Origin: Candidatus Nitrososphaera evergladensis SR1
GTDB lineage: Archaea > Thermoproteota > Nitrososphaeria > Nitrososphaerales > Nitrososphaeraceae
Length of the DNA: 64,000 bases
Direction of reading: 5' to 3'
NCBI RefSeq assembly: GCF_000730285.1
Contig: NZ_CP007174.1
Span: 1,302,001-1,366,000, forward strand
The position numbers were made by a program, and so were the translations under genes. Shown piece after piece: positions 1 through 64,000 of the stretch (position 1 is the stretch's first letter; each line of letters begins with the position of its first letter). Under the pieces are notes generated by a model. That model searched no databases. It was not told the DNA's origin and was given only the letters and a program-made list of their open reading frames with translations.

Positions 1-403
1 GCTGCGGGTAGATTTCAATGCATACAGGGCTTACCGTGTCGTACACCGGGAAGATGCTGTAGTAGCTTGTGGCAATCTGGCTGTCGGTGATGCCCAGCGC
101 CTTGAGTGCGTCAATCACCTTCTGCATCAGCTTGGCGTTTGCGGCCGCTGCTTCTGCAGCAGTCGTGCTGTTTGTCTCGACGCCTATGGTCACGCTGACT
201 TTGTCAGGAGTGACATTGGTGCTTGCGGTGCCCGTAGTGCTCACGGTCGGCTTGCTGTTGTTGTTATTGCCGTTGCCATTGTTCTGCGTTGGCTGCTGTT
301 GCGCAGCTGCCGTTGTCATTGACTGGCCGCCAAGTATGCTGGCTGCCACAAGGCCGATTGCAAGTATGCCTGCAATCAGCACAAGATTGCGGTTATTCTT
401 CAT
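1..403 (-). CDS. SIMPL-domain (DUF541) exported protein, partial
   Basis: The reading frame enters from the left edge, so its C-terminus lies outside the window. The visible part has a signal or anchor helix (about residues 7-26), then a Gln/Asn-rich linker. After that comes the start of a SIMPL domain: a beta strand with VSVTIGVET, a helix with AAAANAKLMQKVIDALK, then GITDSQIAT. SIMPL proteins are exported or periplasmic and of uncertain biochemical role, sometimes tied to oxidative stress. An in-frame ATG exists at 418, but a TATA-like stretch at 425-432 sits about 23 bp before the ATG at 403, so 403 is preferred. Confidence 0.75.
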   Translation of the reverse strand, partial: MKNNRNLVLIAGILAIGLVAASILGGQSMTTAAAQQQPTQNNGNGNNNNSKPTVSTTGTASTNVTPDKVSVTIGVETNSTTAAEAAAANAKLMQKVIDALKALGITDSQIATSYYSIFPVYDTVSPVCIEIYPQ

Positions 404-420
404 GTTCTGATATGACATGA

Positions 421-718
421 CGTTCTATATTGCAGGGGCTTGATAACTAAGCCTAGGTTTCAGAACGCGTTTCAAGTGCCTGTTCTGCGTTTCAGAACGG
501 CCATTTTATAGTCAGTTGACGAGCTATCTAGCAGGCAGTTTTTTGTAAATATTATATTGCAAATTATAAAAAATACCTATCTTGACAAAAGGATACGTCA
601 TCTGTCGAAGTTAACCATAAAATGTGGAACGCGGGCGCCAAAAGGGGTGTTCTAAAGTGTAGAATTAAGATGGATCGGTTGGTTAATAATGATGGTAGAG
701 AGGTTCAGAAAATAGAAA
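421..718. other. Intergenic divergent promoter region
   Basis: This non-coding stretch lies between the SIMPL gene (minus) and the beta-propeller gene (plus). It is AT-rich. It holds TATA-like boxes for both genes (near 425-432 on minus and 680-690 on plus) and the GTTCTG/CAGAAC elements described separately. A reading frame from 622 crosses into the propeller gene in another frame and is not taken as coding. Confidence 0.55.
482..498. promoter_or_regulatory. Perfect 6-5-6 inverted repeat GTTCTG-CGTTT-CAGAAC
   Basis: GTTCTG (482-487) and CAGAAC (493-498) form a perfect inverted repeat with a 5-bp spacer. A further CAGAAC half-site lies at 461-466 and further GTTCT elements at 403-407 and 422-426, near the start of the SIMPL gene. 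The arrangement looks like an operator between two divergently transcribed exported-protein genes. The binding protein is unknown. Confidence 0.45.
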
Positions 719-3040
719 ATGGCACGTTACTCGATGTATGGGATGGCTGGCATTGGAATCGCTGCCGCCATCGGCTTTGTGCTTATACTGGGGTCTATCG
801 GAGGCAACATTGCCGCCAAGGGGCCCGGCTCGCCGGCTTTTATGGGTGGAAACGGCACTACTACTGGTGGCGGCGCTCCTGCCGTCCTTACCATGGCATC
901 GAGCCAGAACATCGCCAAGTTCTCCTCTCTTGATGAGTTGCGGGCGTTTCTGGCAAACGTCGAAGCCGGCCGCAACGCGTTTTCGACTGCCCTAACTGGG
1001 ATACCAGGTAGTTTTGAAGCTTATCAAGTTCGCCTTGGCGTAACCGATTCTGACGTGCGCCCTACACCTCCTTCAACTCTTGAGGGAGGTACGACCTCTG
1101 CACCTTCCATGTCTGGCAAGGCTCTCACAACAAATGAAAACAGCCAGAATGCCAATGTGTTCTCTAGCACCAACAACCAAGTGGCCGGCGTCGACGAGCC
1201 TGACTTTGTAAAAAACGACGGCAAGTACGCATATGTCTTGTCGGGCGATAAGCTGACGATATCTGACGTGTACCCTCCGGAGAATGCCACCATAGTTTCC
1301 AAGATAGGTCTTGACATCAAGGGCGGCCAGTACCTGCAAGAGATGATCCTGAACAACGACACGCTTGTTGTGTTTTACACCGAATACGCGCAGGATTATG
1401 TCATCCCGCAGTACGAGTTTGCGCCGCAGCCAATATCTGCGCCCAAGACACACGCCCTCTTGCTTGACGTATCTGACAGGGCAAACCCCAAGACGGTCCA
1501 CGACTATGTCGTAAGCGGCTCGTACGACGACGCCAGGATGATAGGCGACCGCGTGTACCTTGTCACGACAAGCGACCTGTACAGCTACCGCCAGCCGCTT
1601 GTGCCAAAGATAACAGAATCGTCAAGGACCGTTGTTGCGCCTGACATCTATTACTTCCAGAACCCTGAGCCGTACTACAACTTTAACACAGTGACATCGA
1701 TTGATCTCGCAAACAAGGATGACGACATCATCGATTCCAAGACGTTCATGATGAACCCCTCGTCGACCCTGTACGTGTCGCAGGACAACATCTACATCGC
1801 CTACCAGAAATACCTGCCGTACAACTATTACGAGCAGTCAAGCCGCGACAGGTTCTTTGCAGCGGTGGTCCCGCTCCTGCCGCAGGACGCGCAGGACAAG
1901 ATAAAGGCGGTGGACTCGGATGTGTCGATACCTGCATCTGACAAGTGGGACAGGATTGCTACAATCCTTGAAGACACGTACAACGGCATGGGCGAGTCTG
2001 AAAAGAAGCAATTGTTTGAAAAAATCCAAAAGTCGCTTGCCGACTATGACTCGCAGGCGCAAAAGGACGCGACAAAGACAGTGATACACAGGATAGCAAT
2101 CGGGCCAAACGGCGAAATAGACTACAAGGCAAGGGGCGAGGTCCCCGGCAGGCTGCTGAACCAGTTCTCGATGGACGAGAGCGGGAACAGGTTCAGGGTT
2201 GCAACCACGGTCGAGTACTACTCACCCTATGCGCAGGGCCTTTACAGCAACGTCTACGTGCTTGACAAAGAAGACATGCAGACGGTGGGCAAGCTTGAAA
2301 AGATACAGCCGGGCGAGACAATGTACTCGACGCGCTTTATTGGCGACAGGCTGTACCTCGTGACGTTCCAGAGGGTGGACCCGTTCTTTGTGATCGACCT
2401 TTCGCAGGACACGCCAAAGGTCCTTGGCGCGCTAAAGCTGCCCGGATACTCGACGTACCTGCACCCGTACGACGAGGACCACGTAATAGGCATAGGCAAG
2501 GACACAAAGGACAACGGCTACGGCGGCGTCGTGCCGACTGGAGTAAAGCTGGCCCTCTTTGACGTGTCTGATGTTGCAAACCCCAAGCTGGCCGGCGAAT
2601 ACACGATACCGGGGCAGGGCACCGACTCGGAAGTGCTGTTTGAACACAAGGCGCTGCTGTTCAGCAAGGAAAAACCAAACGTGCTTTCGATACCTGTTAC
2701 GAAATACGATGCAGAGAACCAGTACGCGCCTGACGGGCGCTACATCCCTCCAAAGGTGTGGCGCGGGTTCTACGTCTTTGGCACAAGCCCTGATTCGGGA
2801 ATCATGCTAAAAGGAACCGTGGAGCACTCTAGCAACGTGACCGACTCGTACTATTACTATGGTGGCGCTCAGGTAAGCAGGTCGTTCTACATTGGCAACG
2901 TGCTATACACCGTGTCAGCAGGCAACCTGATCAAGATGAATGACATCAACAACAACCTTGCGGACCTTGGGCAGCTGCAGATAGGGAGCACGGGCGACGT
3001 GATCAAGTACCCCGTGCCCCTTGACGCGCAACCAAAGTGA
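719..3040 (+). CDS. Secreted beta-propeller domain protein (COG4880-like)
   Basis: This 773-residue protein has an N-terminal hydrophobic segment (about residues 9-30) acting as a signal or anchor, a Gly/Ser/Thr-rich stalk, and a long beta-propeller region. The strongest family mark is the block near residue 154 reading GVDEPDFVKNDGKY, typical of the archaeal and bacterial Beta propeller domain family (PF09826). Repeated strands ending in DVSD or similar (LLLDVSDRANPK, LALFDVSDVANPK) fit propeller blades. The protein probably acts outside the cytoplasmic membrane. Its substrate is unknown and no catalytic motif is evident. The start at 719 lies about 28 bp after a TATA-like element. The upstream ATG at 691 runs into a stop. 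Confidence 0.85.
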   Translation: MARYSMYGMAGIGIAAAIGFVLILGSIGGNIAAKGPGSPAFMGGNGTTTGGGAPAVLTMASSQNIAKFSSLDELRAFLANVEAGRNAFSTALTGIPGSFEAYQVRLGVTDSDVRPTPPSTLEGGTTSAPSMSGKALTTNENSQNANVFSSTNNQVAGVDEPDFVKNDGKYAYVLSGDKLTISDVYPPENATIVSKIGLDIKGGQYLQEMILNNDTLVVFYTEYAQDYVIPQYEFAPQPISAPKTHALLLDVSDRANPKTVHDYVVSGSYDDARMIGDRVYLVTTSDLYSYRQPLVPKITESSRTVVAPDIYYFQNPEPYYNFNTVTSIDLANKDDDIIDSKTFMMNPSSTLYVSQDNIYIAYQKYLPYNYYEQSSRDRFFAAVVPLLPQDAQDKIKAVDSDVSIPASDKWDRIATILEDTYNGMGESEKKQLFEKIQKSLADYDSQAQKDATKTVIHRIAIGPNGEIDYKARGEVPGRLLNQFSMDESGNRFRVATTVEYYSPYAQGLYSNVYVLDKEDMQTVGKLEKIQPGETMYSTRFIGDRLYLVTFQRVDPFFVIDLSQDTPKVLGALKLPGYSTYLHPYDEDHVIGIGKDTKDNGYGGVVPTGVKLALFDVSDVANPKLAGEYTIPGQGTDSEVLFEHKALLFSKEKPNVLSIPVTKYDAENQYAPDGRYIPPKVWRGFYVFGTSPDSGIMLKGTVEHSSNVTDSYYYYGGAQVSRSFYIGNVLYTVSAGNLIKMNDINNNLADLGQLQIGSTGDVIKYPVPLDAQPK

Positions 3041-3193
3041 CATCGCGCTGGCAATTATTTTTTATTTATCAAGCCTGCCAGACCTCTCTTTTTTCTCTCT
3101 ACGATGATTTCTATTATATAGTCAGAGACACATTCAAAAAACATCAAAATTTCTTTTATACGATCAAGCGGTATCTGTACAGAGAGGCTTTTT

Positions 3194-4363
3194 ATGATAA
3201 TCCAGGAAGGCGAGCTGGCCTTTCTCTATGTCTCTGACATTGGAGGCGAGATCCAGCCAAAGGATCTTGAGAACAGGCTAGGAGAATACGGGAAAACATG
3301 CCGGGAAAAGGTTCCGGGATCCTCTTGGATAGAGGATGGCATCAGGATTGTGGCCAAGGACGCAATAGAGATTTTTGGAGTAAAGTCCTGCGTGGAGATC
3401 AAGGTCTTTTCCATAGGAGGAATCCTCGTCAGGATAAACGTGCCAGTAAAGAACAAGGATTTTGCCCAGATGCTGGAGATTATTTCAAGGGCAGAAGATG
3501 ATGTCCGTGGCAGGGCTGTAGTGGCAGTGACAACGGAGGGCGCCCAATCCTCCTCTCCTTCATCCTCCTCCTCCTCCTCCTCCTCTGCTGCTACCACAAT
3601 GGCAGACTATGCGAGAAACCTTGCCGAGAGGGTAAGAGAAGACATCAAGCCCTTCATAACAAGCCCGTACGCCAGCGTAGACTATGAAGAAAGATACAGG
3701 GTTATCCTAGTCAGAGAGGGCGACAGGGACGTCATAGAGAAAAGCAAGAAGGAGCTAGTCGGCCTGATAAAAAAAGAGCCCTTTGACAAGCTCTGCATGG
3801 AAGAGGTGGACGAGATATTTGACAACAACCGTTACGCGTACAGGGACAACCTGTTTATCGCAGACATCAGGGGGGCGTTTGGTTTTGTGAAAAACATGGA
3901 TGCCTTTCCTGTGTCAAGGGCGGCAGAGCTTTATCTCCTCCAAAAGCTCCAGCTTCGGGTCTACGACTCGCTCCTTGACGACATGCTTGGCAAGTCCTAC
4001 GACATACTTGCGAAGGCCGAGTTCAAGGCCGACCGCGAGCTGGGCGAGAGGATAAACGACATCCATCTGATGAGGCTTGAGCTTTTAGAGATAGTCTCGG
4101 CCATGAAGGTCGCAAGAGGGAGCCCACGGGCCAGAATATTCTCTTCATTGTGCGAGACTCTGGGCGAGGTGTTTGAATTGCAAGACCTGGTCGATTCCGT
4201 GACGAGAAAACTTGACAGGCTGGGGGAAATCTATACGATGGTTTACGATTCCATGCAGAACACCCGGTTCATAAGGATGGACAGGACGATGTTGATGCTG
4301 GAAGCAATAATCGTCGTCCTGATAGCAATCGAAATAGTCCTCGTGCTGGCTGGAAAATTGTAA
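3194..4363 (+). CDS. RMD1/YagE-like (DUF155) membrane-anchored protein
   Basis: This 389-residue protein has an N-terminal alpha/beta region (1-115), a serine-rich linker (about 117-132) encoded by a run of TCC triplets, then a mostly helical C-terminal part and one transmembrane helix at the extreme C-terminus (about 365-386). The order fits the RMD1/Sif2/YagE family: a domain containing LEIVSAMKV, a helical segment with DRLGEIYTMVYDSMQN, then an acidic-flanked terminal membrane anchor. Eukaryotic members are mitochondrial. The archaeal role is unknown. Family assignment is from overall architecture rather than a diagnostic motif. A TATA-like CTTTTATA at 3153-3160 precedes the start. Confidence 0.55.
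   Translation: MIIQEGELAFLYVSDIGGEIQPKDLENRLGEYGKTCREKVPGSSWIEDGIRIVAKDAIEIFGVKSCVEIKVFSIGGILVRINVPVKNKDFAQMLEIISRAEDDVRGRAVVAVTTEGAQSSSPSSSSSSSSSAATTMADYARNLAERVREDIKPFITSPYASVDYEERYRVILVREGDRDVIEKSKKELVGLIKKEPFDKLCMEEVDEIFDNNRYAYRDNLFIADIRGAFGFVKNMDAFPVSRAAELYLLQKLQLRVYDSLLDDMLGKSYDILAKAEFKADRELGERINDIHLMRLELLEIVSAMKVARGSPRARIFSSLCETLGEVFELQDLVDSVTRKLDRLGEIYTMVYDSMQNTRFIRMDRTMLMLEAIIVVLIAIEIVLVLAGKL
3563..3588 (+). repeat. TCC trinucleotide run encoding poly-Ser
   Basis: About eight consecutive TCC units lie inside the RMD1-like gene and encode the serine linker between its two domains. Such a run can expand or contract in multiples of three without breaking the frame. Confidence 0.8.
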
Positions 4364-4418
4364 TAATGCATTGTCGCAGTAAATGATTTTAGATAGCACA
4401 TTCTACCACAGCCCGTAT

Positions 4419-4844
4419 ATGTCCATTACAGAAGGGGACTCGGAAATGACGCCGGCCACGATGACAGAAGCCGCCGGCGCTTTAGAGGAAGTGACTGAAA
4501 CACGGGAACAGCAGCAACAACAACAGCAGCCGTCGATGCCTCTGCCAGAGCGCACCGTGACCAATGAGGAGGTCATGATAGCTCAGGCGCTTTCGAGGAT
4601 AAAAAAGAACGCCAAGGTTCTTGAAAAGACCAACAAGATGCTCGGCCAAGTGCTTGACTCTCTCAAAAGGGCCGAAAAAGAAAGCGCAGGCCACGCAAGG
4701 CAGGTGGCGTCGCAGAACAAAAAACTCGCGTCGCAGATAGCGCAGCTGCAAAAGCGCGTTGCCAAGATCAAGAGCGCTCCAGCGGCAAAACCTGCCCGGA
4801 AAAAGAAGGCGGCCAAAGCCAAGGCCAAGCCAAAAAGGCGCTAG
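4419..4844 (+). CDS. Coiled-coil protein with lysine/alanine-rich basic tail
   Basis: No family is recognised. From the chosen start the protein has an acidic N-terminus, a glutamine run, and a heptad-like helical part (IAQALSRIKKNAKVLEK to QIAQLQKRVAKIK). It ends in an Ala/Lys/Pro-rich tail (AAKPARKKKAAKAKAKPKRR) like the tails of histone H1 or other nucleic-acid-binding proteins. DNA or RNA compaction is an inference from composition only. The frame is open back to an ATG at 4383, but the TATA-like ATTTTAG at 4386-4392 suits a start at 4419 about 30 bp downstream. Confidence 0.65.
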   Translation: MSITEGDSEMTPATMTEAAGALEEVTETREQQQQQQQPSMPLPERTVTNEEVMIAQALSRIKKNAKVLEKTNKMLGQVLDSLKRAEKESAGHARQVASQNKKLASQIAQLQKRVAKIKSAPAAKPARKKKAAKAKAKPKRR

Positions 4845-4899
4845 AAGAGAAGGCCGCCGTCAACTACAGCCGCACAAAAACTGCAGGCCCAAGAACTGA

Positions 4900-4935
4900 T
4901 GTATTTTTCTTTATCTATCTTTTTTTCTCAAGAAA
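4900..4935. terminator. T/A-rich termination zone between convergent genes
   Basis: A pyrimidine-rich stretch with a run of seven T (around 4921-4927) followed by an A-rich block separates the convergent genes ending at 4844 and 4970. Oligo-T tracts terminate archaeal RNA polymerase, and this zone could serve both directions. Confidence 0.4.
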
Positions 4936-4969
4936 AATAGGAAAAAGGGCGTTGGCCCTAATTGGTTAG

Positions 4970-5650
4970 TTATTTGACCTGTACCTGGCCGGTCATCCAC
5001 GGGTGCAGGATGCAGAGATAGTCGTACGTCCCTGCCTTCTCGAACTTGACCGTGAATGTGTCAATCGGTGGGAGTCCTTCTGGAGCCATGCCCTTTGGCC
5101 AGATAAAGCCAGAGTTGATGTACTGCTCGGTGCCGTTCATGGTGTAGTTGGCATTTGGCGGCATCGGCGTCACGGTGCCGTCGGATGCAATCGTGACAGG
5201 CAAATATGCCATTGCGTTTGCTCCTATCATCGCTGTGGTGCCGTTGGGTCCGGGGAGCGTTATTGGCGCCGAGTTGCCCGGCGCAAGCGGGGCGATGCCA
5301 GTCGAGTTGTTGACGACAAACGGAACGTCGAGGTTTGCACCTTGCGTCTGGTTCAGGACAAACGTCACGGTGTGCGGCTCGCCCACCCTTGTCGGGTTGA
5401 CCCACGTGACGCTTTCACCTACCTTTATGGTGGCCTTGGCCGGGAAGAACTTTGTCAGTGGCGCAGTAGGTCCTCCTCCTCCCGCCATCACCTTGAACAC
5501 GCCGTCCTTGTAGTCCATGAACTTCATGCTAGCTCCTACCGAATGTGCAACACTTTGGTCGTTTGCCGCCATTGTCGTTGCCGTGACGGTGCTTATTGCA
5601 AGCACCGCGCTGGCAGCTATGGCAAGCGCAATAATGAAGTACCTGTTCAT
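4970..5650 (-). CDS. Exported type 1 (blue) copper protein, cupredoxin
   Basis: This 226-residue protein has an N-terminal signal or anchor helix (about 4-29) and a plastocyanin/halocyanin-like domain. The four classical copper ligands are visible: His in GEPHTVTF (about residue 93), then Cys213, His216 and Met219 in LCILHPWMTG. An insert of about 80 residues between the first His strand and the CxxH loop is longer than in plastocyanin. Such carriers are abundant in ammonia-oxidising archaea, where they are thought to replace cytochrome c. The redox partner cannot be read from the sequence. The gene stands alone. A tiny zinc-ribbon gene lies directly upstream on the same strand. Confidence 0.88.
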   Translation of the reverse strand: MNRYFIIALAIAASAVLAISTVTATTMAANDQSVAHSVGASMKFMDYKDGVFKVMAGGGGPTAPLTKFFPAKATIKVGESVTWVNPTRVGEPHTVTFVLNQTQGANLDVPFVVNNSTGIAPLAPGNSAPITLPGPNGTTAMIGANAMAYLPVTIASDGTVTPMPPNANYTMNGTEQYINSGFIWPKGMAPEGLPPIDTFTVKFEKAGTYDYLCILHPWMTGQVQVK

Positions 5651-5681
5651 TAGGCCATCTCGGGAAAGGATGTCTAAAAAG

Positions 5682-5858
5682 CTACCGCTTTAGGCTGGCG
5701 TTTTTTATCTCGCTCAGAAAGCCAAGAAAAGTTATCTGGTGCTCCTTGCCGCACTTGGCGCACACAAGCGTGCCGCTCTGGGCGTTCTGGCCGCCGACGA
5801 CGCGGTCAGTGTACTCGATGAACTTGCCGCAGTCGCACTTGATCTTTTTAATTGCCAC
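5682..5858 (-). CDS. Small zinc-ribbon protein (58 aa, GTG start)
   Basis: This short frame encodes 58 residues with CDCGKF near the N-terminus and CAKCGKEH in the middle, two CxC/CxxC knuckles suited to one zinc. The GTG at 5858 lies about 25 bp after a strong TATA box (TATTATATTA at 5881-5890), as expected for a leaderless transcript. No ATG is available before the upstream in-frame stop. Many archaeal zinc ribbons of this size act in transcription or translation. No function is assigned. Confidence 0.65.
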   Translation of the reverse strand: MAIKKIKCDCGKFIEYTDRVVGGQNAQSGTLVCAKCGKEHQITFLGFLSEIKNASLKR

Positions 5859-6051
5859 GCCAAGGCTGTTGTCGGCGCGGTATTATATTATTTTGTGCAT
5901 TAGGCATCTGACGAATTGTATATTTGAGATACTAGGTTTCTTGCAAAATCCACATGAATACTAAAGATTCCACAATTTTACTTGCAAATATACAACAGCT
6001 CACACTTGGGCTGATATAACCTGCCGGCATACCCTTTCCAAAGAAGGATAA

Positions 6052-6240
6052 ATGTACAACAAGCAATCATGCCGCGAGTGCGGCGCTTATTTGGTTCCCC
6101 ATTCATTCTGCATGGGATGCCGCGAGCACGTAAGCTGGGAATGCGGCCAGTGCGGCAGGATAGACGACTATACCCACGTCCACGATTATTGCCGGGCAGT
6201 TTTCAAGCGCGAGATAGTGGTCGAGACGGTGCGGGGCTAG
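6052..6240 (+). CDS. Small cysteine/histidine-rich zinc-ribbon protein (62 aa)
   Basis: The 62 residues contain three CxxC pairs (CRECG, CMGC, CGQCG) plus histidines in THVHDYC, enough for two zinc sites. The compact basic and aromatic composition suggests a nucleic-acid or protein-binding adaptor, but no family is recognised. Its stop overlaps the stop of the convergent gene at 6237. A TATA-like GATATAA at 6013-6019 lies upstream. Confidence 0.6.
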   Translation: MYNKQSCRECGAYLVPHSFCMGCREHVSWECGQCGRIDDYTHVHDYCRAVFKREIVVETVRG

Positions 6241-6581
6241 CTACCACCGCCTTCTGCTGTCTTCATGCGCTTGTCGTACGCCTCTATTATGCGCGTCAGC
6301 GCGTCGTCCTCTTCCTTTACTGCTGCAAGAAACTCTTCGTAATAGCCCCATTTTTTCACACGCTCGACCGTCTTTGCATAGTCACTGTTGTGCTCCTTTT
6401 CCATTGCGGCAACCTCTTTTGCAAGTGCGGGGTTGCCTGCCGACCTTATCAGCACCTGCTGGATTAGAAGGCGGTTGTACCTGCTTGAAGCAAAGTACCT
6501 GCGGTAGAGGTTCATCCTGTCTTCCCTGCTGTTGCCTGCCCTTTTGAGCTCCTCAAGCCGCAGCTGAAATGCTGTTATCAT
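6237..6581 (-). CDS. Conserved-looking helical protein, function unknown
   Basis: The 114 residues are predicted to be almost entirely helical and highly charged, with many Arg/Tyr (MNLYRRYFASSRYNRL) and Glu/Lys segments. There is no signal peptide and no known catalytic motif. A TATA-like TTTTTATT on the minus strand near 6608-6615 sits about 28 bp before the start. Codon composition matches the neighbouring genes, so it is taken as real. Confidence 0.6.
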   Translation of the reverse strand: MITAFQLRLEELKRAGNSREDRMNLYRRYFASSRYNRLLIQQVLIRSAGNPALAKEVAAMEKEHNSDYAKTVERVKKWGYYEEFLAAVKEEDDALTRIIEAYDKRMKTAEGGGS

Positions 6582-6629
6582 GACATGATGAAAGCATTGC
6601 CCTGTTGAATAAAAACACTATTTTTTCTT

Positions 6630-6869
6630 TCAACGCATCGGGATATAGTCGTCTCGCTCGGCTGCAAAGACCTGCTTTACCTCGGAGTATCCGCGTTCTT
6701 GCACAAACGTCCAGGTCTTGCCGCACACGACGCACGTTATGCGCTTTTCCTTTGCCGAGTATTCCAGCTCGTGGTGGCTGCAGCGCACCTGGTACTGCCG
6801 CTTGTACGCTTCCATTTCGCGCAGCGTGTCGATGTGCCTGGTCGAGTTTTCAGCCACGCCTGCAGGCAC
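6630..6869 (-). CDS. Small zinc-binding protein (79 aa)
   Basis: The 79 residues include CSHHELEY followed by CVVCGKTW, giving a possible C-x-H-H/CxxC zinc ribbon. A helical N-terminus (HIDTLREMEAYKRQ) precedes it. No family is recognised. It is the third very small zinc-ribbon candidate within 1.2 kb, between an unknown helical gene and the FlgD-like membrane protein. Confidence 0.55.
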   Translation of the reverse strand: MPAGVAENSTRHIDTLREMEAYKRQYQVRCSHHELEYSAKEKRITCVVCGKTWTFVQERGYSEVKQVFAAERDDYIPMR

Positions 6870-6887
6870 GCCTGCGCAAAATATAAT

Positions 6888-8126
6888 CTACACGGACTTT
6901 ATCTTGCCCCTGTAGCTCAGGTTTATCGAGTCGACGCCGGCAAGCTCTTTGGCCTTGGCAATGATGCCTGATATCCATTCGTCGTCAGACTCTATAGAGT
7001 TGGAAATGACGACGCCCATGTACCTGCTTGAACCTTGTTCGCCGGGGCCCATGTAATCCTCGACTGTCGCCTGGGGGTACTTTTGCTTGATGTCGTCGAT
7101 GACAGGCGCGGCGTCTGGAGGCAGGTACAGCACCAGCCTTTTCTTCCTTTTACTGATGAGAAACGCCGCTGCACCTGCCGCTGCTGCGGCTATTGGCAAG
7201 ACTACTATGGGCAACGATTCCATAAAGGGGATTTTTTCAAGGTCCTGCCTGCCGGGAAAGACTGACGAGCCTGCCACTTCGTCGCCGGCAACTACTATCT
7301 TGCCGTCTCCTCCGCTCGGCGCATTTCTTGTCCCTTGGTCGTTCCTTGCAGTGATATAGTAGGTGTACGTGCCTGACGGCGCGGCCTTGCCCTGCGAGTC
7401 TGTGCCGGTCCACTTTATCTGGTTCTCCCCTGCCGCCATTGCGCCTGCGAGGGTCGCCACCGTGCCGCCTGCCGCGTTCTCTATGTCGACCTTGTACGTG
7501 CCTGCCGAAGACGAGTGAAACTCTATTGCAACCGAGTCGTCCCTGTCCGAACGGAACGTCTTTTGCCCTGCTTCAAGAATAGTAAGCTGCGGCGGAGTTG
7601 GGGGCAGTATTGCCCCGGACAAAAGGGCGCGGTCGCGGATGCCGACTGATTCTTTTACGGCAACCACGCTTGGGCCCCTTGCCTTCTCTGTCACCAAGAT
7701 TTGCTCAGAGATGGACCTGGATAATTTATGGACCGCCGGCACGAGGTTCTTGCGTATGGAATCCTTGATTGTCACTTTTGTGGCAATCGACCTGTGGGTA
7801 GGCTTTTCCACGCTCTTGGCAGTCGCATCCTTGATTGTTGTTTTGTCTGTGATGCTCTTTTTCATGGATAATTCCTTGGACGCCGCATCCGTGATGGCCA
7901 GGGTTTCAGATAGAGCGACGGTGAATTTTTTGTTGTTGCCGCTGCCAGGCTGCTGTGCATGTGCAGTCTGCAATAGCAGTGCCCATGAAAGGAGGATTGC
8001 AATTGCAAGTGCAGCCTTTGCTGCTAACGGCGATGATGGTGGTGGTAGTGGTATCGTCATCGGGCTCCCCGGTTCCCAGAGGAATTTCTCAATCCACTGG
8101 ATAAAAGTCTCGTGAAACCCCGGCAT
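6888..8126 (-). CDS. Membrane protein with FlgD-like Ig domain and degenerate N-terminal repeats
   Basis: The 412 residues begin with a hydrophobic signal/anchor helix (about 35-57, ending ALLLQTAHAQ). A region of short degenerate repeats follows (LAITDAASKEL, TTIKDATAKSV, VTIKDSIRKNL, VGIRDRAL). Next comes an Ig-like domain close to FlgD_ig (AGTYKVDIEN, IKWTGTDSQGKAAPSGTYTYYITA). A second membrane helix follows (about 305-330), then a cytosolic C-terminal domain of about 80 residues. The Ig domain should face outside and the C-terminal domain inside, an arrangement suited to sensing or anchoring. The role is unknown. The start at 8126 lies about 24 bp after a minus-strand TATA-like box. Confidence 0.7.
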   Translation of the reverse strand: MPGFHETFIQWIEKFLWEPGSPMTIPLPPPSSPLAAKAALAIAILLSWALLLQTAHAQQPGSGNNKKFTVALSETLAITDAASKELSMKKSITDKTTIKDATAKSVEKPTHRSIATKVTIKDSIRKNLVPAVHKLSRSISEQILVTEKARGPSVVAVKESVGIRDRALLSGAILPPTPPQLTILEAGQKTFRSDRDDSVAIEFHSSSAGTYKVDIENAAGGTVATLAGAMAAGENQIKWTGTDSQGKAAPSGTYTYYITARNDQGTRNAPSGGDGKIVVAGDEVAGSSVFPGRQDLEKIPFMESLPIVVLPIAAAAAGAAAFLISKRKKRLVLYLPPDAAPVIDDIKQKYPQATVEDYMGPGEQGSSRYMGVVISNSIESDDEWISGIIAKAKELAGVDSINLSYRGKIKSV

Positions 8127-8200
8127 AGAGACATCCTACATACGAAATAATCTTGATCAAGCATTATCTTTATAGCGCGGACGCGCGTCAAAGGCGCCTG

Positions 8201-9142
8201 ATGGTGGCAGGCACAAAAAAGGCAAGGCGTGCGCCAACAAGCACAAGTGGCTTTGGAGTGTCGCGGCGGGAAAGCCACGACTCGTCGCAGTTCTACTCGC
8301 GCCGGCTGTACTCTGATGGCAATGATAACGGAAGCGACAGCAAACCTGAAGAAAAAGAAAACAACGTGCCTGCAAAAGCACTTGACAGGATATTCTGCAA
8401 GAGCAGCGAAAGCATGGACGAACTGCCTGACAAGAGTGTGCACCTTGCAGTCACGTCGCCTCCGTACAACGTGGGAAAAGAGTACGACGGCGACCTTACG
8501 ATGGAGCAGTACCGCGGCCTCTTGAGGAGCGTCTTTTCCGAGCTTTACCGCGTGCTTGTGGACGGCGGGAGGGCGTGCATAAACGTGGCAAACCTTGGCC
8601 GCAAGCCGTACATACCGCTCCACAGCTACGTCATCCAGGACATGCTTGCGTGCGGGTTTCTGATGCGCGGCGAAGTGATATGGAACAAGGGCTCCAGCGC
8701 CGGCACATCTACTGCGTGGGGCAGCTGGCAGTCCGCGTCAAACCCCACTCTTCGCGACGTGCATGAATACGTGCTGGTGTTTTCCAAAGGGTCGTTTTCA
8801 AGGGACAAAAAGCCATCAGGCGTAAGCAACAACAAGAGCACGATATCAAAGGAAGAGTTTCTAGAGTACACGAAAAGCGTGTGGGAGTTTCAGGCCGAGT
8901 CTGCCAAGAAGGTGGGGCATCCCGCGCCCTTTCCGGTTGAGCTTCCGTACAGGTGCATCCAGCTGTACACGTTTGCCGGCGACGTTGTCCTGGACCCGTT
9001 CTGCGGCGTCGGCTCCTCCTGCATAGCCGCGCTAAAGGCAGGCCGGCACTTTGTGGGGTATGACACGAGCCAAGAGTACGTGCAGGCCGCGCAGGCAAGG
9101 CTGCGAACATTCATGCAACAAAAAGGAAATATTGCATCCTAG
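8201..9142 (+). CDS. DNA methyltransferase, beta class (N4-cytosine/N6-adenine)
   Basis: The protein transfers a methyl group from S-adenosylmethionine to a DNA base. The catalytic motif IV TSPPYNVG precedes the SAM-binding motif I DPFCGVGSS, which defines the beta class. The SPPY form is usual for N4-cytosine enzymes but also occurs in some adenine enzymes. HPAPFPVELPYRCIQLYT is the conserved block before motif I. No restriction endonuclease or specificity subunit is adjacent, so it looks like an orphan methylase. The frame is open from 8153, but TCTTTATAG at 8165-8173 places the leaderless start at the ATG 8201 (314 codons including stop). The target site cannot be read from sequence. Confidence 0.85.
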   Translation: MVAGTKKARRAPTSTSGFGVSRRESHDSSQFYSRRLYSDGNDNGSDSKPEEKENNVPAKALDRIFCKSSESMDELPDKSVHLAVTSPPYNVGKEYDGDLTMEQYRGLLRSVFSELYRVLVDGGRACINVANLGRKPYIPLHSYVIQDMLACGFLMRGEVIWNKGSSAGTSTAWGSWQSASNPTLRDVHEYVLVFSKGSFSRDKKPSGVSNNKSTISKEEFLEYTKSVWEFQAESAKKVGHPAPFPVELPYRCIQLYTFAGDVVLDPFCGVGSSCIAALKAGRHFVGYDTSQEYVQAAQARLRTFMQQKGNIAS

Positions 9143-9155
9143 ACATACCCATGGC

Positions 9156-9482
9156 GTGCCAGAACTGGTCTACCTGAAATACGAAGACCTTGACGACATG
9201 CTCAAGGTGATAATCTACTCGGCGCAGTCGATGCTGGGAGTGATCCCGATGCTCTACCACATCAACCACGCAGACAAGCACGTGCTCTTTATCCAGACGG
9301 GAACCATTGGAAACGCCACCATCCACTACTTCGTGCAAAATGAAAAGCCTCCAAAAAAATTCATCCAGCTCAAGAGGCTCTCTGGCGACTATGCCTACGT
9401 TGAAGGCATAGGCACCGACGCCCAGTCGCTTTACGTCCCCGTGCTAAAGCTTGTAAAGTCGACGCTTGAATTCCCGCTCTAA
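9156..9482 (+). CDS. Conserved hypothetical protein, 108 aa
   Basis: The start is taken as GTG at 9156. The ATG at 9151 is in another frame that stops at once. The product is a compact alpha/beta protein (LVYLKYEDLDDMLKV, VLFIQTGTIGNATIHYFV, SLYVPVLKLVKSTLEF) with no signal, membrane segment or known motif. It lies 13 bp after the methyltransferase and 5 bp before the next gene, so the three may be co-transcribed. Confidence 0.6.
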   Translation: MPELVYLKYEDLDDMLKVIIYSAQSMLGVIPMLYHINHADKHVLFIQTGTIGNATIHYFVQNEKPPKKFIQLKRLSGDYAYVEGIGTDAQSLYVPVLKLVKSTLEFPL

Positions 9483-9487
9483 AAGAC

Positions 9488-9856
9488 TTGAAGCGCAGAA
9501 AAATAAAGCCGGACAGAAAGGTCCGCCCGCGAAACGAGATAACGGGACAGGAAGTAGAGACGTTCCTTTCTGCGATCCGCGGTTTTGAGAATGGCCACTA
9601 CCCCAAGCTTCGCGACCTGCGGACTCTCATTCCATCGATGGACCTGTACAAGATTAACGTGATCCTGAGGTACCTGGAGCGGTCAAAGGCCATAATCGTG
9701 GACAATGACGGCTATATCGTCTGGACAAGAAAAGATGCGCCGGACCAGCTGACCCTTGGCGACGTGGCAGACATCAGCGACGACCTAAAGAAATTCCTGG
9801 AAGAGAAAAAGCAAGAAGAAGGGGAGGCAGAAGAGGAAGAAGAAGGGCAAAGTTAG
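9488..9856 (+). CDS. Hypothetical basic N-terminal, acidic C-terminal protein, winged-helix-like
   Basis: The TTG-started 122-residue product has a very basic first 20 residues. A central part (LRDLRTLIPSMDLYKINVILRYLERSKAIIVDNDGYIVWT) reads like the helices and wing of a winged-helix domain. It ends in a Glu-rich tail. A role in DNA binding is inferred from this pattern only. It follows the preceding gene after 5 bp. Confidence 0.55.
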   Translation: MKRRKIKPDRKVRPRNEITGQEVETFLSAIRGFENGHYPKLRDLRTLIPSMDLYKINVILRYLERSKAIIVDNDGYIVWTRKDAPDQLTLGDVADISDDLKKFLEEKKQEEGEAEEEEEGQS

Positions 9857-9881
9857 TTAGTTTTTATGTTGCCGTGAGGGA

Positions 9882-10625
9882 TTGAATGCCCGAGAGATGA
9901 AGAAGAAAGGCAGGGCAACAACAAAAACGACTGCTGCAACAGCCATCACTTCGGACCAGATGTACAGCATAGAGGAAAATGGCCACAGCGAAATTGGAAT
10001 GCGCCGGTTTTTGATGATGGAAAACGCCGGCCACGGTATCTCTGACTTTATCGCAGGCAAGTTCAAGAATTATAATCTAAAAAACAAGAAAATAGTCGCG
10101 GTGTGCGGCACTGGCAACAACGGAGGCGACGGCCTTGTCGCAGTGCGCCACCTTGCCGGCTATGGGGCCAAGGCGTCGGTGGTCCTGCTTGGAAGCCCGT
10201 CTGACATCAAGAGCGAGGAGGCCCGGCTCAATTGGGGCATAGTTGAAAAGATGGACTCTGTTGAAATCATATTTGGAAAAGAAGTTAGCGACGCGGTGCG
10301 AAAAAAGATCATGTCTGCCGACATCATCCTCGACGGCATATTTGGCACCGGCATAAAGCGCGAGATCAAAGAGCCCCATGCGTCAGCGATAGACGCTATT
10401 AATAATTCAAAGAAACAGGCGTACGTCCTTGCCATCGATATCCCTTCCGGCCTTGACCCAAACACCGGCTCTGTCTACAACGACAAGGCCGTCAGGGCCG
10501 ACGCCACGATAACGTTTCATCGCATGAAAAAGGGGCTTGTGGCAAAAGGTGCCAGGAAATACACCGGGCCTGTATACGTCGAGCAGATAGGCATACCGCC
10601 CGAGGCGGAGCGTGGCGTCATTTGA
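9882..10625 (+). CDS. nnrE: NAD(P)H-hydrate epimerase (YjeF_N domain)
   Basis: The enzyme interconverts the R and S forms of hydrated NAD(P)H so that a separate dehydratase can repair them. The YjeF_N Rossmann fold is seen in VAVCGTGNNGGDGLVAVRHL, with the substrate-binding GNNGGDG loop, and later in DIILDGIFGTGIKRE and AIDIPSGLDPNTG. Only the epimerase domain is present (247 residues). The ADP-dependent dehydratase domain often fused in prokaryotes is absent. The start is TTG about 22 bp after a TATA-like element, with an in-frame ATG at 9897 as the alternative. The stop overlaps the next start (TTGA). Confidence 0.88.
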   Translation: MNAREMKKKGRATTKTTAATAITSDQMYSIEENGHSEIGMRRFLMMENAGHGISDFIAGKFKNYNLKNKKIVAVCGTGNNGGDGLVAVRHLAGYGAKASVVLLGSPSDIKSEEARLNWGIVEKMDSVEIIFGKEVSDAVRKKIMSADIILDGIFGTGIKREIKEPHASAIDAINNSKKQAYVLAIDIPSGLDPNTGSVYNDKAVRADATITFHRMKKGLVAKGARKYTGPVYVEQIGIPPEAERGVI

Positions 10626-11248
10626 AGGTGCTCCAGATACCTGTCGGCCAGATGGCCAACTTTACATACATTATCGCCGACGACGAGGAAACAGACGAGG
10701 CTGCAGTCATCGACCCTTCGTGGAACCTTGAAAAGGTATTTGACGCGCTGAAAAAGAACGGCTGGACTGCCAAGTACGTCATAAACACGCACTCGCACTT
10801 TGACCACGTGCTTGGCAACGAGCAGGTAGCCAAGGTTACAGGGGCAAAGATAGTGCAGCACAAGGCGTCCGCGCTAGAGCGCGACATCGAAGTGCAGGAT
10901 GGCGACACGATAAAGGTGGGCAACAGCATATCCTTGCGAGTGGTTCACACGCCGGGCCACTCTAAGGACAGCATCTGCCTGGTGCTTGACGGCAAGCTGG
11001 TCTTTACAGGCGACACGCTCTTTGTGGGAAACTGCGGCCGGACAGACCTGCCGGGAAGCGACCCTGCCGAAATGTACGACAGCCTGTTTGGCAAGGTGGC
11101 CAAGCTTGACGAAAGCCTCCTGATGTATCCCGGCCACGATTATGGAAGCAAGCCGACGTCCACCATAGGGCACGAGAAAAAATTCAACTATGTCCTGTCG
11201 CCGCGGACAAAACAAGAGTTCCTTGAATTCATGGGCTCCGGTGACTGA
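10622..11248 (+). CDS. MBL-fold hydrolase, glyoxalase II/ETHE1-like
   Basis: This 208-residue metallo-beta-lactamase-fold enzyme carries the metal site THSHFDHVLGN, HTPGHSKDS, FTGDTLFVGNCGRTDL and YPGHDYGS. The pattern is that of hydroxyacylglutathione hydrolases and of the related persulfide dioxygenases. The substrate cannot be decided. Archaea of this group lack classical glutathione, so another thioester or persulfide is likely. The TTG start overlaps the nnrE stop and the next gene begins 3 bp after its stop, so nnrE, this gene and the CobT-like gene form one operon. Confidence 0.85.
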   Translation: MKVLQIPVGQMANFTYIIADDEETDEAAVIDPSWNLEKVFDALKKNGWTAKYVINTHSHFDHVLGNEQVAKVTGAKIVQHKASALERDIEVQDGDTIKVGNSISLRVVHTPGHSKDSICLVLDGKLVFTGDTLFVGNCGRTDLPGSDPAEMYDSLFGKVAKLDESLLMYPGHDYGSKPTSTIGHEKKFNYVLSPRTKQEFLEFMGSGD

Positions 11249-11251
11249 CCG

Positions 11252-12349
11252 GTGGTGCAGGATCAGGATAATATCATCGGGGCCAAGCAAGCCAAAACCA
11301 AGTTTTCCGCAAAAAACCCCTTCTTTTGCTGCGTGATCTCGCACACTGCTACAAGCGAGGTGCCCGGGCTCACAGTGGCCGGTGCAAACCCTGACCTTGT
11401 GAAATACACGTCACCGGCAGACGCCGAGTTTCTGCACTATGGCTACTGCCGGTGCATTCCGGGTGTCCCGGCAACGCCTGACGGCAAGCCAACACCTGCC
11501 GTGATAACAAAAGCCGCGCTAGAACTAGCAGAGATCCCGTTTCTTGTGGTCGATGCCGGGACAAAGGTCAAGCCCGACATCCCCTGCGTATCGCTTGGGG
11601 TAAAGCCGGGCGGCAACATTGCACAGGAAAACGCGATGGACGTGTCAGACACAAAAAGGGCGCTTGAATATGGACACGCGCTTGGCAGGCAGCTTGCGCG
11701 CTCGTCAGACCTTGTCGTGATAGGGGAGAGCATACCTGGAGGGACCACGACCGCGCTTGCGGTCCTAAGCGCCCTCGGCGTTGACGCGCAGTTCAAGGTC
11801 AGTAGCAGCATGCCGGAAAACCCACACGAATTGAAGAACAAGGTTGTCCAGTCGGCGTTTGCTCGCGCCCGCATTTCTACCGCTGATGGAACGCCGGCGC
11901 TTGAAGCAGTGTCGCTTGTTGGCGACCCGATGATGCCGACAGTCGCCGGCATTACCGCCGGCGCGCTTGAGGCAGGAGGAGCCAAAGTCATGCTTGCCGG
12001 CGGCACGCAAATGGCGGCGGTGCTTGCCGTCATGAAGGGGCTTTCAATCCCGCTTGCCAATTTGTGCATGGGCACAACCGTCTATGTCGCAAAAGACAGT
12101 TCTGCTGACCTTGCCGGCCTCATAAAGCAGGTGTCGCCAGAGGTTCCGGTTCTTGCCTGCGACCTGCAGCTTGAAAAATCAAGCAAGCCGGGCCTGCAGG
12201 CGTTTGCCCGGGGATTTGTAAAGGAAGGCGTGGGCGCAGGCGGCTCGTCAATAGCCGCCATGCTGAAAACAAATGCAAGTGGGAAAAAAATGCTTGCCGC
12301 CATCGAGCGCGTGTACGAGCGCTCGATAGAAAAGAAGAGTCTTACCTGA
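11252..12349 (+). CDS. cobT: CobT-family nicotinate-nucleotide phosphoribosyltransferase-like protein (TIGR00303/UPF0284)
   Basis: This 365-residue protein belongs to the archaeal branch of the CobT family, which activates the lower-ligand base for cobalamin assembly. Visible blocks include SLGVKPGGNIAQENAM, VIGESIPGGTTTALAVLSALG, VSLVGDPMMPTVAGITAGAL and VMLAGGTQMAAVLAVM. Ammonia-oxidising archaea make cobalamin, which fits. Biochemical proof for the archaeal branch is thinner than for bacterial CobT. The start is GTG 3 bp after the hydrolase stop. The last 8 bp overlap the convergent gene. Confidence 0.82.
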   Translation: MVQDQDNIIGAKQAKTKFSAKNPFFCCVISHTATSEVPGLTVAGANPDLVKYTSPADAEFLHYGYCRCIPGVPATPDGKPTPAVITKAALELAEIPFLVVDAGTKVKPDIPCVSLGVKPGGNIAQENAMDVSDTKRALEYGHALGRQLARSSDLVVIGESIPGGTTTALAVLSALGVDAQFKVSSSMPENPHELKNKVVQSAFARARISTADGTPALEAVSLVGDPMMPTVAGITAGALEAGGAKVMLAGGTQMAAVLAVMKGLSIPLANLCMGTTVYVAKDSSADLAGLIKQVSPEVPVLACDLQLEKSSKPGLQAFARGFVKEGVGAGGSSIAAMLKTNASGKKMLAAIERVYERSIEKKSLT

Positions 12350-12710
12350 GCGAGATGTTTATGGTGTCCTTGGCGCCGGCAAACATCTGGCCCATGAGCT
12401 GCTCCTGCAGCTTGTAAAAGTAAGACTTTAGGCCGATTGCGTCTCCGCTGGTCTGTTTTTGCACGGCCGTTATTAGGTACTGCGCCATCCTGTCAGACAC
12501 TGCGATGTAGAACCTCGTCTTTATCCTTGCGTCCTGTGATATGCGCAGCTCGTTTCTGACTTGCACGGGCGCAGAGTCCTTGGCCTGCGCCTCTATCTGG
12601 CCGTAAATCCGGAACAGAATCTCTGGCTTTACGCCTAGCTTTTCGTCGTCCATTGTAATGTGGTATGTAGCTGCTGATGTTGGTCCTTGTTGTTGCATGA
12701 CCTTGCTCAA
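12342..12710 (-). CDS. Conserved hypothetical protein, 122 aa
   Basis: No family is recognised. The product begins with a polar stretch (QQQGPTSAATYHITMDD). An alpha/beta part with APVQVRNELRISQDARIKTRFYIAVSD and a helical C-terminus follow. There is no signal peptide or membrane segment. It overlaps the 3' end of cobT by 8 bp on the opposite strand and lies downstream of the repair gene pair. Confidence 0.6.
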   Translation of the reverse strand: MSKVMQQQGPTSAATYHITMDDEKLGVKPEILFRIYGQIEAQAKDSAPVQVRNELRISQDARIKTRFYIAVSDRMAQYLITAVQKQTSGDAIGLKSYFYKLQEQLMGQMFAGAKDTINISLR

Positions 12711-12740
12711 AAAATGCGGTAAAAAACAGGTCGAGGAGCT

Positions 12741-13364
12741 CTATTTTACCTGCAAGCTAGCTGGCCTTGCCCTTTTTCTTGAGAGAAACGCGCTTGCCGG
12801 GTCGACAAAGCGCCATTGCACGTCCGTGGCCTTGCTTATCCCGATTCTTGCAGTGGCCATTACCGTCTCTCTTGCGGGGCCGTCTTCGATTGTAATTTCA
12901 GACTCAGGATCGGTCATGTCGACGCCGTTCTGCCTGCGGGTTATGTTCATTGCCTGCGCAAGCCTGCCCGGGCCTGTCGTAAGCAAATAGGGGTCGTCAA
13001 GTCCGCGCCGCCTCCTCATTTCTTTTATGCCATCCACCGGCTCGATGCTCCGGATAAGCACCGCGCCTGCCGGCGCGCCGTTTCTTGCAGAGACGTTTAT
13101 GCAGTGGTGATTGCCGTACGTGAAATACACGTACGCCATGCCTGCTTCTCCAAACATCACCCTGTTTCTCTCGGTCATGCCCCTGCAGGCATGGCTTGCG
13201 GGGTCTTCTGCGTGTCCGTACGCCTCTGTCTCCACTATGATGCCTGACAGCCTGTTACTGCGGCCGCCGTCATCATCCAGTCTCCGTACCAAGACCTTGC
13301 CTATCAGGTCCCTTGCCACCTCCGTGGTGGGCCTCTGGTAGAACGACCTTGCAAGTGTCAGCAT
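12741..13364 (-). CDS. 3-methyladenine DNA glycosylase (AAG/MPG family)
   Basis: The enzyme removes alkylated or deaminated purines by base flipping. Family signs are LARSFYQRPTTEVARDLIGKVLVRR at the start, VETEAYGHAEDPASHACRGMTERN with the catalytic Glu, VYFTYGNHHCINV with the intercalating Tyr region, and LTTGPGRLAQAMNI. Its length of 207 is normal. It starts 3 bp after the stop of the uracil-DNA glycosylase gene, so the two base-excision enzymes are almost certainly co-transcribed. Confidence 0.93.
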   Translation of the reverse strand: MLTLARSFYQRPTTEVARDLIGKVLVRRLDDDGGRSNRLSGIIVETEAYGHAEDPASHACRGMTERNRVMFGEAGMAYVYFTYGNHHCINVSARNGAPAGAVLIRSIEPVDGIKEMRRRRGLDDPYLLTTGPGRLAQAMNITRRQNGVDMTDPESEITIEDGPARETVMATARIGISKATDVQWRFVDPASAFLSRKRARPASLQVK

Positions 13365-13367
13365 TAA

Positions 13368-14009
13368 TTACATGAAGTCCTCCAGCGACTCGCTCCTTTT
13401 CCCGCCTGCCTTGCTACCTGCGCCAATCTCTTTGGCCAGCTTTTTCAGGTCTGCTTCGAGAAGTGAAAGCATACTCTTGTTGTATATCGCAGCTGCGGGG
13501 TGTATGGTCAAAAAGTACTTTTGGCCAGCTTTTTCGATTATCTTGCCCCTGTTTGCCGTTATCGACCCGCCTCCAAGGATAGACGAGTACGCGGTCCGGC
13601 CAAGTATGCAAATGATTCTTGGCCTTATGAGGGCGATCTGCCGCTCAAGGTAGGGTATGCACGCCTGCACCTCGTCGTCTTCTGGCACGCGGTTGTTTGG
13701 AGGCCTGCACTTTACCACGTTTGTGATAAAGACCTGGGAGCGCGATATGCCCGCCTTGGCAAGCATCTCGTCAAGTATCCTTCCTGCGGCGCCAACAAAC
13801 GGCCTGCCTTTTTCGTCTTCGCTTCTTCCCGGCGCCTCGCCTACGAACATCACCTTTGCAGAAAGCTGGCCTTCTCCCGGGACCGCGTTCTTTCTAGTTC
13901 TTGACAGCTTGCACTTTGGGCAGCCTCTGACTTCTGCTGCAACCTTCTCAAGCGAGTCTGTAACTGGCAGCTTTTGTGATGATGACGACATGTCTCTATG
14001 CGTGTACAT
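13368..14009 (-). CDS. udg: Uracil-DNA glycosylase, family 4 (4Fe-4S)
   Basis: The enzyme removes uracil from DNA. The product (213 residues) carries VGEAPGRSEDEKGRPFVG (motif A), TNVVKCRPPNNRVP and the late motif TIHPAAAIYN. Four cysteines, two in CPKCKLS near the N-terminus and two in KCRPPNN...ACIPYL, are placed to hold the [4Fe-4S] cluster of family 4. It is first in a run with the AAG-type glycosylase. Confidence 0.93.
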   Translation of the reverse strand: MYTHRDMSSSSQKLPVTDSLEKVAAEVRGCPKCKLSRTRKNAVPGEGQLSAKVMFVGEAPGRSEDEKGRPFVGAAGRILDEMLAKAGISRSQVFITNVVKCRPPNNRVPEDDEVQACIPYLERQIALIRPRIICILGRTAYSSILGGGSITANRGKIIEKAGQKYFLTIHPAAAIYNKSMLSLLEADLKKLAKEIGAGSKAGGKRSESLEDFM

Positions 14010-14032
14010 GTACCTGCAAGAGACCGGAGCTT

Positions 14033-14305
14033 TTATGGGTTATCGCTCTTGCTTTTCTTGTACCCGACGGCAAGCACTATAGCTCCCGCCACGACTGCAA
14101 ACAGCGAATAAACGTACGAGTTTGTGACGATAAAGCAGTTGCGCTCTAGTTCGTCAAGCGCGGCCGGCGGGTACGTCGAGCGGTCTATCCTTGCAAGCTG
14201 CGAAAGGCACGAATAGCCCTGGAAATTGAGGAAAAGCGCAAGGCCGCCTCCCACCGCGACAAGAGCGATGCCTGTCACAAGATACTTGGCCTGCAAAGTT
14301 CTCAA
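14033..14305 (-). CDS. Small membrane protein with two transmembrane helices
   Basis: The 90 residues contain helices at about 8-27 and 62-82 with a polar loop containing two Cys between them (YSCLSQLARIDR, ERNCFIVTN). The loop may carry a disulfide outside the membrane. No family is recognised. Its start overlaps the stop of the SirB1-like gene by 4 bp (ATGA), indicating translational coupling. Confidence 0.6.
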   Translation of the reverse strand: MRTLQAKYLVTGIALVAVGGGLALFLNFQGYSCLSQLARIDRSTYPPAALDELERNCFIVTNSYVYSLFAVVAGAIVLAVGYKKSKSDNP

Positions 14306-15210
14306 TTCTCTTCTTTTTCTTTTTTCTTCCCGTACGTGCCTTCCCTTATCTGCCTGATGACGTCCAGCACATCGTCTGCGTCCTCAGCCTCGGGGTTGAC
14401 CTCAAGGTACGCGTTCAGCGCGTCAAGCGCCCCCTCTGTACTGCCCTTCTTCAAGAGCACGACACCCTTGTCCCGTATTGCCTCCGGGTTGTACTGGTCG
14501 ATGGCAAGCACCATCTCGTTTGCTACTTCGTAGCGCTCCATGTCCTGCGCCTCGTAATAGCTGCTTTTCAGGTTGTTGAGCATCCTTGTCATCACTTGCG
14601 CGCTCGTCGCCCTTTCCACGAACGCGTGCGTCATGGCGATGTTCTGGTGTGGAAAAGAGCGCTCAAGGAGAGCTTTTAGCGCGTAGTCGTCCATTATCCT
14701 GCCGCCGTTGAACGGGTCGACGATTATCTCACCGTTGTCGCCTTCCATCACGTGCTTTGCCAGAAAATGCGCCGGAAAGTTCACGGGGAGCATTGGAAAC
14801 CCTGCGCCCTGCGCAACGCGCATGTAAAGGATTGAAAGCGTTATTGGGATGCCGGTCTTGCGTTCAAGGACCACGTTGAGGTAGCTGTTGAGCGGGTTGT
14901 AATAGTCGTCCGTGTTTGGCTTGAACTTTTGGTCGTTAAACAAATACTCGTTTATCTGCTCGATTATCAGAGTCGGCCTGGATATCCCTTTGCTTTTCAG
15001 CGTGTGCGCAATCTTGGCGCCCATCCCGTCGATGCTGGCCAGCGCTGCGTTTACGTCAAGGTCCGGATACGCCAGTATCCTAGCAAGGTTGAGCGCGTGC
15101 TCGGCAAGCCTGGTCGGGTCGTCCCTCGACACCACATGCTTTACCACGCAGTCTTGCCAGTCCCGTACCACGGAATCAATGTTTAGGCCGGCCACTTGCT
15201 CACTACACAC
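14302..15210 (-). CDS. SirB1-type transglutaminase-like protein with TPR tail
   Basis: This 302-residue protein matches the SirB1 N-terminal family (PF13369): DPTRLAEHALNLARILAYPDLDV, then NSYLNVVLERKTGIPITLSILYMRVAQ and FPAHFLAKH, followed by DPFNGGRIM. The usual papain-like Cys is not obvious at LSILYM, so enzyme activity is doubtful. The C-terminal part (about 215-295) is TPR-like helical repeats ending in an acidic/basic tail. Function in the family is poorly known. Confidence 0.75.
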   Translation of the reverse strand: MCSEQVAGLNIDSVVRDWQDCVVKHVVSRDDPTRLAEHALNLARILAYPDLDVNAALASIDGMGAKIAHTLKSKGISRPTLIIEQINEYLFNDQKFKPNTDDYYNPLNSYLNVVLERKTGIPITLSILYMRVAQGAGFPMLPVNFPAHFLAKHVMEGDNGEIIVDPFNGGRIMDDYALKALLERSFPHQNIAMTHAFVERATSAQVMTRMLNNLKSSYYEAQDMERYEVANEMVLAIDQYNPEAIRDKGVVLLKKGSTEGALDALNAYLEVNPEAEDADDVLDVIRQIREGTYGKKKEKEEN

Positions 15211-15420
15211 CGCTCGCGCATATATTTATGTTCAAGGGAGCAAGCCCGCGCCTTGCTATCCTGATATAAGGAAATATGTCATAAAATTAAAAAACTACGA
15301 TAAATAGCGAAGAAATTAGCTTTCTGATAATTGCTTGCATTTCAAGATAAACCAAAATACTCGCAAGCATTGAAAAATTCAACTAAATGCTTTTATTCAA
15401 ACCTCATTGCTCTGACCTCC

Positions 15421-16947
15421 ATGAATGCAGACGACAGTAAAGCAAAGTCTTTACTACTCAGTTCTAGGCTTGGCCTAGCGAGTCTGGCTGCAGTTGTGAT
15501 GGCGCTGGTGGCAGTTGGTTATACCGGCAGCGCTTTTGCATACGCGCCCGACGACCCGGCCGTGCCATTTCACTGCTGGCAGACAAACGAGGACGGCACC
15601 AAGAAGATCGTGACAGGCGAGGATGGTAGCCAAAGCCTGGTTCCATGCGAAGTCAACGCAGGAGACAACGCATGGATGCTGACGTCTTCGGCGCTCGTGC
15701 TCATGATGACTCCCGCAGGCTTGGCAATGTTCTATGGTGGCCTTGCAAGGCAAAAGAACGCTGTCAATGTCTTGCACATGGTGTTCATCACCACAGGCGT
15801 CATTGGCGTACAGTTTGCCCTGTGGGGATACAGCCTTGCGTTTGGACCTGACGCTGGAGGCTACGGCTTTATAGGGACGCTTGACTGGGTGGGCCTGCAG
15901 AACGTCTTGCACGATGTGCCGTCAAACGCGTATGGCGGCATTACAGGTTTCACAATTCCACACCAGACCTACATGATATTCCAGATGATGTTCGCCATCA
16001 TCACGCCAGCGCTTATCGTGGCGTCGGTGGCAGAGCGCATGAAGTTCAGCGCGTTTATAATATTCATTGTCATCTGGGCAACGTTTGTCTATGACTTTGC
16101 CGCGCACTGGACGTGGGAAATTACTGCGCCTGACAACTATGGCCGAAACCCCGGATACTGCAACTTTGGATGGGGCGGATGCCTTGGTGCACTTGACTTT
16201 GCAGGCGGAACAGTCATACACATCACGTCTGGGTGGTCCGGGCTTGTCATAGCGTTGATGCTTGGCCGCAGGCTGGGCTACGGCAAGGTACCGATGGAGC
16301 CGCACAACGTCTCCTTGGTGGTGCTTGGAGCAGCACTCCTCTGGACAGGCTGGTTTGGCTTTAACGCTGGCTCTGCAGCGGCTGCCGCTACAAACGCAAC
16401 AAGCGCATTTGTTGCTACGCAGATTGCTACAGGGATGGCCGCAGTCACTTGGGCATTGATATCGTGGGCTCACACGGGCAGGCCATCAACGATAGGCGCA
16501 GCCTCTGGCGCAGTGGCAGGCTTGGTGGCAATCACGCCAGCATCCGGCTTTGTGTCGCCAATGTCTTCGATAATCATAGGCATACTGGCCTCGATTATCT
16601 GCTACTCTGCGGTGTCGTTCAAGAACAAGCGCAAGTGGGACGACGCACTCGACGCATGGGGCGTGCACGGTGTCGGCGGTCTTGCAGGAGCAATCCTGAC
16701 AGGCATATTTGCCGAGAAAAGGTTCACGCCTTGGGGAGACAACGGCCTTGCGTTTGGCAATCCTGCACAGCTGTACGAGAACGCGGTCGGAGCGTTTGCC
16801 GCCCTTGCGTGGGCTATGGGCCTGACGGCTGTCATCATCAAGATAATGGACGTGGTCTGGCCCGGCGGAATCCGTGTAACGCCAAAGGAAGAGGAAGTCG
16901 GCCTCGACCTTTCCCAGCACGGCGAGAGGGCTTATGTGACAGAGTAG
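15421..16947 (+). CDS. amt: Ammonium transporter (Amt/MEP/Rh family)
   Basis: The protein conducts ammonium into the cell, the energy and nitrogen source of ammonia oxidisers. It has a signal-like first helix (about 17-40, ending GSAFAYA). A short extracellular segment with two Cys follows, then eleven transmembrane helices. The twin pore histidines are seen in GGTVIHITSGWSG and AWGVHGVGGLAG. AMFYGGLARQKN and WTGWFGFNAGSA are family signatures. The frame is open to 15331, but the TATA-like GCTTTTATT at 15388-15396 is about 25-30 bp before ATG 15421. A strong terminator follows. Ammonia oxidisers usually carry two Amt types, and which one this is cannot be fixed without a tree. Confidence 0.95.
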   Translation: MNADDSKAKSLLLSSRLGLASLAAVVMALVAVGYTGSAFAYAPDDPAVPFHCWQTNEDGTKKIVTGEDGSQSLVPCEVNAGDNAWMLTSSALVLMMTPAGLAMFYGGLARQKNAVNVLHMVFITTGVIGVQFALWGYSLAFGPDAGGYGFIGTLDWVGLQNVLHDVPSNAYGGITGFTIPHQTYMIFQMMFAIITPALIVASVAERMKFSAFIIFIVIWATFVYDFAAHWTWEITAPDNYGRNPGYCNFGWGGCLGALDFAGGTVIHITSGWSGLVIALMLGRRLGYGKVPMEPHNVSLVVLGAALLWTGWFGFNAGSAAAAATNATSAFVATQIATGMAAVTWALISWAHTGRPSTIGAASGAVAGLVAITPASGFVSPMSSIIIGILASIICYSAVSFKNKRKWDDALDAWGVHGVGGLAGAILTGIFAEKRFTPWGDNGLAFGNPAQLYENAVGAFAALAWAMGLTAVIIKIMDVVWPGGIRVTPKEEEVGLDLSQHGERAYVTE

Positions 16948-16962
16948 GCTACAACGAAGTCT

Positions 16963-16985
16963 GGAGGCTTTTTTGCCTCCTTTTT
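16963..16985 (+). terminator. Stem-loop plus T-run terminator after amt
   Basis: GGAGGC (16963-16968), a T6 loop and GCCTCC (16975-16980) form a perfect 6-bp stem followed directly by TTTTT and further T-rich sequence. It lies 16 bp after the amt stop. Confidence 0.75.
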
Positions 16986-17076
16986 CCACTTTTTCCTTTT
17001 TTCTCTCTCTAATCACTATCCCGGTTAACATTCATTAACAAATCTTATATCTATGCTCACCTGACGCTTGGGATAG

Positions 17077-17262
17077 ATGAGTTCTCGCGGCAACTTTACA
17101 AAAGGCCAGACGTGGGGGGCCTTGAAAAAGGCGTGGAGAGGGTACAAGATAGCCAAGGTGCAGGGCGACAGCGGCAAGATGAAAGAGTACGCGACCAAGA
17201 TACGCACCCTGCAGGGCGAGCTTGGGGTAAAGCAGGCATCATTTCCAGAACTTGGAATGTGA
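17077..17262 (+). CDS. Small conserved-looking basic protein (61 aa)
   Basis: The 61 residues are polar and basic with a helical middle (GALKKAWRGYKIAKVQGDSGKMKEYATKI...). No family is recognised. A TATA-like CTTATATC at 17043-17050 lies about 27 bp before the ATG, as for a leaderless gene. It converges with the antiporter gene, whose stop is 13 bp away. Confidence 0.55.
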   Translation: MSSRGNFTKGQTWGALKKAWRGYKIAKVQGDSGKMKEYATKIRTLQGELGVKQASFPELGM

Positions 17263-17274
17263 CTTACTTACCGG

Positions 17275-18441
17275 CTATTCATAGACAGCTACTGCCCTTG
17301 TGCCGAGCTTTACCAGCATGGGCCCGATAAAAGTGGTCAGCGCGACTACCATGCCCACTATGGGGAATAGAAACGGGCTTACCACGCCGAGATCCTGGCC
17401 AGTCTTGAGCACGATAAACGAAAACTCGCCCAGCTGGGCCATGCTCAAGCCGATCCCGATTGCAAACGTCTTTTCAAAGCCAAACACTCTGACTCCGGCA
17501 TAGACTGCGCCCATCTTGCCAAGCACCGTTACTGCGGTGATGATGGCGACCGGCACCCAGAAAAGCGAGATGGTTGACAAATCCATGAGCGCGCCAATCG
17601 TGACGAAAAATATCGCGGTAAATATCTCTCGGGTGGGCGTGATGAGGTTTGACACCTGCTCTGAAAACCTCGTGCCGGCAATGATGACGCCGGCAAGGAA
17701 AGCGCCGGTGGCGGCAGAAAAGCCAAGCTCGTGCGACAGGAACGCAAGACCAAAGGCGGTGCCAAGCGCAAACATGACCGTTATCTCGTAGCGCTCCAGC
17801 CTTGCAATGAGCGCAAAGATCTTGGGCATGAGAATCACGCCGGCGGCAATAGTCCCTCCGATAAAGAGCCCTATCTGGCCGATTGTCACAAGGATCTGCA
17901 TAAAGTCAAACGAGCCGCTGACCACGCCGGCGTGCATGGCGCTTATCATGACTACCGCAACCAGGTCCTCGATGACAAGCACGCCTATCATCAGTATCGA
18001 AGACGTTGCCTCCATCTTGCCCATGTCCTCAAGCACCTTGACGATTATCGCGGTGGAGCTGATGGAAAGGGCGGCCGCCAGGAACATAGAATCATAGAAC
18101 GACCACCCAAAGCCGGCGCCGACTGCAAAGCCGATGCCAAGCATGGCAAGCACCTCAATGACTGCAATGCCTGTACCAAGCTTGCCTATTGCGCGCAGCT
18201 GCCTGAGCGGGAACGAAAGGCCGACTCCAAAGAGAAGCAGCACGATGGCAATGTCTGAAAAATTATTCAGCATCTCTGTGTTCTGGACCAGCTTTAGCGG
18301 CCCAAAGGGGCCGATGAGGATGCCGGCGACAAGAAAACCCAGGATCATCGGCTGCTTGAAGATGTACGCCAGCGCGCCTATGCCGGAGCACACCAGAAGC
18401 AGAAACCCTAGGTCTCCTACGAGCTCGATGCCTACTGCCAA
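17275..18441 (-). CDS. Cation:proton antiporter, CPA2 family (KefB/NapA-like)
   Basis: The 388-residue product is almost entirely membrane-embedded, with about 12-13 helices. Family features include FKQPMILGFLVAGILIGPFG, a helix with VLLLFGVGLSFPLRQL, the unwound core AAALSISSTAIIVKVLEDMG and GAFLAGVIIAGT. It should exchange Na+ or K+ for H+ across the membrane. Unlike Kef systems it lacks a C-terminal RCK/TrkA domain. Confidence 0.88.
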   Translation of the reverse strand: MAVGIELVGDLGFLLLVCSGIGALAYIFKQPMILGFLVAGILIGPFGPLKLVQNTEMLNNFSDIAIVLLLFGVGLSFPLRQLRAIGKLGTGIAVIEVLAMLGIGFAVGAGFGWSFYDSMFLAAALSISSTAIIVKVLEDMGKMEATSSILMIGVLVIEDLVAVVMISAMHAGVVSGSFDFMQILVTIGQIGLFIGGTIAAGVILMPKIFALIARLERYEITVMFALGTAFGLAFLSHELGFSAATGAFLAGVIIAGTRFSEQVSNLITPTREIFTAIFFVTIGALMDLSTISLFWVPVAIITAVTVLGKMGAVYAGVRVFGFEKTFAIGIGLSMAQLGEFSFIVLKTGQDLGVVSPFLFPIVGMVVALTTFIGPMLVKLGTRAVAVYE

Positions 18442-18577
18442 CGCTTTTTTCTACCAAGAAAAATCTTCAAATCGCTTTATGGCGGCAAGTCAACAATACT
18501 TTTCAAACAACAACCATTTTTTTGATGCATAAATTGTGCACTAGAATTAAATACTTCTGCCGCTTTGCCGTAAATGC

Positions 18578-18754
18578 TTGGAGCCCAAAGAAAAGGAAGC
18601 AGAGATAATAAGCGAGATCCTGCTCAAGGCAGCCAGCGAGCCTGAATTCCGAAACAGCCTGATACGCGATCCTGCGGCCGTGCTTGAAATGTACAACGTT
18701 TCGCCGCAGGCCAAGATGGTCATAAAGAGGACCATAATCGACCTGACGCAATAA
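18578..18754 (+). CDS. Short NHLP/Os1348-like protein (58 aa, TTG start)
   Basis: This 58-residue frame begins with TTG about 27 bp after an AATTAAATA element. It reads as an acidic helical peptide, with EIISEILLKAASEPEFRNSL followed by IRDPAAVLEMYNVSP. The pattern x-L-L-x-K-A-x-x-x-P-x-F-R-x-x-L-x-x-D-P recalls the nitrile-hydratase-like leader (NHLP) clan of short proteins and RiPP leaders. No maturation enzyme is adjacent and there is no obvious core peptide after the helical part. The assignment is by eye and tentative. Confidence 0.5.
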   Translation: MEPKEKEAEIISEILLKAASEPEFRNSLIRDPAAVLEMYNVSPQAKMVIKRTIIDLTQ

Positions 18755-18760
18755 CAACTA

Positions 18761-19630
18761 CTACCACTTTTTGCCCGCGTCCTGCCTCATGTGGTAGTAA
18801 AGGAACTGCTGCGCATAACCTGCATACTTGCCAAAGTACGTGCGCGCGGCTTTTGATGCCTCGATATATTGATGCCCGGTCAATTTCTCGCTCATTTTCT
18901 TGCCGGCAAGCCAGCCATAGTGGCTTGCAAGGGCCCGCGCTATCCAGACGTCTATTGGAAAGGCGTCCAGCTTTTCAAGCGAGAACAGCAGTATGCAGTC
19001 TGCGATCTTGGGGCCGATGCCGTACACCTTTAGCAGTTCAGCCCTGGCTTCGTCGTAGCCGGCTTTTTTCAGGTATTCTATGTCAAGTGAGCCGTCTGCC
19101 ATCGCCCCTACTGCAGCTTTTATCGCCTTTGCCCTGTAGCCCAGGCCGCACGCGCGAAGTTCGCCTTCAGAAGCCTTGTGGAGCGCCTGCACAGAAGGAA
19201 AAGTGTGGAACTCTTTGCCATCCGCAACTATTCTCTGGCCGTATTTTTTTGCAAGCGTGCCAAGCATCCTCCTTATCATGGGTATGTTGGTGTTGCTTGC
19301 GCATACGAATGAAATGGTGCACTGTGCGGGGTCCTGCCTCATGAGCCTGAGCCCCGGATACGATGCGATCAGTTTCTTCACAATCGGGTCCTTGGCAATC
19401 TCTGCAAATATAGAGTCGGTATCGTCGTCAAGCCGGAACATGCTGCGCTCTATTTGCCGCTCCTCCGGAAACGACTCAAACACCAGCGCGCCGTCCTGTC
19501 GGTAAAACTTGACAACCCTGTCTGCGTGTATTCCGTACCACGCCTGCCCTGACTTTTCCCAGAGAAAGACCTGGCCGCTGTTGACGCTTGTCTCCGGGTC
19601 AAAATGCGCAAGGAGCGGCGGCTGCCTCAA
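18761..19630 (-). CDS. ogg: 8-oxoguanine DNA glycosylase/AP lyase, OGG1-type
   Basis: This 289-residue enzyme of the HhH-GPD superfamily has the eukaryotic-like OGG N-terminal domain (NSGQVFLWEKSGQAWYGI...). The hairpin-helix-hairpin reads VYGIGPKIADCILLFSLEKLDAFPIDVWIARAL. By analogy with human OGG1, the Lys in GIGPK is the Schiff-base nucleophile and the Asp in FPIDVW the catalytic acid. The TTG start at 19630 is the only initiation codon in frame. The frame stays open for about 25 codons upstream without another start. It is the third DNA glycosylase within 7 kb. Confidence 0.9.
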   Translation of the reverse strand: MRQPPLLAHFDPETSVNSGQVFLWEKSGQAWYGIHADRVVKFYRQDGALVFESFPEERQIERSMFRLDDDTDSIFAEIAKDPIVKKLIASYPGLRLMRQDPAQCTISFVCASNTNIPMIRRMLGTLAKKYGQRIVADGKEFHTFPSVQALHKASEGELRACGLGYRAKAIKAAVGAMADGSLDIEYLKKAGYDEARAELLKVYGIGPKIADCILLFSLEKLDAFPIDVWIARALASHYGWLAGKKMSEKLTGHQYIEASKAARTYFGKYAGYAQQFLYYHMRQDAGKKW

Positions 19631-19885
19631 TGTATGTGCTCTGCTTCCTGAGGCATGGCTTATGAACTTTTTTGCACCATCATCATCCTTGCTCTTTAGA
19701 AAAAGTCAGGCAGACTGGCCCTGCTGTTTGAATGGACAGGGCTTGAAAATCTAAACGACTTTCATACCTGCACAAAGGTAACCGGAAGAAAGCACTGTAA
19801 AGAAGGGTAATCCCAAAGAAAACTAACTGGGAATGAAAAAAGATTAAGCACCTGATTTATTTCACCAAATCGACTTTTGCAGAGC
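19631..19885. other. Intergenic region without a supported gene
   Basis: Reading frames here are shadows or lack starts. The minus-strand OGG frame continues open to about 19700 but has no start codon. A TATA-like TGATTTATT near 19854-19862 could serve the small frame starting at 19886. Confidence 0.4.
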
Positions 19886-20047
19886 ATGGGGATGCGGAAA
19901 GGGGCGTACAGAAGAGAGGAAAGCGGACAGCAGAAATCTGGCAAAGGGACCATAGTAATCTGCGAACTTGTTGAAAGAGATCCGTTTACGGGTAAAATAT
20001 TAAGATCGGAAAGGCACGAAATTCTGGCAAAAATAAGACAGCTTTGA
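19886..20047 (+). CDS. Possible small protein (53 aa)
   Basis: The frame starts with ATG about 27 bp after a TATA-like element. It encodes a basic N-terminus, a strand-like GTIVICELVERDP and a helical tail ending RHEILAKIRQL. Composition resembles real small proteins, but the length is too short to be sure and no family is recognised. Confidence 0.35.
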   Translation: MGMRKGAYRREESGQQKSGKGTIVICELVERDPFTGKILRSERHEILAKIRQL

Positions 20048-20249
20048 TATAATAATAACTGCAAAAGCGACACCTTGCAATTTCACGCGCCATCTATTCT
20101 TTGATGCACGTCACACAGAGCCGTATCGATGAGACTGCCGGAAACATGAAGTGCGGCGGATCTTTTTACCCGTGAGCAAATTTGCCGCTTCTGGGTGAAC
20201 TGGCGTTATAACTCATTAAAGTAAAAAACGCTCCAATAATAATAACAAG

Positions 20250-20417
20250 ATGCCAATCACGGACGCAACTAAAAAACAGATTGCCCAGCAGCGCAGGCTG
20301 TACTTCAAGATATGCTTCAGGTGCGGTAGCAAGAACCATATCGATGCGGTAAGATGCAGGAAGTGCCACAGCCATCACATGCGGGCCAAAAACCGGACGC
20401 TGGGCGCAAAGAAGTAG
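20250..20417 (+). CDS. rpl40e: Ribosomal protein eL40 (L40e)
   Basis: The 55-residue product has the family's four-Cys zinc site, CFRCG and CRKCHS, in the conserved frame YFKICFRCGSKN and IDAVRCRKCHSHHMRAKNR. In eukaryotes the same protein is made as a ubiquitin fusion. The archaeal form is free, as here. It sits on the large ribosomal subunit near the factor-binding region. Confidence 0.92.
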   Translation: MPITDATKKQIAQQRRLYFKICFRCGSKNHIDAVRCRKCHSHHMRAKNRTLGAKK

Positions 20418-20535
20418 GAGCTGGTCGCATTTCGGCATAAAGAGAGAAGGATTGCCCGAGTGTCTACCGCCTAGGGGCGAGCCCGTACAAAAAAGGCTAA
20501 CGTTAAATAAATGACCCGACCCCTCATGCCTGCAA

Positions 20536-20847
20536 ATGAGCAGCAGTAACGACAACCCGACCGATCCCGTCGATGCTTTCAAGAAGGCGCTAGAGAAGGG
20601 AGGCGAAGTCCAGAAAGACTTTGCCCGCCAGTTTTCCGCAATGCAGGCAGACGCAATGCAGAACTACCTTGCCATGCTGCGCGGCCTGAGCTTTTACAAT
20701 GCCATGTTCAAGACCACGGTCCAGAGCGGGGGCAGGATCTCTATACCAGAGGCCGAGAGGCAGGCCCTTGACATCGACGACGGCGACCTGGTGCAGGTAA
20801 TAGTAATCCCTATAGAGCGCCGCAGAAAAAAGGCAACTGATGGCTAG
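20536..20847 (+). CDS. Helical (phasin-like) protein with C-terminal AbrB/SpoVT domain
   Basis: The 103 residues fall into two parts. Residues about 10-60 are an amphipathic, Ala/Gln/Met-rich helix (FKKALEKGGEVQKDFARQFS...). Residues about 62-100 are a swapped-hairpin AbrB/MazE-type domain (GGRISIPEAERQALDIDDGDLVQVIVIPI). In haloarchaea an AbrB-domain protein (PhaR) binds PHA granules and regulates their genes, and this genome carries PhaC/PhaE at 57-59 kb. A granule-associated regulator is therefore plausible but inferred. TTAAATA at 20503-20509 places the leaderless ATG at 20536. It abuts the convergent hydrolase gene. Confidence 0.75.
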   Translation: MSSSNDNPTDPVDAFKKALEKGGEVQKDFARQFSAMQADAMQNYLAMLRGLSFYNAMFKTTVQSGGRISIPEAERQALDIDDGDLVQVIVIPIERRRKKATDG

Positions 20848-21675
20848 CTAGGGGACCAGCTCTTCCTTTCCTGCAAGGAACTTTAGTATTATTCTGTTAA
20901 AGGTCATCGGCTTTTCCACGTAGGGCGTGTGCCCGCAGTCCTTTATCACGACAAGCTCGCTGTTTGGCACTTCACGAAAATCTTTTGCGTACTGGACGGG
21001 GATCATCCTGTCCTCATCGCCCCACATTATCAGGGTCGGCGCGATTACCGACGACAGCCTGCCCCTGAGAGGCAGGGAGTACCTCATGCCAAGGAGCGTC
21101 GACATGAACGCGTATTTCGCGTTTGGCAGGTTCATCCTCTTGACGAAATCTACCACCATCTCTTCGGTGACGATGGATGGGTCGTGCGCCATGTCGCTGA
21201 ATGCCTTTAGCGCATTTTCAAACGTGGGGTACAGTGCAGCCATTATGTACTGGTCAAGGATGGGAGTTGACGTGCGCATGGCGCCTGCCGGCGAAACAAG
21301 CGCCATCTTGTCGATTCTGCGCTTGTTGCGAATAGCATACTCTGCGGCCAGGTGGCCGCCAAAGGACGAGCCGACTAGGTGAGGCTTTTCAATGCCAAGG
21401 TTTTGCAAAAAGCCGTCGAAAAAATCGATGAAAAAATCCATGGTGTATTCCACCGTGGGCTTGTCGCTGTACCCAAAGCCGACAACGTCCGGAACTATCA
21501 CTCGGAAATATTTCGACAGAGTGGGTGCCACGAGGAGCCAGCGCTCTGACGAGGCACCTAGGCCGTGCAAGAGGACTAGGTCTTTGGCGCCCTTGACCGG
21601 AGATCCATAGTCTAGGTACCTGGTGGTATGCCCGTTGACCTTTGTCATCCGCTGCGGCATCGCTTGTTCCTGCAA
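20848..21675 (-). CDS. Alpha/beta-fold hydrolase
   Basis: This 275-residue enzyme has the oxyanion motif LLHGLGASSERW, the nucleophile elbow VGSSFGGHLA with catalytic Ser, the acid in MWGDEDRMIP and the His in DCGHTPYVEKP. The substrate is unknown. It resembles C-C bond hydrolases and esterases, and also PHA depolymerase-type folds. Its stop codon abuts that of the AbrB-tailed protein with no gap. The start may be the second Met, at 21660, as easily as 21675. Confidence 0.88.
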   Translation of the reverse strand: MQEQAMPQRMTKVNGHTTRYLDYGSPVKGAKDLVLLHGLGASSERWLLVAPTLSKYFRVIVPDVVGFGYSDKPTVEYTMDFFIDFFDGFLQNLGIEKPHLVGSSFGGHLAAEYAIRNKRRIDKMALVSPAGAMRTSTPILDQYIMAALYPTFENALKAFSDMAHDPSIVTEEMVVDFVKRMNLPNAKYAFMSTLLGMRYSLPLRGRLSSVIAPTLIMWGDEDRMIPVQYAKDFREVPNSELVVIKDCGHTPYVEKPMTFNRIILKFLAGKEELVP

Positions 21676-21779
21676 CAGATTTTGTCTATAATCCTATCTC
21701 AAGTCAGTTAATATAGTTATTCTGCCGAAAAATGACGCAATAATGGTTCCGACCGACCACTATAGTGGAGCCAGTAATC

Positions 21780-21914
21780 ATGGAAGAGGTGCAAAATAGC
21801 GTGCACCTGCCCAGCTTTTGGGCTTTCTTTGAGTACATTACCCATGTGTTCCTTACAAGAGCCGGCCACAAGACGTCTTTTTGCTTGCCTCCTGATGATG
21901 ATAATTCATCATAA
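21780..21914 (+). CDS. Possible very small protein (44 aa), weak
   Basis: The frame (MEEVQNSVHLPSFWAFFEY...) could also start at GTG 21765. A TATA-like TTAATATAG lies far upstream at 21709-21717. There is no motif and the coding case is weak. No other gene is seen between 21676 and 22013. Confidence 0.2.
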   Translation: MEEVQNSVHLPSFWAFFEYITHVFLTRAGHKTSFCLPPDDDNSS

Positions 21915-22013
21915 TAATAATGAAAGAGAAAACCGAGGCAGAGACGGGTATATCGATATGGGGCTAACACTGAAGACAAGATAAAGGCAGGCGCAAAGCT
22001 TCAGACGCTTCTA

Positions 22014-22232
22014 ATGACAAGTCCAAATATCGCAAAGCTAAAGGAAGATGCCAAGGACGCCGCGTTTGGCGACTTGGATGATTCAGAGAAGGCCGCCAAC
22101 AATGTGACAGTAGCTGCCAAAGCAGTCGCAAACAAAGCCAAAGGTGCTGGTGGCCGTGATTTGGATACTAAATACAAGAAGATAGAGAAGGTAACACAAG
22201 CCTTTGACCAGCTAACCTTTTTTCTTTTTTAG
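22014..22232 (+). CDS. Small charged protein, function unknown (72 aa)
   Basis: The first 60 residues are Ala/Lys/Asp-rich and helical (IAKLKEDAKDAAFGDLDDSEKAANN...), and the last ten are hydrophobic. No family is recognised. The stop is embedded in a T-rich stretch (CTTTTTTCTTTTTTAG) that also looks like a terminator, so the true end may be as given. Confidence 0.4.
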   Translation: MTSPNIAKLKEDAKDAAFGDLDDSEKAANNVTVAAKAVANKAKGAGGRDLDTKYKKIEKVTQAFDQLTFFLF

Positions 22233-22404
22233 GAAACCGCCTTTTTGACCTCTGTCATTCTCAGTGATAGTGTATATTATGCTGTGCAGCTAAAAATTAC
22301 GCAGAATCGGCCAGTCTGTTTTCTTGTTGCAGAATCCTTTACCTGTCATATTTTACCGTCGGTCAGTACAACACTCTTTTAAAATATAATTTCGTAGGTC
22401 TTTT

Positions 22405-22692
22405 ATGAAAAATAGAAGCAGGATGGACATCGCTTCGGCCATGCTCGAGATAGCGCAGGACGGGGCAATAAAGACCCGGATAATGTATAGCGCCTTTATT
22501 TCATTTCCACAACTGAAGGAATACCTGGAGATTCTGGTGGACAGGGGCATGTTGGAATACGCCCCAAAAGAGGGGGTATACCGCACTACGGAAAGCGGAA
22601 GGCGTTTTCTAAAGACCTACAAGGAAGTAGGCCAAGCGTTGTACCCAAAAGAGAGCAAGATAACAAAGATAGCCAGCGCCGGAATGCGTTGA
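22405..22692 (+). CDS. Winged-helix transcriptional regulator (small, thaumarchaeal type)
   Basis: The 95 residues form one winged helix of the PF14947 type: RSRMDIASAMLEIAQDGAIKTRIMYSA (helices 1-2), SFPQLKEYLEILVDRGMLEY (recognition helix) and a wing with GVYRTTESGRRFLKTY. Ammonia-oxidising archaea carry many such single-domain regulators. Targets are unknown. A TATA-like AATATAAT lies at 22382-22390, close to the start. Confidence 0.85.
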   Translation: MKNRSRMDIASAMLEIAQDGAIKTRIMYSAFISFPQLKEYLEILVDRGMLEYAPKEGVYRTTESGRRFLKTYKEVGQALYPKESKITKIASAGMR

Positions 22693-22717
22693 CTGTGTAG
22701 GCCGTACAAAAGACCGC

Positions 22718-22969
22718 TCAACCGTGTGGAACCCTGCTGCCTGAGCTGCGCGCATCCCTAGCCGCATATTGCGCGTATTTCTGCATAAAGTATCTGCCGT
22801 TTTTGCGGACGATGTCGCGATAGAGGTCAGGTTGCGCCGTAAAGGCCGGCGTATCTGCTTGGTAGTGGCCGCAGCGCCAGCATATCCACTCTGTCCAGCG
22901 GCCATCGCGGTACTCGTATACCGAGTTTCCACACGTCGGGCAGGCAGCAAATACTGCTAACATCGACAT
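22718..22969 (-). CDS. Small zinc-ribbon protein (83 aa)
   Basis: CPTCGNSVYEYRDGRW and CWRCGHYQ form a treble-clef or ribbon zinc site in the first 40 residues. The rest is polar and helical (YRDIVRKNGRYFMQKYAQYAA). No family is recognised. Confidence 0.6.
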   Translation of the reverse strand: MSMLAVFAACPTCGNSVYEYRDGRWTEWICWRCGHYQADTPAFTAQPDLYRDIVRKNGRYFMQKYAQYAARDARSSGSRVPHG

Positions 22970-23069
22970 TCATCGCAGGATTGCTTTTCTACTTCGCTGC
23001 TCAACGATTTTAGATAAACCGCTAGAATTAGTTAGTTTAAATCGTCGTTTCGGTGCCGGTACTTTTGTC

Positions 23070-23453
23070 TTGACAAACGAAGTCACAATCTCGCTTGCAG
23101 AAAAAGAGGTGGTCGCCGGCCAGGAGCTGCATGGCACTGTCACGATAAACTATGCTGGCAGGTGGGACAGCGTGGTAATCAACTCGCAGATTGAAAACTC
23201 TGGCGACGTCTTTTCGTACAGTCTGCTAAACGGCAAAAAGATCAAGCACCCTTACGCCCGGCTGTCGATATTCAAGGATGAATTGAAGGGCAGGACCGTG
23301 GTGGAATTTGTTTCGTCAACGAACCACGTGCCTGCCGCTGGAAAGGACCATACGAACGTCAAGTTCCGGGTGAGCTTGATACAGGAGCACAAGGAAATCT
23401 TTTCCGACATTGCCTACATAAAAGTAGTAGCAGGCAAATTATTGCCCAGCTAG
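23070..23453 (+). CDS. Arrestin-like/Spo0M-like beta-sandwich protein, hypothetical
   Basis: The TTG-started product of 127 residues reads as an all-beta fold: VTISLAEKEVVAGQELHGTVTINYAGR, then VVINSQIENSGDVFSY and VKFRVSLIQEHKEIFSDIAYIKVV. The opening strand plus G-E-L-G-x-V pattern recalls arrestin-fold and sporulation-control (Spo0M) proteins, but length and detail differ. No signal peptide is present, so it should be cytoplasmic. Confidence 0.55.
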   Translation: MTNEVTISLAEKEVVAGQELHGTVTINYAGRWDSVVINSQIENSGDVFSYSLLNGKKIKHPYARLSIFKDELKGRTVVEFVSSTNHVPAAGKDHTNVKFRVSLIQEHKEIFSDIAYIKVVAGKLLPS

Positions 23454-23459
23454 CTACAG

Positions 23460-23921
23460 CTAGGCAAAGCTTTCTGTTACTTCGACAGAGCCCTGCATCC
23501 ACGGGTGCGGCTCGCAGTGATAGTGATACGTTCCTGTTGCGGTGAACGTGAACTCGAACTTTTGTCCGCCGGGGATGAGGCCGATTGTGGCAAGAGTGTC
23601 AAACTTGCCGTTTATCTTGTCTGTGTATCCATCATCGCTAGTCACGCTGTGCGGAACGTCATCAGTATTTTCCCATATGATATGATTGCTTACGCCCAAT
23701 CCGGCGCGTGTGTCTTTGGGAACAAAGAACTTGCCATTTCCTTGATTGGATGAGCCCGGGGATATCTTTACTGTTACAGATTCTGCCGGCTCCAACACAG
23801 CCTTTGGCAGAATCGGCTTGGCATTGACCGCCGGGACATACATGTACTGGTAGTAGCCTATGCTAATGCCTACTGCGACAATGAATGCGATGATGCTAAT
23901 GCCGCCGGCGTGGTTGGTCAT
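23460..23921 (-). CDS. Membrane-anchored type 1 copper protein (cupredoxin) of the complex III locus
   Basis: The 153 residues begin with one membrane anchor (about 7-27), followed by a plastocyanin-like domain facing outside. Ligands are His in DVPHSVTSDD and Cys-x-x-x-His-x-x-Met within YHYHCEPHPWMQGS. The gene lies 46 bp downstream of cytochrome b and Rieske on the same strand. It also has its own TATA-like TTTATATG about 26 bp before its ATG. It is a good candidate for the electron acceptor of that complex, taking the place of cytochrome c. Confidence 0.9.
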   Translation of the reverse strand: MTNHAGGISIIAFIVAVGISIGYYQYMYVPAVNAKPILPKAVLEPAESVTVKISPGSSNQGNGKFFVPKDTRAGLGVSNHIIWENTDDVPHSVTSDDGYTDKINGKFDTLATIGLIPGGQKFEFTFTATGTYHYHCEPHPWMQGSVEVTESFA

Positions 23922-23967
23922 CTGATGATCACCGTGAATTTATTTTCACATATAAAGTTTGTTTGAG

Positions 23968-25608
23968 TCATGGACCTTTTGGACCCTTGACATCAGTTGT
24001 TGGATTGTTTTCTGCCTTGCCTGTAGTGGTGGGAGCAGCAGCTGCTGCTTTGGTTCCTGGTGCTGTCTGTGTTGTTTGTCCGCCAGTTGCGGTCTTTTGC
24101 GGCGGAAGCTGCGCTGGTTTTTCTGCAGGTTTAGCCGCCGGTTGCGCGGCTGGAGGTGCGGCAAGCGGCTTTTCCTGCGGAGTTGGCGTTGCAGGCGACG
24201 GCCTTGGCGGTGCTACCGCTGGCTTGGGTGCCGGCGGAGTCGGCCTTGGCGGTGGCGCCTTTGCCTGCGCCTTGCCATACCTGTAGAGGTGGAACATGCC
24301 TGCAAAGACCAGCATCATGATGCCTACTATGAATAGCGAGTAGTTCTTCATGCCGTCAAGCATTGCATAGTATGCCGCGATGTTGAGGTACACCTGGAAG
24401 CCGATGAGGACCACGAACAGGGCGTACAGCCACTTTTGCGAAAGCTCTATCGAAGACTTGCCCGCCTTCTTTGGCTGCGCCTTGGCGTTGGCCTCTGCGT
24501 GCTTGGCAAGCTTTATCATCATGTACGTAAAGCCAAACGACAGCGGGACTAGCACTACCATGACCAGGTAGAAGAATATCGGGTCGATGACGAGCCTCTC
24601 AAGAAGCGCCTTGTGCGTGTCCGGGTCGATGTAGAATCCCCAGTATGTGGTGACCAGTATCTGGGCAAGGCTCGTGATGCCTACCGCGGTGATAATCGGT
24701 CTGTCCTTCCAAGAGAACTTTTTGTACCTGTCTACAAACGGTATGAGTAATAGTGCGCCTATGAACAAGCCCGGCCACGCGACGCCTGTGACGAACTTGT
24801 CGTACATCGTCCTGAGGAACGCGTACAGGCCTGTGAGGTACCACTCTGGCACGGTGATGCCCGGAGGCACGTGAGGGTCGAACGGGAGCCCAAGGCCCAC
24901 CGGAAACACTCCTCCCGTGAGCATGATTGCGCCTGCGATGGCCATGACCATTGGCACGTCAAACACCAGAAACCTTGGGAAGTGGACTACCATGAGGCCA
25001 AGCAGCGCGATTGGCAGCATGAACACGTGGAAGGTGTAAAAGCGCAGGATAAAGTCGTGGAACCCTGCGCCAAAGAACGCTTCGCGCATCTGCGGCCCCA
25101 TGATGGGTATCGAGTTGGTAAGCGACGCCGCGATAGAGATTGCCAGCTCCGCGCGCTCTGAGAATATGATGTCATAGCCCGTGAATGCCTCCAGAATGGT
25201 GAGCACGCCCAGTATGATGCCTGTCACCCACAGGATCTCGTTTCTGATCTTGTACCTGCCGCTAAAGTACTGGTAGTACATGTGGAGCAGGGCGAGCATG
25301 ACCATGCCGTTTGAGGCGTGGTAGTGTATGTTGCGAATGTGGAAGCCGTAGGGGATGGTGTCGTTAATGTTCTTGACGCTGTTCCACGCCCTGTCGAGGA
25401 TTGGCTCGTACCAGAGCATGAGGAGCGCGCCGGTGATGCCGAGAATGATGAATACCACGAACGTCAGCATTCCGAGAAAGCCCAGCGGGCTGACGAACCT
25501 TCCCGGGAACGTGAACTTCATTCCCATGAATATAGTTCGCTCTACGCCGGCGTACACCCACCGGAAGAATCTTGTCAGACTGTTCTCATACGTTAAGGAA
25601 GCGCCCAT
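23968..25608 (-). CDS. Cytochrome b (bc1/b6f type) with long Pro/Ala-rich tail
   Basis: The membrane subunit of a complex III-like quinol oxidase. The N-terminal four-helix b6-like part carries the haem-ligand histidine pairs in the helix with HASNGMVMLALLHMYY and the helix with ILRFYTFHVFMLPIALLGLMVVH. A second set of helices continues the subunit IV part. Two extra helices follow (about 405-460). About 85 residues rich in Pro, Ala, Lys and Thr then end the protein, an unusual extension for cytochrome b. The start is the fourth codon of the open frame (MGASLTYENS). It overlaps the Rieske gene end by 23 bp. Confidence 0.92.
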   Translation of the reverse strand: MGASLTYENSLTRFFRWVYAGVERTIFMGMKFTFPGRFVSPLGFLGMLTFVVFIILGITGALLMLWYEPILDRAWNSVKNINDTIPYGFHIRNIHYHASNGMVMLALLHMYYQYFSGRYKIRNEILWVTGIILGVLTILEAFTGYDIIFSERAELAISIAASLTNSIPIMGPQMREAFFGAGFHDFILRFYTFHVFMLPIALLGLMVVHFPRFLVFDVPMVMAIAGAIMLTGGVFPVGLGLPFDPHVPPGITVPEWYLTGLYAFLRTMYDKFVTGVAWPGLFIGALLLIPFVDRYKKFSWKDRPIITAVGITSLAQILVTTYWGFYIDPDTHKALLERLVIDPIFFYLVMVVLVPLSFGFTYMMIKLAKHAEANAKAQPKKAGKSSIELSQKWLYALFVVLIGFQVYLNIAAYYAMLDGMKNYSLFIVGIMMLVFAGMFHLYRYGKAQAKAPPPRPTPPAPKPAVAPPRPSPATPTPQEKPLAAPPAAQPAAKPAEKPAQLPPQKTATGGQTTQTAPGTKAAAAAPTTTGKAENNPTTDVKGPKGP

Positions 25609-26200
25609 AACCAACAATCCCGTTTTTATCTGGACTCCATGTCGGAGGCAGTATCCATACCTTGCCGTCCTTGTCGACCTCTACGTCAAGCCTTGGGAGC
25701 ACGTTTGAGGGCGGACCCTGGAGTGAAGCCGGCCCTGCAAATGCCTTGCCTGTCATCGGATCGTACATGCTGCCGTGACAGGGACACTCTCCCCTCTTGC
25801 GACCGGTATCTGGAAAATATTTCCAGAGGCACCAGAGGTGGAGGCATACCATGCTGTAAACGCGAAAAGCAGAAGCGTCGTTCTTTGCGCCGCCCAGTTC
25901 TTCCGGCAGCCTGATGAACTGCCAGGTGCGGAAGGCCTCCTTGTTGAGGACTTCGTCCTTGGTCTTGGGATAGATTATTGCCTCAGAGTGGTTAACTGGA
26001 AAATCTTTAACGTTGGCCTGCTCTCCGCTTGGAAGCTCCACAGGCTGTCTTTCGCTCAGGTTCCCTGTAGGGTTTGGAAGGAACTTGCCCCAATCTACAA
26101 ACGGCGTAAATGTCATGACGGTGCCAGCGGCTGCCATGAGTTTCAAAAAGTCACGCCTCGACACCTTACCTCCTATCGGTGGTGGAGGAGTCTGCGCCAT
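25586..26200 (-). CDS. Rieske [2Fe-2S] iron-sulfur protein
   Basis: This subunit passes electrons from quinol to the copper carrier. It has a twin-arginine-type anchor (KVSRRDFLKLMAAAGTVMTFTPF) and the two cluster-binding boxes VCLHLWCLW and CPCHGSMYDP, with paired Cys/His ligands. GPASLQGPPSNVLP is the Pro loop. The frame is open to 26248, but a TATA-like TTTATTAATAAA at 26219-26230 sits inside that stretch and points to ATG 26200 as a leaderless start. It is transcribed before cytochrome b, with overlapping ends. Confidence 0.93.
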   Translation of the reverse strand: MAQTPPPPIGGKVSRRDFLKLMAAAGTVMTFTPFVDWGKFLPNPTGNLSERQPVELPSGEQANVKDFPVNHSEAIIYPKTKDEVLNKEAFRTWQFIRLPEELGGAKNDASAFRVYSMVCLHLWCLWKYFPDTGRKRGECPCHGSMYDPMTGKAFAGPASLQGPPSNVLPRLDVEVDKDGKVWILPPTWSPDKNGIVGYGRFLNV

Positions 26201-26248
26201 ATACAAAAACTTGGTTTCGGTTTTATTAATAAACCTTTGTCCTAACAA

Positions 26249-26731
26249 TCAGTGCTTCTCGTTCCAAGGGGTGCCGTCCAGCTTTGCGTATTTCAGGTAG
26301 GCGCCCATCCTGTCAGAGCCGGCCACGTTTACGTTCTGCATGTTTGCCTCTACAAACACGGTCTGCGACATCCTGACTGCGCTCATGTCCGCGCCGGAAA
26401 GGTTTGCCCACATGAAATTGGCCTTTGTGGCGTCAGCGCCGGCTAGTTTGGCGTCCTTCATCTCTGCGTACATGAAAAGCGTTTCTTTGCAGTTTGCACC
26501 CTCCAAGTTTGCGCCGCTCAGCTCGGCCTGTACAAAGTTTGTTCCCGTCAAGTTTGCCCTGGAAAAGTTGGCGTTTTTCGCTACCACGCCGTTGAGATAC
26601 GCGCCGGCGATGTTCTTGCCTGAGAAATCTTCGCCGGTAAGGTCCAGCTTTGCCGTCAGGTTCTTCATTCTCCACGCGTTGAACTCTTGTACCTTGCCTT
26701 CAAGGAGCAGGCTCCGGGCCTCGGTTGACAT
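26249..26731 (-). CDS. Pentapeptide-repeat protein
   Basis: From about residue 30 the product is built of A(N/D)LxX repeats (NFSRANLTGT, AELSGANLEGAN, ANFMWANLSGADM), which fold as a right-handed quadrilateral beta helix. Such proteins act as binding scaffolds, and some mimic DNA. No specific role can be read. The ATG at 26761 lies within a TATA box (CTATATATG), so the start is set at 26731, about 27 bp downstream. Confidence 0.88.
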   Translation of the reverse strand: MSTEARSLLLEGKVQEFNAWRMKNLTAKLDLTGEDFSGKNIAGAYLNGVVAKNANFSRANLTGTNFVQAELSGANLEGANCKETLFMYAEMKDAKLAGADATKANFMWANLSGADMSAVRMSQTVFVEANMQNVNVAGSDRMGAYLKYAKLDGTPWNEKH

Positions 26732-26773
26732 GATGTGCTTTATGCAGCTTTTCTGCCACATATATAGAATTAC

Positions 26774-27850
26774 TTAGGGGTTCCACGGATTGATTCCCTT
26801 CTGGAACCGTAGGGCGTCAAGGAGGCCCTCTGCGTAGCCGATGCTCAGGACTGCAAGCTCGTGCTTGCCCTGCCTTAAAAAGCGCTCGGCATCGTCGATA
26901 TAGTATTCGGCGTTGTCTAGGACTTCGTGCATGCCCTTGTTGTTCTCTTTTTCTTTTGCGCCTTCCTTTCGCAGGATGTCACGCATGTGCCGTACAGCTT
27001 CTTTGGCCTTTGGCGCATAGCGCTCTATCATTTGAGAAGAAATGCGCTTTACAGATGCCGCATTGTCGGCCGGGCTGTCAAGGCAGACCGTGAGCGCTTC
27101 AAGGGCCTCCTCCTCTGTGAAATGCAATCCTGCCGGTACGATGACAGAGTGCGGGCCGGCGCCAAAGCCGACCCCTGCAAGCGACTTTATCCTGCCTGAC
27201 ACGATGCGCGAGTCGCTAGAACCAAGCCTTGACGCAACGACTACAAACGTCTCTTCTGAAAAGACGTGGTGGCGCAGGTCGCGTTCGCAGTCAAGGAGCA
27301 TCTTTAACACGGCTGTGGGGTCCAAAAAGAACGGCTCGCCTGTCTTTTCGTCATGGCTGTATTCCGTCAGGATGAGCGTGTGGCTCCCTAAAAGCAGGTT
27401 GTCAAACACCGTGTTGTAGACGCTTACCGCGGACTTTGGTTCAGACATCATCGTGACCGTCCTGCCAAACTTGTACATGTGCAGGCCGCATTCGCCCATG
27501 ATTGCCGTTATTCCAGATGCCGCATGCAGTACGCCCGTCTCTATGGACGCTTTTGCAGCCCTTGCGCGAAGCTCCGTATGCGTGGTGGCAAGGAGCGGGT
27601 CGCCGTAGGCTACAAGCGCAACCTGCTTTTCCTTTGCGGCATCAAGCATCTCCCTCCCGTCTTCGACAAACCAGCGCTGGACCGGTTTTGCGCTCTTGCC
27701 GATTGCCGCATTGATTCCTTCAAGGTCGCTGTCTGAAAGGGCGCTTGTGAACCTCTCTACAAAAACAATGTCGCATTTTTTCAATACCTGTACCGCTTCG
27801 AGGCTCAGCCCCCTGTGGCCGCTTATGCCTGCGCCTACCAACCAGAGCAT
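26774..27850 (-). CDS. dph5: Diphthine synthase fused to a DUF357 domain
   Basis: Residues 1 to about 255 are a SAM-dependent tetrapyrrole-methylase-fold enzyme that methylates the diphthamide precursor on elongation factor 2. Visible motifs are MLWLVGAGISGHRGLSLEAV, LVAYGDPLLATTHTELR and the substrate loops with SASGI- and MSEP-type sequence. Residues about 270-358 are helical and match DUF357 (NAEYYIDDAERFLRQGKHELAVLSIGYAEGLLDALRF), which is usually a free-standing archaeal protein. The fusion suggests that DUF357 works with diphthamide synthesis or EF2. The gene follows lysK. Confidence 0.9.
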   Translation of the reverse strand: MLWLVGAGISGHRGLSLEAVQVLKKCDIVFVERFTSALSDSDLEGINAAIGKSAKPVQRWFVEDGREMLDAAKEKQVALVAYGDPLLATTHTELRARAAKASIETGVLHAASGITAIMGECGLHMYKFGRTVTMMSEPKSAVSVYNTVFDNLLLGSHTLILTEYSHDEKTGEPFFLDPTAVLKMLLDCERDLRHHVFSEETFVVVASRLGSSDSRIVSGRIKSLAGVGFGAGPHSVIVPAGLHFTEEEALEALTVCLDSPADNAASVKRISSQMIERYAPKAKEAVRHMRDILRKEGAKEKENNKGMHEVLDNAEYYIDDAERFLRQGKHELAVLSIGYAEGLLDALRFQKGINPWNP

Positions 27851-27886
27851 ATGAGGGGTAGAGCGTGGCGGCGCCTATATGATTTG

Positions 27887-29029
27887 TTACTTGCCTTTTT
27901 TGCCGTCGCCGTTTTGCTGCTTGCGGATGTGGTGTATGCGCGACATGTGAAAGAGCGCCCTGCTGAACACCTCTATGCTGTTGACGTACTCTTCAACGTT
28001 GACGCGCTCGTCTGCCGTGTGCGAAGCGTGCGGGTCGCCGGGGCCGTACGTGACGACCGGTATCTTGAAGGTGTTGCCAAGGACGTTCATGTCGCCGGTT
28101 CCCGTCTTGCGCAGGAGCACCGGCCTTTTTTTGCGGACGTCCAGTATGCCAAGCGACAGCGCCCTGACAAGCGCCGAAGAATGGTCCGCCTCAAACGGAT
28201 CAGTCCTGTCCTCTATCCTGTACGTAGCCTTGACGCCCTTTTCCTTTGCGACCCTTGTGATGACATTGTCGACTGTGTCAAGCACGTTCTGGCAGGTCGT
28301 TATCGTGGGTATGCGCATGTCTATGGTTATCTTGCACTTTTGCGGGGTCACGTTGTGGCTTGAGCCTCCGCTTATCTCTGTCAGCGTGCAGCTGATAGAG
28401 TTGGCCTTGGTGTCTGCCGTTCCGACTTTTTCAATCTCTGCCTTGATTGCCCGCCAAAAGTCGTGCATCTCTTCAATCGAGTTTCGCGCAAGCCACGGCG
28501 CGCTTGCGTGCGCGCTGTCTCCGACGTCGCACGTGAGGCGTATGGCAAGCCTGCCCTTGTACGCAATGGTGATGTTGTCAATCCCTGAAGGCTCGCCAAA
28601 CATCGCATAGTCCAGCCCAATCTTGCTCTTGACCAGGTTTTTCACTCCTGTGGCGTTTCCCTCCTCGTCAACCACTCCTGCAAAAATCACGGTGCCGCTC
28701 TGCTTTGGAAACTGCGATGCGGCAAGGAGCATCGCTATCAGGGGCGCCTTTGCGTCTGACGCTCCCCTGCCGTAGAGGTAGCCGTCTTCAATCCGCACGG
28801 GCACCTGCCCTGGCACCGTGTCCATGTGGCCGCACAGCAGTATGCGTGGCTCGCCGGTGCCCTTTGAAGCGATGACGTTTCCGACGCTGTCAATGCTCAC
28901 CTGCTCAAATCCAAGCTCGTTTGTGCACTTGTCCTTTATCATGTTGGCAAGTGCAGCTTCAGACCTTGAAGGCGTGTACAGCTCTAGCGCCTTTTGCAAA
29001 AGCTCGACAGCGTAGCTTGGTGACACCAA
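27887..29029 (-). CDS. lysK: [LysW]-lysine/[LysW]-ornithine hydrolase
   Basis: This 380-residue M20-family metallopeptidase releases lysine or ornithine from the LysW carrier. Metal and catalytic residues lie in LLCGHMDTVPGQVPV, YGRGASDAKAPLIAML, VDEEGNATG and MFGEPSG. GDPHASHTADERVNVEEYV near the end contributes the last metal His. It is the third gene of the homocitrate synthase-lysW-lysX-lysK run. In archaea with this set the enzyme often serves both lysine and arginine synthesis. Starting codon appears to be GTG. Confidence 0.9.
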   Translation of the reverse strand: MVSPSYAVELLQKALELYTPSRSEAALANMIKDKCTNELGFEQVSIDSVGNVIASKGTGEPRILLCGHMDTVPGQVPVRIEDGYLYGRGASDAKAPLIAMLLAASQFPKQSGTVIFAGVVDEEGNATGVKNLVKSKIGLDYAMFGEPSGIDNITIAYKGRLAIRLTCDVGDSAHASAPWLARNSIEEMHDFWRAIKAEIEKVGTADTKANSISCTLTEISGGSSHNVTPQKCKITIDMRIPTITTCQNVLDTVDNVITRVAKEKGVKATYRIEDRTDPFEADHSSALVRALSLGILDVRKKRPVLLRKTGTGDMNVLGNTFKIPVVTYGPGDPHASHTADERVNVEEYVNSIEVFSRALFHMSRIHHIRKQQNGDGKKGK

Positions 29030-29038
29030 TTCTGCTTG

Positions 29039-29920
29039 CTACCCTTTTTTGTTCAATGCAAGGGCGTAATCAACCATTTGGCCCGGAATGTCCACACCTG
29101 TCACGCGCACGGTGTTCTTGAACTCTGTCGTGTTGTTCACTTCGTGGACCATCAGTCCGTCGCTGTCGCTTTCCATCAGGTCGACTCCGACTATCTGGCC
29201 GCCTACTGCGCGTGTTGCTTTCATGCAAATGTCTTCAAGCTCCTTTGTCACCGGGCAGACCTCGGCGCGACCGCCAAGGGCCATGTTGGTCTTCCACTCG
29301 CCGTCGCCAGAGTAGCGGTAGATTGCCGCAACCACGTGGTCGCCAACCACGATTGCGCGAATGTCGCGGGGCGGGCGCTTGACAAACTCTTCAAAATAGT
29401 AGATGTGGTAAAGTGGGAACATGTGCTCCCTGTCTTCAATTACCGCCCGCGCCGCGTCCCTGTCGCGCAAAAGCCCTATCATCCTGCCCCAGCTTCCAAC
29501 CGTCGGCTTTATCACCGCAGGATAGCCGAATTCTTCAAGCGCAGCCGCTGCAGATTCCTCTGAAAATGCAGCAATTGCCTTTGGCGTGTTGACCCCCGCC
29601 TTCTGGAATTCCATGTGGGCGAACAGCTTGTTGCCGGTGATGCTTGCGACCCTGAGCGGGTTTATCACGCTTGCGCCGAGGCCCTCAAGCGCGGCAGTTG
29701 CGTGCAGGCTCTTGAAATAAGACACTGACCGCTGGAGCACCGTCCTGCCGGCGTATTTCTTCTTGCTCTCCTCGTCAAGTCGGATCGTGAGGTTCTTGAC
29801 GTCAATGTTCTCTGTCTCGACGCCCTTTTTCTTGGCCGCCTCGATCAGGGACTTTTCTTCCCAGCGTATCGTGTCGTACAGTATGGTAAGGGTATTGCTA
29901 TTGCCGTTGCCTGCGCTCAC
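29039..29920 (-). CDS. lysX: LysX/ArgX-type amino acid-LysW ligase (ATP-grasp)
   Basis: The enzyme uses ATP to join the amino group of alpha-aminoadipate (LysX) or glutamate (ArgX) to the C-terminal Glu of LysW. ATP-grasp features are AVIKPTVGSWGRMIGLLRD, YFEEFVKRPPRDIRAIVVGD and VGVDLMESD...VHEVNNTTEFKN. The NTTEFKN end block is typical of the family. Which amino acid is used cannot be fixed by eye. Its GTG start overlaps the lysW stop by 3 bp. Confidence 0.9.
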   Translation of the reverse strand: MSAGNGNSNTLTILYDTIRWEEKSLIEAAKKKGVETENIDVKNLTIRLDEESKKKYAGRTVLQRSVSYFKSLHATAALEGLGASVINPLRVASITGNKLFAHMEFQKAGVNTPKAIAAFSEESAAAALEEFGYPAVIKPTVGSWGRMIGLLRDRDAARAVIEDREHMFPLYHIYYFEEFVKRPPRDIRAIVVGDHVVAAIYRYSGDGEWKTNMALGGRAEVCPVTKELEDICMKATRAVGGQIVGVDLMESDSDGLMVHEVNNTTEFKNTVRVTGVDIPGQMVDYALALNKKG

Positions 29921-30087
29921 TGACCCCAGTCCTCGCCGACAACCTGAGCTGGTTTTATGTCAAAGCCCCCTGACGCTGCCTTTACCAGCTCGTAGCTGGC
30001 GCCGCAGTCAGGGCACGTGACTATTTCGCCCTCTATCGAGTCGGCGGGAATCTTGATCTCTGCGTCGCATTCTGGACAGTTGACCAT
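29917..30087 (-). CDS. lysW: LysW amino-group carrier protein, C-terminal EDWGQ
   Basis: The 56-residue product is the zinc-ribbon carrier of LysW-mediated lysine/arginine synthesis. CPECDAEI and CPDCGASYEL hold zinc, and GEDWG at the C-terminus is the family's hallmark. In characterised LysW proteins the last residue is Glu, whose side-chain carboxyl receives the amino acid. Here the last codon before TGA is CAG (29922-29920), so the chain ends in Gln. The ligase start GTG overlaps the stop, and homocitrate synthase ends 8 bp upstream. Confidence 0.93.
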   Translation of the reverse strand: MVNCPECDAEIKIPADSIEGEIVTCPDCGASYELVKAASGGFDIKPAQVVGEDWGQ

Positions 30088-30095
30088 CTAGTTTA

Positions 30096-31322
30096 CTACT
30101 CCTTCTGCCCTACTTTCATGGGCGCGTCATTAAGTATCTTTCTCTCAAGCCTGTCGTCCAGGTACAGCTCCAGTATGTCGCCCATGCGGAGCTCCTTTAA
30201 GCCCTTTGCCAGCTGCTCTGCCTCGTGCTTGCTGGTCTCAAGGCCAAGGAGCGACAGCAGGTATGCCGCGCCGTTCTTGCCTGCAAGCTCGCCAAAGACT
30301 ATCTTGCGCCTGTTGCCGACCGCCTTTGGCTCCAGTATCTCGTACGCCGCAGGGTTGCGCAGGATTGCCGCAAGGTGCGTGCCGGCCTTGTGCTTGTACG
30401 CGCTGTCGCCGACAATGGGCTTTGACTCTGGTATCCCAAGGTCAACGTACTCTGACATTGTCCTTGACAGGTCCTTTGTCATGTGGAGGCGCAGGTCGCT
30501 GTTGGCCTTGTAGATGAGCGAAAGGGCGACCGCAGTCTCGGCAAGCGCCGGGATTCCTGTGCGCTCGCCAAAGCCGTCTATCGTGGTGTGTATCTGGTCT
30601 GCCCCCGCCTCGCAGCCGGCAAGCGCGTTTGCCAGAGCAAGCCCCACGTCATTGTGGCAGTGCACGTCGAGAGACGTCTTGGACCTGTCGATGTTGTCGT
30701 ACACCATCTTTACCAGGCTGAACATGCCACGCGGGCGCATGATTCCAACCGTATCGGGTATGCTTATCCTTTCGATGCCGCGCCTGTTCATCTCCTTGCA
30801 CATGTCGATGAGGAACTCTGGCTCGGTCCTGCTTGCGTCCTCCATCGTAAAGCGCGACTTTAGCCCGTGCGACTTGATGTAATCTGCCACCTCAAGGGCG
30901 CGTGTCTTGGCCTCTTCCCTGCTTATCTTTAGTTTTGCAGCAAGGTGGATGTCAGAGATGCCCATGTAGGTCGCAACCCACGTTGCTCCGCAGCCTATCG
31001 CAATGTCGACGTCCGATTTGATTGCGCGCACATGCGCGACAATGTCAGCGCGCAGGCCCTGCTTGATAATGGTCTTGGTTGCCTCGACGTGGTCCGGCGA
31101 GACGACGGGGCTTATCTCTATCTGGTCGACGCCAAAAGAGTCGAGCATCCATGCTATCTGGATCCTCTGCTTTGTGGTAAAGTTGACTCCCGGGTGCTGC
31201 TCGCCTTCGCGGAGCGTGCTGTCGAGAATCCTTATCCTGCGGCCCGAAGTTGCGGCATCCGGGCCTCCCATCCTGTTGTACATGTGCGCGTAGTAGTTCG
31301 GATCGTCTGATTTTAGCGACAT
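30096..31322 (-). CDS. lysS: Homocitrate synthase
   Basis: The enzyme condenses 2-oxoglutarate with acetyl-CoA, the first step of the aminoadipate route to lysine. The DRE-TIM barrel signature is LDSTLREGEQHPGVNFT. DVHCHNDVGLALANALAGCEAGADQIHTTIDGFGERTG supplies metal ligands and the second signature. Clustering with lysW, lysX and lysK supports homocitrate rather than isopropylmalate synthase. Length 408 is slightly above average. A TATA-like region near 31345-31360 precedes it. Confidence 0.88.
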   Translation of the reverse strand: MSLKSDDPNYYAHMYNRMGGPDAATSGRRIRILDSTLREGEQHPGVNFTTKQRIQIAWMLDSFGVDQIEISPVVSPDHVEATKTIIKQGLRADIVAHVRAIKSDVDIAIGCGATWVATYMGISDIHLAAKLKISREEAKTRALEVADYIKSHGLKSRFTMEDASRTEPEFLIDMCKEMNRRGIERISIPDTVGIMRPRGMFSLVKMVYDNIDRSKTSLDVHCHNDVGLALANALAGCEAGADQIHTTIDGFGERTGIPALAETAVALSLIYKANSDLRLHMTKDLSRTMSEYVDLGIPESKPIVGDSAYKHKAGTHLAAILRNPAAYEILEPKAVGNRRKIVFGELAGKNGAAYLLSLLGLETSKHEAEQLAKGLKELRMGDILELYLDDRLERKILNDAPMKVGQKE

Positions 31323-31481
31323 TTCTGCTACCGTGTAACTATATTCGTAGTTGATATAAACCTTATCGCAACTAAAACAGCGAATTCCACACCTAGTTTT
31401 GAAGAAAATCGCTAATTGCGAGCTTGAAAACCACGAAAACCAGTCTCAAAAAGAGGATAAAGTGCGCTAACAGGCGTCCGG

Positions 31482-32969
31482 CTAGGCCTGTACGTACCTG
31501 GCGACGGTTTTCGCAAGAATGTCAAGGGAGTCCTTGACGTATTTCGTCCTTTTCTGCGTCCCTTCGCGGTAGCCTGCCAGCCTTGACTTTGCTGTCTTGA
31601 TCATCTCGTCCTGCTCCTTCGGGTTGGGCGAGCCGGCAGACCTGCGGGACTCTATTGACTTTTCCGGCGTCATCTCTTTTACTATTTTTGCCAACTCGTC
31701 CGGCTTGATTCCATTTTGCTTGGCCTGCTCTAGCGCAAAAGAGATTTCCTTTGTTTCAAGAGCTGCAAGTGGGATGTCCTTTTCTGCCGCGCGTGAAACA
31801 AGCGCGCCAACGACTTTGTGCGCGCTGCGAAATGGGACACCTTTTGCTACAAGCTGCTCGGCAATGTCAAGGGAAATCGCGTAACTCTTGGCCGACGTGT
31901 CAAGCATCTTTTTCTTTTTCACTGTCAGCGTGCTTATCACACCGTTCGTCACCTTTACAGTGCTTGTCGCAGTGGCAGACGCCTCAAGCAGCTGCGGCTT
32001 GATGTCCTGCAAGTCGCGGCTGTATCCTGACGGCAGGCCCTTGACCATCCCAAGCATCGACGCAAGCCTGCCTGCGATTATGGCGGCCTTGGCTCTGGTC
32101 AGCTCTAGCGGGTCGGGGTTCTTTTTCTGCGGCATTGCGCTTGAAGTCGAGCTGTAGCGGTCGTCAAGCTCGACAAAGCCAAACTCTTGCGTTGACCATA
32201 TTATGAGGTCTTCTGCCATCCTCGCAAGCGTGGAGGCAAGTATCGCGAGGGCCGCAACGTACTCTACAAACGAGTCGCGGGAAGTCGTGGCGTCAAGCGA
32301 ATTGAGCATCAAGCCGTCAAAACCGAGGAGTGTCGCCGTGCGCTTGCGGTCGATGCCGATGCTTGTGCCTGCAATGGCACACGAGCCAAGCGGCGACTGG
32401 TTTATCCTGCCAAAAGTGTTGTAGATGCGCTCAAAGTCGCGGCAAAGCGCGTCCGCATAAGCAAGCATAACGTGGGAAAACGTGCCCAGCTGGCCCTGCT
32501 GCAAATGGGTGTACAGGGGCATTATTGCGTCCTTGTTCTTTTCTGCTTTTTTCACGAGGCTATCGATGAGGTCTGCAAGGGCTGTACAAAGTTCGTTAAT
32601 GTCGTCGCGCACCTTCATCCTGATGTCAAGCACCACCTGGTCGTTTCGCGAGCGGGCGGTGTGCATCTTGCCACCGGCGTCGATTCCTGCCTGTTTTATC
32701 ACAAACGCCTCCAATGCCTCGTGGATGTCCTCCGCGCCCTCTGTGTCAATGAGGCCGGGGTTCTTTTTTGCCGCCTCCAAGGCCGCGAGGATCTTTTTCA
32801 GCTCCTGACGGCTGATGATGCCAATTTCGTGGAGCATGACCGAGTGTGCCTCGCTTCCTACAATGTCGTAGTAGAGTATGGACTGGTCGTGCTTCGTCGA
32901 CGAGAGGAACGCAAGCACGTCGTCGTCCATCCTGCCCTTTGGCCTTGAGCGGTACATGTGTAGGTGCAT
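31482..32969 (-). CDS. argH: Argininosuccinate lyase
   Basis: The enzyme splits argininosuccinate into arginine and fumarate. The fumarase/aspartase signature STSSAMPQKKNPDPLELTRAK is intact, as are TARSRNDQVVLDIRMKVRDD and the substrate loop around YTHLQQGQLGTF. Length 495 is normal. Its place upstream of the lys genes fits the shared LysW route to ornithine. ATG 32957 (MYRSRPKGRM) is an alternative start. Confidence 0.93.
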   Translation of the reverse strand: MHLHMYRSRPKGRMDDDVLAFLSSTKHDQSILYYDIVGSEAHSVMLHEIGIISRQELKKILAALEAAKKNPGLIDTEGAEDIHEALEAFVIKQAGIDAGGKMHTARSRNDQVVLDIRMKVRDDINELCTALADLIDSLVKKAEKNKDAIMPLYTHLQQGQLGTFSHVMLAYADALCRDFERIYNTFGRINQSPLGSCAIAGTSIGIDRKRTATLLGFDGLMLNSLDATTSRDSFVEYVAALAILASTLARMAEDLIIWSTQEFGFVELDDRYSSTSSAMPQKKNPDPLELTRAKAAIIAGRLASMLGMVKGLPSGYSRDLQDIKPQLLEASATATSTVKVTNGVISTLTVKKKKMLDTSAKSYAISLDIAEQLVAKGVPFRSAHKVVGALVSRAAEKDIPLAALETKEISFALEQAKQNGIKPDELAKIVKEMTPEKSIESRRSAGSPNPKEQDEMIKTAKSRLAGYREGTQKRTKYVKDSLDILAKTVARYVQA

Positions 32970-33132
32970 CGTTCCGCGCTTTATTTTAATACTTTGAATA
33001 AATCCTCTCGGTACAGGTCAGTTTTTCTGACCGTGCATCTTGAATGCATATTTTTCTATGTCTTTACTTGTGTCTTGCGCAAAAGAGCAAATACATCACA
33101 AAACTGCCTATTCAATCAACTATGCTTAGGCC

Positions 33133-33146
33133 TCAACAACTGTTGA
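33133..33146. promoter_or_regulatory. Inverted repeat TCAACA-AC-TGTTGA upstream of a TATA box
   Basis: TCAACA (33133-33138) and TGTTGA (33141-33146) form a perfect inverted repeat, just upstream of CATTAAATG (33154-33162), the likely TATA element of the gene at 33195. The position suits an activator or repressor site. Confidence 0.35.
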
Positions 33147-33194
33147 TAGTAACCATTAAATGAATTTTCAAAAGAAGAACAATCTCTTACAGAA

Positions 33195-33464
33195 ATGCTG
33201 GCGCTGATCGTAAAGAACAAGAGAATAGTTCAGGGCACGGGGATGTCTTTTCTGGTGATAGGGACAACCATGCACGCCTTCAACGTCGCAAACCTGATGA
33301 CTCCGACTCTGAGCCATACCTGGTCCGCAGTGGCCATTTCCGGGTTTGTCCTCACGGCAAGCAGCCAGATTGGCGGGAACCTTGTGAAAAAAGTCAGGCA
33401 CATCAGGAAATCAAAGCCGGGCTCCCGCTCAAGCAACAACCATGATGATGTGGTTCTTCCATAA
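33195..33464 (+). CDS. Small membrane protein (89 aa)
   Basis: One or two weak membrane helices are predicted (IVQGTGMSFLVIGTTMHAF and WSAVAISGFVLTASS), followed by a basic tail. No family is recognised. Confidence 0.5.
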   Translation: MLALIVKNKRIVQGTGMSFLVIGTTMHAFNVANLMTPTLSHTWSAVAISGFVLTASSQIGGNLVKKVRHIRKSKPGSRSSNNHDDVVLP

Positions 33465-33501
33465 CGCCCTGTCTACAACCAGCTAGCTGGCATACATCGG
33501 C

Positions 33502-33843
33502 TTGTTAACAGAAGCTAGCTTGAGCGCTTCTATACATTTTAGCAATCAGTTCTGCATGGAATCAGCGTTAGCACCACCAACGCGCCTAATAGAATACCCA
33601 AACGACCTCTCTGGATGCGACTCTGTCGAGATTGGAAGCAAGCGCCTGCTGTACATGTGCTCAAACAGCAATATCAGCAAGCACTTTGTGATTGTCCTTG
33701 GCTATTACGCAGGCCAGAAGGAAGACTTTGTCACAAAGGACCTGATAGAGCCGGTGGACGACTGGAGCAGGGCCGCAATAAAGGAAGTGCTGGCAAGGTC
33801 GCTTGCACAGGAATACGCCGACACACAGGTATTCTTTCTCTGA
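33502..33843 (+). CDS. Hypothetical protein, about 95-113 aa
   Basis: The frame is TTG-started at 33502, but an internal ATG at 33556 begins the more protein-like part (MESALAPPTRLIEYPNDLSG). That part is an alpha/beta domain with KHFVIVLGYYAGQKEDFVTKDLIEPVDDWSRAAIKEVLARSLA. No family is recognised. It precedes the MIP18-type gene. Confidence 0.5.
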   Translation: MLTEASLSASIHFSNQFCMESALAPPTRLIEYPNDLSGCDSVEIGSKRLLYMCSNSNISKHFVIVLGYYAGQKEDFVTKDLIEPVDDWSRAAIKEVLARSLAQEYADTQVFFL

Positions 33844-33896
33844 TTTTTGTGTTAATGATTAAATACGGTAGTTTTCCATCTATTTAATAGAGAAAA

Positions 33897-34268
33897 ATGA
33901 GTACCGACGCCAAGAGTGACGCTAATTCAGCCCCTCAGAAGGGCAATGATGACCTGCAGCAGACCCGCAGGAAGATTTTCGACGAGTTGACCAAGATAGT
34001 CGACCCTGAAATAGGAGTGTCGATAATGGAGCTGGAACTTGTCGACAAGGTCGACATCAACTCTGGCAAGGTTGCCATCGACTTGCATCTGACAAGCCCG
34101 TTCTGCCCTGCCGTGTTTGGCTTCAAGATAGCGCAGGACGTGCGGGACAATATCTACAAGCTATCCGGCATCAACGACGTGAAGGTGCAGGTGAGCAACC
34201 ACTTTATGGCCGACGCCATAAACAAGCAGGTCAACGAGAGCAAGTACCCTGCAAAGCCGGCAGCCTGA
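33897..34268 (+). CDS. MIP18/DUF59 (SufT-like) iron-sulfur assembly protein
   Basis: The 123-residue product carries the DUF59 core: LTKIVDPEIGVSIMELELVDKVDI, DLHLTSPFCPAVFGFKIAQDV (with the conserved Cys) and GINDVKVQVS. Family members mature [Fe-S] proteins, some with ApbC/Nbp35 ATPases. Its tail and head are low-complexity and probably disordered. A TATA-like TTAAATACG at 33859-33867 lies about 35 bp before the start. Confidence 0.87.
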   Translation: MSTDAKSDANSAPQKGNDDLQQTRRKIFDELTKIVDPEIGVSIMELELVDKVDINSGKVAIDLHLTSPFCPAVFGFKIAQDVRDNIYKLSGINDVKVQVSNHFMADAINKQVNESKYPAKPAA

Positions 34269-34278
34269 CGCTACTACC

Positions 34279-36029
34279 CTATCCTATTTGCAGCCTTCTA
34301 AAGAATACGTCAGCATGATCTGTATGCCAATCAGTCTCCCATACCAAATAGATTTCAGAGTTATTGTTGTCCTTCTCGACTATTATTCCGCGGGGTCCCT
34401 CTGACACTCCTCCAGAATCTCCGCTAATTTTGAATGGTCCTGCAGCTGATTCATCTCCTGTATTTTTGTGCCATGAAAGTACGTCTGCGTCCGGAAATCT
34501 AGGCTTTTGTTCATCTTCTGGATGTGCAATATGCTTGGCTTTCAAAGCATATAGTCCTCTATCCGAGGGAAGCAATAGGATGTAGGTTGCGAAGGAAGAA
34601 ATTAGTCCTATATTCTTGCTATCCTCAAGTTTTGTCTGTTCATCAAAACTAATGCCTCCGTTACTGCTAGATCTAACAAAAACAGAACCGCTGTCACTTT
34701 CTTCGAACAGTTGGTGTATCTGCCGGGCGTCTTTTAGTGTTCCTTTTTTCATCATATCAAACAAGCCTTCCGCCAGGTTGTCCATGTTGACATATGCTAG
34801 ATGCATGCTGTTGCCGTCGGCGAGACCGCAAATGAAGAATGCGATCTGATTGGGCCGTTGACGCCAACATGGATGGGATCGCTAAATGTTCTTCCTGCAT
34901 CTATGCTTTTCACGAAAATCAGTGGCACATGGGGAGATGAAAATGGAGTCAGAAGTAACATCTTCTCTTCATCGCCATGACTCACTACCTCTAATAGAAG
35001 GTATAGAGAATCGTGCTGTTTAGCGGCTACTTTGGCTCTTGCGGAAATTATCTTGCTGCCTATGCCAGATACAGTTTTGCTCAGACCGGTTCTTTCCTGA
35101 AAAGTCTGGCCCTTGTCTGTGCTTGCAAAGATGCGGACTCTGGCATTGTCTGGATCTCTTCCTAAAGGGTTGACAATAACATATACATTCTCACCAATGG
35201 CGTGCAGCTCGGTTGGCGAAATTACGTACGGACCACCCTGACCGTCAATACTGGTGTCTAGAAGGCTGATTTTCTTTCCAAATGTCCTTCCACCATCGTT
35301 ACTTGCCCTGAGAAATACTCTGATTGAAAATCTGTATTTTGGGGCTCTTTCAAGGCTCTTTCTCATTTTTTCTTCCATGTATTTGGCAGCTTTGTCAATC
35401 TCACCTTCGCCAAAAGAAATACTCGTTGAGGTTTCTTCATCTTGTGGTTCCAGACGCGCTATTTCCAATATTTTTTTCCTTGTGGTCGATTCGACCCACA
35501 TTACATAGACGTTATTGTCATTTCCGGCAGCAATGTACGGAGTTACTGTATCGTACGTTTCAGAAGGCCGGCTGGGGCCAAAGTTCCTCAAATCATTACT
35601 GCCCTCGCTGCTACAAACTCCCGTCATTTCGTCGCTAACTATAATCGGTTCTTCAAATCTGTCACTGCTCTCTGAATTTCTTGTAAAGTAAACATCAAGT
35701 TTTTTCGGAGAGCTTTTGTCAACCCATGCCAAAAAGACCCTGTTTTCGTTCAAGGGTGAAAATGCTACCTGAGGGGGAAAGCTTCTGGGTTCCTTAAAGT
35801 CATGTAAAGTTATGACACCGCCAAAAGTCCTGCCATTATCTTTGCTTATCCTGTAGACAATGCTGGCGCTATTTTTCTGTCCTTTGATGTGTTCTACATT
35901 GCCATATATTCCCCTGGTCTTTTGCCATATTACATAGAGTGAGTTGCTCTTGTAGGAGAACGCCACAAAAGGCGATGTGGCGTAAAAGCTGCTATCATTG
36001 CTGATGCCGATAATTTCGCCAAAGTCCAA
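34279..36029 (-). pseudogene. BNR/Asp-box repeat (sialidase-like) protein gene, frameshifted and 5'-truncated
   Basis: Two minus-strand frames (36029-34797 and 34806-34279) overlap by 10 bp and together encode one beta-propeller protein. Asp-box repeats are seen as SKDNGRTFGG, SNDGGRTFGK, STDKGQTFQE and SIDAGRTFSD. The first frame reads FAVSP then stops soon after, whereas the adjacent frame reads ADGNSMHLAYVN. A single missing base near 34820 would rejoin them. The upstream end also lacks a signal peptide: the TTG start directly follows a stop, 46 bp from sdhB. Base composition is more AT-rich than the flanking sdh genes. It could be a decayed exported protein gene, or a sequencing error. 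Confidence 0.7.
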
Positions 36030-36075
36030 CTAGGCAAGTACGCAAAGGCTACTTTTGAAGTCTTTGGCAGGCCTG

Positions 36076-36918
36076 CTATTGCTTGCTTCTGTCCTTCAGC
36101 TCGGCTTTCTTTTTCTCGTTGCTTGAAAAGCCAAGCAGGTGCCCGCGCAAGAGCTGTATGCCAAGCGCAGGGTCGACTCCCTTTGGGCAGACGGTGCTGC
36201 ACGAGCCGGCAAAGTGGCACCTGAATATCCCGTGCCTATCGTCCACCTTGTCAAGGCGCTCCTTTGAGGCGTTGTCGCGGTTGTCTATGAAATAGCGGTA
36301 TGCCTGCGCAAGCGCCTGCGGGCCGGGAAACCTAGTGTCTGTCGCCACCGTCGGGCAGGCAGAATAGCACAGTCCGCACTTGATGCAGTACGAGAACTGC
36401 AGGAACTTGTCCACGTCGTCTGGGCTCTGCATAAACTCTGACATCCTGTTTACCTGCTTCGTGTCCATGTCTGCTTCGTCGTTGTGGATGTAGGGCTGCA
36501 TGTTCTTGTGGTGCGCAAAGAACTGCTCAAAGTCGGTGACAAGGTCGCGTATGTGCGGAAAGTTGGCAAGGGGCTCGACTGTTATCACGCCGCCTTCAAG
36601 CTCTGACACCTTGGTGTAGCAGGCAAGCCTTGGGATGCCGTTTATCTTCATGCCGCACGAGCCGCAGGAGGCCATCCTGCACGAGTAGCGGATGCCTATG
36701 CTGTGGTCCTGGTACTGCTTGGCGTACAAAAGTGCGTCAAGGACGGTTGTGGATCTTTGCACGGGCACCTCAAAGAGGTCGTACTTCGTGCGCTCGCCGG
36801 CGGCCCTGTTACCCCTGAGCACCTTTAACGTAATAGACGTCCTCTGGATCTCTCTGTGCTTGTGGTGTCCTTCTGCGCGCTTTTTGTCAAGGCGTTCGAT
36901 TTTTTCTATTGTCTCCAT
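36076..36918 (-). CDS. sdhB: Succinate dehydrogenase iron-sulfur subunit
   Basis: This 280-residue subunit carries a plant-type [2Fe-2S] domain (RYSCRMASCGSCGMKINGIPRLAC) and a bacterial ferredoxin domain. The latter has YCIKCGLCYSACPTV and CHFAGSCSTVCPKGVDP, ligating [4Fe-4S] and [3Fe-4S] clusters. It links the flavin site to the membrane anchor. It is last of the sdhA-sdhC-sdhD-sdhB run, 9 bp after sdhD. Confidence 0.95.
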   Translation of the reverse strand: METIEKIERLDKKRAEGHHKHREIQRTSITLKVLRGNRAAGERTKYDLFEVPVQRSTTVLDALLYAKQYQDHSIGIRYSCRMASCGSCGMKINGIPRLACYTKVSELEGGVITVEPLANFPHIRDLVTDFEQFFAHHKNMQPYIHNDEADMDTKQVNRMSEFMQSPDDVDKFLQFSYCIKCGLCYSACPTVATDTRFPGPQALAQAYRYFIDNRDNASKERLDKVDDRHGIFRCHFAGSCSTVCPKGVDPALGIQLLRGHLLGFSSNEKKKAELKDRSKQ

Positions 36919-36927
36919 TTATTGTCA

Positions 36928-37278
36928 TCATCCTAGTGAAAACCCGTTTACCACAATTATGGTCCTGGTCCCGTACGCCACTATCCCAATCATCGCTGCT
37001 ATCGTGACCGCAGTAACCATGCCTTCCCAGTTCTTGCTCTGCCTCATTTCAAGCAGGATGATTCGCAGGCCGTTAAAGCCGTGGATCGCTATCAACACCA
37101 GTATAGATTCCAAAAGCATGATGTACGGGACGTTGTGGTAGTTTGCTATCACGTTTGCGTACTCTAGGCTGAGCCCGTAGGGCATCACGAGGCGCATCAT
37201 GATGTGCACTGCGACTACGAATATTGCGGCAATGCCCGTGATGTAGTGGATTTTCATTATCTCGCTTTCTTTGAGCAA
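36928..37278 (-). CDS. sdhD: Succinate dehydrogenase membrane anchor subunit
   Basis: The 116 residues hold three membrane helices (about 13-30, 50-70 and 88-108) with histidines near helix ends (IHYITG, VAVHIMMRL, AIHGFNGL) that could bind haem or quinone. The start is TTG at 37278 or ATG at 37257. The gene lies between sdhC and sdhB with gaps under 10 bp, so identity rests on position and topology. Confidence 0.82.
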   Translation of the reverse strand: MLKESEIMKIHYITGIAAIFVVAVHIMMRLVMPYGLSLEYANVIANYHNVPYIMLLESILVLIAIHGFNGLRIILLEMRQSKNWEGMVTAVTIAAMIGIVAYGTRTIIVVNGFSLG

Positions 37279-37284
37279 TTTTTA

Positions 37285-37737
37285 TCATTCGCCTCCAAAC
37301 AGCACCGATGCGCCGTACAGCATTGCCACTGCCGCCAGTATCAGCGCTATCCATATTCCGGATTTCTGCCTGTAGTTGAGCGACACTGCGTCGTATGGGT
37401 AGTCCGGCCTCCCCGGCTTGCCGAGGCCCTTGCCTCCGTGCGTGAATATCAGCCGTATCCCGTTAGCGGAATGGAAAGTGCTCATGCCTATTACAAGTAT
37501 CAGTATCATGTGGCCAAGAGGAGTCTGTGTGAGGTCCAACATCGCGTTCCACGCGTCAATGCCTCCTGTGAGGTTGCTGGTCTCGTAGATGTGGCCTATG
37601 AAGTACGCAAGCAGGCCGACGCCTGTCAGCCTCTGCAGCCAGTACGAGACGCGCTCCCACCCGTACCTTGACGGGTTGAGCCATCCCGCAATCCCTTCGC
37701 GGTTGTCGCGGTCGGCCGGTGATGATGAAGTCTCCAT
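37285..37737 (-). CDS. sdhC: Succinate dehydrogenase cytochrome b556 subunit
   Basis: Three transmembrane helices follow a conserved start region (GWLNPSRYGWERVSYWLQRLTGVGLLAYFIGHIYE). The His in this first helix, and the motif FHSANGIRLIFTH with its His-x-x-x-Gly-x-R, are typical haem-b and quinone contacts of this family. The start METSSS at 37737 is chosen because it directly follows the sdhA stop. An upstream ATG would overlap sdhA. Confidence 0.88.
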   Translation of the reverse strand: METSSSPADRDNREGIAGWLNPSRYGWERVSYWLQRLTGVGLLAYFIGHIYETSNLTGGIDAWNAMLDLTQTPLGHMILILVIGMSTFHSANGIRLIFTHGGKGLGKPGRPDYPYDAVSLNYRQKSGIWIALILAAVAMLYGASVLFGGE

Positions 37738-37738
37738 A

Positions 37739-39451
37739 TCAGTATTTCCTCTCCACTGGCGCATAGCGCGTAAAGGTCACCGGGTGCCAAGCCATCCTGG
37801 GGCCATCCGGCGTATGATAAGCAAGAGTGTGGTTTAAGAAGTTGGTGTCGTCGCGGTTTGGATAGTCCGTCCTTGCGTGCGCCCCGCGGGATTCTTTGCG
37901 GTTGAGCGCCCCTACGAGTACCACCTCCGCTGTGCGGAGCATCGAGTCCGTCTCCATGACGTTTACAAAGTTGGTGTTGTATTCCTTGGCCTTGTCGTCG
38001 ACGTGCTTCCACATCGCCGCCTTTAGCTCGCGCACCTTTTTCAGGGCAGACGACAGCCCCTCCTCGTTCCTAAAGACGTACGCCTTGTCGTCCATCGTGT
38101 CCGTCAATTCTTTGCGCACCTGGTACGGGTTTACGCTTCCAGACCCGCGGAACAGGCCGTCGTAGATGCGCTTTTCCTCGTCTGCTACCTGCGCCTGCGA
38201 AATTTCAATTGACTTTGACTTGCGCGCAGATGCGTACTGCGCGGCAAGCTCGCCCGTTATCCTGCCCCACACTATGCACTCTGAAGTGGAATTGGCGCCA
38301 AGGCGGTTTGCGCCGTGCGTGCTGTTGCATGCTGCCTCGCCGGCGGTCCATAATCCCGGCAGTTCCGTTGCGCCGTCAATGTTGGCGTGGATGCCTCCCA
38401 TCATGTAGTGGCACACCGGCCTTACCTCTATAGGCTCGTCGATGATGTCGACTCCGGAGAACTTTATCCCTATTTCGCGGATGCCTGCCAGGACCTCCTT
38501 GATGCGCTCGTCGCCAAGGTGGGTCAGGTCAAGTTTCAGGCAGTCAAATCCTGTCTCGTGCTTGAATCCCCTGCCCTCCTGTATCTCCCTTATCATGGAG
38601 CGCGACACCACGTCACGGGGAGCCAGCTCCATCTTGCCGGGCGCGTACTTGGTCATGAATCGCTCGCCCTTGCTATTTATCAGATAGCCACCCTCGCCCC
38701 TTGCCCCTTCCGTGATGAGGATGCCTGACGGCATGATGCCCGTCGGGTGGAACTGCACAAACTCCATGTCCTTCATGGCAAGGCCGGCGCGAAACGCCAT
38801 GTCGATGCCGTCAGGGGTTGACGAAAACGCATACGTGGAAAAGCTATATATCCTGCCTGCTCCGCCCGTGCATATGATGCCTGCCGGCGCCTTGAAGATT
38901 GTAAAGTTGCCCGTCTTTATTTCAATGGCAGTGATTCCTTGGAAAGCCGAGTCGCGCAGTATCGACGTGCAGAACCACTCGTTGTAAAAGTGGATGTTGC
39001 CGTGCTTTAGACAGGTATCATACAGCGTCTGCATCTCGTAAAAGCCGACCTTGTCCTGCGCAAAAGTCGCGCGTGGAAACGAGTATCCGCCGAACTTGCG
39101 TTGCGCGATCCTGCCGTCCTTGCGCCTTGACCACGGCATCCCCCAGTGGTCTAATTGATAAACCTCAAACGGCATGTTGCGGACGAGGCGCTCTGCCACG
39201 TCCTGGTCTGCAAGAAAGTCGCTTCCCTTTACCGTGTCATATATGTGGGATTCTTGGTTGTCGCCTTCCTCTTCGTACAGGACGGCCGCAGTCCCGCCTT
39301 CTGCGGAGACAGAGTGGGAGCGCATGACCTGCACCTTGGAAATGACTCCGATGCTCAGATTCTTGTCAGTGGCGGCGGCTGCAATTGCAGCGCGCAGGCC
39401 CGCAAGCCCCGAGCCGATTATGAGGACATCGTGCGATATCGTGTCAACCAA
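37739..39451 (-). CDS. sdhA: Succinate dehydrogenase flavoprotein subunit
   Basis: The 570-residue catalytic subunit oxidises succinate to fumarate. The FAD-binding start DVLIIGSGLAGLRAAIAAA is clear. HSVSAEGGTAAVL contains the His that carries covalent FAD in the family. VQFHPTGIMPSGILITEGARGEGG and HGANRLGANSTSECIVWG complete the active site. The start is TTG at 39451. It heads the sdhACDB operon. Confidence 0.95.
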   Translation of the reverse strand: MVDTISHDVLIIGSGLAGLRAAIAAAATDKNLSIGVISKVQVMRSHSVSAEGGTAAVLYEEEGDNQESHIYDTVKGSDFLADQDVAERLVRNMPFEVYQLDHWGMPWSRRKDGRIAQRKFGGYSFPRATFAQDKVGFYEMQTLYDTCLKHGNIHFYNEWFCTSILRDSAFQGITAIEIKTGNFTIFKAPAGIICTGGAGRIYSFSTYAFSSTPDGIDMAFRAGLAMKDMEFVQFHPTGIMPSGILITEGARGEGGYLINSKGERFMTKYAPGKMELAPRDVVSRSMIREIQEGRGFKHETGFDCLKLDLTHLGDERIKEVLAGIREIGIKFSGVDIIDEPIEVRPVCHYMMGGIHANIDGATELPGLWTAGEAACNSTHGANRLGANSTSECIVWGRITGELAAQYASARKSKSIEISQAQVADEEKRIYDGLFRGSGSVNPYQVRKELTDTMDDKAYVFRNEEGLSSALKKVRELKAAMWKHVDDKAKEYNTNFVNVMETDSMLRTAEVVLVGALNRKESRGAHARTDYPNRDDTNFLNHTLAYHTPDGPRMAWHPVTFTRYAPVERKY

Positions 39452-39650
39452 ATTCCGGGCAGCCCTTCTTACCGGGATTTACATTCTCTTAAATATCTTT
39501 GTGACTATATTTCTGTGAGCAATAATAAGCAGCCGCGTTTATTCTAACCAACAAGAGAACGTCGACAAGTGACTTAACGCCTGATTATGAGCAATCACAC
39601 ACGGTCTTGAAGCGGCATTAATAGGCCACTGTTGCGTACAGGAGGGCGTA

Positions 39651-40037
39651 TTGGGGAAGAAGGCCTTTGACATCTTTGTTTCGGCGCTGGTGATGTTCTT
39701 TTTCGCCGGCTACCTGAACATACATTCAGACCTCATCGGCCTGCACGAGCCCCCGATACCTGTCACAAAAGAGGTGGAGGAGTTCTGGGACCTCTTTTCG
39801 TGGGCCGTCTTTGGCGTGCTTGCCTTTGACATCGCTCTGAAATACAGGCAGGTTCGTGACCCAAAACTGTTTGTCAAAAAGCACTGGCTTGATATCCTCA
39901 TGCTGTGCCTGATGCCCCTCTTTGCAGGCTTTAAAGCTGCAAAATTCTCGATAAAGCTGGTCAAGGGATTGAAGATGGCAAAGTCCGGATTCAAGGCCGC
40001 GCACGGCGCAAAAAAGATCGGCAAGGCGAAACACTAA
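39651..40037 (+). CDS. Membrane protein with basic C-terminal tail (128 aa)
   Basis: TTG-started. Helices at about 6-24, 45-62 and 80-95 are followed by a Lys/Gly/Ala-rich tail (LVKGLKMAKSGFKAAHGAKKIGKAKH). The layout WDLFSWAVFGVLAFDIALKYR resembles the voltage-sensor-like first helices of small ion-channel relatives, but no channel filter is present. Function unknown. Confidence 0.55.
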   Translation: MGKKAFDIFVSALVMFFFAGYLNIHSDLIGLHEPPIPVTKEVEEFWDLFSWAVFGVLAFDIALKYRQVRDPKLFVKKHWLDILMLCLMPLFAGFKAAKFSIKLVKGLKMAKSGFKAAHGAKKIGKAKH

Positions 40038-40085
40038 CCACAACCCTTATTATTTGTTGCAACCGGATCCATCTCGCCCACACAT

Positions 40086-40448
40086 ATGTTTGAGGACTGG
40101 ATAAGCGCTCCAGCAATAGCCCTTGCGGTAGCCTACTCGTGGCTCGCGCACAACCTTGGCGAGCCCTTTGCGGCATTTGCAAAGGATTTCCAGTTTGCGG
40201 CAATATGCACGATAACCATCATCTTTATCATGGCAAGCATGTTCATAATGCTCCGGGAGGCAAAGAAGAAGCTCCCAAAATCGTACGTGGTAGAGATAAT
40301 CGACGTCTATGGCGACAAGGTGTCAATAGACGGCGTCAGGCAGACTTTTGCGACGTACGACGCCGCCGAAAGCTATGCTCGCATGTACAGGCAGAACTTT
40401 TCACAGTACCGCTTCAAGGTAGTCGGCAGCCAAAAGGTTAATGCCTGA
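40086..40448 (+). CDS. Membrane protein with cytosolic alpha/beta domain (120 aa)
   Basis: Two N-terminal helices (about 9-27 and 36-57) precede a soluble domain of about 60 residues (SYVVEIIDVYGDKVSIDGVRQTFATYDAAESYARMYRQNFS...). No family is recognised. It follows the preceding membrane protein on the same strand after 48 bp with its own ATATGTTTG context. Confidence 0.55.
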   Translation: MFEDWISAPAIALAVAYSWLAHNLGEPFAAFAKDFQFAAICTITIIFIMASMFIMLREAKKKLPKSYVVEIIDVYGDKVSIDGVRQTFATYDAAESYARMYRQNFSQYRFKVVGSQKVNA

Positions 40449-40589
40449 GAAGCAGAGCCTGCCTTGGCTGGTTGCTGTCGCTGTCTGCATCGTGAATGCA
40501 AGACAAACGAGGCGTATTACCAAGCTTTCCGAAGTCTCGTCAAAACTTTTTAAAAAAATCACTGCGGGTACCAAGGATGATCTAGCACA

Positions 40590-40832
40590 ATGATAAGAAG
40601 AAGAACAAGTGCCAGCGACGTTATCTCCACGCGGACTTTTAGGAATTGCTCATTTTGTGGAAGTCCGATTCCTGCTGGGACAGGCCTGATGCATGTCAGA
40701 AATGACGGTAGGATACTGTGGACATGCTCGGATAAATGCAAGAAGAACCTGTTTGTACTTCGCCGGGACGCAAGGAAGCTAAAGTGGACTGAAAGGTACG
40801 TAAAAGGGGGAGCGCAGGTAAAGAAAAAGTAG
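40590..40832 (+). CDS. rpl24e: Ribosomal protein eL24 (L24e)
   Basis: The 80-residue product has the eL24 zinc site, CSFCGSPIPAGTG and CSDKCKKNLF, and the conserved helix VLRRDARKLKWTERY. It is a component of the archaeal large ribosomal subunit. The N-terminus is about 17 residues longer than the minimal family core. The ATG at 40590 is kept because no closer start codon lies before FRNCSFCG. Confidence 0.9.
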   Translation: MIRRRTSASDVISTRTFRNCSFCGSPIPAGTGLMHVRNDGRILWTCSDKCKKNLFVLRRDARKLKWTERYVKGGAQVKKK

Positions 40833-41084
40833 CAGTTTGCTTGCTTGTGAAGAAGGCAGGCATCCCGTCGGGGCCAAGTCTCCAAAAGGTGGTGTCCATC
40901 CTATGATGACTGGCGTACATGTATGCCACCTCGACTGCTTCTACTCCTTCCCACAACAATACAAGCGCGCGAATAATGCTGCAAATGTTTCGCCTGTTCT
41001 ATGACGATGCGCTGGTTAGTGCGATGCAAAACTACTACTGGATAAACGGCATCTCTGCCTTGGCGTAGTGTACGTCCTTGTCCT
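40833..41084. other. Intergenic region without a supported gene
   Basis: Frames on both strands are short. The minus frame starting at 40959 runs antisense through most of the L24e gene and is discounted. A 30-codon plus frame from 40976 (MLQMFRLFYDDALVS...) has no supporting promoter. Nothing else is recognised. Confidence 0.35.
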
Positions 41085-41216
41085 CTATTCTCTGGAAAGG
41101 GTTTGTTTCTCCTTCTTTGCCCTCTCCTCTTCTATTTCTTCAGCAGGCGTTTCTGGTGCCTTGGTTATTAGCTCTCGGCGGCTGTCGCTTCCATTCTCGG
41201 GACGTTCTTCAGACAT
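41085..41216 (-). CDS. Possible small charged protein (43 aa)
   Basis: From the internal ATG the product is Glu/Lys/Arg-rich (EERPENGSDSRRELITKAPETP...). The frame is open to 41294 but the N-terminal part looks non-coding. The charge pattern is typical of disordered archaeal proteins. Support is weak. Confidence 0.3.
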   Translation of the reverse strand: MSEERPENGSDSRRELITKAPETPAEEIEEERAKKEKQTLSRE

Positions 41217-41294
41217 GCTCTCACTCTTCTTTGTCCCATACAAACTACTTTTTTGTTGCGGCAAGGAGCAAGCAGTCGATGCAAACTGACGCAC

Positions 41295-41597
41295 GCCTGA
41301 TGCGTATTTGCTTGCTTGGCTGTTTAGGGTTACAATACCGCTTAACAGAACTTCTTTAATGAAAGCTGCTTGAATAGACTGTTACTCTACGTAAAACAAC
41401 ACGTCCTGCAAGACAGCCTTGGTCCATCCCTGCCTGGATTCTTGCCGACGCGCCATCCTAGTGACCTACAGGGATGGGCCGCAGGCTATGCAAGTAAAAA
41501 AGTCAAAACGACCGCGCCTTAATGTGGCAATGCCAATACCTTTGTGCAAACTGGAAACGTTAATAGTCGCTGTCTTGCTGGTGACCTTTAACTGGAC
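41295..41597. other. Intergenic region without a supported gene
   Basis: About 300 bp with mixed composition and no convincing frame. The 60-codon plus frame starting at 41419 is unlike protein and overlaps the promoter of the next gene. Confidence 0.35.
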
Positions 41598-41879
41598 ATG
41601 ACTGTTGACCTGTCGCAGTATTTGACAAATACGTTGAACCCAAAGGTGTTCCTTGCGCCAAACACTTCCGACCAGGAAGTGGTGGAAAAGGCAAAAAAGC
41701 TGCTTGTGCAGAACGGCCTGCGCGAGGACCTGATACAGGTAAACTATGACATGCAGCAGCTTGACGTGGGCGACCTGAACGTAAGCTACGACCCGCCAGA
41801 CCTAGTGGTGCGAGCGGTGTATGACAAAAAGCCTAGCGGAATCGTCAAGATGAAGAGCGTGGCTATGATAAAGCTCTGA
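41598..41879 (+). CDS. Conserved-looking hypothetical protein (93 aa)
   Basis: A soluble alpha/beta product with a helical first half (SDQEVVEKAKKLLVQNGL), then strands LNVSYDPPDLVVRAVYDKK and IVKMKSVAMIKL. No family recognised. TTAATAGTC at 41559-41567 lies about 30-38 bp before the ATG. Confidence 0.6.
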   Translation: MTVDLSQYLTNTLNPKVFLAPNTSDQEVVEKAKKLLVQNGLREDLIQVNYDMQQLDVGDLNVSYDPPDLVVRAVYDKKPSGIVKMKSVAMIKL

Positions 41880-41939
41880 ATATTTTCCAAGGAATCGATA
41901 GGTTACATGCGCACTTCAATGTTTGGCGACGTCAGCGTA

Positions 41940-42326
41940 CTACCACCCTTCTACCTGCAGTCCAGGCACCCTTTCAAAGTGCTTCTTGTTCCTGGTCAAT
42001 AATGTCTGCTTGTTTGCCAGGGCGATGCAGGCGATAAAGAGGTCGCGGTCTCCAATGGCGCTTGATTTGAGCTCGCTATAAAGCCTGCCCCACAGCAGCA
42101 CCGAATCTTCGTCGAGCACCAGTATTGAAAACTGTCGGAGGTAGTCGCGAGCGCTTTCAACGGCTCCCCTGGTTTTCGACCTGAATGTGCCTGCATAGTA
42201 TTCTGCGACATTGATGATCGTGGTGAACAAAAGTTCGCCGCTGTCTGAAAGCTCGGCGACCTTGGCGATGGCCTTCTCGTCGTTTCTGGCCAAGTCTATG
42301 AGGCAATCAGTGTCCAGGCAGGCCAC
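41940..42326 (-). CDS. vapC: VapC-type PIN-domain toxin ribonuclease
   Basis: The 128-residue PIN domain shows the acidic active-site residues: Asp in CLDTDCLIDLAR, Glu in VAEYYAG and Asp pair in AIGDRDLFIACIA. PIN toxins cut tRNA or rRNA when not held by their antitoxin. The gene starts 1 bp after the antitoxin stop, the standard VapBC layout. Confidence 0.9.
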   Translation of the reverse strand: MACLDTDCLIDLARNDEKAIAKVAELSDSGELLFTTIINVAEYYAGTFRSKTRGAVESARDYLRQFSILVLDEDSVLLWGRLYSELKSSAIGDRDLFIACIALANKQTLLTRNKKHFERVPGLQVEGW

Positions 42327-42327
42327 G

Positions 42328-42564
42328 CTAGATCTCCGGTACTGAGGCTTTGAAATTACGCCGTAACTCTTTATTGGCCTGTCTTATGCTTTCTGCCGTC
42401 TCGTCGTCCAGCGGCCTGTGATCCTGGAGGTAGGCCAGTATTCGGCGTGGGTCGCCGCGTGGGAAAATGCGGAGGATTACGTCGGAGAACGACTCGTTCT
42501 CTTTCTTTGCAGCCTTGAGCACCTTGTACGCCTCCTCGGAGATCGTTATGGTGATGCTTGGCAT
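42328..42564 (-). CDS. vapB: VapB-type antitoxin (DUF217-like)
   Basis: The 78-residue product opens with the DNA-binding pattern SITITISEEAYKVLKAAKKENESFSDVILRIF of the DUF217 antitoxin family and ends in a charged tail that should wrap the PIN toxin. The frame is open to 42636, but TTTAAAATTTAAAT at 42591-42604 is the likely promoter, giving a leaderless-type start at ATG 42564. Confidence 0.88.
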   Translation of the reverse strand: MPSITITISEEAYKVLKAAKKENESFSDVILRIFPRGDPRRILAYLQDHRPLDDETAESIRQANKELRRNFKASVPEI

Positions 42565-42607
42565 TGTATATAGTGCACTTATCATGCATTTAAATTTTAA
42601 ACTCTGC

Positions 42608-43882
42608 TTATAGCATCTTTGAAACTGCTTCTGCAATGCTTGAAATATCCTGCTTGGTTTCGGAGCCGTCCTTCATGGATTTTACAGTCACCTTGTTTTC
42701 TGCAAGCTCTGCCGGCGCGACGATGACTGTCACCGCAGCGCCCTTGGTGGACGCGTCGTCTAATTGCTTACGTAATGCCCTTCCAAGCATGTCATAGTCG
42801 GTTGCAATGCCTGCATTCCTTAATGTAGACGCGATTTCAAGCGCCCTTGCTTTTGCGTCGCTATTCGCGTACGCGACGTACGCAAGTGCCTTTGCAGTCG
42901 CTGTCTGAGACTTGTGTTTTTGCAGCGCAAGGACGATGCGCTCTATTCCGCCAGCCGCGCCGGTTGCGCCAATGTCCTTTCTTCCAAACGCGTCCGTGAG
43001 CCTGTCGTACCTGCCGCCGCCCACAAGCGCACCTCCCTCGCCAGAGGCGTCAAACACCTCAAAGACAATGCCCGAGTAATAATCAAGGCCCCTTACTATC
43101 CCGAGGTTTATCGTTGCGTTTGCCACGCCCCTTGAAGCAAGCGAGTCCATAAGGCCTGACAGTTTCTGCCACGCCTGCAAGCCTTTCACGTCAGCCTTTG
43201 CCATGACTTCACTTGCCAAGCCTGTCACCTTTGAAAAGTCAATCAGCGACTGCAGTTTTGCCGGCTCTATTGCGTCCTTGTATTCTGCCAGCACGCCCTG
43301 CGCGCCCTTTTTTGGCACCTTGTCGACGGCGCGAAACATTTCGAGCAACTTTTCTTCTTCGGTTATGCCAAGCACTTTTCTGATGTACTCTTCAACCAAT
43401 TGCCGGTCGTTTACCTGGATTGTGACGTCAAGCCCGAGTTTTTTGAAAAACGCCGACACGAATTCAATGACCTCTGCGTCGGATTCTTGCGAAAAGGGCC
43501 CGTACACTTCAATATCCCACTGGTGGAAATACCTGTAGCGCCCTGCCTGCGGCTCGTCGTAGCGCCATACGCCGGCAAAAGCCGCTATCTTGGCCGGCAT
43601 CTTCAGGTCGCGCCGTGAAGCGACATGGCGCGTAAGGCCAATCGTCAGGTCAAAGCGCAGGGCAACGTCGCGGTCGCCCTTGTCCTTGAACGCATAGATC
43701 TCGTTTGAAATGGAAGCGCCGCTCTTGGCCTCAAGCGTGGAGAGCATCTCAAGTGGCGAGGGCTCCATCATGCGAAAGTTGAACAGCCGCGCGGTTTCAA
43801 AGAATTTCTCCCGGACGAAGTTGATGCCTGCAAGGTCGTCGCTTTCAATGTCCCTCATGCCGCGGGGAAGTTCAAGCTTCAC
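42608..43882 (-). CDS. hisS: Histidyl-tRNA synthetase
   Basis: This class II synthetase (424 residues) has LPRGMRDIESDDLAGINFVREKF at the start. ALRFDLTIGLTRHVA and WRYDEPQAGRYRYFHQWDIEVYG give motif 2. The HisA box is GLDYYSGIVFEVFD, and motif 3 is GGGRYDRLTDAFG...AAGGIERIVLAL. A typical anticodon-binding domain ends the protein. The start is GTG. Confidence 0.95.
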   Translation of the reverse strand: MKLELPRGMRDIESDDLAGINFVREKFFETARLFNFRMMEPSPLEMLSTLEAKSGASISNEIYAFKDKGDRDVALRFDLTIGLTRHVASRRDLKMPAKIAAFAGVWRYDEPQAGRYRYFHQWDIEVYGPFSQESDAEVIEFVSAFFKKLGLDVTIQVNDRQLVEEYIRKVLGITEEEKLLEMFRAVDKVPKKGAQGVLAEYKDAIEPAKLQSLIDFSKVTGLASEVMAKADVKGLQAWQKLSGLMDSLASRGVANATINLGIVRGLDYYSGIVFEVFDASGEGGALVGGGRYDRLTDAFGRKDIGATGAAGGIERIVLALQKHKSQTATAKALAYVAYANSDAKARALEIASTLRNAGIATDYDMLGRALRKQLDDASTKGAAVTVIVAPAELAENKVTVKSMKDGSETKQDISSIAEAVSKML

Positions 43883-43948
43883 ACCAGTAGCACGAGGCTG
43901 TTGGCATTTAGATTTTGCGTTAGGTTGTTATAATATCTGCCAGCAAAA

Positions 43949-44386
43949 GTGGTCGTGGCAGGCGGCTACCGGTTTTTGGACCACATGACAGACGCCGTGA
44001 TAGAGGCGTACGGCAATACGCTAGAGGAAGCGTTCGTACAGGGCGCACGCGGGCTTGTGGACACGATGGTAGACATTTCTGCTGTACGGCCTGTTACGGA
44101 AATAAAGATAGAGGCAGAAGGTCACGACCTTGAATCCCTGCTGTTTGACTGGCTTGACAAGGTGATGCTCTTGATGGTATCAGACGGCGTTGCCATGTCG
44201 GAATTTTCAGTAAAGATACAAAAGCAAGATGATGACAGTTACTCGCTAACCGGAACCGCCAAAGGCGAGAAAATAGACCTTGCCCGGCACCACTACAAGG
44301 TAGAGATAAAGGCGATAACGTACCACGAGATGCTTGTACGGCAGGAAAACGACAGAGTGACGATAAGGTTCCTGATGGACCTCTGA
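43949..44386 (+). CDS. Archease, RtcB ligase activator
   Basis: This 145-residue protein promotes guanylylation and turnover of the RNA ligase RtcB, which joins tRNA exons. Family signs are FLDHMTDAVIEAYGNTLEEAF, LESLLFDWLDKVMLL and HHYKVEIKAITYHEMLV. It fits with the intron-bearing tRNA genes at 54.3 and 60.2 kb. The start is GTG at 43949 or 43955, both near 22-28 bp after TTATAATAT. Confidence 0.92.
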   Translation: MVVAGGYRFLDHMTDAVIEAYGNTLEEAFVQGARGLVDTMVDISAVRPVTEIKIEAEGHDLESLLFDWLDKVMLLMVSDGVAMSEFSVKIQKQDDDSYSLTGTAKGEKIDLARHHYKVEIKAITYHEMLVRQENDRVTIRFLMDL

Positions 44387-44401
44387 AAGAAAAAGAGGAT
44401 A

Positions 44402-44917
44402 TTACTTGACGTCTACCTTGGTTTCCTCTTCACCTTTTGTCGGGACTTTTTTTGGCAGTTCCAGTTTCAGTATGCCGTTGTCCACCTTGGCATTTACTTT
44501 TGAAGGGACTATTTCTTCCGGGACCGGGACGTTTCGGTAAAACGACCTGTACAGCCTTTCGGTGTAGAGGTAGCGCTTGCCCTTTTCCTCTGTTTTCTCC
44601 GAGTGCTTGCCTGATATCTCGACAGTGTACCTTGTGGCCTTGACATCAATCTTTTCCTTTTCTATTCCCGGCACTTCTACCTGAAGCTCGTACCTGTCGC
44701 CCTTGTCTACCAGGTCGTACAGCGCCATCCTCATGTCCCTTGCCTCAAACAGCGACGGCATGTCTGGCCAGCTCATTGTTGCCAGAGGCCAGGGCCTCAT
44801 CATGCGTTCCATGTCGCGCCTAAAGTTGTCAAACATGTTTTCAAACCTCCTCGGCGCAATGGCGGTACTGCTGTTTTCTTCCTCTCTTTTAGGCTCTCTT
44901 TCTCCTTTGGAGCTCAT
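44402..44917 (-). CDS. hsp20: Small heat-shock protein Hsp20/alpha-crystallin
   Basis: The 171 residues contain an alpha-crystallin domain (about 65-155): YELQVEVPGIEKEKIDVKATRYTVEISGKH, then RSFYRNVPVPEEIVPSKVNAKVDNGILKLELPKK. The N-terminal segment is Arg/Met/Trp-rich and the C-terminus ends in charged residues. It binds unfolding proteins without ATP. Confidence 0.93.
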   Translation of the reverse strand: MSSKGEREPKREEENSSTAIAPRRFENMFDNFRRDMERMMRPWPLATMSWPDMPSLFEARDMRMALYDLVDKGDRYELQVEVPGIEKEKIDVKATRYTVEISGKHSEKTEEKGKRYLYTERLYRSFYRNVPVPEEIVPSKVNAKVDNGILKLELPKKVPTKGEEETKVDVK

Positions 44918-45080
44918 ACGGTGTTATTACGTCGCCAAATTATTTGAGAGCTTTGAATGCCATGAAATGCAATACAAAGCATGTTTGAGATTCGGGATTC
45001 TAGCGGAAAGAATGTTAGATTTATGATCTTATGGAACATTCAAAGATAAGATTTATCTATATCGCGAATGTGCTTTAAAT

Positions 45081-45806
45081 ATGAACTTCTGTCCAAATTG
45101 CGGAGCACAAGTACCATCGAATGCAGCAAAGTTCTGTTCAGGTTGCGGCTCCTCAATCTCCGGGCCTCAAATTGTTCAACAACAGACAGTCAAGCCTACT
45201 GAAAGTCAAGTTGCGTCTCCAAAGCTGATTGGCATCATTAAGGAATTAGAAAATGATGAAAAAGTTGTAACGCAGAGTATCACTCAGACGGAAGTGATCT
45301 TTGTAAAGGAGGCATTCATCAAGAAGGTTCTCGGTCAAGAAAGAAAAGAGGTCCCAATCTCGATATCTGGCTCGATGTTTTATCTGACAAATCAGAGACT
45401 GATATTTCTGAAACTTTTTGAACTATCTGCATCTGAACTAGGTCAGGACTCTAACCTTTTGGCAGGTGCGGGAGGAACATTTTACGAATTACCTCTGACT
45501 TCAATTACAGGGGTGGAAATGCGTCAGGTGAAGTTAAACAAGAATGATGAAGCAAGGTTTGTCAATATATTTGGAGGAGATGTATCCAAGCTACGCAGGC
45601 CTGCTCTTGAAATAATCTATGACGAAAAAGCTGCTAAAGGTAGGGCAAAGGATTACATGGAATCAATGATGCAACGTGGGATAATTAGCAAACTTTGGGG
45701 CAAAGTCGAAATGGTTTATGACAAGATCTTTGTCTTGGGCGAACAGGCTGTAGTTTTACAACCAACACTATCTGAGTATGTCAAGGTCAAGAACAATATG
45801 CGATAA
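45081..45806 (+). CDS. Zinc-ribbon protein with PH-like domain
   Basis: The N-terminal zinc ribbon FCPNCGAQVPSNAAKFCSGCGSS is followed by a Gln/Ser linker. A domain of about 190 residues follows (VPISISGSMFYLTNQRLIFLK, FYELPLTSITGVEMRQ), matching the pleckstrin-homology-like folds (GRAM/bPH type) of uncharacterised prokaryotic proteins. Base composition is more AT-rich than upstream genes. An inverted repeat AGATAA-GAT-TTATCT at 45044-45058 lies just before the promoter. Confidence 0.7.
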   Translation: MNFCPNCGAQVPSNAAKFCSGCGSSISGPQIVQQQTVKPTESQVASPKLIGIIKELENDEKVVTQSITQTEVIFVKEAFIKKVLGQERKEVPISISGSMFYLTNQRLIFLKLFELSASELGQDSNLLAGAGGTFYELPLTSITGVEMRQVKLNKNDEARFVNIFGGDVSKLRRPALEIIYDEKAAKGRAKDYMESMMQRGIISKLWGKVEMVYDKIFVLGEQAVVLQPTLSEYVKVKNNMR

Positions 45807-46148
45807 GTCGTTATTTTAGATAGAAAACTAGCTAGCATACACATCAGAAGAACAGACGGATATCAAAGAATGGAAGAGATTACAATTATGAAGATGAAAT
45901 GCCTCCAGCTGAAGGATCTTAACTGGAAACTGAATTGACAGACACCATAGTAGAGCTTTTATCTATGTATATCTTCTGTTAGAGAATGAGTGTTCATGGG
46001 ATTCTACTCGAATTGAAAATTGGAGACCGAATAATTCAACATTTCTCCATTACGAATTTCATACCCTCGGGTTCTGGAACTCCTATCGCATCACTTGTAT
46101 TTCAGTTAATTCGAAATTCAGATTAATGTCAAGAATGATAATATCTCT
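45807..46148. other. AT-rich intergenic region; one weak small frame
   Basis: A 46-codon plus frame (45986-46126, MSVHGILLELKIGDR...) follows TTTTATCTA by about 27 bp but has no other support. The rest shows no recognisable feature. Confidence 0.3.
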
Positions 46149-46700
46149 ATGAAGAATGATGAAAGTTCATTTAAGAAACATGATAATGAGCGGTTTGACG
46201 CGCGGCTAGACTTGGGCAAAGTCTTTGACAAGCATATCCAATACGAATTTGAAAATAAAGATGTAGATGCTACAATGCAGACAATGACGAAAGAGCCATA
46301 CGTACACCATGTTCCCGTTATGACGAGTGGTATTGGATACGAGGGCGTCCATAATTTCTATAAAGACCATTTCATAGGAAAAATGCCTGCAGACACAAAG
46401 ATGGAGCGCATCTCTCGTACGGTAGGAAAAGATCATGTAGTGGACGAGCTTGTTATTAGTCTTACACATGATAGAGAAATTGATTTTCTTCTCCCAAGCG
46501 TAAAACCTACAGGAAAGTATCTGCAGATTCCTGTTGTAGTAGTTATGAAATTTGATGAGGATGGCAAGATTGCACACGAGCACATCTATTGGGATCAAGC
46601 ATCTGTTCTTGCCCAGATTGGCCTGCTTGACGCAGGTGTACTGCCCATAGTGGGATTGGAACAGTCAAGAAAGCTTCTTGAGCTATCTAAAACAGAATGA
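46149..46700 (+). CDS. NTF2/SnoaL-like fold protein
   Basis: The 183-residue product reads as the cone-shaped NTF2 fold: a helical start, then VDATMQTMTKEPYVHHVPVMTSGIGYEGVHNFYKDHF, VVDELVISLTHDREIDFLLP and IPVVVVMKFDEDGKIAHEHIYWDQASVLAQIGLL. The latter is close to SnoaL-like and carboxymethylenebutenolidase-associated forms. Enzyme activity is possible but the reaction is unknown. It is AT-richer than the average of the window. Confidence 0.75.
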   Translation: MKNDESSFKKHDNERFDARLDLGKVFDKHIQYEFENKDVDATMQTMTKEPYVHHVPVMTSGIGYEGVHNFYKDHFIGKMPADTKMERISRTVGKDHVVDELVISLTHDREIDFLLPSVKPTGKYLQIPVVVVMKFDEDGKIAHEHIYWDQASVLAQIGLLDAGVLPIVGLEQSRKLLELSKTE

Positions 46701-47068
46701 ATCACGCATTAAGGAAGTGTCATTCTAATATTTCATCTCGCATGTAAATCGCAGAAACCGTCTAGCTTTAGCAATTATATCTTTGGTGTGTTTTCACGCT
46801 CAAAATGTGTTCGCACCCTCCTCCTAGTCACTTTTGCTCATAGTTGACCGATTCTGGCCAAAGTAGTGGAATATTTCTGAGCGTGAAACGTGCGCATTCT
46901 CTTTTTACTGAACCTCTATAGTTATTGACGATTAATCTGATGATTAGATAACAATAAGTTATTTGATTCGCTATTTCATAGTCGTAGAACATACTAATAA
47001 TTTCGGGAAACATCAAACCTTATTAGATCCTGTACGCCCGCCCTGTCACAAGTGACACGTGACAAAGA
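46701..47068. other. AT-rich intergenic region, no gene seen
   Basis: Contains short frames only; the 62-codon minus frame at 46828-47016 lacks protein-like composition. The sequence before 47069 (ATCAAACCTTATTAGATCC) may include the promoter of the Dps-like gene. Confidence 0.35.
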
Positions 47069-47671
47069 ATGAGCGAAGACAACCACCACAACAATGACAA
47101 GATAAACGTAGTAGGGATAAACGTGCTAAAGCAGAACGGGGCAAACGTGGACGAGATAGTAAGGCTCTTGGTGTACAATGCGTCAGTCGAGTTCACCGCG
47201 TACTATTACTTTACGAACCTGCGCGCGCACTGCACCGGCCTTGACGGCGAAGGGCTAAAGGGCGTCATCGAAGACGCGCGCCTTGAAGACCTGAGCCATT
47301 TCGAGTCGTGCATCCAGCGCATCTATGAGCTGGGAGGCACGCTGCCAAACGACGCGATGGAATTCGTAAGGATGTCCGGGTGCGAATTCCTGCAGCTGCC
47401 AACGCCAACAACAAACATCCAGGAAATCCTGAAAAAGTGCCTTGCAGCCGAGCAGGGCGCAATCGTCAACTGGAACAAGCTGTGCAACCTTACAATAGGA
47501 AAGGATCCTGCCACCTACGAAATAGCCAAGGACATTCTAAAAGAAGAGATAGAGCACGAGGCGTGGTTCCTCGAGCTCATCTACGGCAGGCCGTCAGGCC
47601 ACATGCGCCGAAAATATGCCGGCGAGCGACCGCACACGCACAAGCACTCTAGAGCGCTTTCTCAGCTCTAG
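47069..47671 (+). CDS. Dps-like ferritin (thioferritin/DpsL type)
   Basis: The 200-residue four-helix protein stores iron and detoxifies peroxide. Carboxylate/His ligands are seen in SVEFTAYYYF, EDLSHFESC, AAEQGAIVNW and EEIEHEAWFLEL. Additional cysteines lie near the centre (MSGCEFLQLP, ILKKCLAAEQ), as in archaeal DpsL thioferritins. A His-rich head and a basic tail with HTHKHSRA flank the core. The 3' end overlaps the convergent aquaporin gene by 23 bp. Confidence 0.87.
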   Translation: MSEDNHHNNDKINVVGINVLKQNGANVDEIVRLLVYNASVEFTAYYYFTNLRAHCTGLDGEGLKGVIEDARLEDLSHFESCIQRIYELGGTLPNDAMEFVRMSGCEFLQLPTPTTNIQEILKKCLAAEQGAIVNWNKLCNLTIGKDPATYEIAKDILKEEIEHEAWFLELIYGRPSGHMRRKYAGERPHTHKHSRALSQL

Positions 47672-48383
47672 GAGCTTCCGTTTCTTCTTTTTCTGCCTTT
47701 TTCACGAATATGTAGTTCATGATAAAGGCTGCAACCAGTGCGCCAACGATTGGTCCCGCCCAGTAGATCCAGTGAAAGTCCCAGTGGCCTGACACCAATG
47801 CCGGCCCAAAGGTCCTTGCCGGATTCATGCTTGCGCCTGTCAGCGGAACGCCTACCAGGTGGAGCAGAAATATCATGCCGCCGATTGCAATCCCTGCAAA
47901 GCCGGCTGCCGCCTTTTTGTGCACTGCGACCATGAATATCGTCGTCAGCAAAAAGAAGGTCAGTATCGCTTCGACTGCAAAGCCTGATGCCGCGCTGTTG
48001 TTAAGGAACTCGCTTGGCCCGCCCTGTACGCCATAGTTGACCTGGCTTGCGTACGTCGGGATTATTGCGGCAAGCGTCGCAGACGCGGCGACTGCGCCAA
48101 TGAGCTGGAACGCGATATAGGCGGCTCCGTCCTTGACGTTTATCCTGCGCGTCGCCATCATCGCTATCGTCACGGCAGGGTTGATGTGCGTGCCTGACAC
48201 GTGGCCAAAGACGTACACCATCAGGCCGATGACCGCGCCGTGCGCAAACGATATTATCAACAGCGCGTCAGGGCCCATGCTGAGGCCAAACATCGCTATC
48301 GCTATAGTGATTGCAAGCGGTCCAAAGAAGACCAGCGCATAAGTTCCAATGGCTTCTGCAAGCCATGCTCTTGGGTTTACCAC
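47649..48383 (-). CDS. Aquaporin/glycerol facilitator (MIP family)
   Basis: Six transmembrane helices and two half-helices carry the pore motifs HINPAVTIAMMA and SMNPARTFGPALVSG. The 244-residue length is usual. Water, glycerol or small uncharged solutes such as ammonia are possible substrates. The narrow-pore residues cannot be placed reliably without a structure. Confidence 0.93.
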   Translation of the reverse strand: MVNPRAWLAEAIGTYALVFFGPLAITIAIAMFGLSMGPDALLIISFAHGAVIGLMVYVFGHVSGTHINPAVTIAMMATRRINVKDGAAYIAFQLIGAVAASATLAAIIPTYASQVNYGVQGGPSEFLNNSAASGFAVEAILTFFLLTTIFMVAVHKKAAAGFAGIAIGGMIFLLHLVGVPLTGASMNPARTFGPALVSGHWDFHWIYWAGPIVGALVAAFIMNYIFVKKAEKEETEAPRAEKAL

Positions 48384-48431
48384 GGCTCAATAACCTTCCA
48401 AGTGTCTATATAAAAGCATCGACCTTTCTAG

Positions 48432-48716
48432 TCATTCGACATCGGAAAAATGGCTTTTTATTAGCGTCATCAGCTCCTGCGAGAACCGAGGGTTGAGGCT
48501 TATTTCCAAGCCATAGCCGGTCGGGTGTGACATTATCAGGCCCGCCTTTATCATCTCTTTGCCAATCTTGTCTACTCGCTTGGTTCCGTCTTTTCCAAGG
48601 TCGCGGAGGTTAAAGCCCTTCTTTAGGTTTTCAAACGAGGTGTGGCTTGCTCCCCACTTGCCATGCCTGTACAGTTTCAAAACGATTCTGGCTCTGATCT
48701 CCTCGTCGGTGAACAT
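48432..48716 (-). CDS. Winged-helix regulator, divergent partner A
   Basis: The product (94 residues from the internal ATG) contains MFTDEEIRARIVLKLYRHGKWGASHTSFENLKKGF, then a recognition-type helix and the wing GLIMSHPTGYGLEISLNPRF. The frame is open to a TTG at 48746, but the minus-strand TATA (TATTTATAG, 48748-48756) favours ATG 48716. It is transcribed away from the gene at 48814, and the operator repeats lie between them. Confidence 0.75.
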   Translation of the reverse strand: MFTDEEIRARIVLKLYRHGKWGASHTSFENLKKGFNLRDLGKDGTKRVDKIGKEMIKAGLIMSHPTGYGLEISLNPRFSQELMTLIKSHFSDVE

Positions 48717-48760
48717 TAGTCCGCTTATGATACCTTTAGTAGTCAACTATAAATACCTTA

Positions 48761-48800
48761 TAGGTTAAAGTAACCTAAGATAACCTAAAGTAACCTAAGG
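48761..48800. promoter_or_regulatory. Operator: palindrome plus three 10-bp direct repeats
   Basis: TAGGTTA (48761-48767), AAG and TAACCTA (48771-48777) make a perfect palindrome. From 48771 three 10-bp units follow in tandem, TAACCTAAGA, TAACCTAAAG and TAACCTAAGG. The 10-bp period puts each unit on the same face of the helix. The array lies directly after TATAAATA (48749-48756), between two divergent winged-helix genes, and is probably their autoregulatory site. Confidence 0.75.
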
Positions 48801-48813
48801 TGAGAGAAGAAAA

Positions 48814-49131
48814 ATGGAAAAATCACTGCTAATTCAATATCTGGGAGACACGCCCAAGCTCAGGATAATAGACTTTTTTCTGGAAAACCGGAGCGACTAC
48901 TCTAAAAAAGAGATCATAGAAAACACCGGAATTTCCAAAACGACATTCTACAAGGTATGGGATGATCTGGTGCAGTTTGGCATCGTAAAAGAAACAAGAA
49001 AGTACGGCATGGCACAATTGTACACGCTGGACGAAAGCAATCCCGTGATAAAAAAGTTCATGGCTCTTGATGCCGAGCTGGCCAAGCAGGCCATGAAAAA
49101 AGCCACGAACAAACTGGCAGTAGCCAGCTAA
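48814..49131 (+). CDS. Winged-helix regulator, divergent partner B
   Basis: The 105 residues show DTPKLRIIDFFLENRSDYSKKEIIENTGISKTTFYKVWDDLVQFG, a clear helix-turn-helix with recognition helix SKTTFYKVWDDL. The wing TRKYGMAQLYTL and a dimer-forming C-terminal helix follow. Single-domain regulators of this kind are abundant in this lineage. It follows the 10-bp repeat array by 13 bp. Confidence 0.85.
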   Translation: MEKSLLIQYLGDTPKLRIIDFFLENRSDYSKKEIIENTGISKTTFYKVWDDLVQFGIVKETRKYGMAQLYTLDESNPVIKKFMALDAELAKQAMKKATNKLAVAS

Positions 49132-49143
49132 TTCTGCAAAATC

Positions 49144-50169
49144 CTAACCAAACCACTTTTCAAGCGACTGGCTCCTGCTTTCCTGCGCCTTTTGCAGTTT
49201 GTCAAGAGTGCCGGCGACCCTGTCGGTTGAAAAACTCTTTTGCACGCAGAGAAAGTCAAGCACCCTTTCGCGGTTGACCTCGCCAAACCTGACGCCGTCT
49301 GCCTTTGGCACTTCAGGCTTTAGGAAAATGTCGCGTATTTCCTGGTACGGCACCTCTGCAAGCTGGCCCTTTATCTTGTCGACGTTTTCCAGCCTGCCGT
49401 TTTCCTTTATCAGTTTTATAGCCGTCTTGGGACCGATGCCGGAAAAGCCGCTTGGGTTAAAGTCGGTGCCAATAAGAATGCCAACGTCTACCAGCTGCTC
49501 GTGCGTCAGGCCCGTCTCTTTCAGCACGTTGTCGTGCTCTACCATCTCGGGCTCGACGTCGATGTACGTGCTCTTGCCCGGCACCTTGCGCCTGCCTGAT
49601 GCGGCAAGGTTGCGCACCAGCCTCTTTGCGCCAAACAATATTGAATCATAATCCTGGCTTGCAGACGCGTACGCCGCGCCCGTCTTTGTCAGGTGAGCAG
49701 CCGCAGCCTCGCCGTCGGCAGGTGCCTGCACGTACGGTATGCCTAATGCGGTCAGCAATGTCTTTGATTCTTCGACCATGCTGTCTGTCAGGACGGACGT
49801 GCGCTTGCCGTATTTCACGGCGTCTTCCATCCTGCCTTCTTCCAGCGCGTGGTTGTACTGGACAACTGCCTCCTGCTTTAGCTTGAACCTGCGCTCTATC
49901 TCTTGCGCCTTGAGCGCGTGCATCTTGCCGTCAAAGACGTACACCGGCTTGATATTCTCTACAAGCAGGTTGATGTTTCTATAAAAGAGGCCGCTGAGGT
50001 GGCTCGTCACCTCTCCTCTGCCGTTCATCAGGAGCTCGCCCGTGGGCCCGCGGATGGTGGAGAGGAATTGATAGATGGTGTTGAAAGCGTCAATGGCCAC
50101 TACCTTGCCTGACAGTTCAGCAAGTTTGATAGGCACCGTGGTTATGAGCGGCTTTAGGTCAAGCCCCAT
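49144..50169 (-). CDS. fen: Flap endonuclease FEN1
   Basis: The enzyme removes 5' flaps during Okazaki-fragment maturation and repair. The N-block MGLDLKPLITTVPIKLAELSGKVVAIDAFNTIYQFL, the I-block with APADGEAAAAHLTKTGAAYASASQDYDSILFG and the helix-hairpin-helix FSGIGPKTAIKLI are present. The C-terminal QSLEKWFG is a PCNA-binding PIP box. The frame is open to 50265 but the conserved MGLDL start at 50169 is taken. Confidence 0.95.
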   Translation of the reverse strand: MGLDLKPLITTVPIKLAELSGKVVAIDAFNTIYQFLSTIRGPTGELLMNGRGEVTSHLSGLFYRNINLLVENIKPVYVFDGKMHALKAQEIERRFKLKQEAVVQYNHALEEGRMEDAVKYGKRTSVLTDSMVEESKTLLTALGIPYVQAPADGEAAAAHLTKTGAAYASASQDYDSILFGAKRLVRNLAASGRRKVPGKSTYIDVEPEMVEHDNVLKETGLTHEQLVDVGILIGTDFNPSGFSGIGPKTAIKLIKENGRLENVDKIKGQLAEVPYQEIRDIFLKPEVPKADGVRFGEVNRERVLDFLCVQKSFSTDRVAGTLDKLQKAQESRSQSLEKWFG

Positions 50170-50542
50170 ATACTGTGTTTTCTTGTGCGTGAAATTATAA
50201 GAATTTAATGCTTTTTTTACGCGGCTTCCTTGACCTGCCGTCAGCTGGTCCATTTTTTCCCGCAACTGCGTGTGTTATAAATGGGACAAATTTTCGCGCC
50301 ATCCGCCTTTTGCATAGCAACCGAATGGAAAGGGAGCGCTTGACTCCCCTGGCGGGGGAGAATTTAAGAATGCTGACATACTCGGCATGAGGGCGCCACA
50401 CAAGGACGACAAACGAAAAGGTCGGAATTATGCATTCGGGGATCTGCCGCTCTAAATCATCATCGTGGTGGTGTCTCTTGGATTTGGCGACAGTCCAAAG
50501 GGCAACTAGGACTACGTAGAGCGAGAACACCGGCACGAGCAG

Positions 50543-50827
50543 TTGAAAAGAAAAAAGTTCCTTGAGCAGCAGAAAGAGGGTAATAGTAAGGGGGCTGCAA
50601 AAGACAGCAAGTACAAGATGAAAAGTGCCAATGAAAAGGTGAAACTGGGCACCAACTACGCAATCAAAGAGGCTGTAATGGCTGGCAACAAGGTAAATGG
50701 TATCTTGGATAAAGTGAATCGGAACCGAAAGGTGACCAGATTCGCTCAGGCGGCTGATACGTTTGGCATTAAGCCAACCGAGTTGTACGATGGCGATCTC
50801 AATGTGAGTACCTCCCTAAACTACTAA
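50543..50827 (+). CDS. Small basic protein, function unknown (94 aa)
   Basis: TTG-started, Lys/Asn-rich and helical (FLEQQKEGNSKGAAKDSKYKMKSANEKVKLG), then VNGILDKVNRNRKVTRFAQAADTFGIKPTELYDGDL. No family is recognised. Its stop abuts that of the convergent AAA+ gene. The upstream 270 bp contain no gene. Confidence 0.45.
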   Translation: MKRKKFLEQQKEGNSKGAAKDSKYKMKSANEKVKLGTNYAIKEAVMAGNKVNGILDKVNRNRKVTRFAQAADTFGIKPTELYDGDLNVSTSLNY

Positions 50828-51565
50828 TTATTGCTTTTTGTAGTTGCGCATGGTCTGGGCGATCCAGTCGACGTCTTCCTTGGTCTTGGCAAGGCGTCCC
50901 AGTTTTACGCAGTCGCGTATGTCCTTTGACTTTAGCTTGTTCCACACCGCGTCTGCCACTGTGGCTGCAATGTCAGGCGCTATGCCCTCTCTGGCAAGCA
51001 GGTGCGTGCAGATTTCAGTGAAACTGCCAAGGGAGTATTGCTTGAAATGGAGCACGATAAACCTTGACAGCAGCGGCGTTAACATGCGCTCTGTGCCGTT
51101 GCTTGTCGCAAACACCCACGTTTTCAGCTGCGTGTTGCGCGTTTTCTGGAACTTTGTCTCCGCCACAATCCCTGTTTCCATCAGGCTCAAGAGCGCGGTC
51201 TGGTCCTTCATGGGCATGTGCTCTATCTCGTCGACGATGAGGTAGCGCGGCCTTTTCTCAAACAAATAGTCGATCATGCCCGACTTGGTGCTGTGGCTCC
51301 CAAGCGTAAAGTAAGAACGCTCTAGCTTCATGCACTCTAGCATGAAAAGCGTCTTGGCAGACGCCGGCGGGCCCACAAGAAGCATGTGCACCGGCTTGTC
51401 TGACGAAAGCGACATCTGGAACAGGCGCTTGACGTCGTCATAGCCTACGATGCTGTCAAAAGAGACAGGCAAACCTTGCTGCTGCAAGTCCGCTGTCTTT
51501 ACGACCCTGTGCTCGGAAAACTCTCCTTCTTCTTCGCTGACGCCGACGGGCAGATCCTCAGACAC
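50828..51565 (-). CDS. AAA+ ATPase, RuvB/RFC-like
   Basis: The 245-residue product has Walker A LLVGPPASAKTLFMLE, Walker B YLIVDEIEHMPMKDQTALLSLMETG, sensor-1 FATSNGTERM and the arginine region LLSRFIVLHF. SFDSIVGYDDVKRLFQMSL resembles the region before the P-loop in RuvB-like ATPases, though the winged-helix tail is absent. It may load or remodel a DNA or protein complex. The partner is unknown. Confidence 0.82.
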   Translation of the reverse strand: MSEDLPVGVSEEEGEFSEHRVVKTADLQQQGLPVSFDSIVGYDDVKRLFQMSLSSDKPVHMLLVGPPASAKTLFMLECMKLERSYFTLGSHSTKSGMIDYLFEKRPRYLIVDEIEHMPMKDQTALLSLMETGIVAETKFQKTRNTQLKTWVFATSNGTERMLTPLLSRFIVLHFKQYSLGSFTEICTHLLAREGIAPDIAATVADAVWNKLKSKDIRDCVKLGRLAKTKEDVDWIAQTMRNYKKQ

Positions 51566-51657
51566 TCTAAGAGATGAGTTTGACAGAATCGGTATTAGCC
51601 GTACCTGCTAAAGTTAGGTGCGTGTCTGCTCTAAATTTCTAGACCTTGGTAAAATAA

Positions 51658-51984
51658 TCAGGCCGCTGCTGTCGTAAACGAGCGGATTGCCGCAAGCACG
51701 TTTTCGCTCAGCTTGATGGTATACGCTGCTGCGTCGTCTGAGGACATTTTTGACAATTCTTCCAAAAACTGCGTCTTGTCCCTGCCTCGCTCGTACATGC
51801 CGCCGGATTCCTTGATGCACAGGGGGAACTTTTGCATCTTGATGCCGTTGGCATTCAAGTGCTGGATGAACCTGCGGTAAGCGTCCGTGTCGTACCAGTC
51901 GCGCTTTTGCTCTTCGCAGTACGCTATCCAGACGTCTATGGTGTTCTGGAAAAATGCCTTGTTGCGCAGCTCTTCAAGTGTCAT
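51658..51984 (-). CDS. Conserved-looking hypothetical protein (108 aa)
   Basis: Soluble, helical, with an Asp/Trp/Tyr-rich first half (TIDVWIAYCEEQKRDWYDTDAYRRF) and a helical tail. No family is recognised. It lies between the AAA+ ATPase and a zinc-ribbon membrane protein on the same strand. Confidence 0.55.
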   Translation of the reverse strand: MTLEELRNKAFFQNTIDVWIAYCEEQKRDWYDTDAYRRFIQHLNANGIKMQKFPLCIKESGGMYERGRDKTQFLEELSKMSSDDAAAYTIKLSENVLAAIRSFTTAAA

Positions 51985-51997
51985 ATTTCTCTAGTAA

Positions 51998-52309
51998 TTA
52001 AAAGTCGGCCCTTCTCATCTTGGAGCCGCAGCGCGGGCACGCCCCGCCCTTGAACTTGTGCCCGCAGGCGATGCAGACATAGTTTATCCCTCCGCCGCCT
52101 CCAAGCATACCTCCAAAGCCTCCGCCCTGGCCTCCCATGCCCATGCGGGCCATCTGGCGCCTGCGGATAACGTATGACATGGCAAGGAAAACGCCGATTA
52201 TCGGGATTATCGTGAGCCAGCCGAGGTACGGGCCCAGCAAAAAGTTAAGCGCGATGCTGATGCCAAGGGACACCATTATCCACATCATCGTCTGGGCCAT
52301 CCAGTTCAT
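51998..52309 (-). CDS. Membrane protein with Gly/Met-rich linker and zinc ribbon
   Basis: Two helices (about 5-22 and 29-50) are followed by a Met/Gly-rich linker (RMGMGGQGGGFGGMLGGGGG) and a C-terminal rubredoxin-like CIACGHKFKGGACPRCGSK. The zinc ribbon should lie in the cytoplasm. Gene starts 13 bp before the next one. Confidence 0.7.
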   Translation of the reverse strand: MNWMAQTMMWIMVSLGISIALNFLLGPYLGWLTIIPIIGVFLAMSYVIRRRQMARMGMGGQGGGFGGMLGGGGGINYVCIACGHKFKGGACPRCGSKMRRADF

Positions 52310-52471
52310 AAGATGTCATTACTTGAACAGTTTGTTTTATTAAGTTTTCCCAGCTCGTGATTGCTGTAGGTGCAACTGAGTGAGATTTGCAGCCTAGTGA
52401 AAAGTTACAGGATGATAATAATAATGCCAGTAGACAACAGAGCTTAAAAGCACGGCTGGATAATCACTGAC

Positions 52472-52690
52472 ATGCCAAAGGCGCAACCGTCGGTTTTTAT
52501 GCTGTGCGAGACCTGCCGCTGGTGCGCCACGTACACCGACAAGTCAAGGGCAGGCGACAGGTGCGCCACCTGCTCCGGCTCGTTGCTTTCCAGCTTTCCG
52601 ATAATGCCGGACGAAGCGTTCACTTTTAGCTACGACGAAAAACGCGGGGTGGAACTTGACTTTTTCAGGCGCGCGTCACCTAAAGCCTGA
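52472..52690 (+). CDS. Small zinc-ribbon protein (72 aa)
   Basis: CETCRWCATYTDKSRAGDRCATCSG gives four cysteines for one zinc. An acidic and aromatic tail follows (DEAFTFSYDEKRGVELDFFRR). No family is recognised. A TATA-like GCTTAAAAGC at 52442-52451 lies about 25 bp upstream. Confidence 0.55.
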   Translation: MPKAQPSVFMLCETCRWCATYTDKSRAGDRCATCSGSLLSSFPIMPDEAFTFSYDEKRGVELDFFRRASPKA

Positions 52691-52840
52691 CTGGATTTCC
52701 TGGTACGCAAGCCACGTCAGGTACGGGTCGCCGTACGCATAGATTTTCTTTTTGCCACGGCTGTGGACCTTTTTGTGGTTTTCAAGGCGCTGCTCGCTGG
52801 CAAGTTCTGCGCTGCAAACCTTGCACTTGAATGTCTTGAT
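52676..52840 (-). CDS. C2H2 zinc-finger protein (about 54 aa) with no canonical start codon
   Basis: The frame encodes a clear C2H2 finger: CKVC, twelve residues, then HKKVH, followed by a tail with DPYLTWLAYQEIQSGFR. Reading back, the frame meets a TGA with no ATG, GTG or TTG between. The promoter-like TTTATATC (52862-52869, minus strand) would place the transcript 5' end near the ATC codon at 52840-52838. The gene may use a rare start or may have lost it. It overlaps the opposite-strand zinc-ribbon gene by 15 bp. Confidence 0.5.
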   Translation of the reverse strand: MKTFKCKVCSAELASEQRLENHKKVHSRGKKKIYAYGDPYLTWLAYQEIQSGFR

Positions 52841-52960
52841 GTATGTACTAGGATTTTGTTTGATATAAACACATCAGGATGGCCCAGTCGCCAGATCACG
52901 TGTGTATAAAAGAACTAACCACGTACTGTTATTTTCCACTGGAAGCACGCCCCTCCCCGT

Positions 52961-53371
52961 CTAATCGACGATCTTGATTTCCATCTTTTTGCCGGTCCTT
53001 TCGTACGCTGCTATGGTACCGTACTCGTACGGAAAGTGTATGATGACTGACACATAGCCGAAAAAGTGGTTCAGGTCCTCAAGCGACGGCCTGTTTGACG
53101 GGCCGGGGTGCGAGTGCGCCGTGCCAATGTACGAGTCGTCAAACGGCAGGTCGTACAGCGAAAAACCAGAGTAGAACGGGCCGTTTGACGAAAACGGCGG
53201 GATGACTAGGCCGTTTATCGTTATCTCGTTTCCCTTCTTTTTTCCCTGCAGGATGAGTATCGCCTCGTTTGGATGGTACGTCTTGGAAAACGTGATGATG
53301 CCGTCTGCGGCCTGGCGCGTGAGCAGGACTATTTTTTCCTCCTTCTTCTCTTGCTCGGCCTTTTTGAACAT
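52961..53371 (-). CDS. JAMM/MPN+ metalloprotease-like protein
   Basis: The 136-residue product carries the zinc site of JAB1/MPN+ isopeptidases, HSHPGPSNRPSLEDLNHF (H-x-H plus Ser and Asp). A Glu in the first strands (NEAILILQGKK) serves as catalytic base. Archaeal members can cleave small ubiquitin-like modifiers (SAMPs). No ubiquitin-like gene is seen next to it. Confidence 0.87.
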   Translation of the reverse strand: MFKKAEQEKKEEKIVLLTRQAADGIITFSKTYHPNEAILILQGKKKGNEITINGLVIPPFSSNGPFYSGFSLYDLPFDDSYIGTAHSHPGPSNRPSLEDLNHFFGYVSVIIHFPYEYGTIAAYERTGKKMEIKIVD

Positions 53372-53531
53372 GATGATGATTATTCTTCTTTTGTCGCCGT
53401 GCTTATTTTAAGATTGATTGCAACAAGGCAGAATGGATAATAACCAGAACATGCATAGGAGAGCTGAACGGTGACGTGGGGATACGCTGCTGAAAAGAGA
53501 AGATGACGACAAGATAATCATACGGCGCGGC

Positions 53532-53810
53532 ATGGTTGGCAACGACCAAGACGGGACTCCGCTTTTGATAAACGGCCGGGGCGAGGCCTACCGCGTAAAC
53601 GACACTGCTGTTTCCTTGTGGAACATGTGCAACGGCATCACTTTTGAGGACCTTTACCTCGAAGTCCTCCGCATTTCTTCCGGCGACGAAGATGACGTGC
53701 GCAAGTCTCTGGAAAAGATGGTCAAGCAGTTCCACAAGATATCCGTGGTCGAGATGAAGGAAACGGGGATACCACCTAGCGCTGACCGCAGACCTGGAAT
53801 GCAAACATAA
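53532..53810 (+). CDS. PqqD-like peptide-binding protein
   Basis: The core GTPLLINGRGEAYRVNDTAVSLWNMCNGITFEDLYLEVL matches the PqqD fold, which chaperones peptides to maturation enzymes. No radical-SAM or peptide gene is adjacent, so the partner is unknown. The frame stays open upstream to 53484 and reads like the missing first strand (KREDDDKIIIRRG), yet the only start there is CTG. A rare CTG start at 53490 or 53493 is possible. The 3' end overlaps the convergent gene by 35 bp. Confidence 0.65.
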   Translation: MVGNDQDGTPLLINGRGEAYRVNDTAVSLWNMCNGITFEDLYLEVLRISSGDEDDVRKSLEKMVKQFHKISVVEMKETGIPPSADRRPGMQT

Positions 53811-54213
53811 AGTAGCCTGCCACCCTGCCGTTTCTGCGGTACGGGTAAAAGTTGCCCCACTCTTTTGGCATCATCTCGTGCTTTAGCGCCTTTGCCTCCT
53901 CCTTTGTCATCTGTATCTTGGCCAGGCGTTCGCCCATGATTGTGGACCAGGGAAGCTGCGGAAGCGAATCGCGCTTGTTCACTATGATGGCAACTACGCG
54001 GTTTGGGTTCTCCTTGTCGATTACTGCAGAGTATGTGTGGTCGCCGTCAAACGGATCGACAACTGTGAACGGGTCAATGGCGACGTACTCCCTCATTCTG
54101 TCACGCAGCGCGTCTGAAAGAGCTGAAGCGATTGCAAGGTCAGAAATATCCAGTTTCCTGACCTCTTCTGTAGAAGGTAGCCTGATGGATGTCGCCAACA
54201 CGCCTGTTATCAA
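53776..54213 (-). CDS. Conserved-looking hypothetical protein (145 aa)
   Basis: A soluble alpha/beta product with DLAIASALSDALRDRMREYVAIDPFTVVDPFDGDHTYSAVIDKENPNRVVAIIVNKRDS and a C-terminal helix and strand. No family recognised. A TATA-like TATATAATTTTAATTTT (54224-54240) is at its upstream edge. Confidence 0.55.
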   Translation of the reverse strand: MITGVLATSIRLPSTEEVRKLDISDLAIASALSDALRDRMREYVAIDPFTVVDPFDGDHTYSAVIDKENPNRVVAIIVNKRDSLPQLPWSTIMGERLAKIQMTKEEAKALKHEMMPKEWGNFYPYRRNGRVAGYFMFAFQVCGQR

Positions 54214-54292
54214 ATGCGCCTGACTATATAATTTTAATTTTCCTTTCTAACCTTACAAAGGCATAAATTGCAACGCCATTGCAGGAAGGAAT

Positions 54293-54420
54293 GCTGAGGT
54301 ACCCAAGCTAGGTAAGTCGTCCTAGACCCTGAACGGGGTCAGCCTCGAGATCATATAATGCAACTTGACGTGCTAGCTGATGTCCTTCGGGACTCGTGGG
54401 TTCGAGTCCCACCCTCAGCG
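54293..54420 (+). tRNA. tRNA-Ser (CGA) with two introns
   Basis: Acceptor GCTGAGG pairs with CCTCAGC, with discriminator G at 54420. The T arm is GTGGG-TTCGAGT-CCCAC and a serine-type variable stem GTCC-TTCG-GGAC is present. The anticodon stem is TCAGC/GCTGA around loop CTCGAGA, anticodon CGA. To fold, 18 nt (54317-54334) must leave the D arm between CCC...G and GGG, and 25 nt (54350-54374) must leave after position 37. The spliced product is 85 nt, normal for tRNA-Ser. A TATA-like CATAAATT lies about 26 bp upstream. Confidence 0.88.
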
Positions 54421-54771
54421 CTCTATTCGTGTAGTTGCACTGGGAAGTGAGCAAGAACAATACCCAGAACACAGCAAAAATCTACAGACTGTAAATGGTT
54501 CTTCGCCATCCCTTCCCCCCGCAGAACAGGCATCAACACAAACAGACAGCACAATCTGGTTGGAGGTGAATGAGCAACAATGGAATCATTGAATCTAGAG
54601 CAAGCAATCCAGTTCCTCCAAGACCAGCAAGCACAGAAGGACTTTTGCTGCTTCCACTTGAAGAATGGAATATTGAAAGCTCATTTCGACTAGCCTCCTC
54701 TCCTTCTATTTTTTCAATACATCATGATTATTTGTCATGATGCTTAAGCTAATTCCAGTGTAGAACATCTA
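54421..54771. other. Intergenic region with possible gene remnants
   Basis: Two tiny frames, 54570-54740 and 54580-54693, follow a perfect Shine-Dalgarno-like GGAGGTGA at 54562-54569, unusual in this mostly leaderless genome. Neither product is recognised. A longer frame from 54380 overlaps the tRNA and is not taken as coding. An inverted repeat ATCATGAT-TATTTG-TCATGAT occurs near 54721-54742. Confidence 0.35.
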
Positions 54772-55089
54772 ATGAAAAGGGTAAAGCGTTCAACCCTAGT
54801 TGTGATAGGAATAGTTGGACTGGCAGGTCTGGTTCCTGTATTAATTGTAAATCAAATCCAAGGACAACCTCTTCCACCTGTGATTAACTTTGCATTAAGT
54901 CCTATACCATTTGCGTTTTTAGCGGTGGGAGCTCTGATTGTTAGGCAAGGATTTACAATGTGGGAGCATGTAGGAGAGCCAAATTATGAACCAGATTATG
55001 TTCTTGGTGCAATGATTCTGATTGTTGGGATGGTGTTCACCGGGGCTGGCTCCTTTGGAATGCTGTTAATCTTTGGTGGTGCTTCATAG
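54772..55089 (+). CDS. Membrane protein with three helices (105 aa)
   Basis: Helices at about 8-26, 40-58 and 80-102, with a cytosolic basic N-terminus. No family is recognised. Base composition is AT-richer than the core genes. Confidence 0.55.
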   Translation: MKRVKRSTLVVIGIVGLAGLVPVLIVNQIQGQPLPPVINFALSPIPFAFLAVGALIVRQGFTMWEHVGEPNYEPDYVLGAMILIVGMVFTGAGSFGMLLIFGGAS

Positions 55090-55173
55090 TCACTTAATTT
55101 CTTCCAGCAAAGCATATAGCAGCATCCAGTCTATCCAGAGTCAGCGCTTTTCCCAAGGTTTCTGTCAAAGCAG

Positions 55174-55830
55174 TTGGCAGCCTCTAGCCCGCATAATGCC
55201 TCAATAATCTGCGAGCACCGCTACTTTTTTTATCCTGCTTGGCCTATCAAGAGATCTAGTCCCTTGAAGAAGTGGACGTACGACCATGCAGTTATTTTTC
55301 TTTTCATTTCCTTCTTATTTTTGGGGGCTGGTGGGGTTCTTTATGGCCTAATCTGTATGACGAAATACTTCTTTTCGCCTTGCAATGATGAGCTGGGTCA
55401 AATAGGAAGATACTCTCTTTTCGTAGGCGTGTTGATTTTCCTATTCAGTGTATACATCTTTAGTCTGGCAAAACGCAACGAAGCCAAACAGTCGTATGAA
55501 CCGATAATGATAATGCCAATACTCAGGCATTACGGAGATGATGATATCAGCCGTTCCAGCGATGGAACGCAGATTTGCACGTTCTCCCTCAAGAACGTGG
55601 GTGACGGAAGTGCAAAAAATCTACAGATCAAGGCGACATCATCAAGTGACGGCAGACAGCTTACAGTAGATCCCCGCACTCCTGGAAAAAATGAAGCATG
55701 GGAGGTGTCGGAATGGAATGTCCAGGACCTCAAGACCGGCGAAAAGGTAGACATTGAAGTAAACTATACGGACATCAAGGGCAATCCGTGTTCAGCTTTA
55801 AGATTTACAGTAGGAGCAGAAGCGCAGTAA
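55174..55830 (+). CDS. Membrane protein with extracytoplasmic CARDB-like domain
   Basis: Two transmembrane helices (about 40-65 and 82-100) precede a soluble beta-rich domain (CTFSLKNVGDGSAKNLQIKATSSSDG..., VDIEVNYTDIKGN). That domain reads like a CARDB or similar Ig-like fold. No catalytic motif. An ATG at 55174 is used; the helix set suggests a later start is possible. Confidence 0.6.
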   Translation: MAASSPHNASIICEHRYFFYPAWPIKRSSPLKKWTYDHAVIFLFISFLFLGAGGVLYGLICMTKYFFSPCNDELGQIGRYSLFVGVLIFLFSVYIFSLAKRNEAKQSYEPIMIMPILRHYGDDDISRSSDGTQICTFSLKNVGDGSAKNLQIKATSSSDGRQLTVDPRTPGKNEAWEVSEWNVQDLKTGEKVDIEVNYTDIKGNPCSALRFTVGAEAQ

Positions 55831-55969
55831 ACGAATAACGTCACTGCGGCATCTGTCTGGCTATGAGTAGTAAAGCGTCGAAGGTATGTCTGCTGCGAGG
55901 TACTTGTTCCTTGAGAATACGCTTAAAGATATCCTTGAGTGAAGTATTTTGTGCGGTCTCTAGCGGGCT

Positions 55970-56209
55970 TTGTCGGGGACAAGTATTACAAGGCGTTTTT
56001 ACAATGGCTTGAAAAAGAGTAGAATGAAGTGGATAAAGGGAATCCCCTCAGTGCGCGTGAATTTGTGCCGTTTTTTAGTCCAGTACAAAAAAGACGTTAG
56101 TACGCATGAGGGAGTATATGAGATGATAGAAAAGCCCATCGATAGAACCTGCAATAACCACATAGGAGTTATACTTACTTATAGACAAATCTTCACTGCA
56201 GCGGAGTAA
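55970..56209 (+). CDS. Doubtful small protein (79 aa)
   Basis: A TTG-started, Arg/Lys-rich frame with no motif; an internal ATG at 56024 (MKWIKGIPSVRVNLC) is an alternative. Its coding status is uncertain. Confidence 0.2.
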   Translation: MSGTSITRRFYNGLKKSRMKWIKGIPSVRVNLCRFLVQYKKDVSTHEGVYEMIEKPIDRTCNNHIGVILTYRQIFTAAE

Positions 56210-56222
56210 CAAGGCCGGCGAC

Positions 56223-56600
56223 TTGTTCAAACAAAAATTCTGGTACGCCGAAGTCTTGACCGTCCTAGCCATCTTAAACCTTCCAGCCCTCGCGATAAAT
56301 TATTTTGAGCCAGAGAATTGGTATGTATGGTATGCGCTAGCCGTTGTGGCCTTTGCAACTATGGTTTTCTCATTGAGGAAAATCCGCAGAATAGAAATGT
56401 TCAAGAGCCCTGCCTGGAGTTGGGAGATTCTCGTAATACTCATTACATTTGTGTTCGTGCATCGTCTGCTATTGGGAATAGCGGGAGGCACGCATCAAGG
56501 CTATTTCGTTAGTACCCTCTTGCAAATTCCGTCTGCCGGGATTCCCTTCTTGGTCGCGTGGCTGCTTCACCGGGTTCCTGAAGAAAGGCGCGTTAGTTAG
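56223..56600 (+). CDS. Membrane protein with four helices (125 aa)
   Basis: TTG-started. Helices at about 10-27, 33-49, 66-84 and 98-116 are linked by short polar loops. No family recognised. Part of the small membrane-protein cluster after tRNA-Ser. Confidence 0.55.
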   Translation: MFKQKFWYAEVLTVLAILNLPALAINYFEPENWYVWYALAVVAFATMVFSLRKIRRIEMFKSPAWSWEILVILITFVFVHRLLLGIAGGTHQGYFVSTLLQIPSAGIPFLVAWLLHRVPEERRVS

Positions 56601-56701
56601 TGTGCGATACGAATCAAAGTTAATAACTATCTTGCCGATTGATACTTGCCTAGAATTCTATCGAAGCTCGCTTGGCATTATTCATCACTGAACGTATCTC
56701 C

Positions 56702-56947
56702 TTATTTCTCCTCATTAACTCCATGCCTATATTCTCGGTCGTAATCTCTATTCGTCTGCCATCTAGCGATAAGGAAGAGCGATATGCCAAGCAACAAACC
56801 CGCTGTGGTCATGGCCCAACCAATCGAGTGCCTTTCAGGATCAGGATGCGGATTGGCAAAGAGTGGCATTCCCAAGATAAAACCTACCACGAATAAGCCA
56901 ATTGCCAGAAAGGTCAGGCAGACGCCTACTGTACCAAGGATTCCCAA
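56702..56947 (-). CDS. Membrane protein with two helices (81 aa)
   Basis: Two helices (about 3-26 and 43-61) separated by a Pro/His-rich loop (FANPHPDPERHSIGW), with a charged cytosolic tail. No family recognised. Confidence 0.5.
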   Translation of the reverse strand: MGILGTVGVCLTFLAIGLFVVGFILGMPLFANPHPDPERHSIGWAMTTAGLLLGISLFLIARWQTNRDYDREYRHGVNEEK

Positions 56948-57131
56948 ATCTTATTGAGAGTCTATTTGTGCAAACTTTACTAAATAGTCATCATTGTCGA
57001 TTTATGATTCAGTCTACATTCTAAACTATCAAAAGAAATGCGTAGGAAACATGGAACAGTGTAGGAATTATCTAGCTTTCTAAAAAGAGATCGTATTCCC
57101 GATGCCCAAGCTTTCTTTTTTCTTGCCTCTA

Positions 57132-58283
57132 TTATTGTGACCTTGCCTTGAGCCACTGTCCCACTTTGGGAAGCACGTTGTTCTGCGAGTACGAGCTTGC
57201 GATGAGCCCTACGTGGCCCGTGTGGAAGCGCATCAGGCGCTTGTCCGCACTTGACACCATGTCGTTGAGCGGCACGCTGCATTCCGGCGATACCAGGTGG
57301 TCCTCGTCGGCAACGAGGTTGAGCAGGGGCACGGTTATCTTTGACAGGTCGATGACTAGGTCGCCAAGGTAGAACTCGTTCTTGGCAAGCAGGTTGTCTT
57401 GGTAAATGTCAGATATCCATTCTCTGAACGTTTCGCCCGCAATCGGGGGTGTGTCGTACAGCCACTTTTCGATGCGCAGGAAATTGCCCACAAACGGCTC
57501 GTTGTCGATGTTCTGCACCAGGTTAAAGTACTTGGCAACTCCTTGCTTGAACGGCTTGAGCGCAGAATAACACGCAAACAGCTGCTCTGGCGGCAGGTTG
57601 CCTATGGTGTCGACCATCTTGGCAACGTCCATGTGCTTGGCCATGTTGCCAATGACCGTCGAGTCTTTCTCGGTGTCAATCACCGGCGCGATTACTGCTA
57701 GGTTGCGCACCTTTTCCTGGTGCAGAGCCGTGTACATTATGGACATCGACGCGCCCATGCAGTAGCCGTGCAGCGTCAGCTTGTCCGTCTTGCTCTTTTT
57801 GAGCACGATGTTGACGCAGTCGTCAATGTAGCCGTTGACATAGTCATCAAAGGTAAGGTACTTGTCAACGGTCGACGGGTCCTTCCAGTCGATTAGATAA
57901 ACGTCAAAGCCCTGCGTCAGCAGGCTCCTTATCCAGCTCTTGTCAGGCTGGAGGTCAAGTACGTACGACCTGTTGATGAGCGCGTATACCGCAAGTATCG
58001 GGGTCTTGAAGGTCTTGTTCACAAGCGGCTGGTAGTGCAAAAGCCGGTAGGCCCTCGTCTCTGCCAGTATTTCATGCGGCGTCTGGCCGACTTGAACCTT
58101 TCCTGCAGTATACAGAATTTCCCTTGTCTTTTCAATCTTGCGAAAGTTTTCTTGGACCTCTCTTGTCAGGTCTTCGGCTGGCTTTATTTTCGCTGGCGGC
58201 TGTGTTGTAGCAACAGGCGATTGCGGTTGTTGCGGCTGTTGTTGTTGCTCTGACTTGTTTGGAAGCGTTTCTTGCTGTGTCAT
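57132..58283 (-). CDS. phaC: Class III polyhydroxyalkanoate synthase catalytic subunit
   Basis: The enzyme polymerises hydroxyacyl-CoA into PHA granules. The lipase-like box with Cys nucleophile is LHGYCMGASMSIMY, the Asp lies in LVADEDHLVSP and the His in FHTGHVGLIASS. An N-terminal Gln/Pro-rich stretch precedes the fold. The 383-residue length and the partner phaE just upstream place it in class III. Its ATG overlaps the phaE stop by 4 bp. Confidence 0.93.
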   Translation of the reverse strand: MTQQETLPNKSEQQQQPQQPQSPVATTQPPAKIKPAEDLTREVQENFRKIEKTREILYTAGKVQVGQTPHEILAETRAYRLLHYQPLVNKTFKTPILAVYALINRSYVLDLQPDKSWIRSLLTQGFDVYLIDWKDPSTVDKYLTFDDYVNGYIDDCVNIVLKKSKTDKLTLHGYCMGASMSIMYTALHQEKVRNLAVIAPVIDTEKDSTVIGNMAKHMDVAKMVDTIGNLPPEQLFACYSALKPFKQGVAKYFNLVQNIDNEPFVGNFLRIEKWLYDTPPIAGETFREWISDIYQDNLLAKNEFYLGDLVIDLSKITVPLLNLVADEDHLVSPECSVPLNDMVSSADKRLMRFHTGHVGLIASSYSQNNVLPKVGQWLKARSQ

Positions 58284-58870
58284 TGTTTTTCAACACTCCT
58301 TTTCAGGTCGCGGACAGACCTCTTTAGCTCGTGGATGTCTTTGAGGATCTCGTCGATCTCGCCCCTTGTTGGCAAGTTGAGCACCTTGAAGTTGCGCTCG
58401 GTTATGGTCTGCATGGCCCTTGACATGTCCAACTGGCTGCTGAACAGCTTGCCATAGACCTGCGAAAACTCGGACGACGCATACAGGCCGGTGAAAGCGT
58501 CCTCAAACGCCTCTATCATGGTCTTGCGGTAACTGTCATAGTCGTCCTTGGTGACAAACTGCTTTGGCGCCTTTTCGGCAGTTTCCTTTGACGCCTTGAC
58601 GTAGGCCGCGTTTATCATCGACCAGTACTGGTCCGTATGGGTCTTCATGTCCGCCATTATCTTGCCAAGGCTGACAAACTCGTTTGCGTACGTGTTAAAG
58701 TCTTTTGTAAATGCGTACATGGGGCCTATGGTCGGCAGTTTTAGCACCTCGGACCACATGTCAAACATCTTGCTTGCCTGCTCCGGGGTCATCCCGGGCG
58801 TAAAGTTGTTATTTTTACTGTCATCGGTCATTAAACCACTTCTTCTATTATTGACTAAGGTAGAGTTCAC
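58280..58870 (-). CDS. phaE: PHA synthase accessory subunit PhaE
   Basis: The 196-residue helical protein forms the class III synthase with PhaC. The part FTPGMTPEQASKMFDMWSEVLKLPTIGPMYAFTKDFNTYANEF and the closing helix DIHELKRSVRDLKRSVEK are typical. GTG at 58870 and ATG at 58831 (MTDDSKNNNF) are both possible starts, each with a TATA-like element about 20-25 bp upstream. Confidence 0.9.
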   Translation of the reverse strand: MNSTLVNNRRSGLMTDDSKNNNFTPGMTPEQASKMFDMWSEVLKLPTIGPMYAFTKDFNTYANEFVSLGKIMADMKTHTDQYWSMINAAYVKASKETAEKAPKQFVTKDDYDSYRKTMIEAFEDAFTGLYASSEFSQVYGKLFSSQLDMSRAMQTITERNFKVLNLPTRGEIDEILKDIHELKRSVRDLKRSVEKQ

Positions 58871-59038
58871 CCGCCAACTATTATAGTTTGTCTGTCCAGA
58901 AATTATACTATTCTATAGAATATTATGTAAAATTTCTACTATATAGTACAGGTTTTAGTGCTTCTACAATTGCAGAAATAGCACTTGATAGCTGAGATGT
59001 AGATGTTTATTATGTCAACCAGCTTAAAGAACATATAG

Positions 59039-60121
59039 TTGCAAAAACCGCCGCAAGCCTGTGTTTTGTTCATCGCAACTGGCGTTTTGTTGCTATCTTT
59101 TGCATATACTTTGGAAAATAATGCGTACGCCCACAACATATCACCCGGTGTAAGGAGCCTGCCTGTAAGAATAGACAACGAGCAGTTCTCAAGCAACAGG
59201 GCAAACACTGATGGCGGCTTTATCGCTGTGACAGGCACTCTTACAAGCCTCGCCACTGAGCGGATAAAAGTGTCTCCGTACATCTTTGTAACTCCCTCGG
59301 AATGGGTTGGTGCAAACGGCGTACGCCACGGGACTCTTCCGTATTACGACCTCCTTGCCTTTATCTATCCACCTTACCGCGACCAGTCGAACTGGTACTT
59401 TCGGGTAGAGCTGAACAACCTGCCAAGCTCGATAGTGCTTGAGCCCGGAGAAAAGGTAGATTATGAAATCCAGATATATCCACTCAAGGCAGGCGCGTAT
59501 CACGTTCACTCCTTCTTTCTGTCCGAGAATTTTGCACGTTCTGGTCTTGGCCAGACAATACTGGTGACAGGCTCTAGTGCGCCAACAACTGGCGAAATCA
59601 CGCAACTGTACCTGCCGCTTGTTCTGGGGCTGACATCCTTTGTCATCCTGATTATCCGGATAATGCAAATCTCAAGAGAGAATGCGCATCTGGCTAGAGA
59701 AAGGATAGCCAGAGTGTATTTTGCGGCCAAGTCGTCGCTTGAAACCATGTGGCTTGCCGGCGTACTGTTCTGGCTTGCAACGGCTGCGCCTTACTTTCCT
59801 GCGATTGAATCAAGGTATGCTTTTGCATTGTCCGCATCTGCGGTACTGGCAGCCATTGTCATTGGAGGGTATGTCTCTGCAGCTGCAAAACAAAATGCCC
59901 GTCATCTGGCGTTTGCTATCATGACATCTGCCGTCAGCGCGGCATTTTGCTTTGCGCTGCTGTTTGGCGAAGGCTGGTTGTATCCTTACTACAAAGAGCT
60001 GCATTTCCTCGTGGATGGTTCTGCATTATTTCTTGCCATGATCGCAAACTCTATCATCGCGATTTATTTCGCGGTTATGGCGCGCAAAGAGGGAAAGAAC
60101 AAGCTGACAAGTGTAGCGTAA
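59039..60121 (+). CDS. AmoB/PmoB-like copper-site domain fused to membrane helices
   Basis: The 360-residue product has a signal helix (about 7-30) with likely cleavage after AYA (residue 31), leaving His32 as the new N-terminus. A beta-rich extracellular domain follows, with VEPGEKVD-like LEPGEKVDYEIQIYPLKAGAYHVHSFFL and then GLGQTILVTGS. His32, His155 and His157 reproduce the N-terminal His plus HxH ligands of the PmoB copper site. The HVH...GLGxGQTxxVxG-like stretch resembles archaeal AmoB. Unlike AmoB, about five further helices follow (about 192-348). The start is TTG about 26 bp after GTTTATTATG. It stands apart from any amoA/amoC. Similarity is judged by eye. Confidence 0.7.
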   Translation: MQKPPQACVLFIATGVLLLSFAYTLENNAYAHNISPGVRSLPVRIDNEQFSSNRANTDGGFIAVTGTLTSLATERIKVSPYIFVTPSEWVGANGVRHGTLPYYDLLAFIYPPYRDQSNWYFRVELNNLPSSIVLEPGEKVDYEIQIYPLKAGAYHVHSFFLSENFARSGLGQTILVTGSSAPTTGEITQLYLPLVLGLTSFVILIIRIMQISRENAHLARERIARVYFAAKSSLETMWLAGVLFWLATAAPYFPAIESRYAFALSASAVLAAIVIGGYVSAAAKQNARHLAFAIMTSAVSAAFCFALLFGEGWLYPYYKELHFLVDGSALFLAMIANSIIAIYFAVMARKEGKNKLTSVA

Positions 60122-60176
60122 CTGCACACGCTCTTAAAAAACATTTTATAAAGGAACTGTCCGCATTCCAAAACGC

Positions 60177-60277
60177 GGGCTCGTAGCTCAGCATGGATAG
60201 AGCGCCTGCCTTCTAAACACACATCCTCTGTTTCTGAAGACAGCCGGAAGTCGTGGGATCGAAGCCCACCGGGCCCG
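60177..60277 (+). tRNA. tRNA-Arg (TCT) with one intron
   Basis: Acceptor GGGCTCG pairs with CGGGCCC (one G-U), discriminator G at 60277. The D arm is GCTC/GAGC and the T arm GTGGG-ATCGAAG-CCCAC. The anticodon loop CTTCTAA has anticodon TCT, and a 26-nt intron (60216-60241) follows position 37. The mature length is 75 nt. The anticodon stem CCTGC/GCCGG has one T-C mismatch at 29-41. A strong TATA (TTTTATAAAG, 60144-60153) lies about 26 bp upstream, and T-rich sequence follows. Confidence 0.85.
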
Positions 60278-60303
60278 CTTCTTCTTTTTGCTACTGTTTT
60301 TTC

Positions 60304-60873
60304 TTACTTTCTTGACAAGAGGGCGTATGCGCCGCCAACCGCGTACGCTATGGCTATCAGTATCCTTGAAACCATGACTGCAATGTCTTGGTGAGTCGCA
60401 AAGAGCGAGCCGTCTATCACAAGTGCTACCGGCAGAGCAACAAGTGAAATCGCGCCTACCAGAAGCTGCTCCGGGTTGTTCTGGCCGCTGTATTTTTTCA
60501 TCAGGATGTAGGTGGAGAGGTTGCCAAGGCCAATGCCTAAAAGTATGAAATACTGGTAAAGGTGGGGAAACGCGCCAATGGCTGCAAACGGTCCTGCCCA
60601 CGATACGCCATTTATCGCTTTTGCACCCGTTGACCATTTGATGCTGTTTTTCATGCGCCCCCTGATGGCCGGGATTGCCTTGCGAAAGCGCGGGCCTGCG
60701 CCGGCAAGCACCGCGCCGAAACTGCCTATCCATATTACAGCGTACCAGTAAACTGGCATGTTGTTGATTGCGGCAAGCTCTGAAAGAACCGAGCCGGCGC
60801 CAACTGCTGCTGACACTGCCACGAAAAGAACGCCAAACGCCCGCCTGGTCTGGAGCGCCGAGTTTTCCAACAT
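60304..60873 (-). CDS. Membrane protein with about five helices (189 aa)
   Basis: Helices at about 12-30, 40-58, 92-112, 135-152 and 165-183 are joined by short loops, with a basic segment (RFRKAIPAIRGRMKNSIKW) inside. No family is recognised. Some similarity in style to small archaeal transporters, but no signature. Confidence 0.6.
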   Translation of the reverse strand: MLENSALQTRRAFGVLFVAVSAAVGAGSVLSELAAINNMPVYWYAVIWIGSFGAVLAGAGPRFRKAIPAIRGRMKNSIKWSTGAKAINGVSWAGPFAAIGAFPHLYQYFILLGIGLGNLSTYILMKKYSGQNNPEQLLVGAISLVALPVALVIDGSLFATHQDIAVMVSRILIAIAYAVGGAYALLSRK

Positions 60874-60944
60874 CCGGTATGGGTACGATATCTAATTTAA
60901 AGCAAATTGTAAAAGGGGAAAAAGAGAGGGAGGGACAGGAGCCC

Positions 60945-63068
60945 TTACTTTGTCGCGTCGGACACCTTGGCCCACTTGGCCACTGCGCCTGCCGCCGTGA
61001 CCCACTCGATTACAGAGTGGTAGACTGGCACGTTGGCATCCTCGATGCGCTTTGAGATGTTCTTGGTGAATGGTCCTCCCATCGCGCCGATGAGTATGGG
61101 CTTTTTCTTTTGCTTCTGGAACGACGCAAGCACGTCTACGATTGTTTCTTCAAGCGGGTCGTCCTGGAAGACAAACCACGGCATGATGATGTCGACGTTG
61201 GGGTCGTCCATGAACGCCTGTATCGCAAAGCGGTAGTCGTCGGCGTTGGCAGAGCCTGTGATGTCGCACGGGTTGCCGATGACGTATGTCGGAGGATAGT
61301 GTTCCTTGAACGCCTTCTTTGTCTGCTCTGACAGTTCTGCAACCTGCAGGCCGAGGCGCTCAAAGTTGTCAATCGCTGCGATGATTGGACCTGCGCCGTT
61401 TGTGACCATTGCCACGCGGCTTCCCTTTGGCACCGGCTGCCAGTTGAGCGCCTTGAGCGCCGCGGTCAGCTCTTCATAGCCGTCGACGCTGATGATTCCT
61501 GCCTGGTCCAGCGCGCCTTTCACGACGCCGTACGAGCCTCCAAGCGATCCCGTGTGTGACGCTGCCTGCTTGGCGCCCCTTGCGCTCCTGCCGTTCTTGA
61601 ATACCACGATTGGCTTTTTGCGCTCTGTGATGACTTTTTTGGCTGTGTTCATGAACTTGCGGCCGTCGCCGAGGCCCTCGACGTACAGGCCGATTACCTT
61701 GGTGTTTGGATCTTCAGAGAGGTACCAGATCATGTCGGCTTCGTCCACGTCGGACCTGTTGCCGTACGAGATCATCTTGCTCATGCCAAAGACATCGGAA
61801 CTTTCCATGAACGCGATTCCAACCGTCCCGCTCTGGGAGAGGAACGCAACGTTGCCGTTCTTTGGACGAAGCATCCTTGCGTGGCCTTGGAACGCGCAGT
61901 CGAGGCGGTTTGCGCCATTGAACATGCCGATGCAGTTGGGGCCGATGATCCTGATCTTCAGCTCCTGCGACAGCTTCTTTACCTCTGCCTCTATGGCGGC
62001 GCGCTCGCCTCCAAGTTCCTTGCCTCCGCCGGAGATGACTACAAAGTTGTGGATGTTCTTCTTTGCCGCCGACCTCATTAAGTCCGGCACGAATTTCAGG
62101 TCTACTGTTACAACTACAAGCTCGACGTTTTCCTGTATGTCGTCAAGGCTCTTGTACGCCTTGATGCCCATGATTTCGGGGTAGCCCTTGGCGTTTACCG
62201 GGAACACCTTGCCCTTGTAGTCGTGCTTGACCATGCTCTCTAGGACCGAGTTGCCCACCTTGCCTGCCTCCGGCGACGCGCCAATGAGTGCGATTGACTT
62301 GGCGTTGAAGAACAGGTCCATGTACGAAGAGTCGGGCTGAACCTTGGACACTGCGTTTGCGTCGACTGCCTGCCTCAGTATTATCTTGGCGTCGACTACG
62401 TAATAGTCCTTCTCGTAGAATATCACGGGGTTAAAATCGATGCTCTCATAGTACGGGGCCATCTCTGTGCCAAGGTTGCCGATGCTCACAAGGGCGCTTG
62501 CGATCATGTCCTTGTCGACCGGGGCCGCGCCACGGAATCCTTCAAGGATCTTTTTGCCCTTGAGGTCGTTTATCATGTCCAGCGCGTCCTGCTTTGTAAT
62601 CGGCAGGACCCTGAACGCGACGTCCTTGAAAACCTCGGTGTAGATGCCTCCGATTCCTACCATTATAATCGGGCCAAACTGAGGGTCATTCTGCAGGCCG
62701 ACAATGAGCTCCGCGCCTTGCGGCACCATCTTTTCAAGGAGCACGCCCTTGACCGTGTTGTACTGCTCTGACAGCCTGCCGTGCATGTCGCTAAAGGCAT
62801 CCTTGACCTGCGCCTCGTTCTGTAGGCCGACCTTGACGCCCTTGACGTCTGTCTTGTGCAGGATCTCGGGCGACACTATCTTGGCGACAAGCGGAAAGCC
62901 CATTGCCTTGGCCTTTGCCGCGGCGTCTGCCTCGCTTGTGACAAGCGCGTACGGCGGCACCTTGACGCCGTACTCTGTCAAAACCTGTTTAGCCAATTCT
63001 TCTGTGATTACTTTTTCTTTGGTTGCAAAAACATCATCAAAGATCTTTTGGACCTTTTGATTCGCCAT
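60945..63068 (-). CDS. ADP-forming acyl-CoA synthetase (HP/HB-cycle type)
   Basis: The 707-residue enzyme joins an ATP-grasp domain (about 1-235: [49 protein letters not shown]) to a CoA-binding Rossmann domain ([14 protein letters not shown]). A succinyl-CoA-ligase-like part follows, with [17 protein letters not shown] holding the phospho-accepting His. In ammonia-oxidising archaea such enzymes activate 3-hydroxypropionate or 4-hydroxybutyrate in the carbon-fixation cycle at the cost of one phosphate bond. Which substrate applies here cannot be fixed by eye; acetate is also possible. Confidence 0.88.
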
Positions 63069-63107
63069 ATTGAATCTGAGGAAAAGCTTCTCAAGCTTCT
63101 TTTATAG

Positions 63108-63797
63108 TTACCTAAGCATCGCTGTAAAGTTTCTATACACAACCTGGCACTTTTTTTCAAGTTCCGACAGGTCACCTGCGGCCGGAAGGATGCTTCTTTT
63201 TGCGTCTATTTTTTCAGCCCTTACCTCTGCGTCGTATTCCTTCATCCATGTCCTTATGAGGCGCTCGTCAACTTCTAGGTGGAACTGGACGCCTATGGCG
63301 CTTCCTACCTTGAACGCCTGCGGATAGAGGTCGGTGTATGCCAGAACCGTCGCATCTCTGGGTAGTTCGTACGTGTCGCCGTGCCACTGGAATACTCTCA
63401 TCTTTTTCTCGCTGATGCCAGAGAACAGACTTGCCTTTCCCTGAGGCGACAGGAGGACATCGTGCCATCCTATCTCTTTTTTTCTGCCCTTGAACACCCG
63501 CCCGCCGGCTGCCTGCGCTATCAGCTGCGACCCAAGGCATACCCCAAGAACCGGCACATCGTTCTTGATTGCGTCCCTTATCAGGTCCTGCTCTTTTTGC
63601 AGATACGGAAGATTGTCGTAGACTGCCATCGGGCCTCCAAGAACGACGATTGCAGAATAACCGGATGACCTGGCAGGCACGCCGTCTTCTTGCGCACTGA
63701 TGTTTTCGACCGCCAAGCCGTCCTTTCTGAACATGCCCTCAAGCGTGCCTAGCGTCTCGCACGCAACGTTCTGGATGGAAAGGACCTTCTTCTTCAA
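63108..63797 (-). CDS. Class I glutamine amidotransferase-like protein (GuaA_N type)
   Basis: The GATase fold shows IVVLGGPMAVYDNLPYL, the nucleophile elbow PVLGVCLGSQLIAQAAG (Cys) and the His/Glu pair in IGVQFHLEVDERL. QWHGDTYELP is typical of the stand-alone GMP-synthase-glutaminase-like group. Substrate is unknown. The frame is open to 63854, but AATAAATAG at 63824-63832 places the leaderless TTG start at 63797. Confidence 0.85.
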   Translation of the reverse strand: MKKKVLSIQNVACETLGTLEGMFRKDGLAVENISAQEDGVPARSSGYSAIVVLGGPMAVYDNLPYLQKEQDLIRDAIKNDVPVLGVCLGSQLIAQAAGGRVFKGRKKEIGWHDVLLSPQGKASLFSGISEKKMRVFQWHGDTYELPRDATVLAYTDLYPQAFKVGSAIGVQFHLEVDERLIRTWMKEYDAEVRAEKIDAKRSILPAAGDLSELEKKCQVVYRNFTAMLR

Positions 63798-63890
63798 GGG
63801 TCTCTCTGTGTTATGCCGAGAGATACTATTTATTGTGTCGCTGGCTTGGCACAAATATTAAATCGCACCAGCGCTAAACTACAACTGCCG

Positions 63891-64000
63891 ATGGGCTATC
63901 AGGCAAACGATGAGCAAGTCCTTGAGAAGCTGAGGCATTTTGTTGGTATGCTAAACGAAGAGTCTGAACGGGGTTCTGTAATTGTCGTGGAGGGCAGGCG
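63891..64000 (+). CDS. TOPRIM-domain protein, partial
   Basis: The first 36 codons run off the right edge. After a helical start (NDEQVLEKLRHFVGMLNEESERG) comes SVIVVEGRR, the first strand and catalytic Glu of a TOPRIM fold as found in primases, topoisomerases and RNase M5-like nucleases. AATATTAAAT at 63854-63863 lies about 27 bp before the ATG. Confidence 0.6.
   Translation, partial: MGYQANDEQVLEKLRHFVGMLNEESERGSVIVVEGR

Follow-up and report, generated by a model that had tools for sequence, protein, structure and literature searches.

A diverged AmoB paralogue with an intact CuB ligand pattern and a predicted five-helix membrane part in Candidatus Nitrososphaera evergladensis

The locus and its predicted features

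We analysed a window of 64,000 nucleotides from the closed 2.954 Mb genome of the ammonia-oxidising soil archaeon Candidatus Nitrososphaera evergladensis SR1, in which an open reading frame on the forward strand (59039–60121) encodes a protein of 360 amino acids from a TTG start, as read from the window sequence. Upstream lie the divergently transcribed PHA synthase genes phaE and phaC. Downstream is a gene for an uncharacterised membrane protein on the other strand, with a tRNA gene in between (60177–60277, +; Rfam RF00005, 41.8 bits) that ARAGORN missed and that by eye appears to be Arg-TCT with an intron after the anticodon. None of the neighbours adjoining the reading frame is a copper gene. 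Its parts are as follows.

59002–59012 (+): TATA-like promoter candidate, gatgtttatta, 27–37 bases upstream of the gene; identical in the related genome G132
59039–60121 (+): AmoB-like paralogue, 360 aa, TTG start; Ka/Ks 0.24 against the G132 copy
59039–59131 (+): signal peptide, residues 1–31, with predicted cleavage after AYA; the 4o65 chain begins at the equivalent His
59132–59134 (+): His32, expected mature N terminus and first putative copper ligand; aligned to the N-terminal His of AmoB and kept in 21 of 24 paralogues
59132–59587 (+): AmoB/PmoB-type cupredoxin domain, residues 32–183; PDB profile matches to 4o65 (1.5e-14) and PmoB (1e-6), Foldseek TM 0.64
59501–59509 (+): His155-Val-His157, second and third putative copper ligands; aligned to PmoB HVH, with the full triad in 17 of 23 paralogues
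59543–59557 (+): GLGQT motif (GPGQT in AmoB), from the sequence
59588–59689 (+): membrane helix 1, predicted counterpart of the single C-terminal helix of AmoB; AF2 helix 184–217 and hydropathy
59696–60088 (+): orphan four-helix membrane extension, residues 220–350; low-confidence AF2 helices, no Pfam match, clear matches in three genomes only

The signal-type helix ends ENNAYA, with Ala at −1 and −3, immediately before His32. The codons of the HxH pair fall at 59501–59503 (His155) and 59507–59509 (His157). The original prediction had picked out the AYA–His32 junction, His155-Val-His157 within AGAYHVHSFFL and the stretch GLGQTILVTGS, all of which are present in the sequence at these positions, and its estimate of about five further helices agrees with the five predicted by AF2 (184–217, 220–249, 255–283, 287–309 and 320–350). 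Strands are predicted from residue 43 to 177. Blocks of the beta core have pLDDT values above 90, an inserted loop about 57–73 and helices two to five a mean of about 57; the N-terminal segment is also modelled with low confidence.

The gene is under constraint. Relative to the copy in G132 (74% identity), which has a premature in-frame TAA at the signal peptide where the window has TAC, Ka/Ks comes to 0.24 over the full gene, the domain (0.16) scoring lower than the membrane part (0.30); the comparison genes, canonical amoB and phaC, gave 0.11 and 0.07. The figures for the whole gene and for the domain indicate that the reading frame is a real, constrained protein-coding gene. G132 has the same TTG start and TATA-like stretch, the latter in an upstream region that is itself conserved. 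Upstream of the gene the published copper-limitation promoter motif is absent, and the window as a whole has three matches against 2.6 expected by chance.

Relationship to AmoB and PmoB

Homology to AmoB becomes clear at the level of profiles. Pfam, NCBIfam and single-sequence PDB searches gave marginal AmoB matches: PF04744 against the window protein alone scored 16.2 bits (E 0.0066), under its curated cut-off of 22.7, and phmmer against the PDB gave 0.61. PF04744 does match 12 of 17 paralogues, the best at 2.8e-6. An HMM built from six archaeal AmoB sequences gave the window protein 46.5 bits, with no matches among 2000 shuffles of the domain, and profile–profile comparison of nine paralogues with the six AmoB sequences returned 99.8% probability (E 1.7e-27). 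A further profile, made from 17 paralogue domains and no AmoB rows, was run against every PDB chain; it recovered 4o65, a crystallised archaeal AmoB (1.5e-14), and PmoB chains (about 1e-6), after which the next match was at 0.03. The structural model made from the same AmoB-free set of 17 also has 4o65 as its best fold match (Foldseek TM 0.64 on both lengths), followed by AMO and pMMO chains at TM 0.54–0.62, with generic beta-sandwich matches such as RbmA and PapD-like surface beta-domains below 0.5 by query-normalised TM. The profile match and the fold match to the PmoB cupredoxin domain, both proposed earlier as tests, were each found.

We conclude that the window protein is almost certainly a diverged paralogue of archaeal AmoB. 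It has features of the AmoB/PmoB superfamily, namely profile similarity, the N-terminal cupredoxin fold and the positions of the CuB ligands. With archaeal AmoB it shares the signal peptide, the N-terminal His, the RI(D/E)(N/D)ExFS, YHVH and GPGQT motifs, the same beta domain and a first membrane helix after that domain. It differs from archaeal AmoB in being 20–30% identical with most AmoB-specific invariant residues lost, in having a region inserted between strands and four extra helices, and in its separate locus and sparse distribution. Bacterial PmoB and AmoB (PF04744) likewise have the N-terminal cupredoxin domain with aligned CuB ligands His33, His137 and His139, whereas the window protein lacks their second, C-terminal cupredoxin domain, has another membrane part and on its own falls below the Pfam cut-off.

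Nine canonical AmoB sequences share 71 invariant positions. The window protein keeps 22 of these, among them the three histidines as well as G152 and Y154; the other 49 are changed, and HGVQAQLQSRF, NAGNRWE and, at the C terminus, FATRPWQVI are among the stretches lost. Judging from their conservation, the lost residues would be contacts inside AMO. The membrane part of canonical AmoB, a single C-terminal helix, is absent as such, five helices being predicted in the window protein. Besides the window gene, PF04744 matches one gene in the genome, canonical amoB at C1:922603. It lies about 439 kb away, in keeping with the earlier remark that the gene sits away from the amo genes. Altogether, profile, structure and tree bear out the initial reading: the protein is related to AmoB, its copper-site pattern is intact and its membrane part is different.

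The four-helix extension (residues 220–350) has no match in Pfam. Across 300 genomes of the class, clear matches were confined to its own genome, G132 and G072, a fourth at E 0.005 being doubtful. With no Pfam match, matches in three genomes and AF2 confidence near 57, we claim no fold for this part. The one-helix form, common to AmoB and other paralogues, is probably ancestral, the four helices having been added later.

A predicted copper site

In the paralogue profile, His32 falls on the first residue of 4o65 and HVH on the HVH of PmoB, whose CuB ligands are His33, His137 and His139 (PMC6572826). Among 24 paralogue rows the triad is complete in 17; a further row is a fragment that includes the N-terminal His, and the other six are without one or more ligands. 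The original prediction had set store by homologues keeping His32 and the HxH; with the fragment row left out, 17 of 23 with an intact ligand region do so and six lack some or all of the ligands. In three paralogues the N-terminal His is gone, and in each of them at least the first His of the HxH is missing as well. Two paralogues of genome G064 that lie near each other (L098, 2958–3947 and 6968–7891) keep the N-terminal His, have YKLS and YRIS in place of the HxH, and carry other C-terminal parts. Joint loss and joint keeping of ligands is the pattern that a metal site would give; we put no probability on it, given that some rows are near-duplicates.

The window protein probably binds copper. 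The signal peptide would be cleaved, making His32 the mature N terminus, and one Cu(II) would be bound outside the membrane by His32 (through its amine and ring), His155 and His157.

Distribution and phylogeny of the paralogues

The gene is rare. Within the Nitrososphaeraceae it is carried by four of 70 genomes (N. evergladensis itself, G072, G132 and G109) and is absent from 66. The homologue in G072 (Centralia_MAG_167) is full-length, with 389 aa, 41% identity, intact ligands and five helices or more. The G109 copy is frameshifted, reads YHVR and is a one-helix remnant. In the Nitrosopumilaceae, about ten of 250 genomes contain paralogues that are shorter, with one helix, or diverged in other ways; several copies occur in some of these genomes, G073 having three and G424 more. 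The paralogues were detected only in ammonia-oxidising archaea: sampled Thermoproteota beyond the ammonia-oxidiser order have none, and viral contigs and phage records yielded no relatives. Canonical AmoB is listed for almost all carriers, a statement that leaves G424 and G362 aside.

The unrooted tree of AmoB and its paralogues, in which several branches are long, places the window protein outside the canonical AmoB group across a 99/99 branch. That branch parts canonical AmoB, together with a paralogue group nearer to it, from the other paralogues. The four Nitrososphaeraceae members are split from canonical AmoB at 99/99, and they may group with one row of the Nitrosopumilaceae that sits on a long branch. 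The AmoB-nearer paralogues (L099, L100, L101 and L105, from G048, G081 and G424) start HDIQ, HDVQ or HDIM, have the triad intact and end YFW(R/K)(K/Q)RK, not FATRPWQVI.

Genomic context

The neighbourhood is shared with G132 only, with PHA synthase genes on one side and an acyl-CoA synthetase-like gene further off. In G132, a possibly recombinase-like gene without a Pfam match above threshold (L073, 8936–10042) reads out of the same tRNA end and may mark an integrated element.

In Nitrosopumilus G073, three AmoB-like paralogues (L079, L080 and L081) lie in three long same-strand clusters whose products are secreted or membrane proteins, mostly without a Pfam match, one having a serpin domain. 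Two genes from the L080 paralogue is a Rieske-like gene (6566–7663, OX638319), its product 42% identical to the Rieske protein of the window (25586–26248); the cluster-ligand motif CPCH has become DPCW, the ligands apparently having been lost. Secreted propeller-like proteins of the BNR/Asp-box (sialidase-like) type are found near many paralogues (L074, L075, L079, L080, L101 and others), and one is encoded in the window at 34800–36029. We claim no link between the propeller genes and the paralogues.

Discussion

The original prediction offered three functions, a copper chaperone, an assembly factor or a diverged oxygenase subunit. The last of these is disfavoured by the 49 changed residues of 71, the lack of AMO synteny and the broken gene in a near relative; a chaperone, an assembly factor or an importer may each be compatible with our results. 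The main role may be copper trafficking and not catalysis or surface structure, at about even odds. Our best guess, held with about even confidence, is an extracytoplasmic copper-binding or trafficking protein whose mode of action would resemble that of the CopC/CopD fusions found in ammonia-oxidising archaea. These fusions, which in N. viennensis rise strongly under copper limitation (PMC7785015), share with the window protein the proposed arrangement, in which several membrane helices follow a copper-binding extracytoplasmic domain with an N-terminal His. They differ in that the window domain is of AmoB type and its helices lack a Pfam CopD match; neither the full protein nor its C-terminal part alone gave a CopC or CopD match in Pfam. 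PmoD-type copper proteins of methane- and ammonia-oxidising bacteria are similar by description, as accessory, membrane-anchored extracytoplasmic copper proteins of CuMMO organisms, but the window protein is an AmoB domain with five helices. In this proposal the protein would capture or buffer copper in the pseudo-periplasm and pass it on, either to cuproenzymes or inward by way of its own membrane part; the helices that tether the domain may hand copper on or only anchor it. Counting against this proposal, the genome has CopD-family proteins elsewhere, including large fusion-sized ORFs. The missing copper-limitation motif, the lack of adjoining copper genes, the rarity and broken copies of the gene, the six paralogues with an incomplete triad and the low-confidence model of the N-terminal segment also speak against it. 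A vital role is disfavoured because the gene is rare and broken in relatives.

Other explanations start from the same domain. That it serves as a cell-surface structural or interaction protein, reusing the AmoB beta-sandwich with metal binding incidental or stabilising, is somewhat unlikely. It would accommodate the short Nitrosopumilus paralogues in same-strand clusters of secreted orphans, near the serpin gene and the Rieske-like protein that appears to lack its ligands, as well as the six paralogues that lost ligands and the weaker fold matches to RbmA and PapD-like surface beta-domains. The window gene, however, is single and outside such clusters, and its polytopic C-terminal helices and full triad kept under purifying selection fit a surface protein poorly. 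It is very improbable that the protein is an alternative or accessory AMO subunit, replacing or joining AmoB as has been thought of extra AmoC copies. AmoB homology with an intact CuB pattern speaks for such a subunit, as does the fact that carriers are ammonia oxidisers that also have canonical AmoB. With canonical amoB elsewhere in the genome and 49 of 71 AmoB-invariant residues changed, that role is unlikely; NAGNRWE and FATRPWQVI are among the losses, there are five helices rather than one and no amo synteny, and the gene is broken in two ammonia oxidisers. Moreover, the AMO complexome study gives amoB as single-copy (PMC10030591).

The remaining alternatives concern catalysis and decay. 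Rarity, the premature stop in G132 and the frameshift with YHVR in G109 mark the gene as dispensable, and these same observations would be expected if it were decaying, without present function and intact in the window by chance. We consider this quite improbable given the Ka/Ks of 0.24 (0.16 in the domain) measured against the stop-bearing G132 copy, the full-length, ligand-intact homologue with 41% identity in G072 and the conserved upstream region. Histidine-brace enzymes use an N-terminal His, and the His32 and HxH ligands could in principle form a reactive mononuclear copper site in a redox enzyme whose helices hold a partner. This is highly improbable: we noticed no further cofactor motif in the ORF, and there is no operon partner. 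The same ligand set, CuB, was once proposed as the pMMO active site but on its own has been reported insufficient for methane oxidation (PMC6572826).

New here are the paralogue family, the loss of AmoB residues with the CuB triad kept, the lineage-specific helices and the decay in relatives; we found no description of AmoB paralogues in the literature searched, subscription journals and supplements lying outside its scope. A more speculative and rather doubtful idea is that the CuB domain of AMO gave rise to stand-alone copper proteins and in Nitrososphaera was fused to a new four-helix module, as a novel type of copper importer or sensor. Copper can limit these archaea, and the route by which it reaches AMO is not established. 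AmoB-based surveys may also catch the paralogues, the HDIQ group being close enough to pass for AmoB. The role of CuB in AMO and pMMO is unsettled, and verrucomicrobial PmoB is without the CuB ligands (PMC6572826). Here, natural proteins keep the triad and lose most AmoB-specific residues. Their sequences suggest that the CuB site has a use of its own, for example in holding or passing copper, and the paralogues provide small proteins in which the site can be tested.
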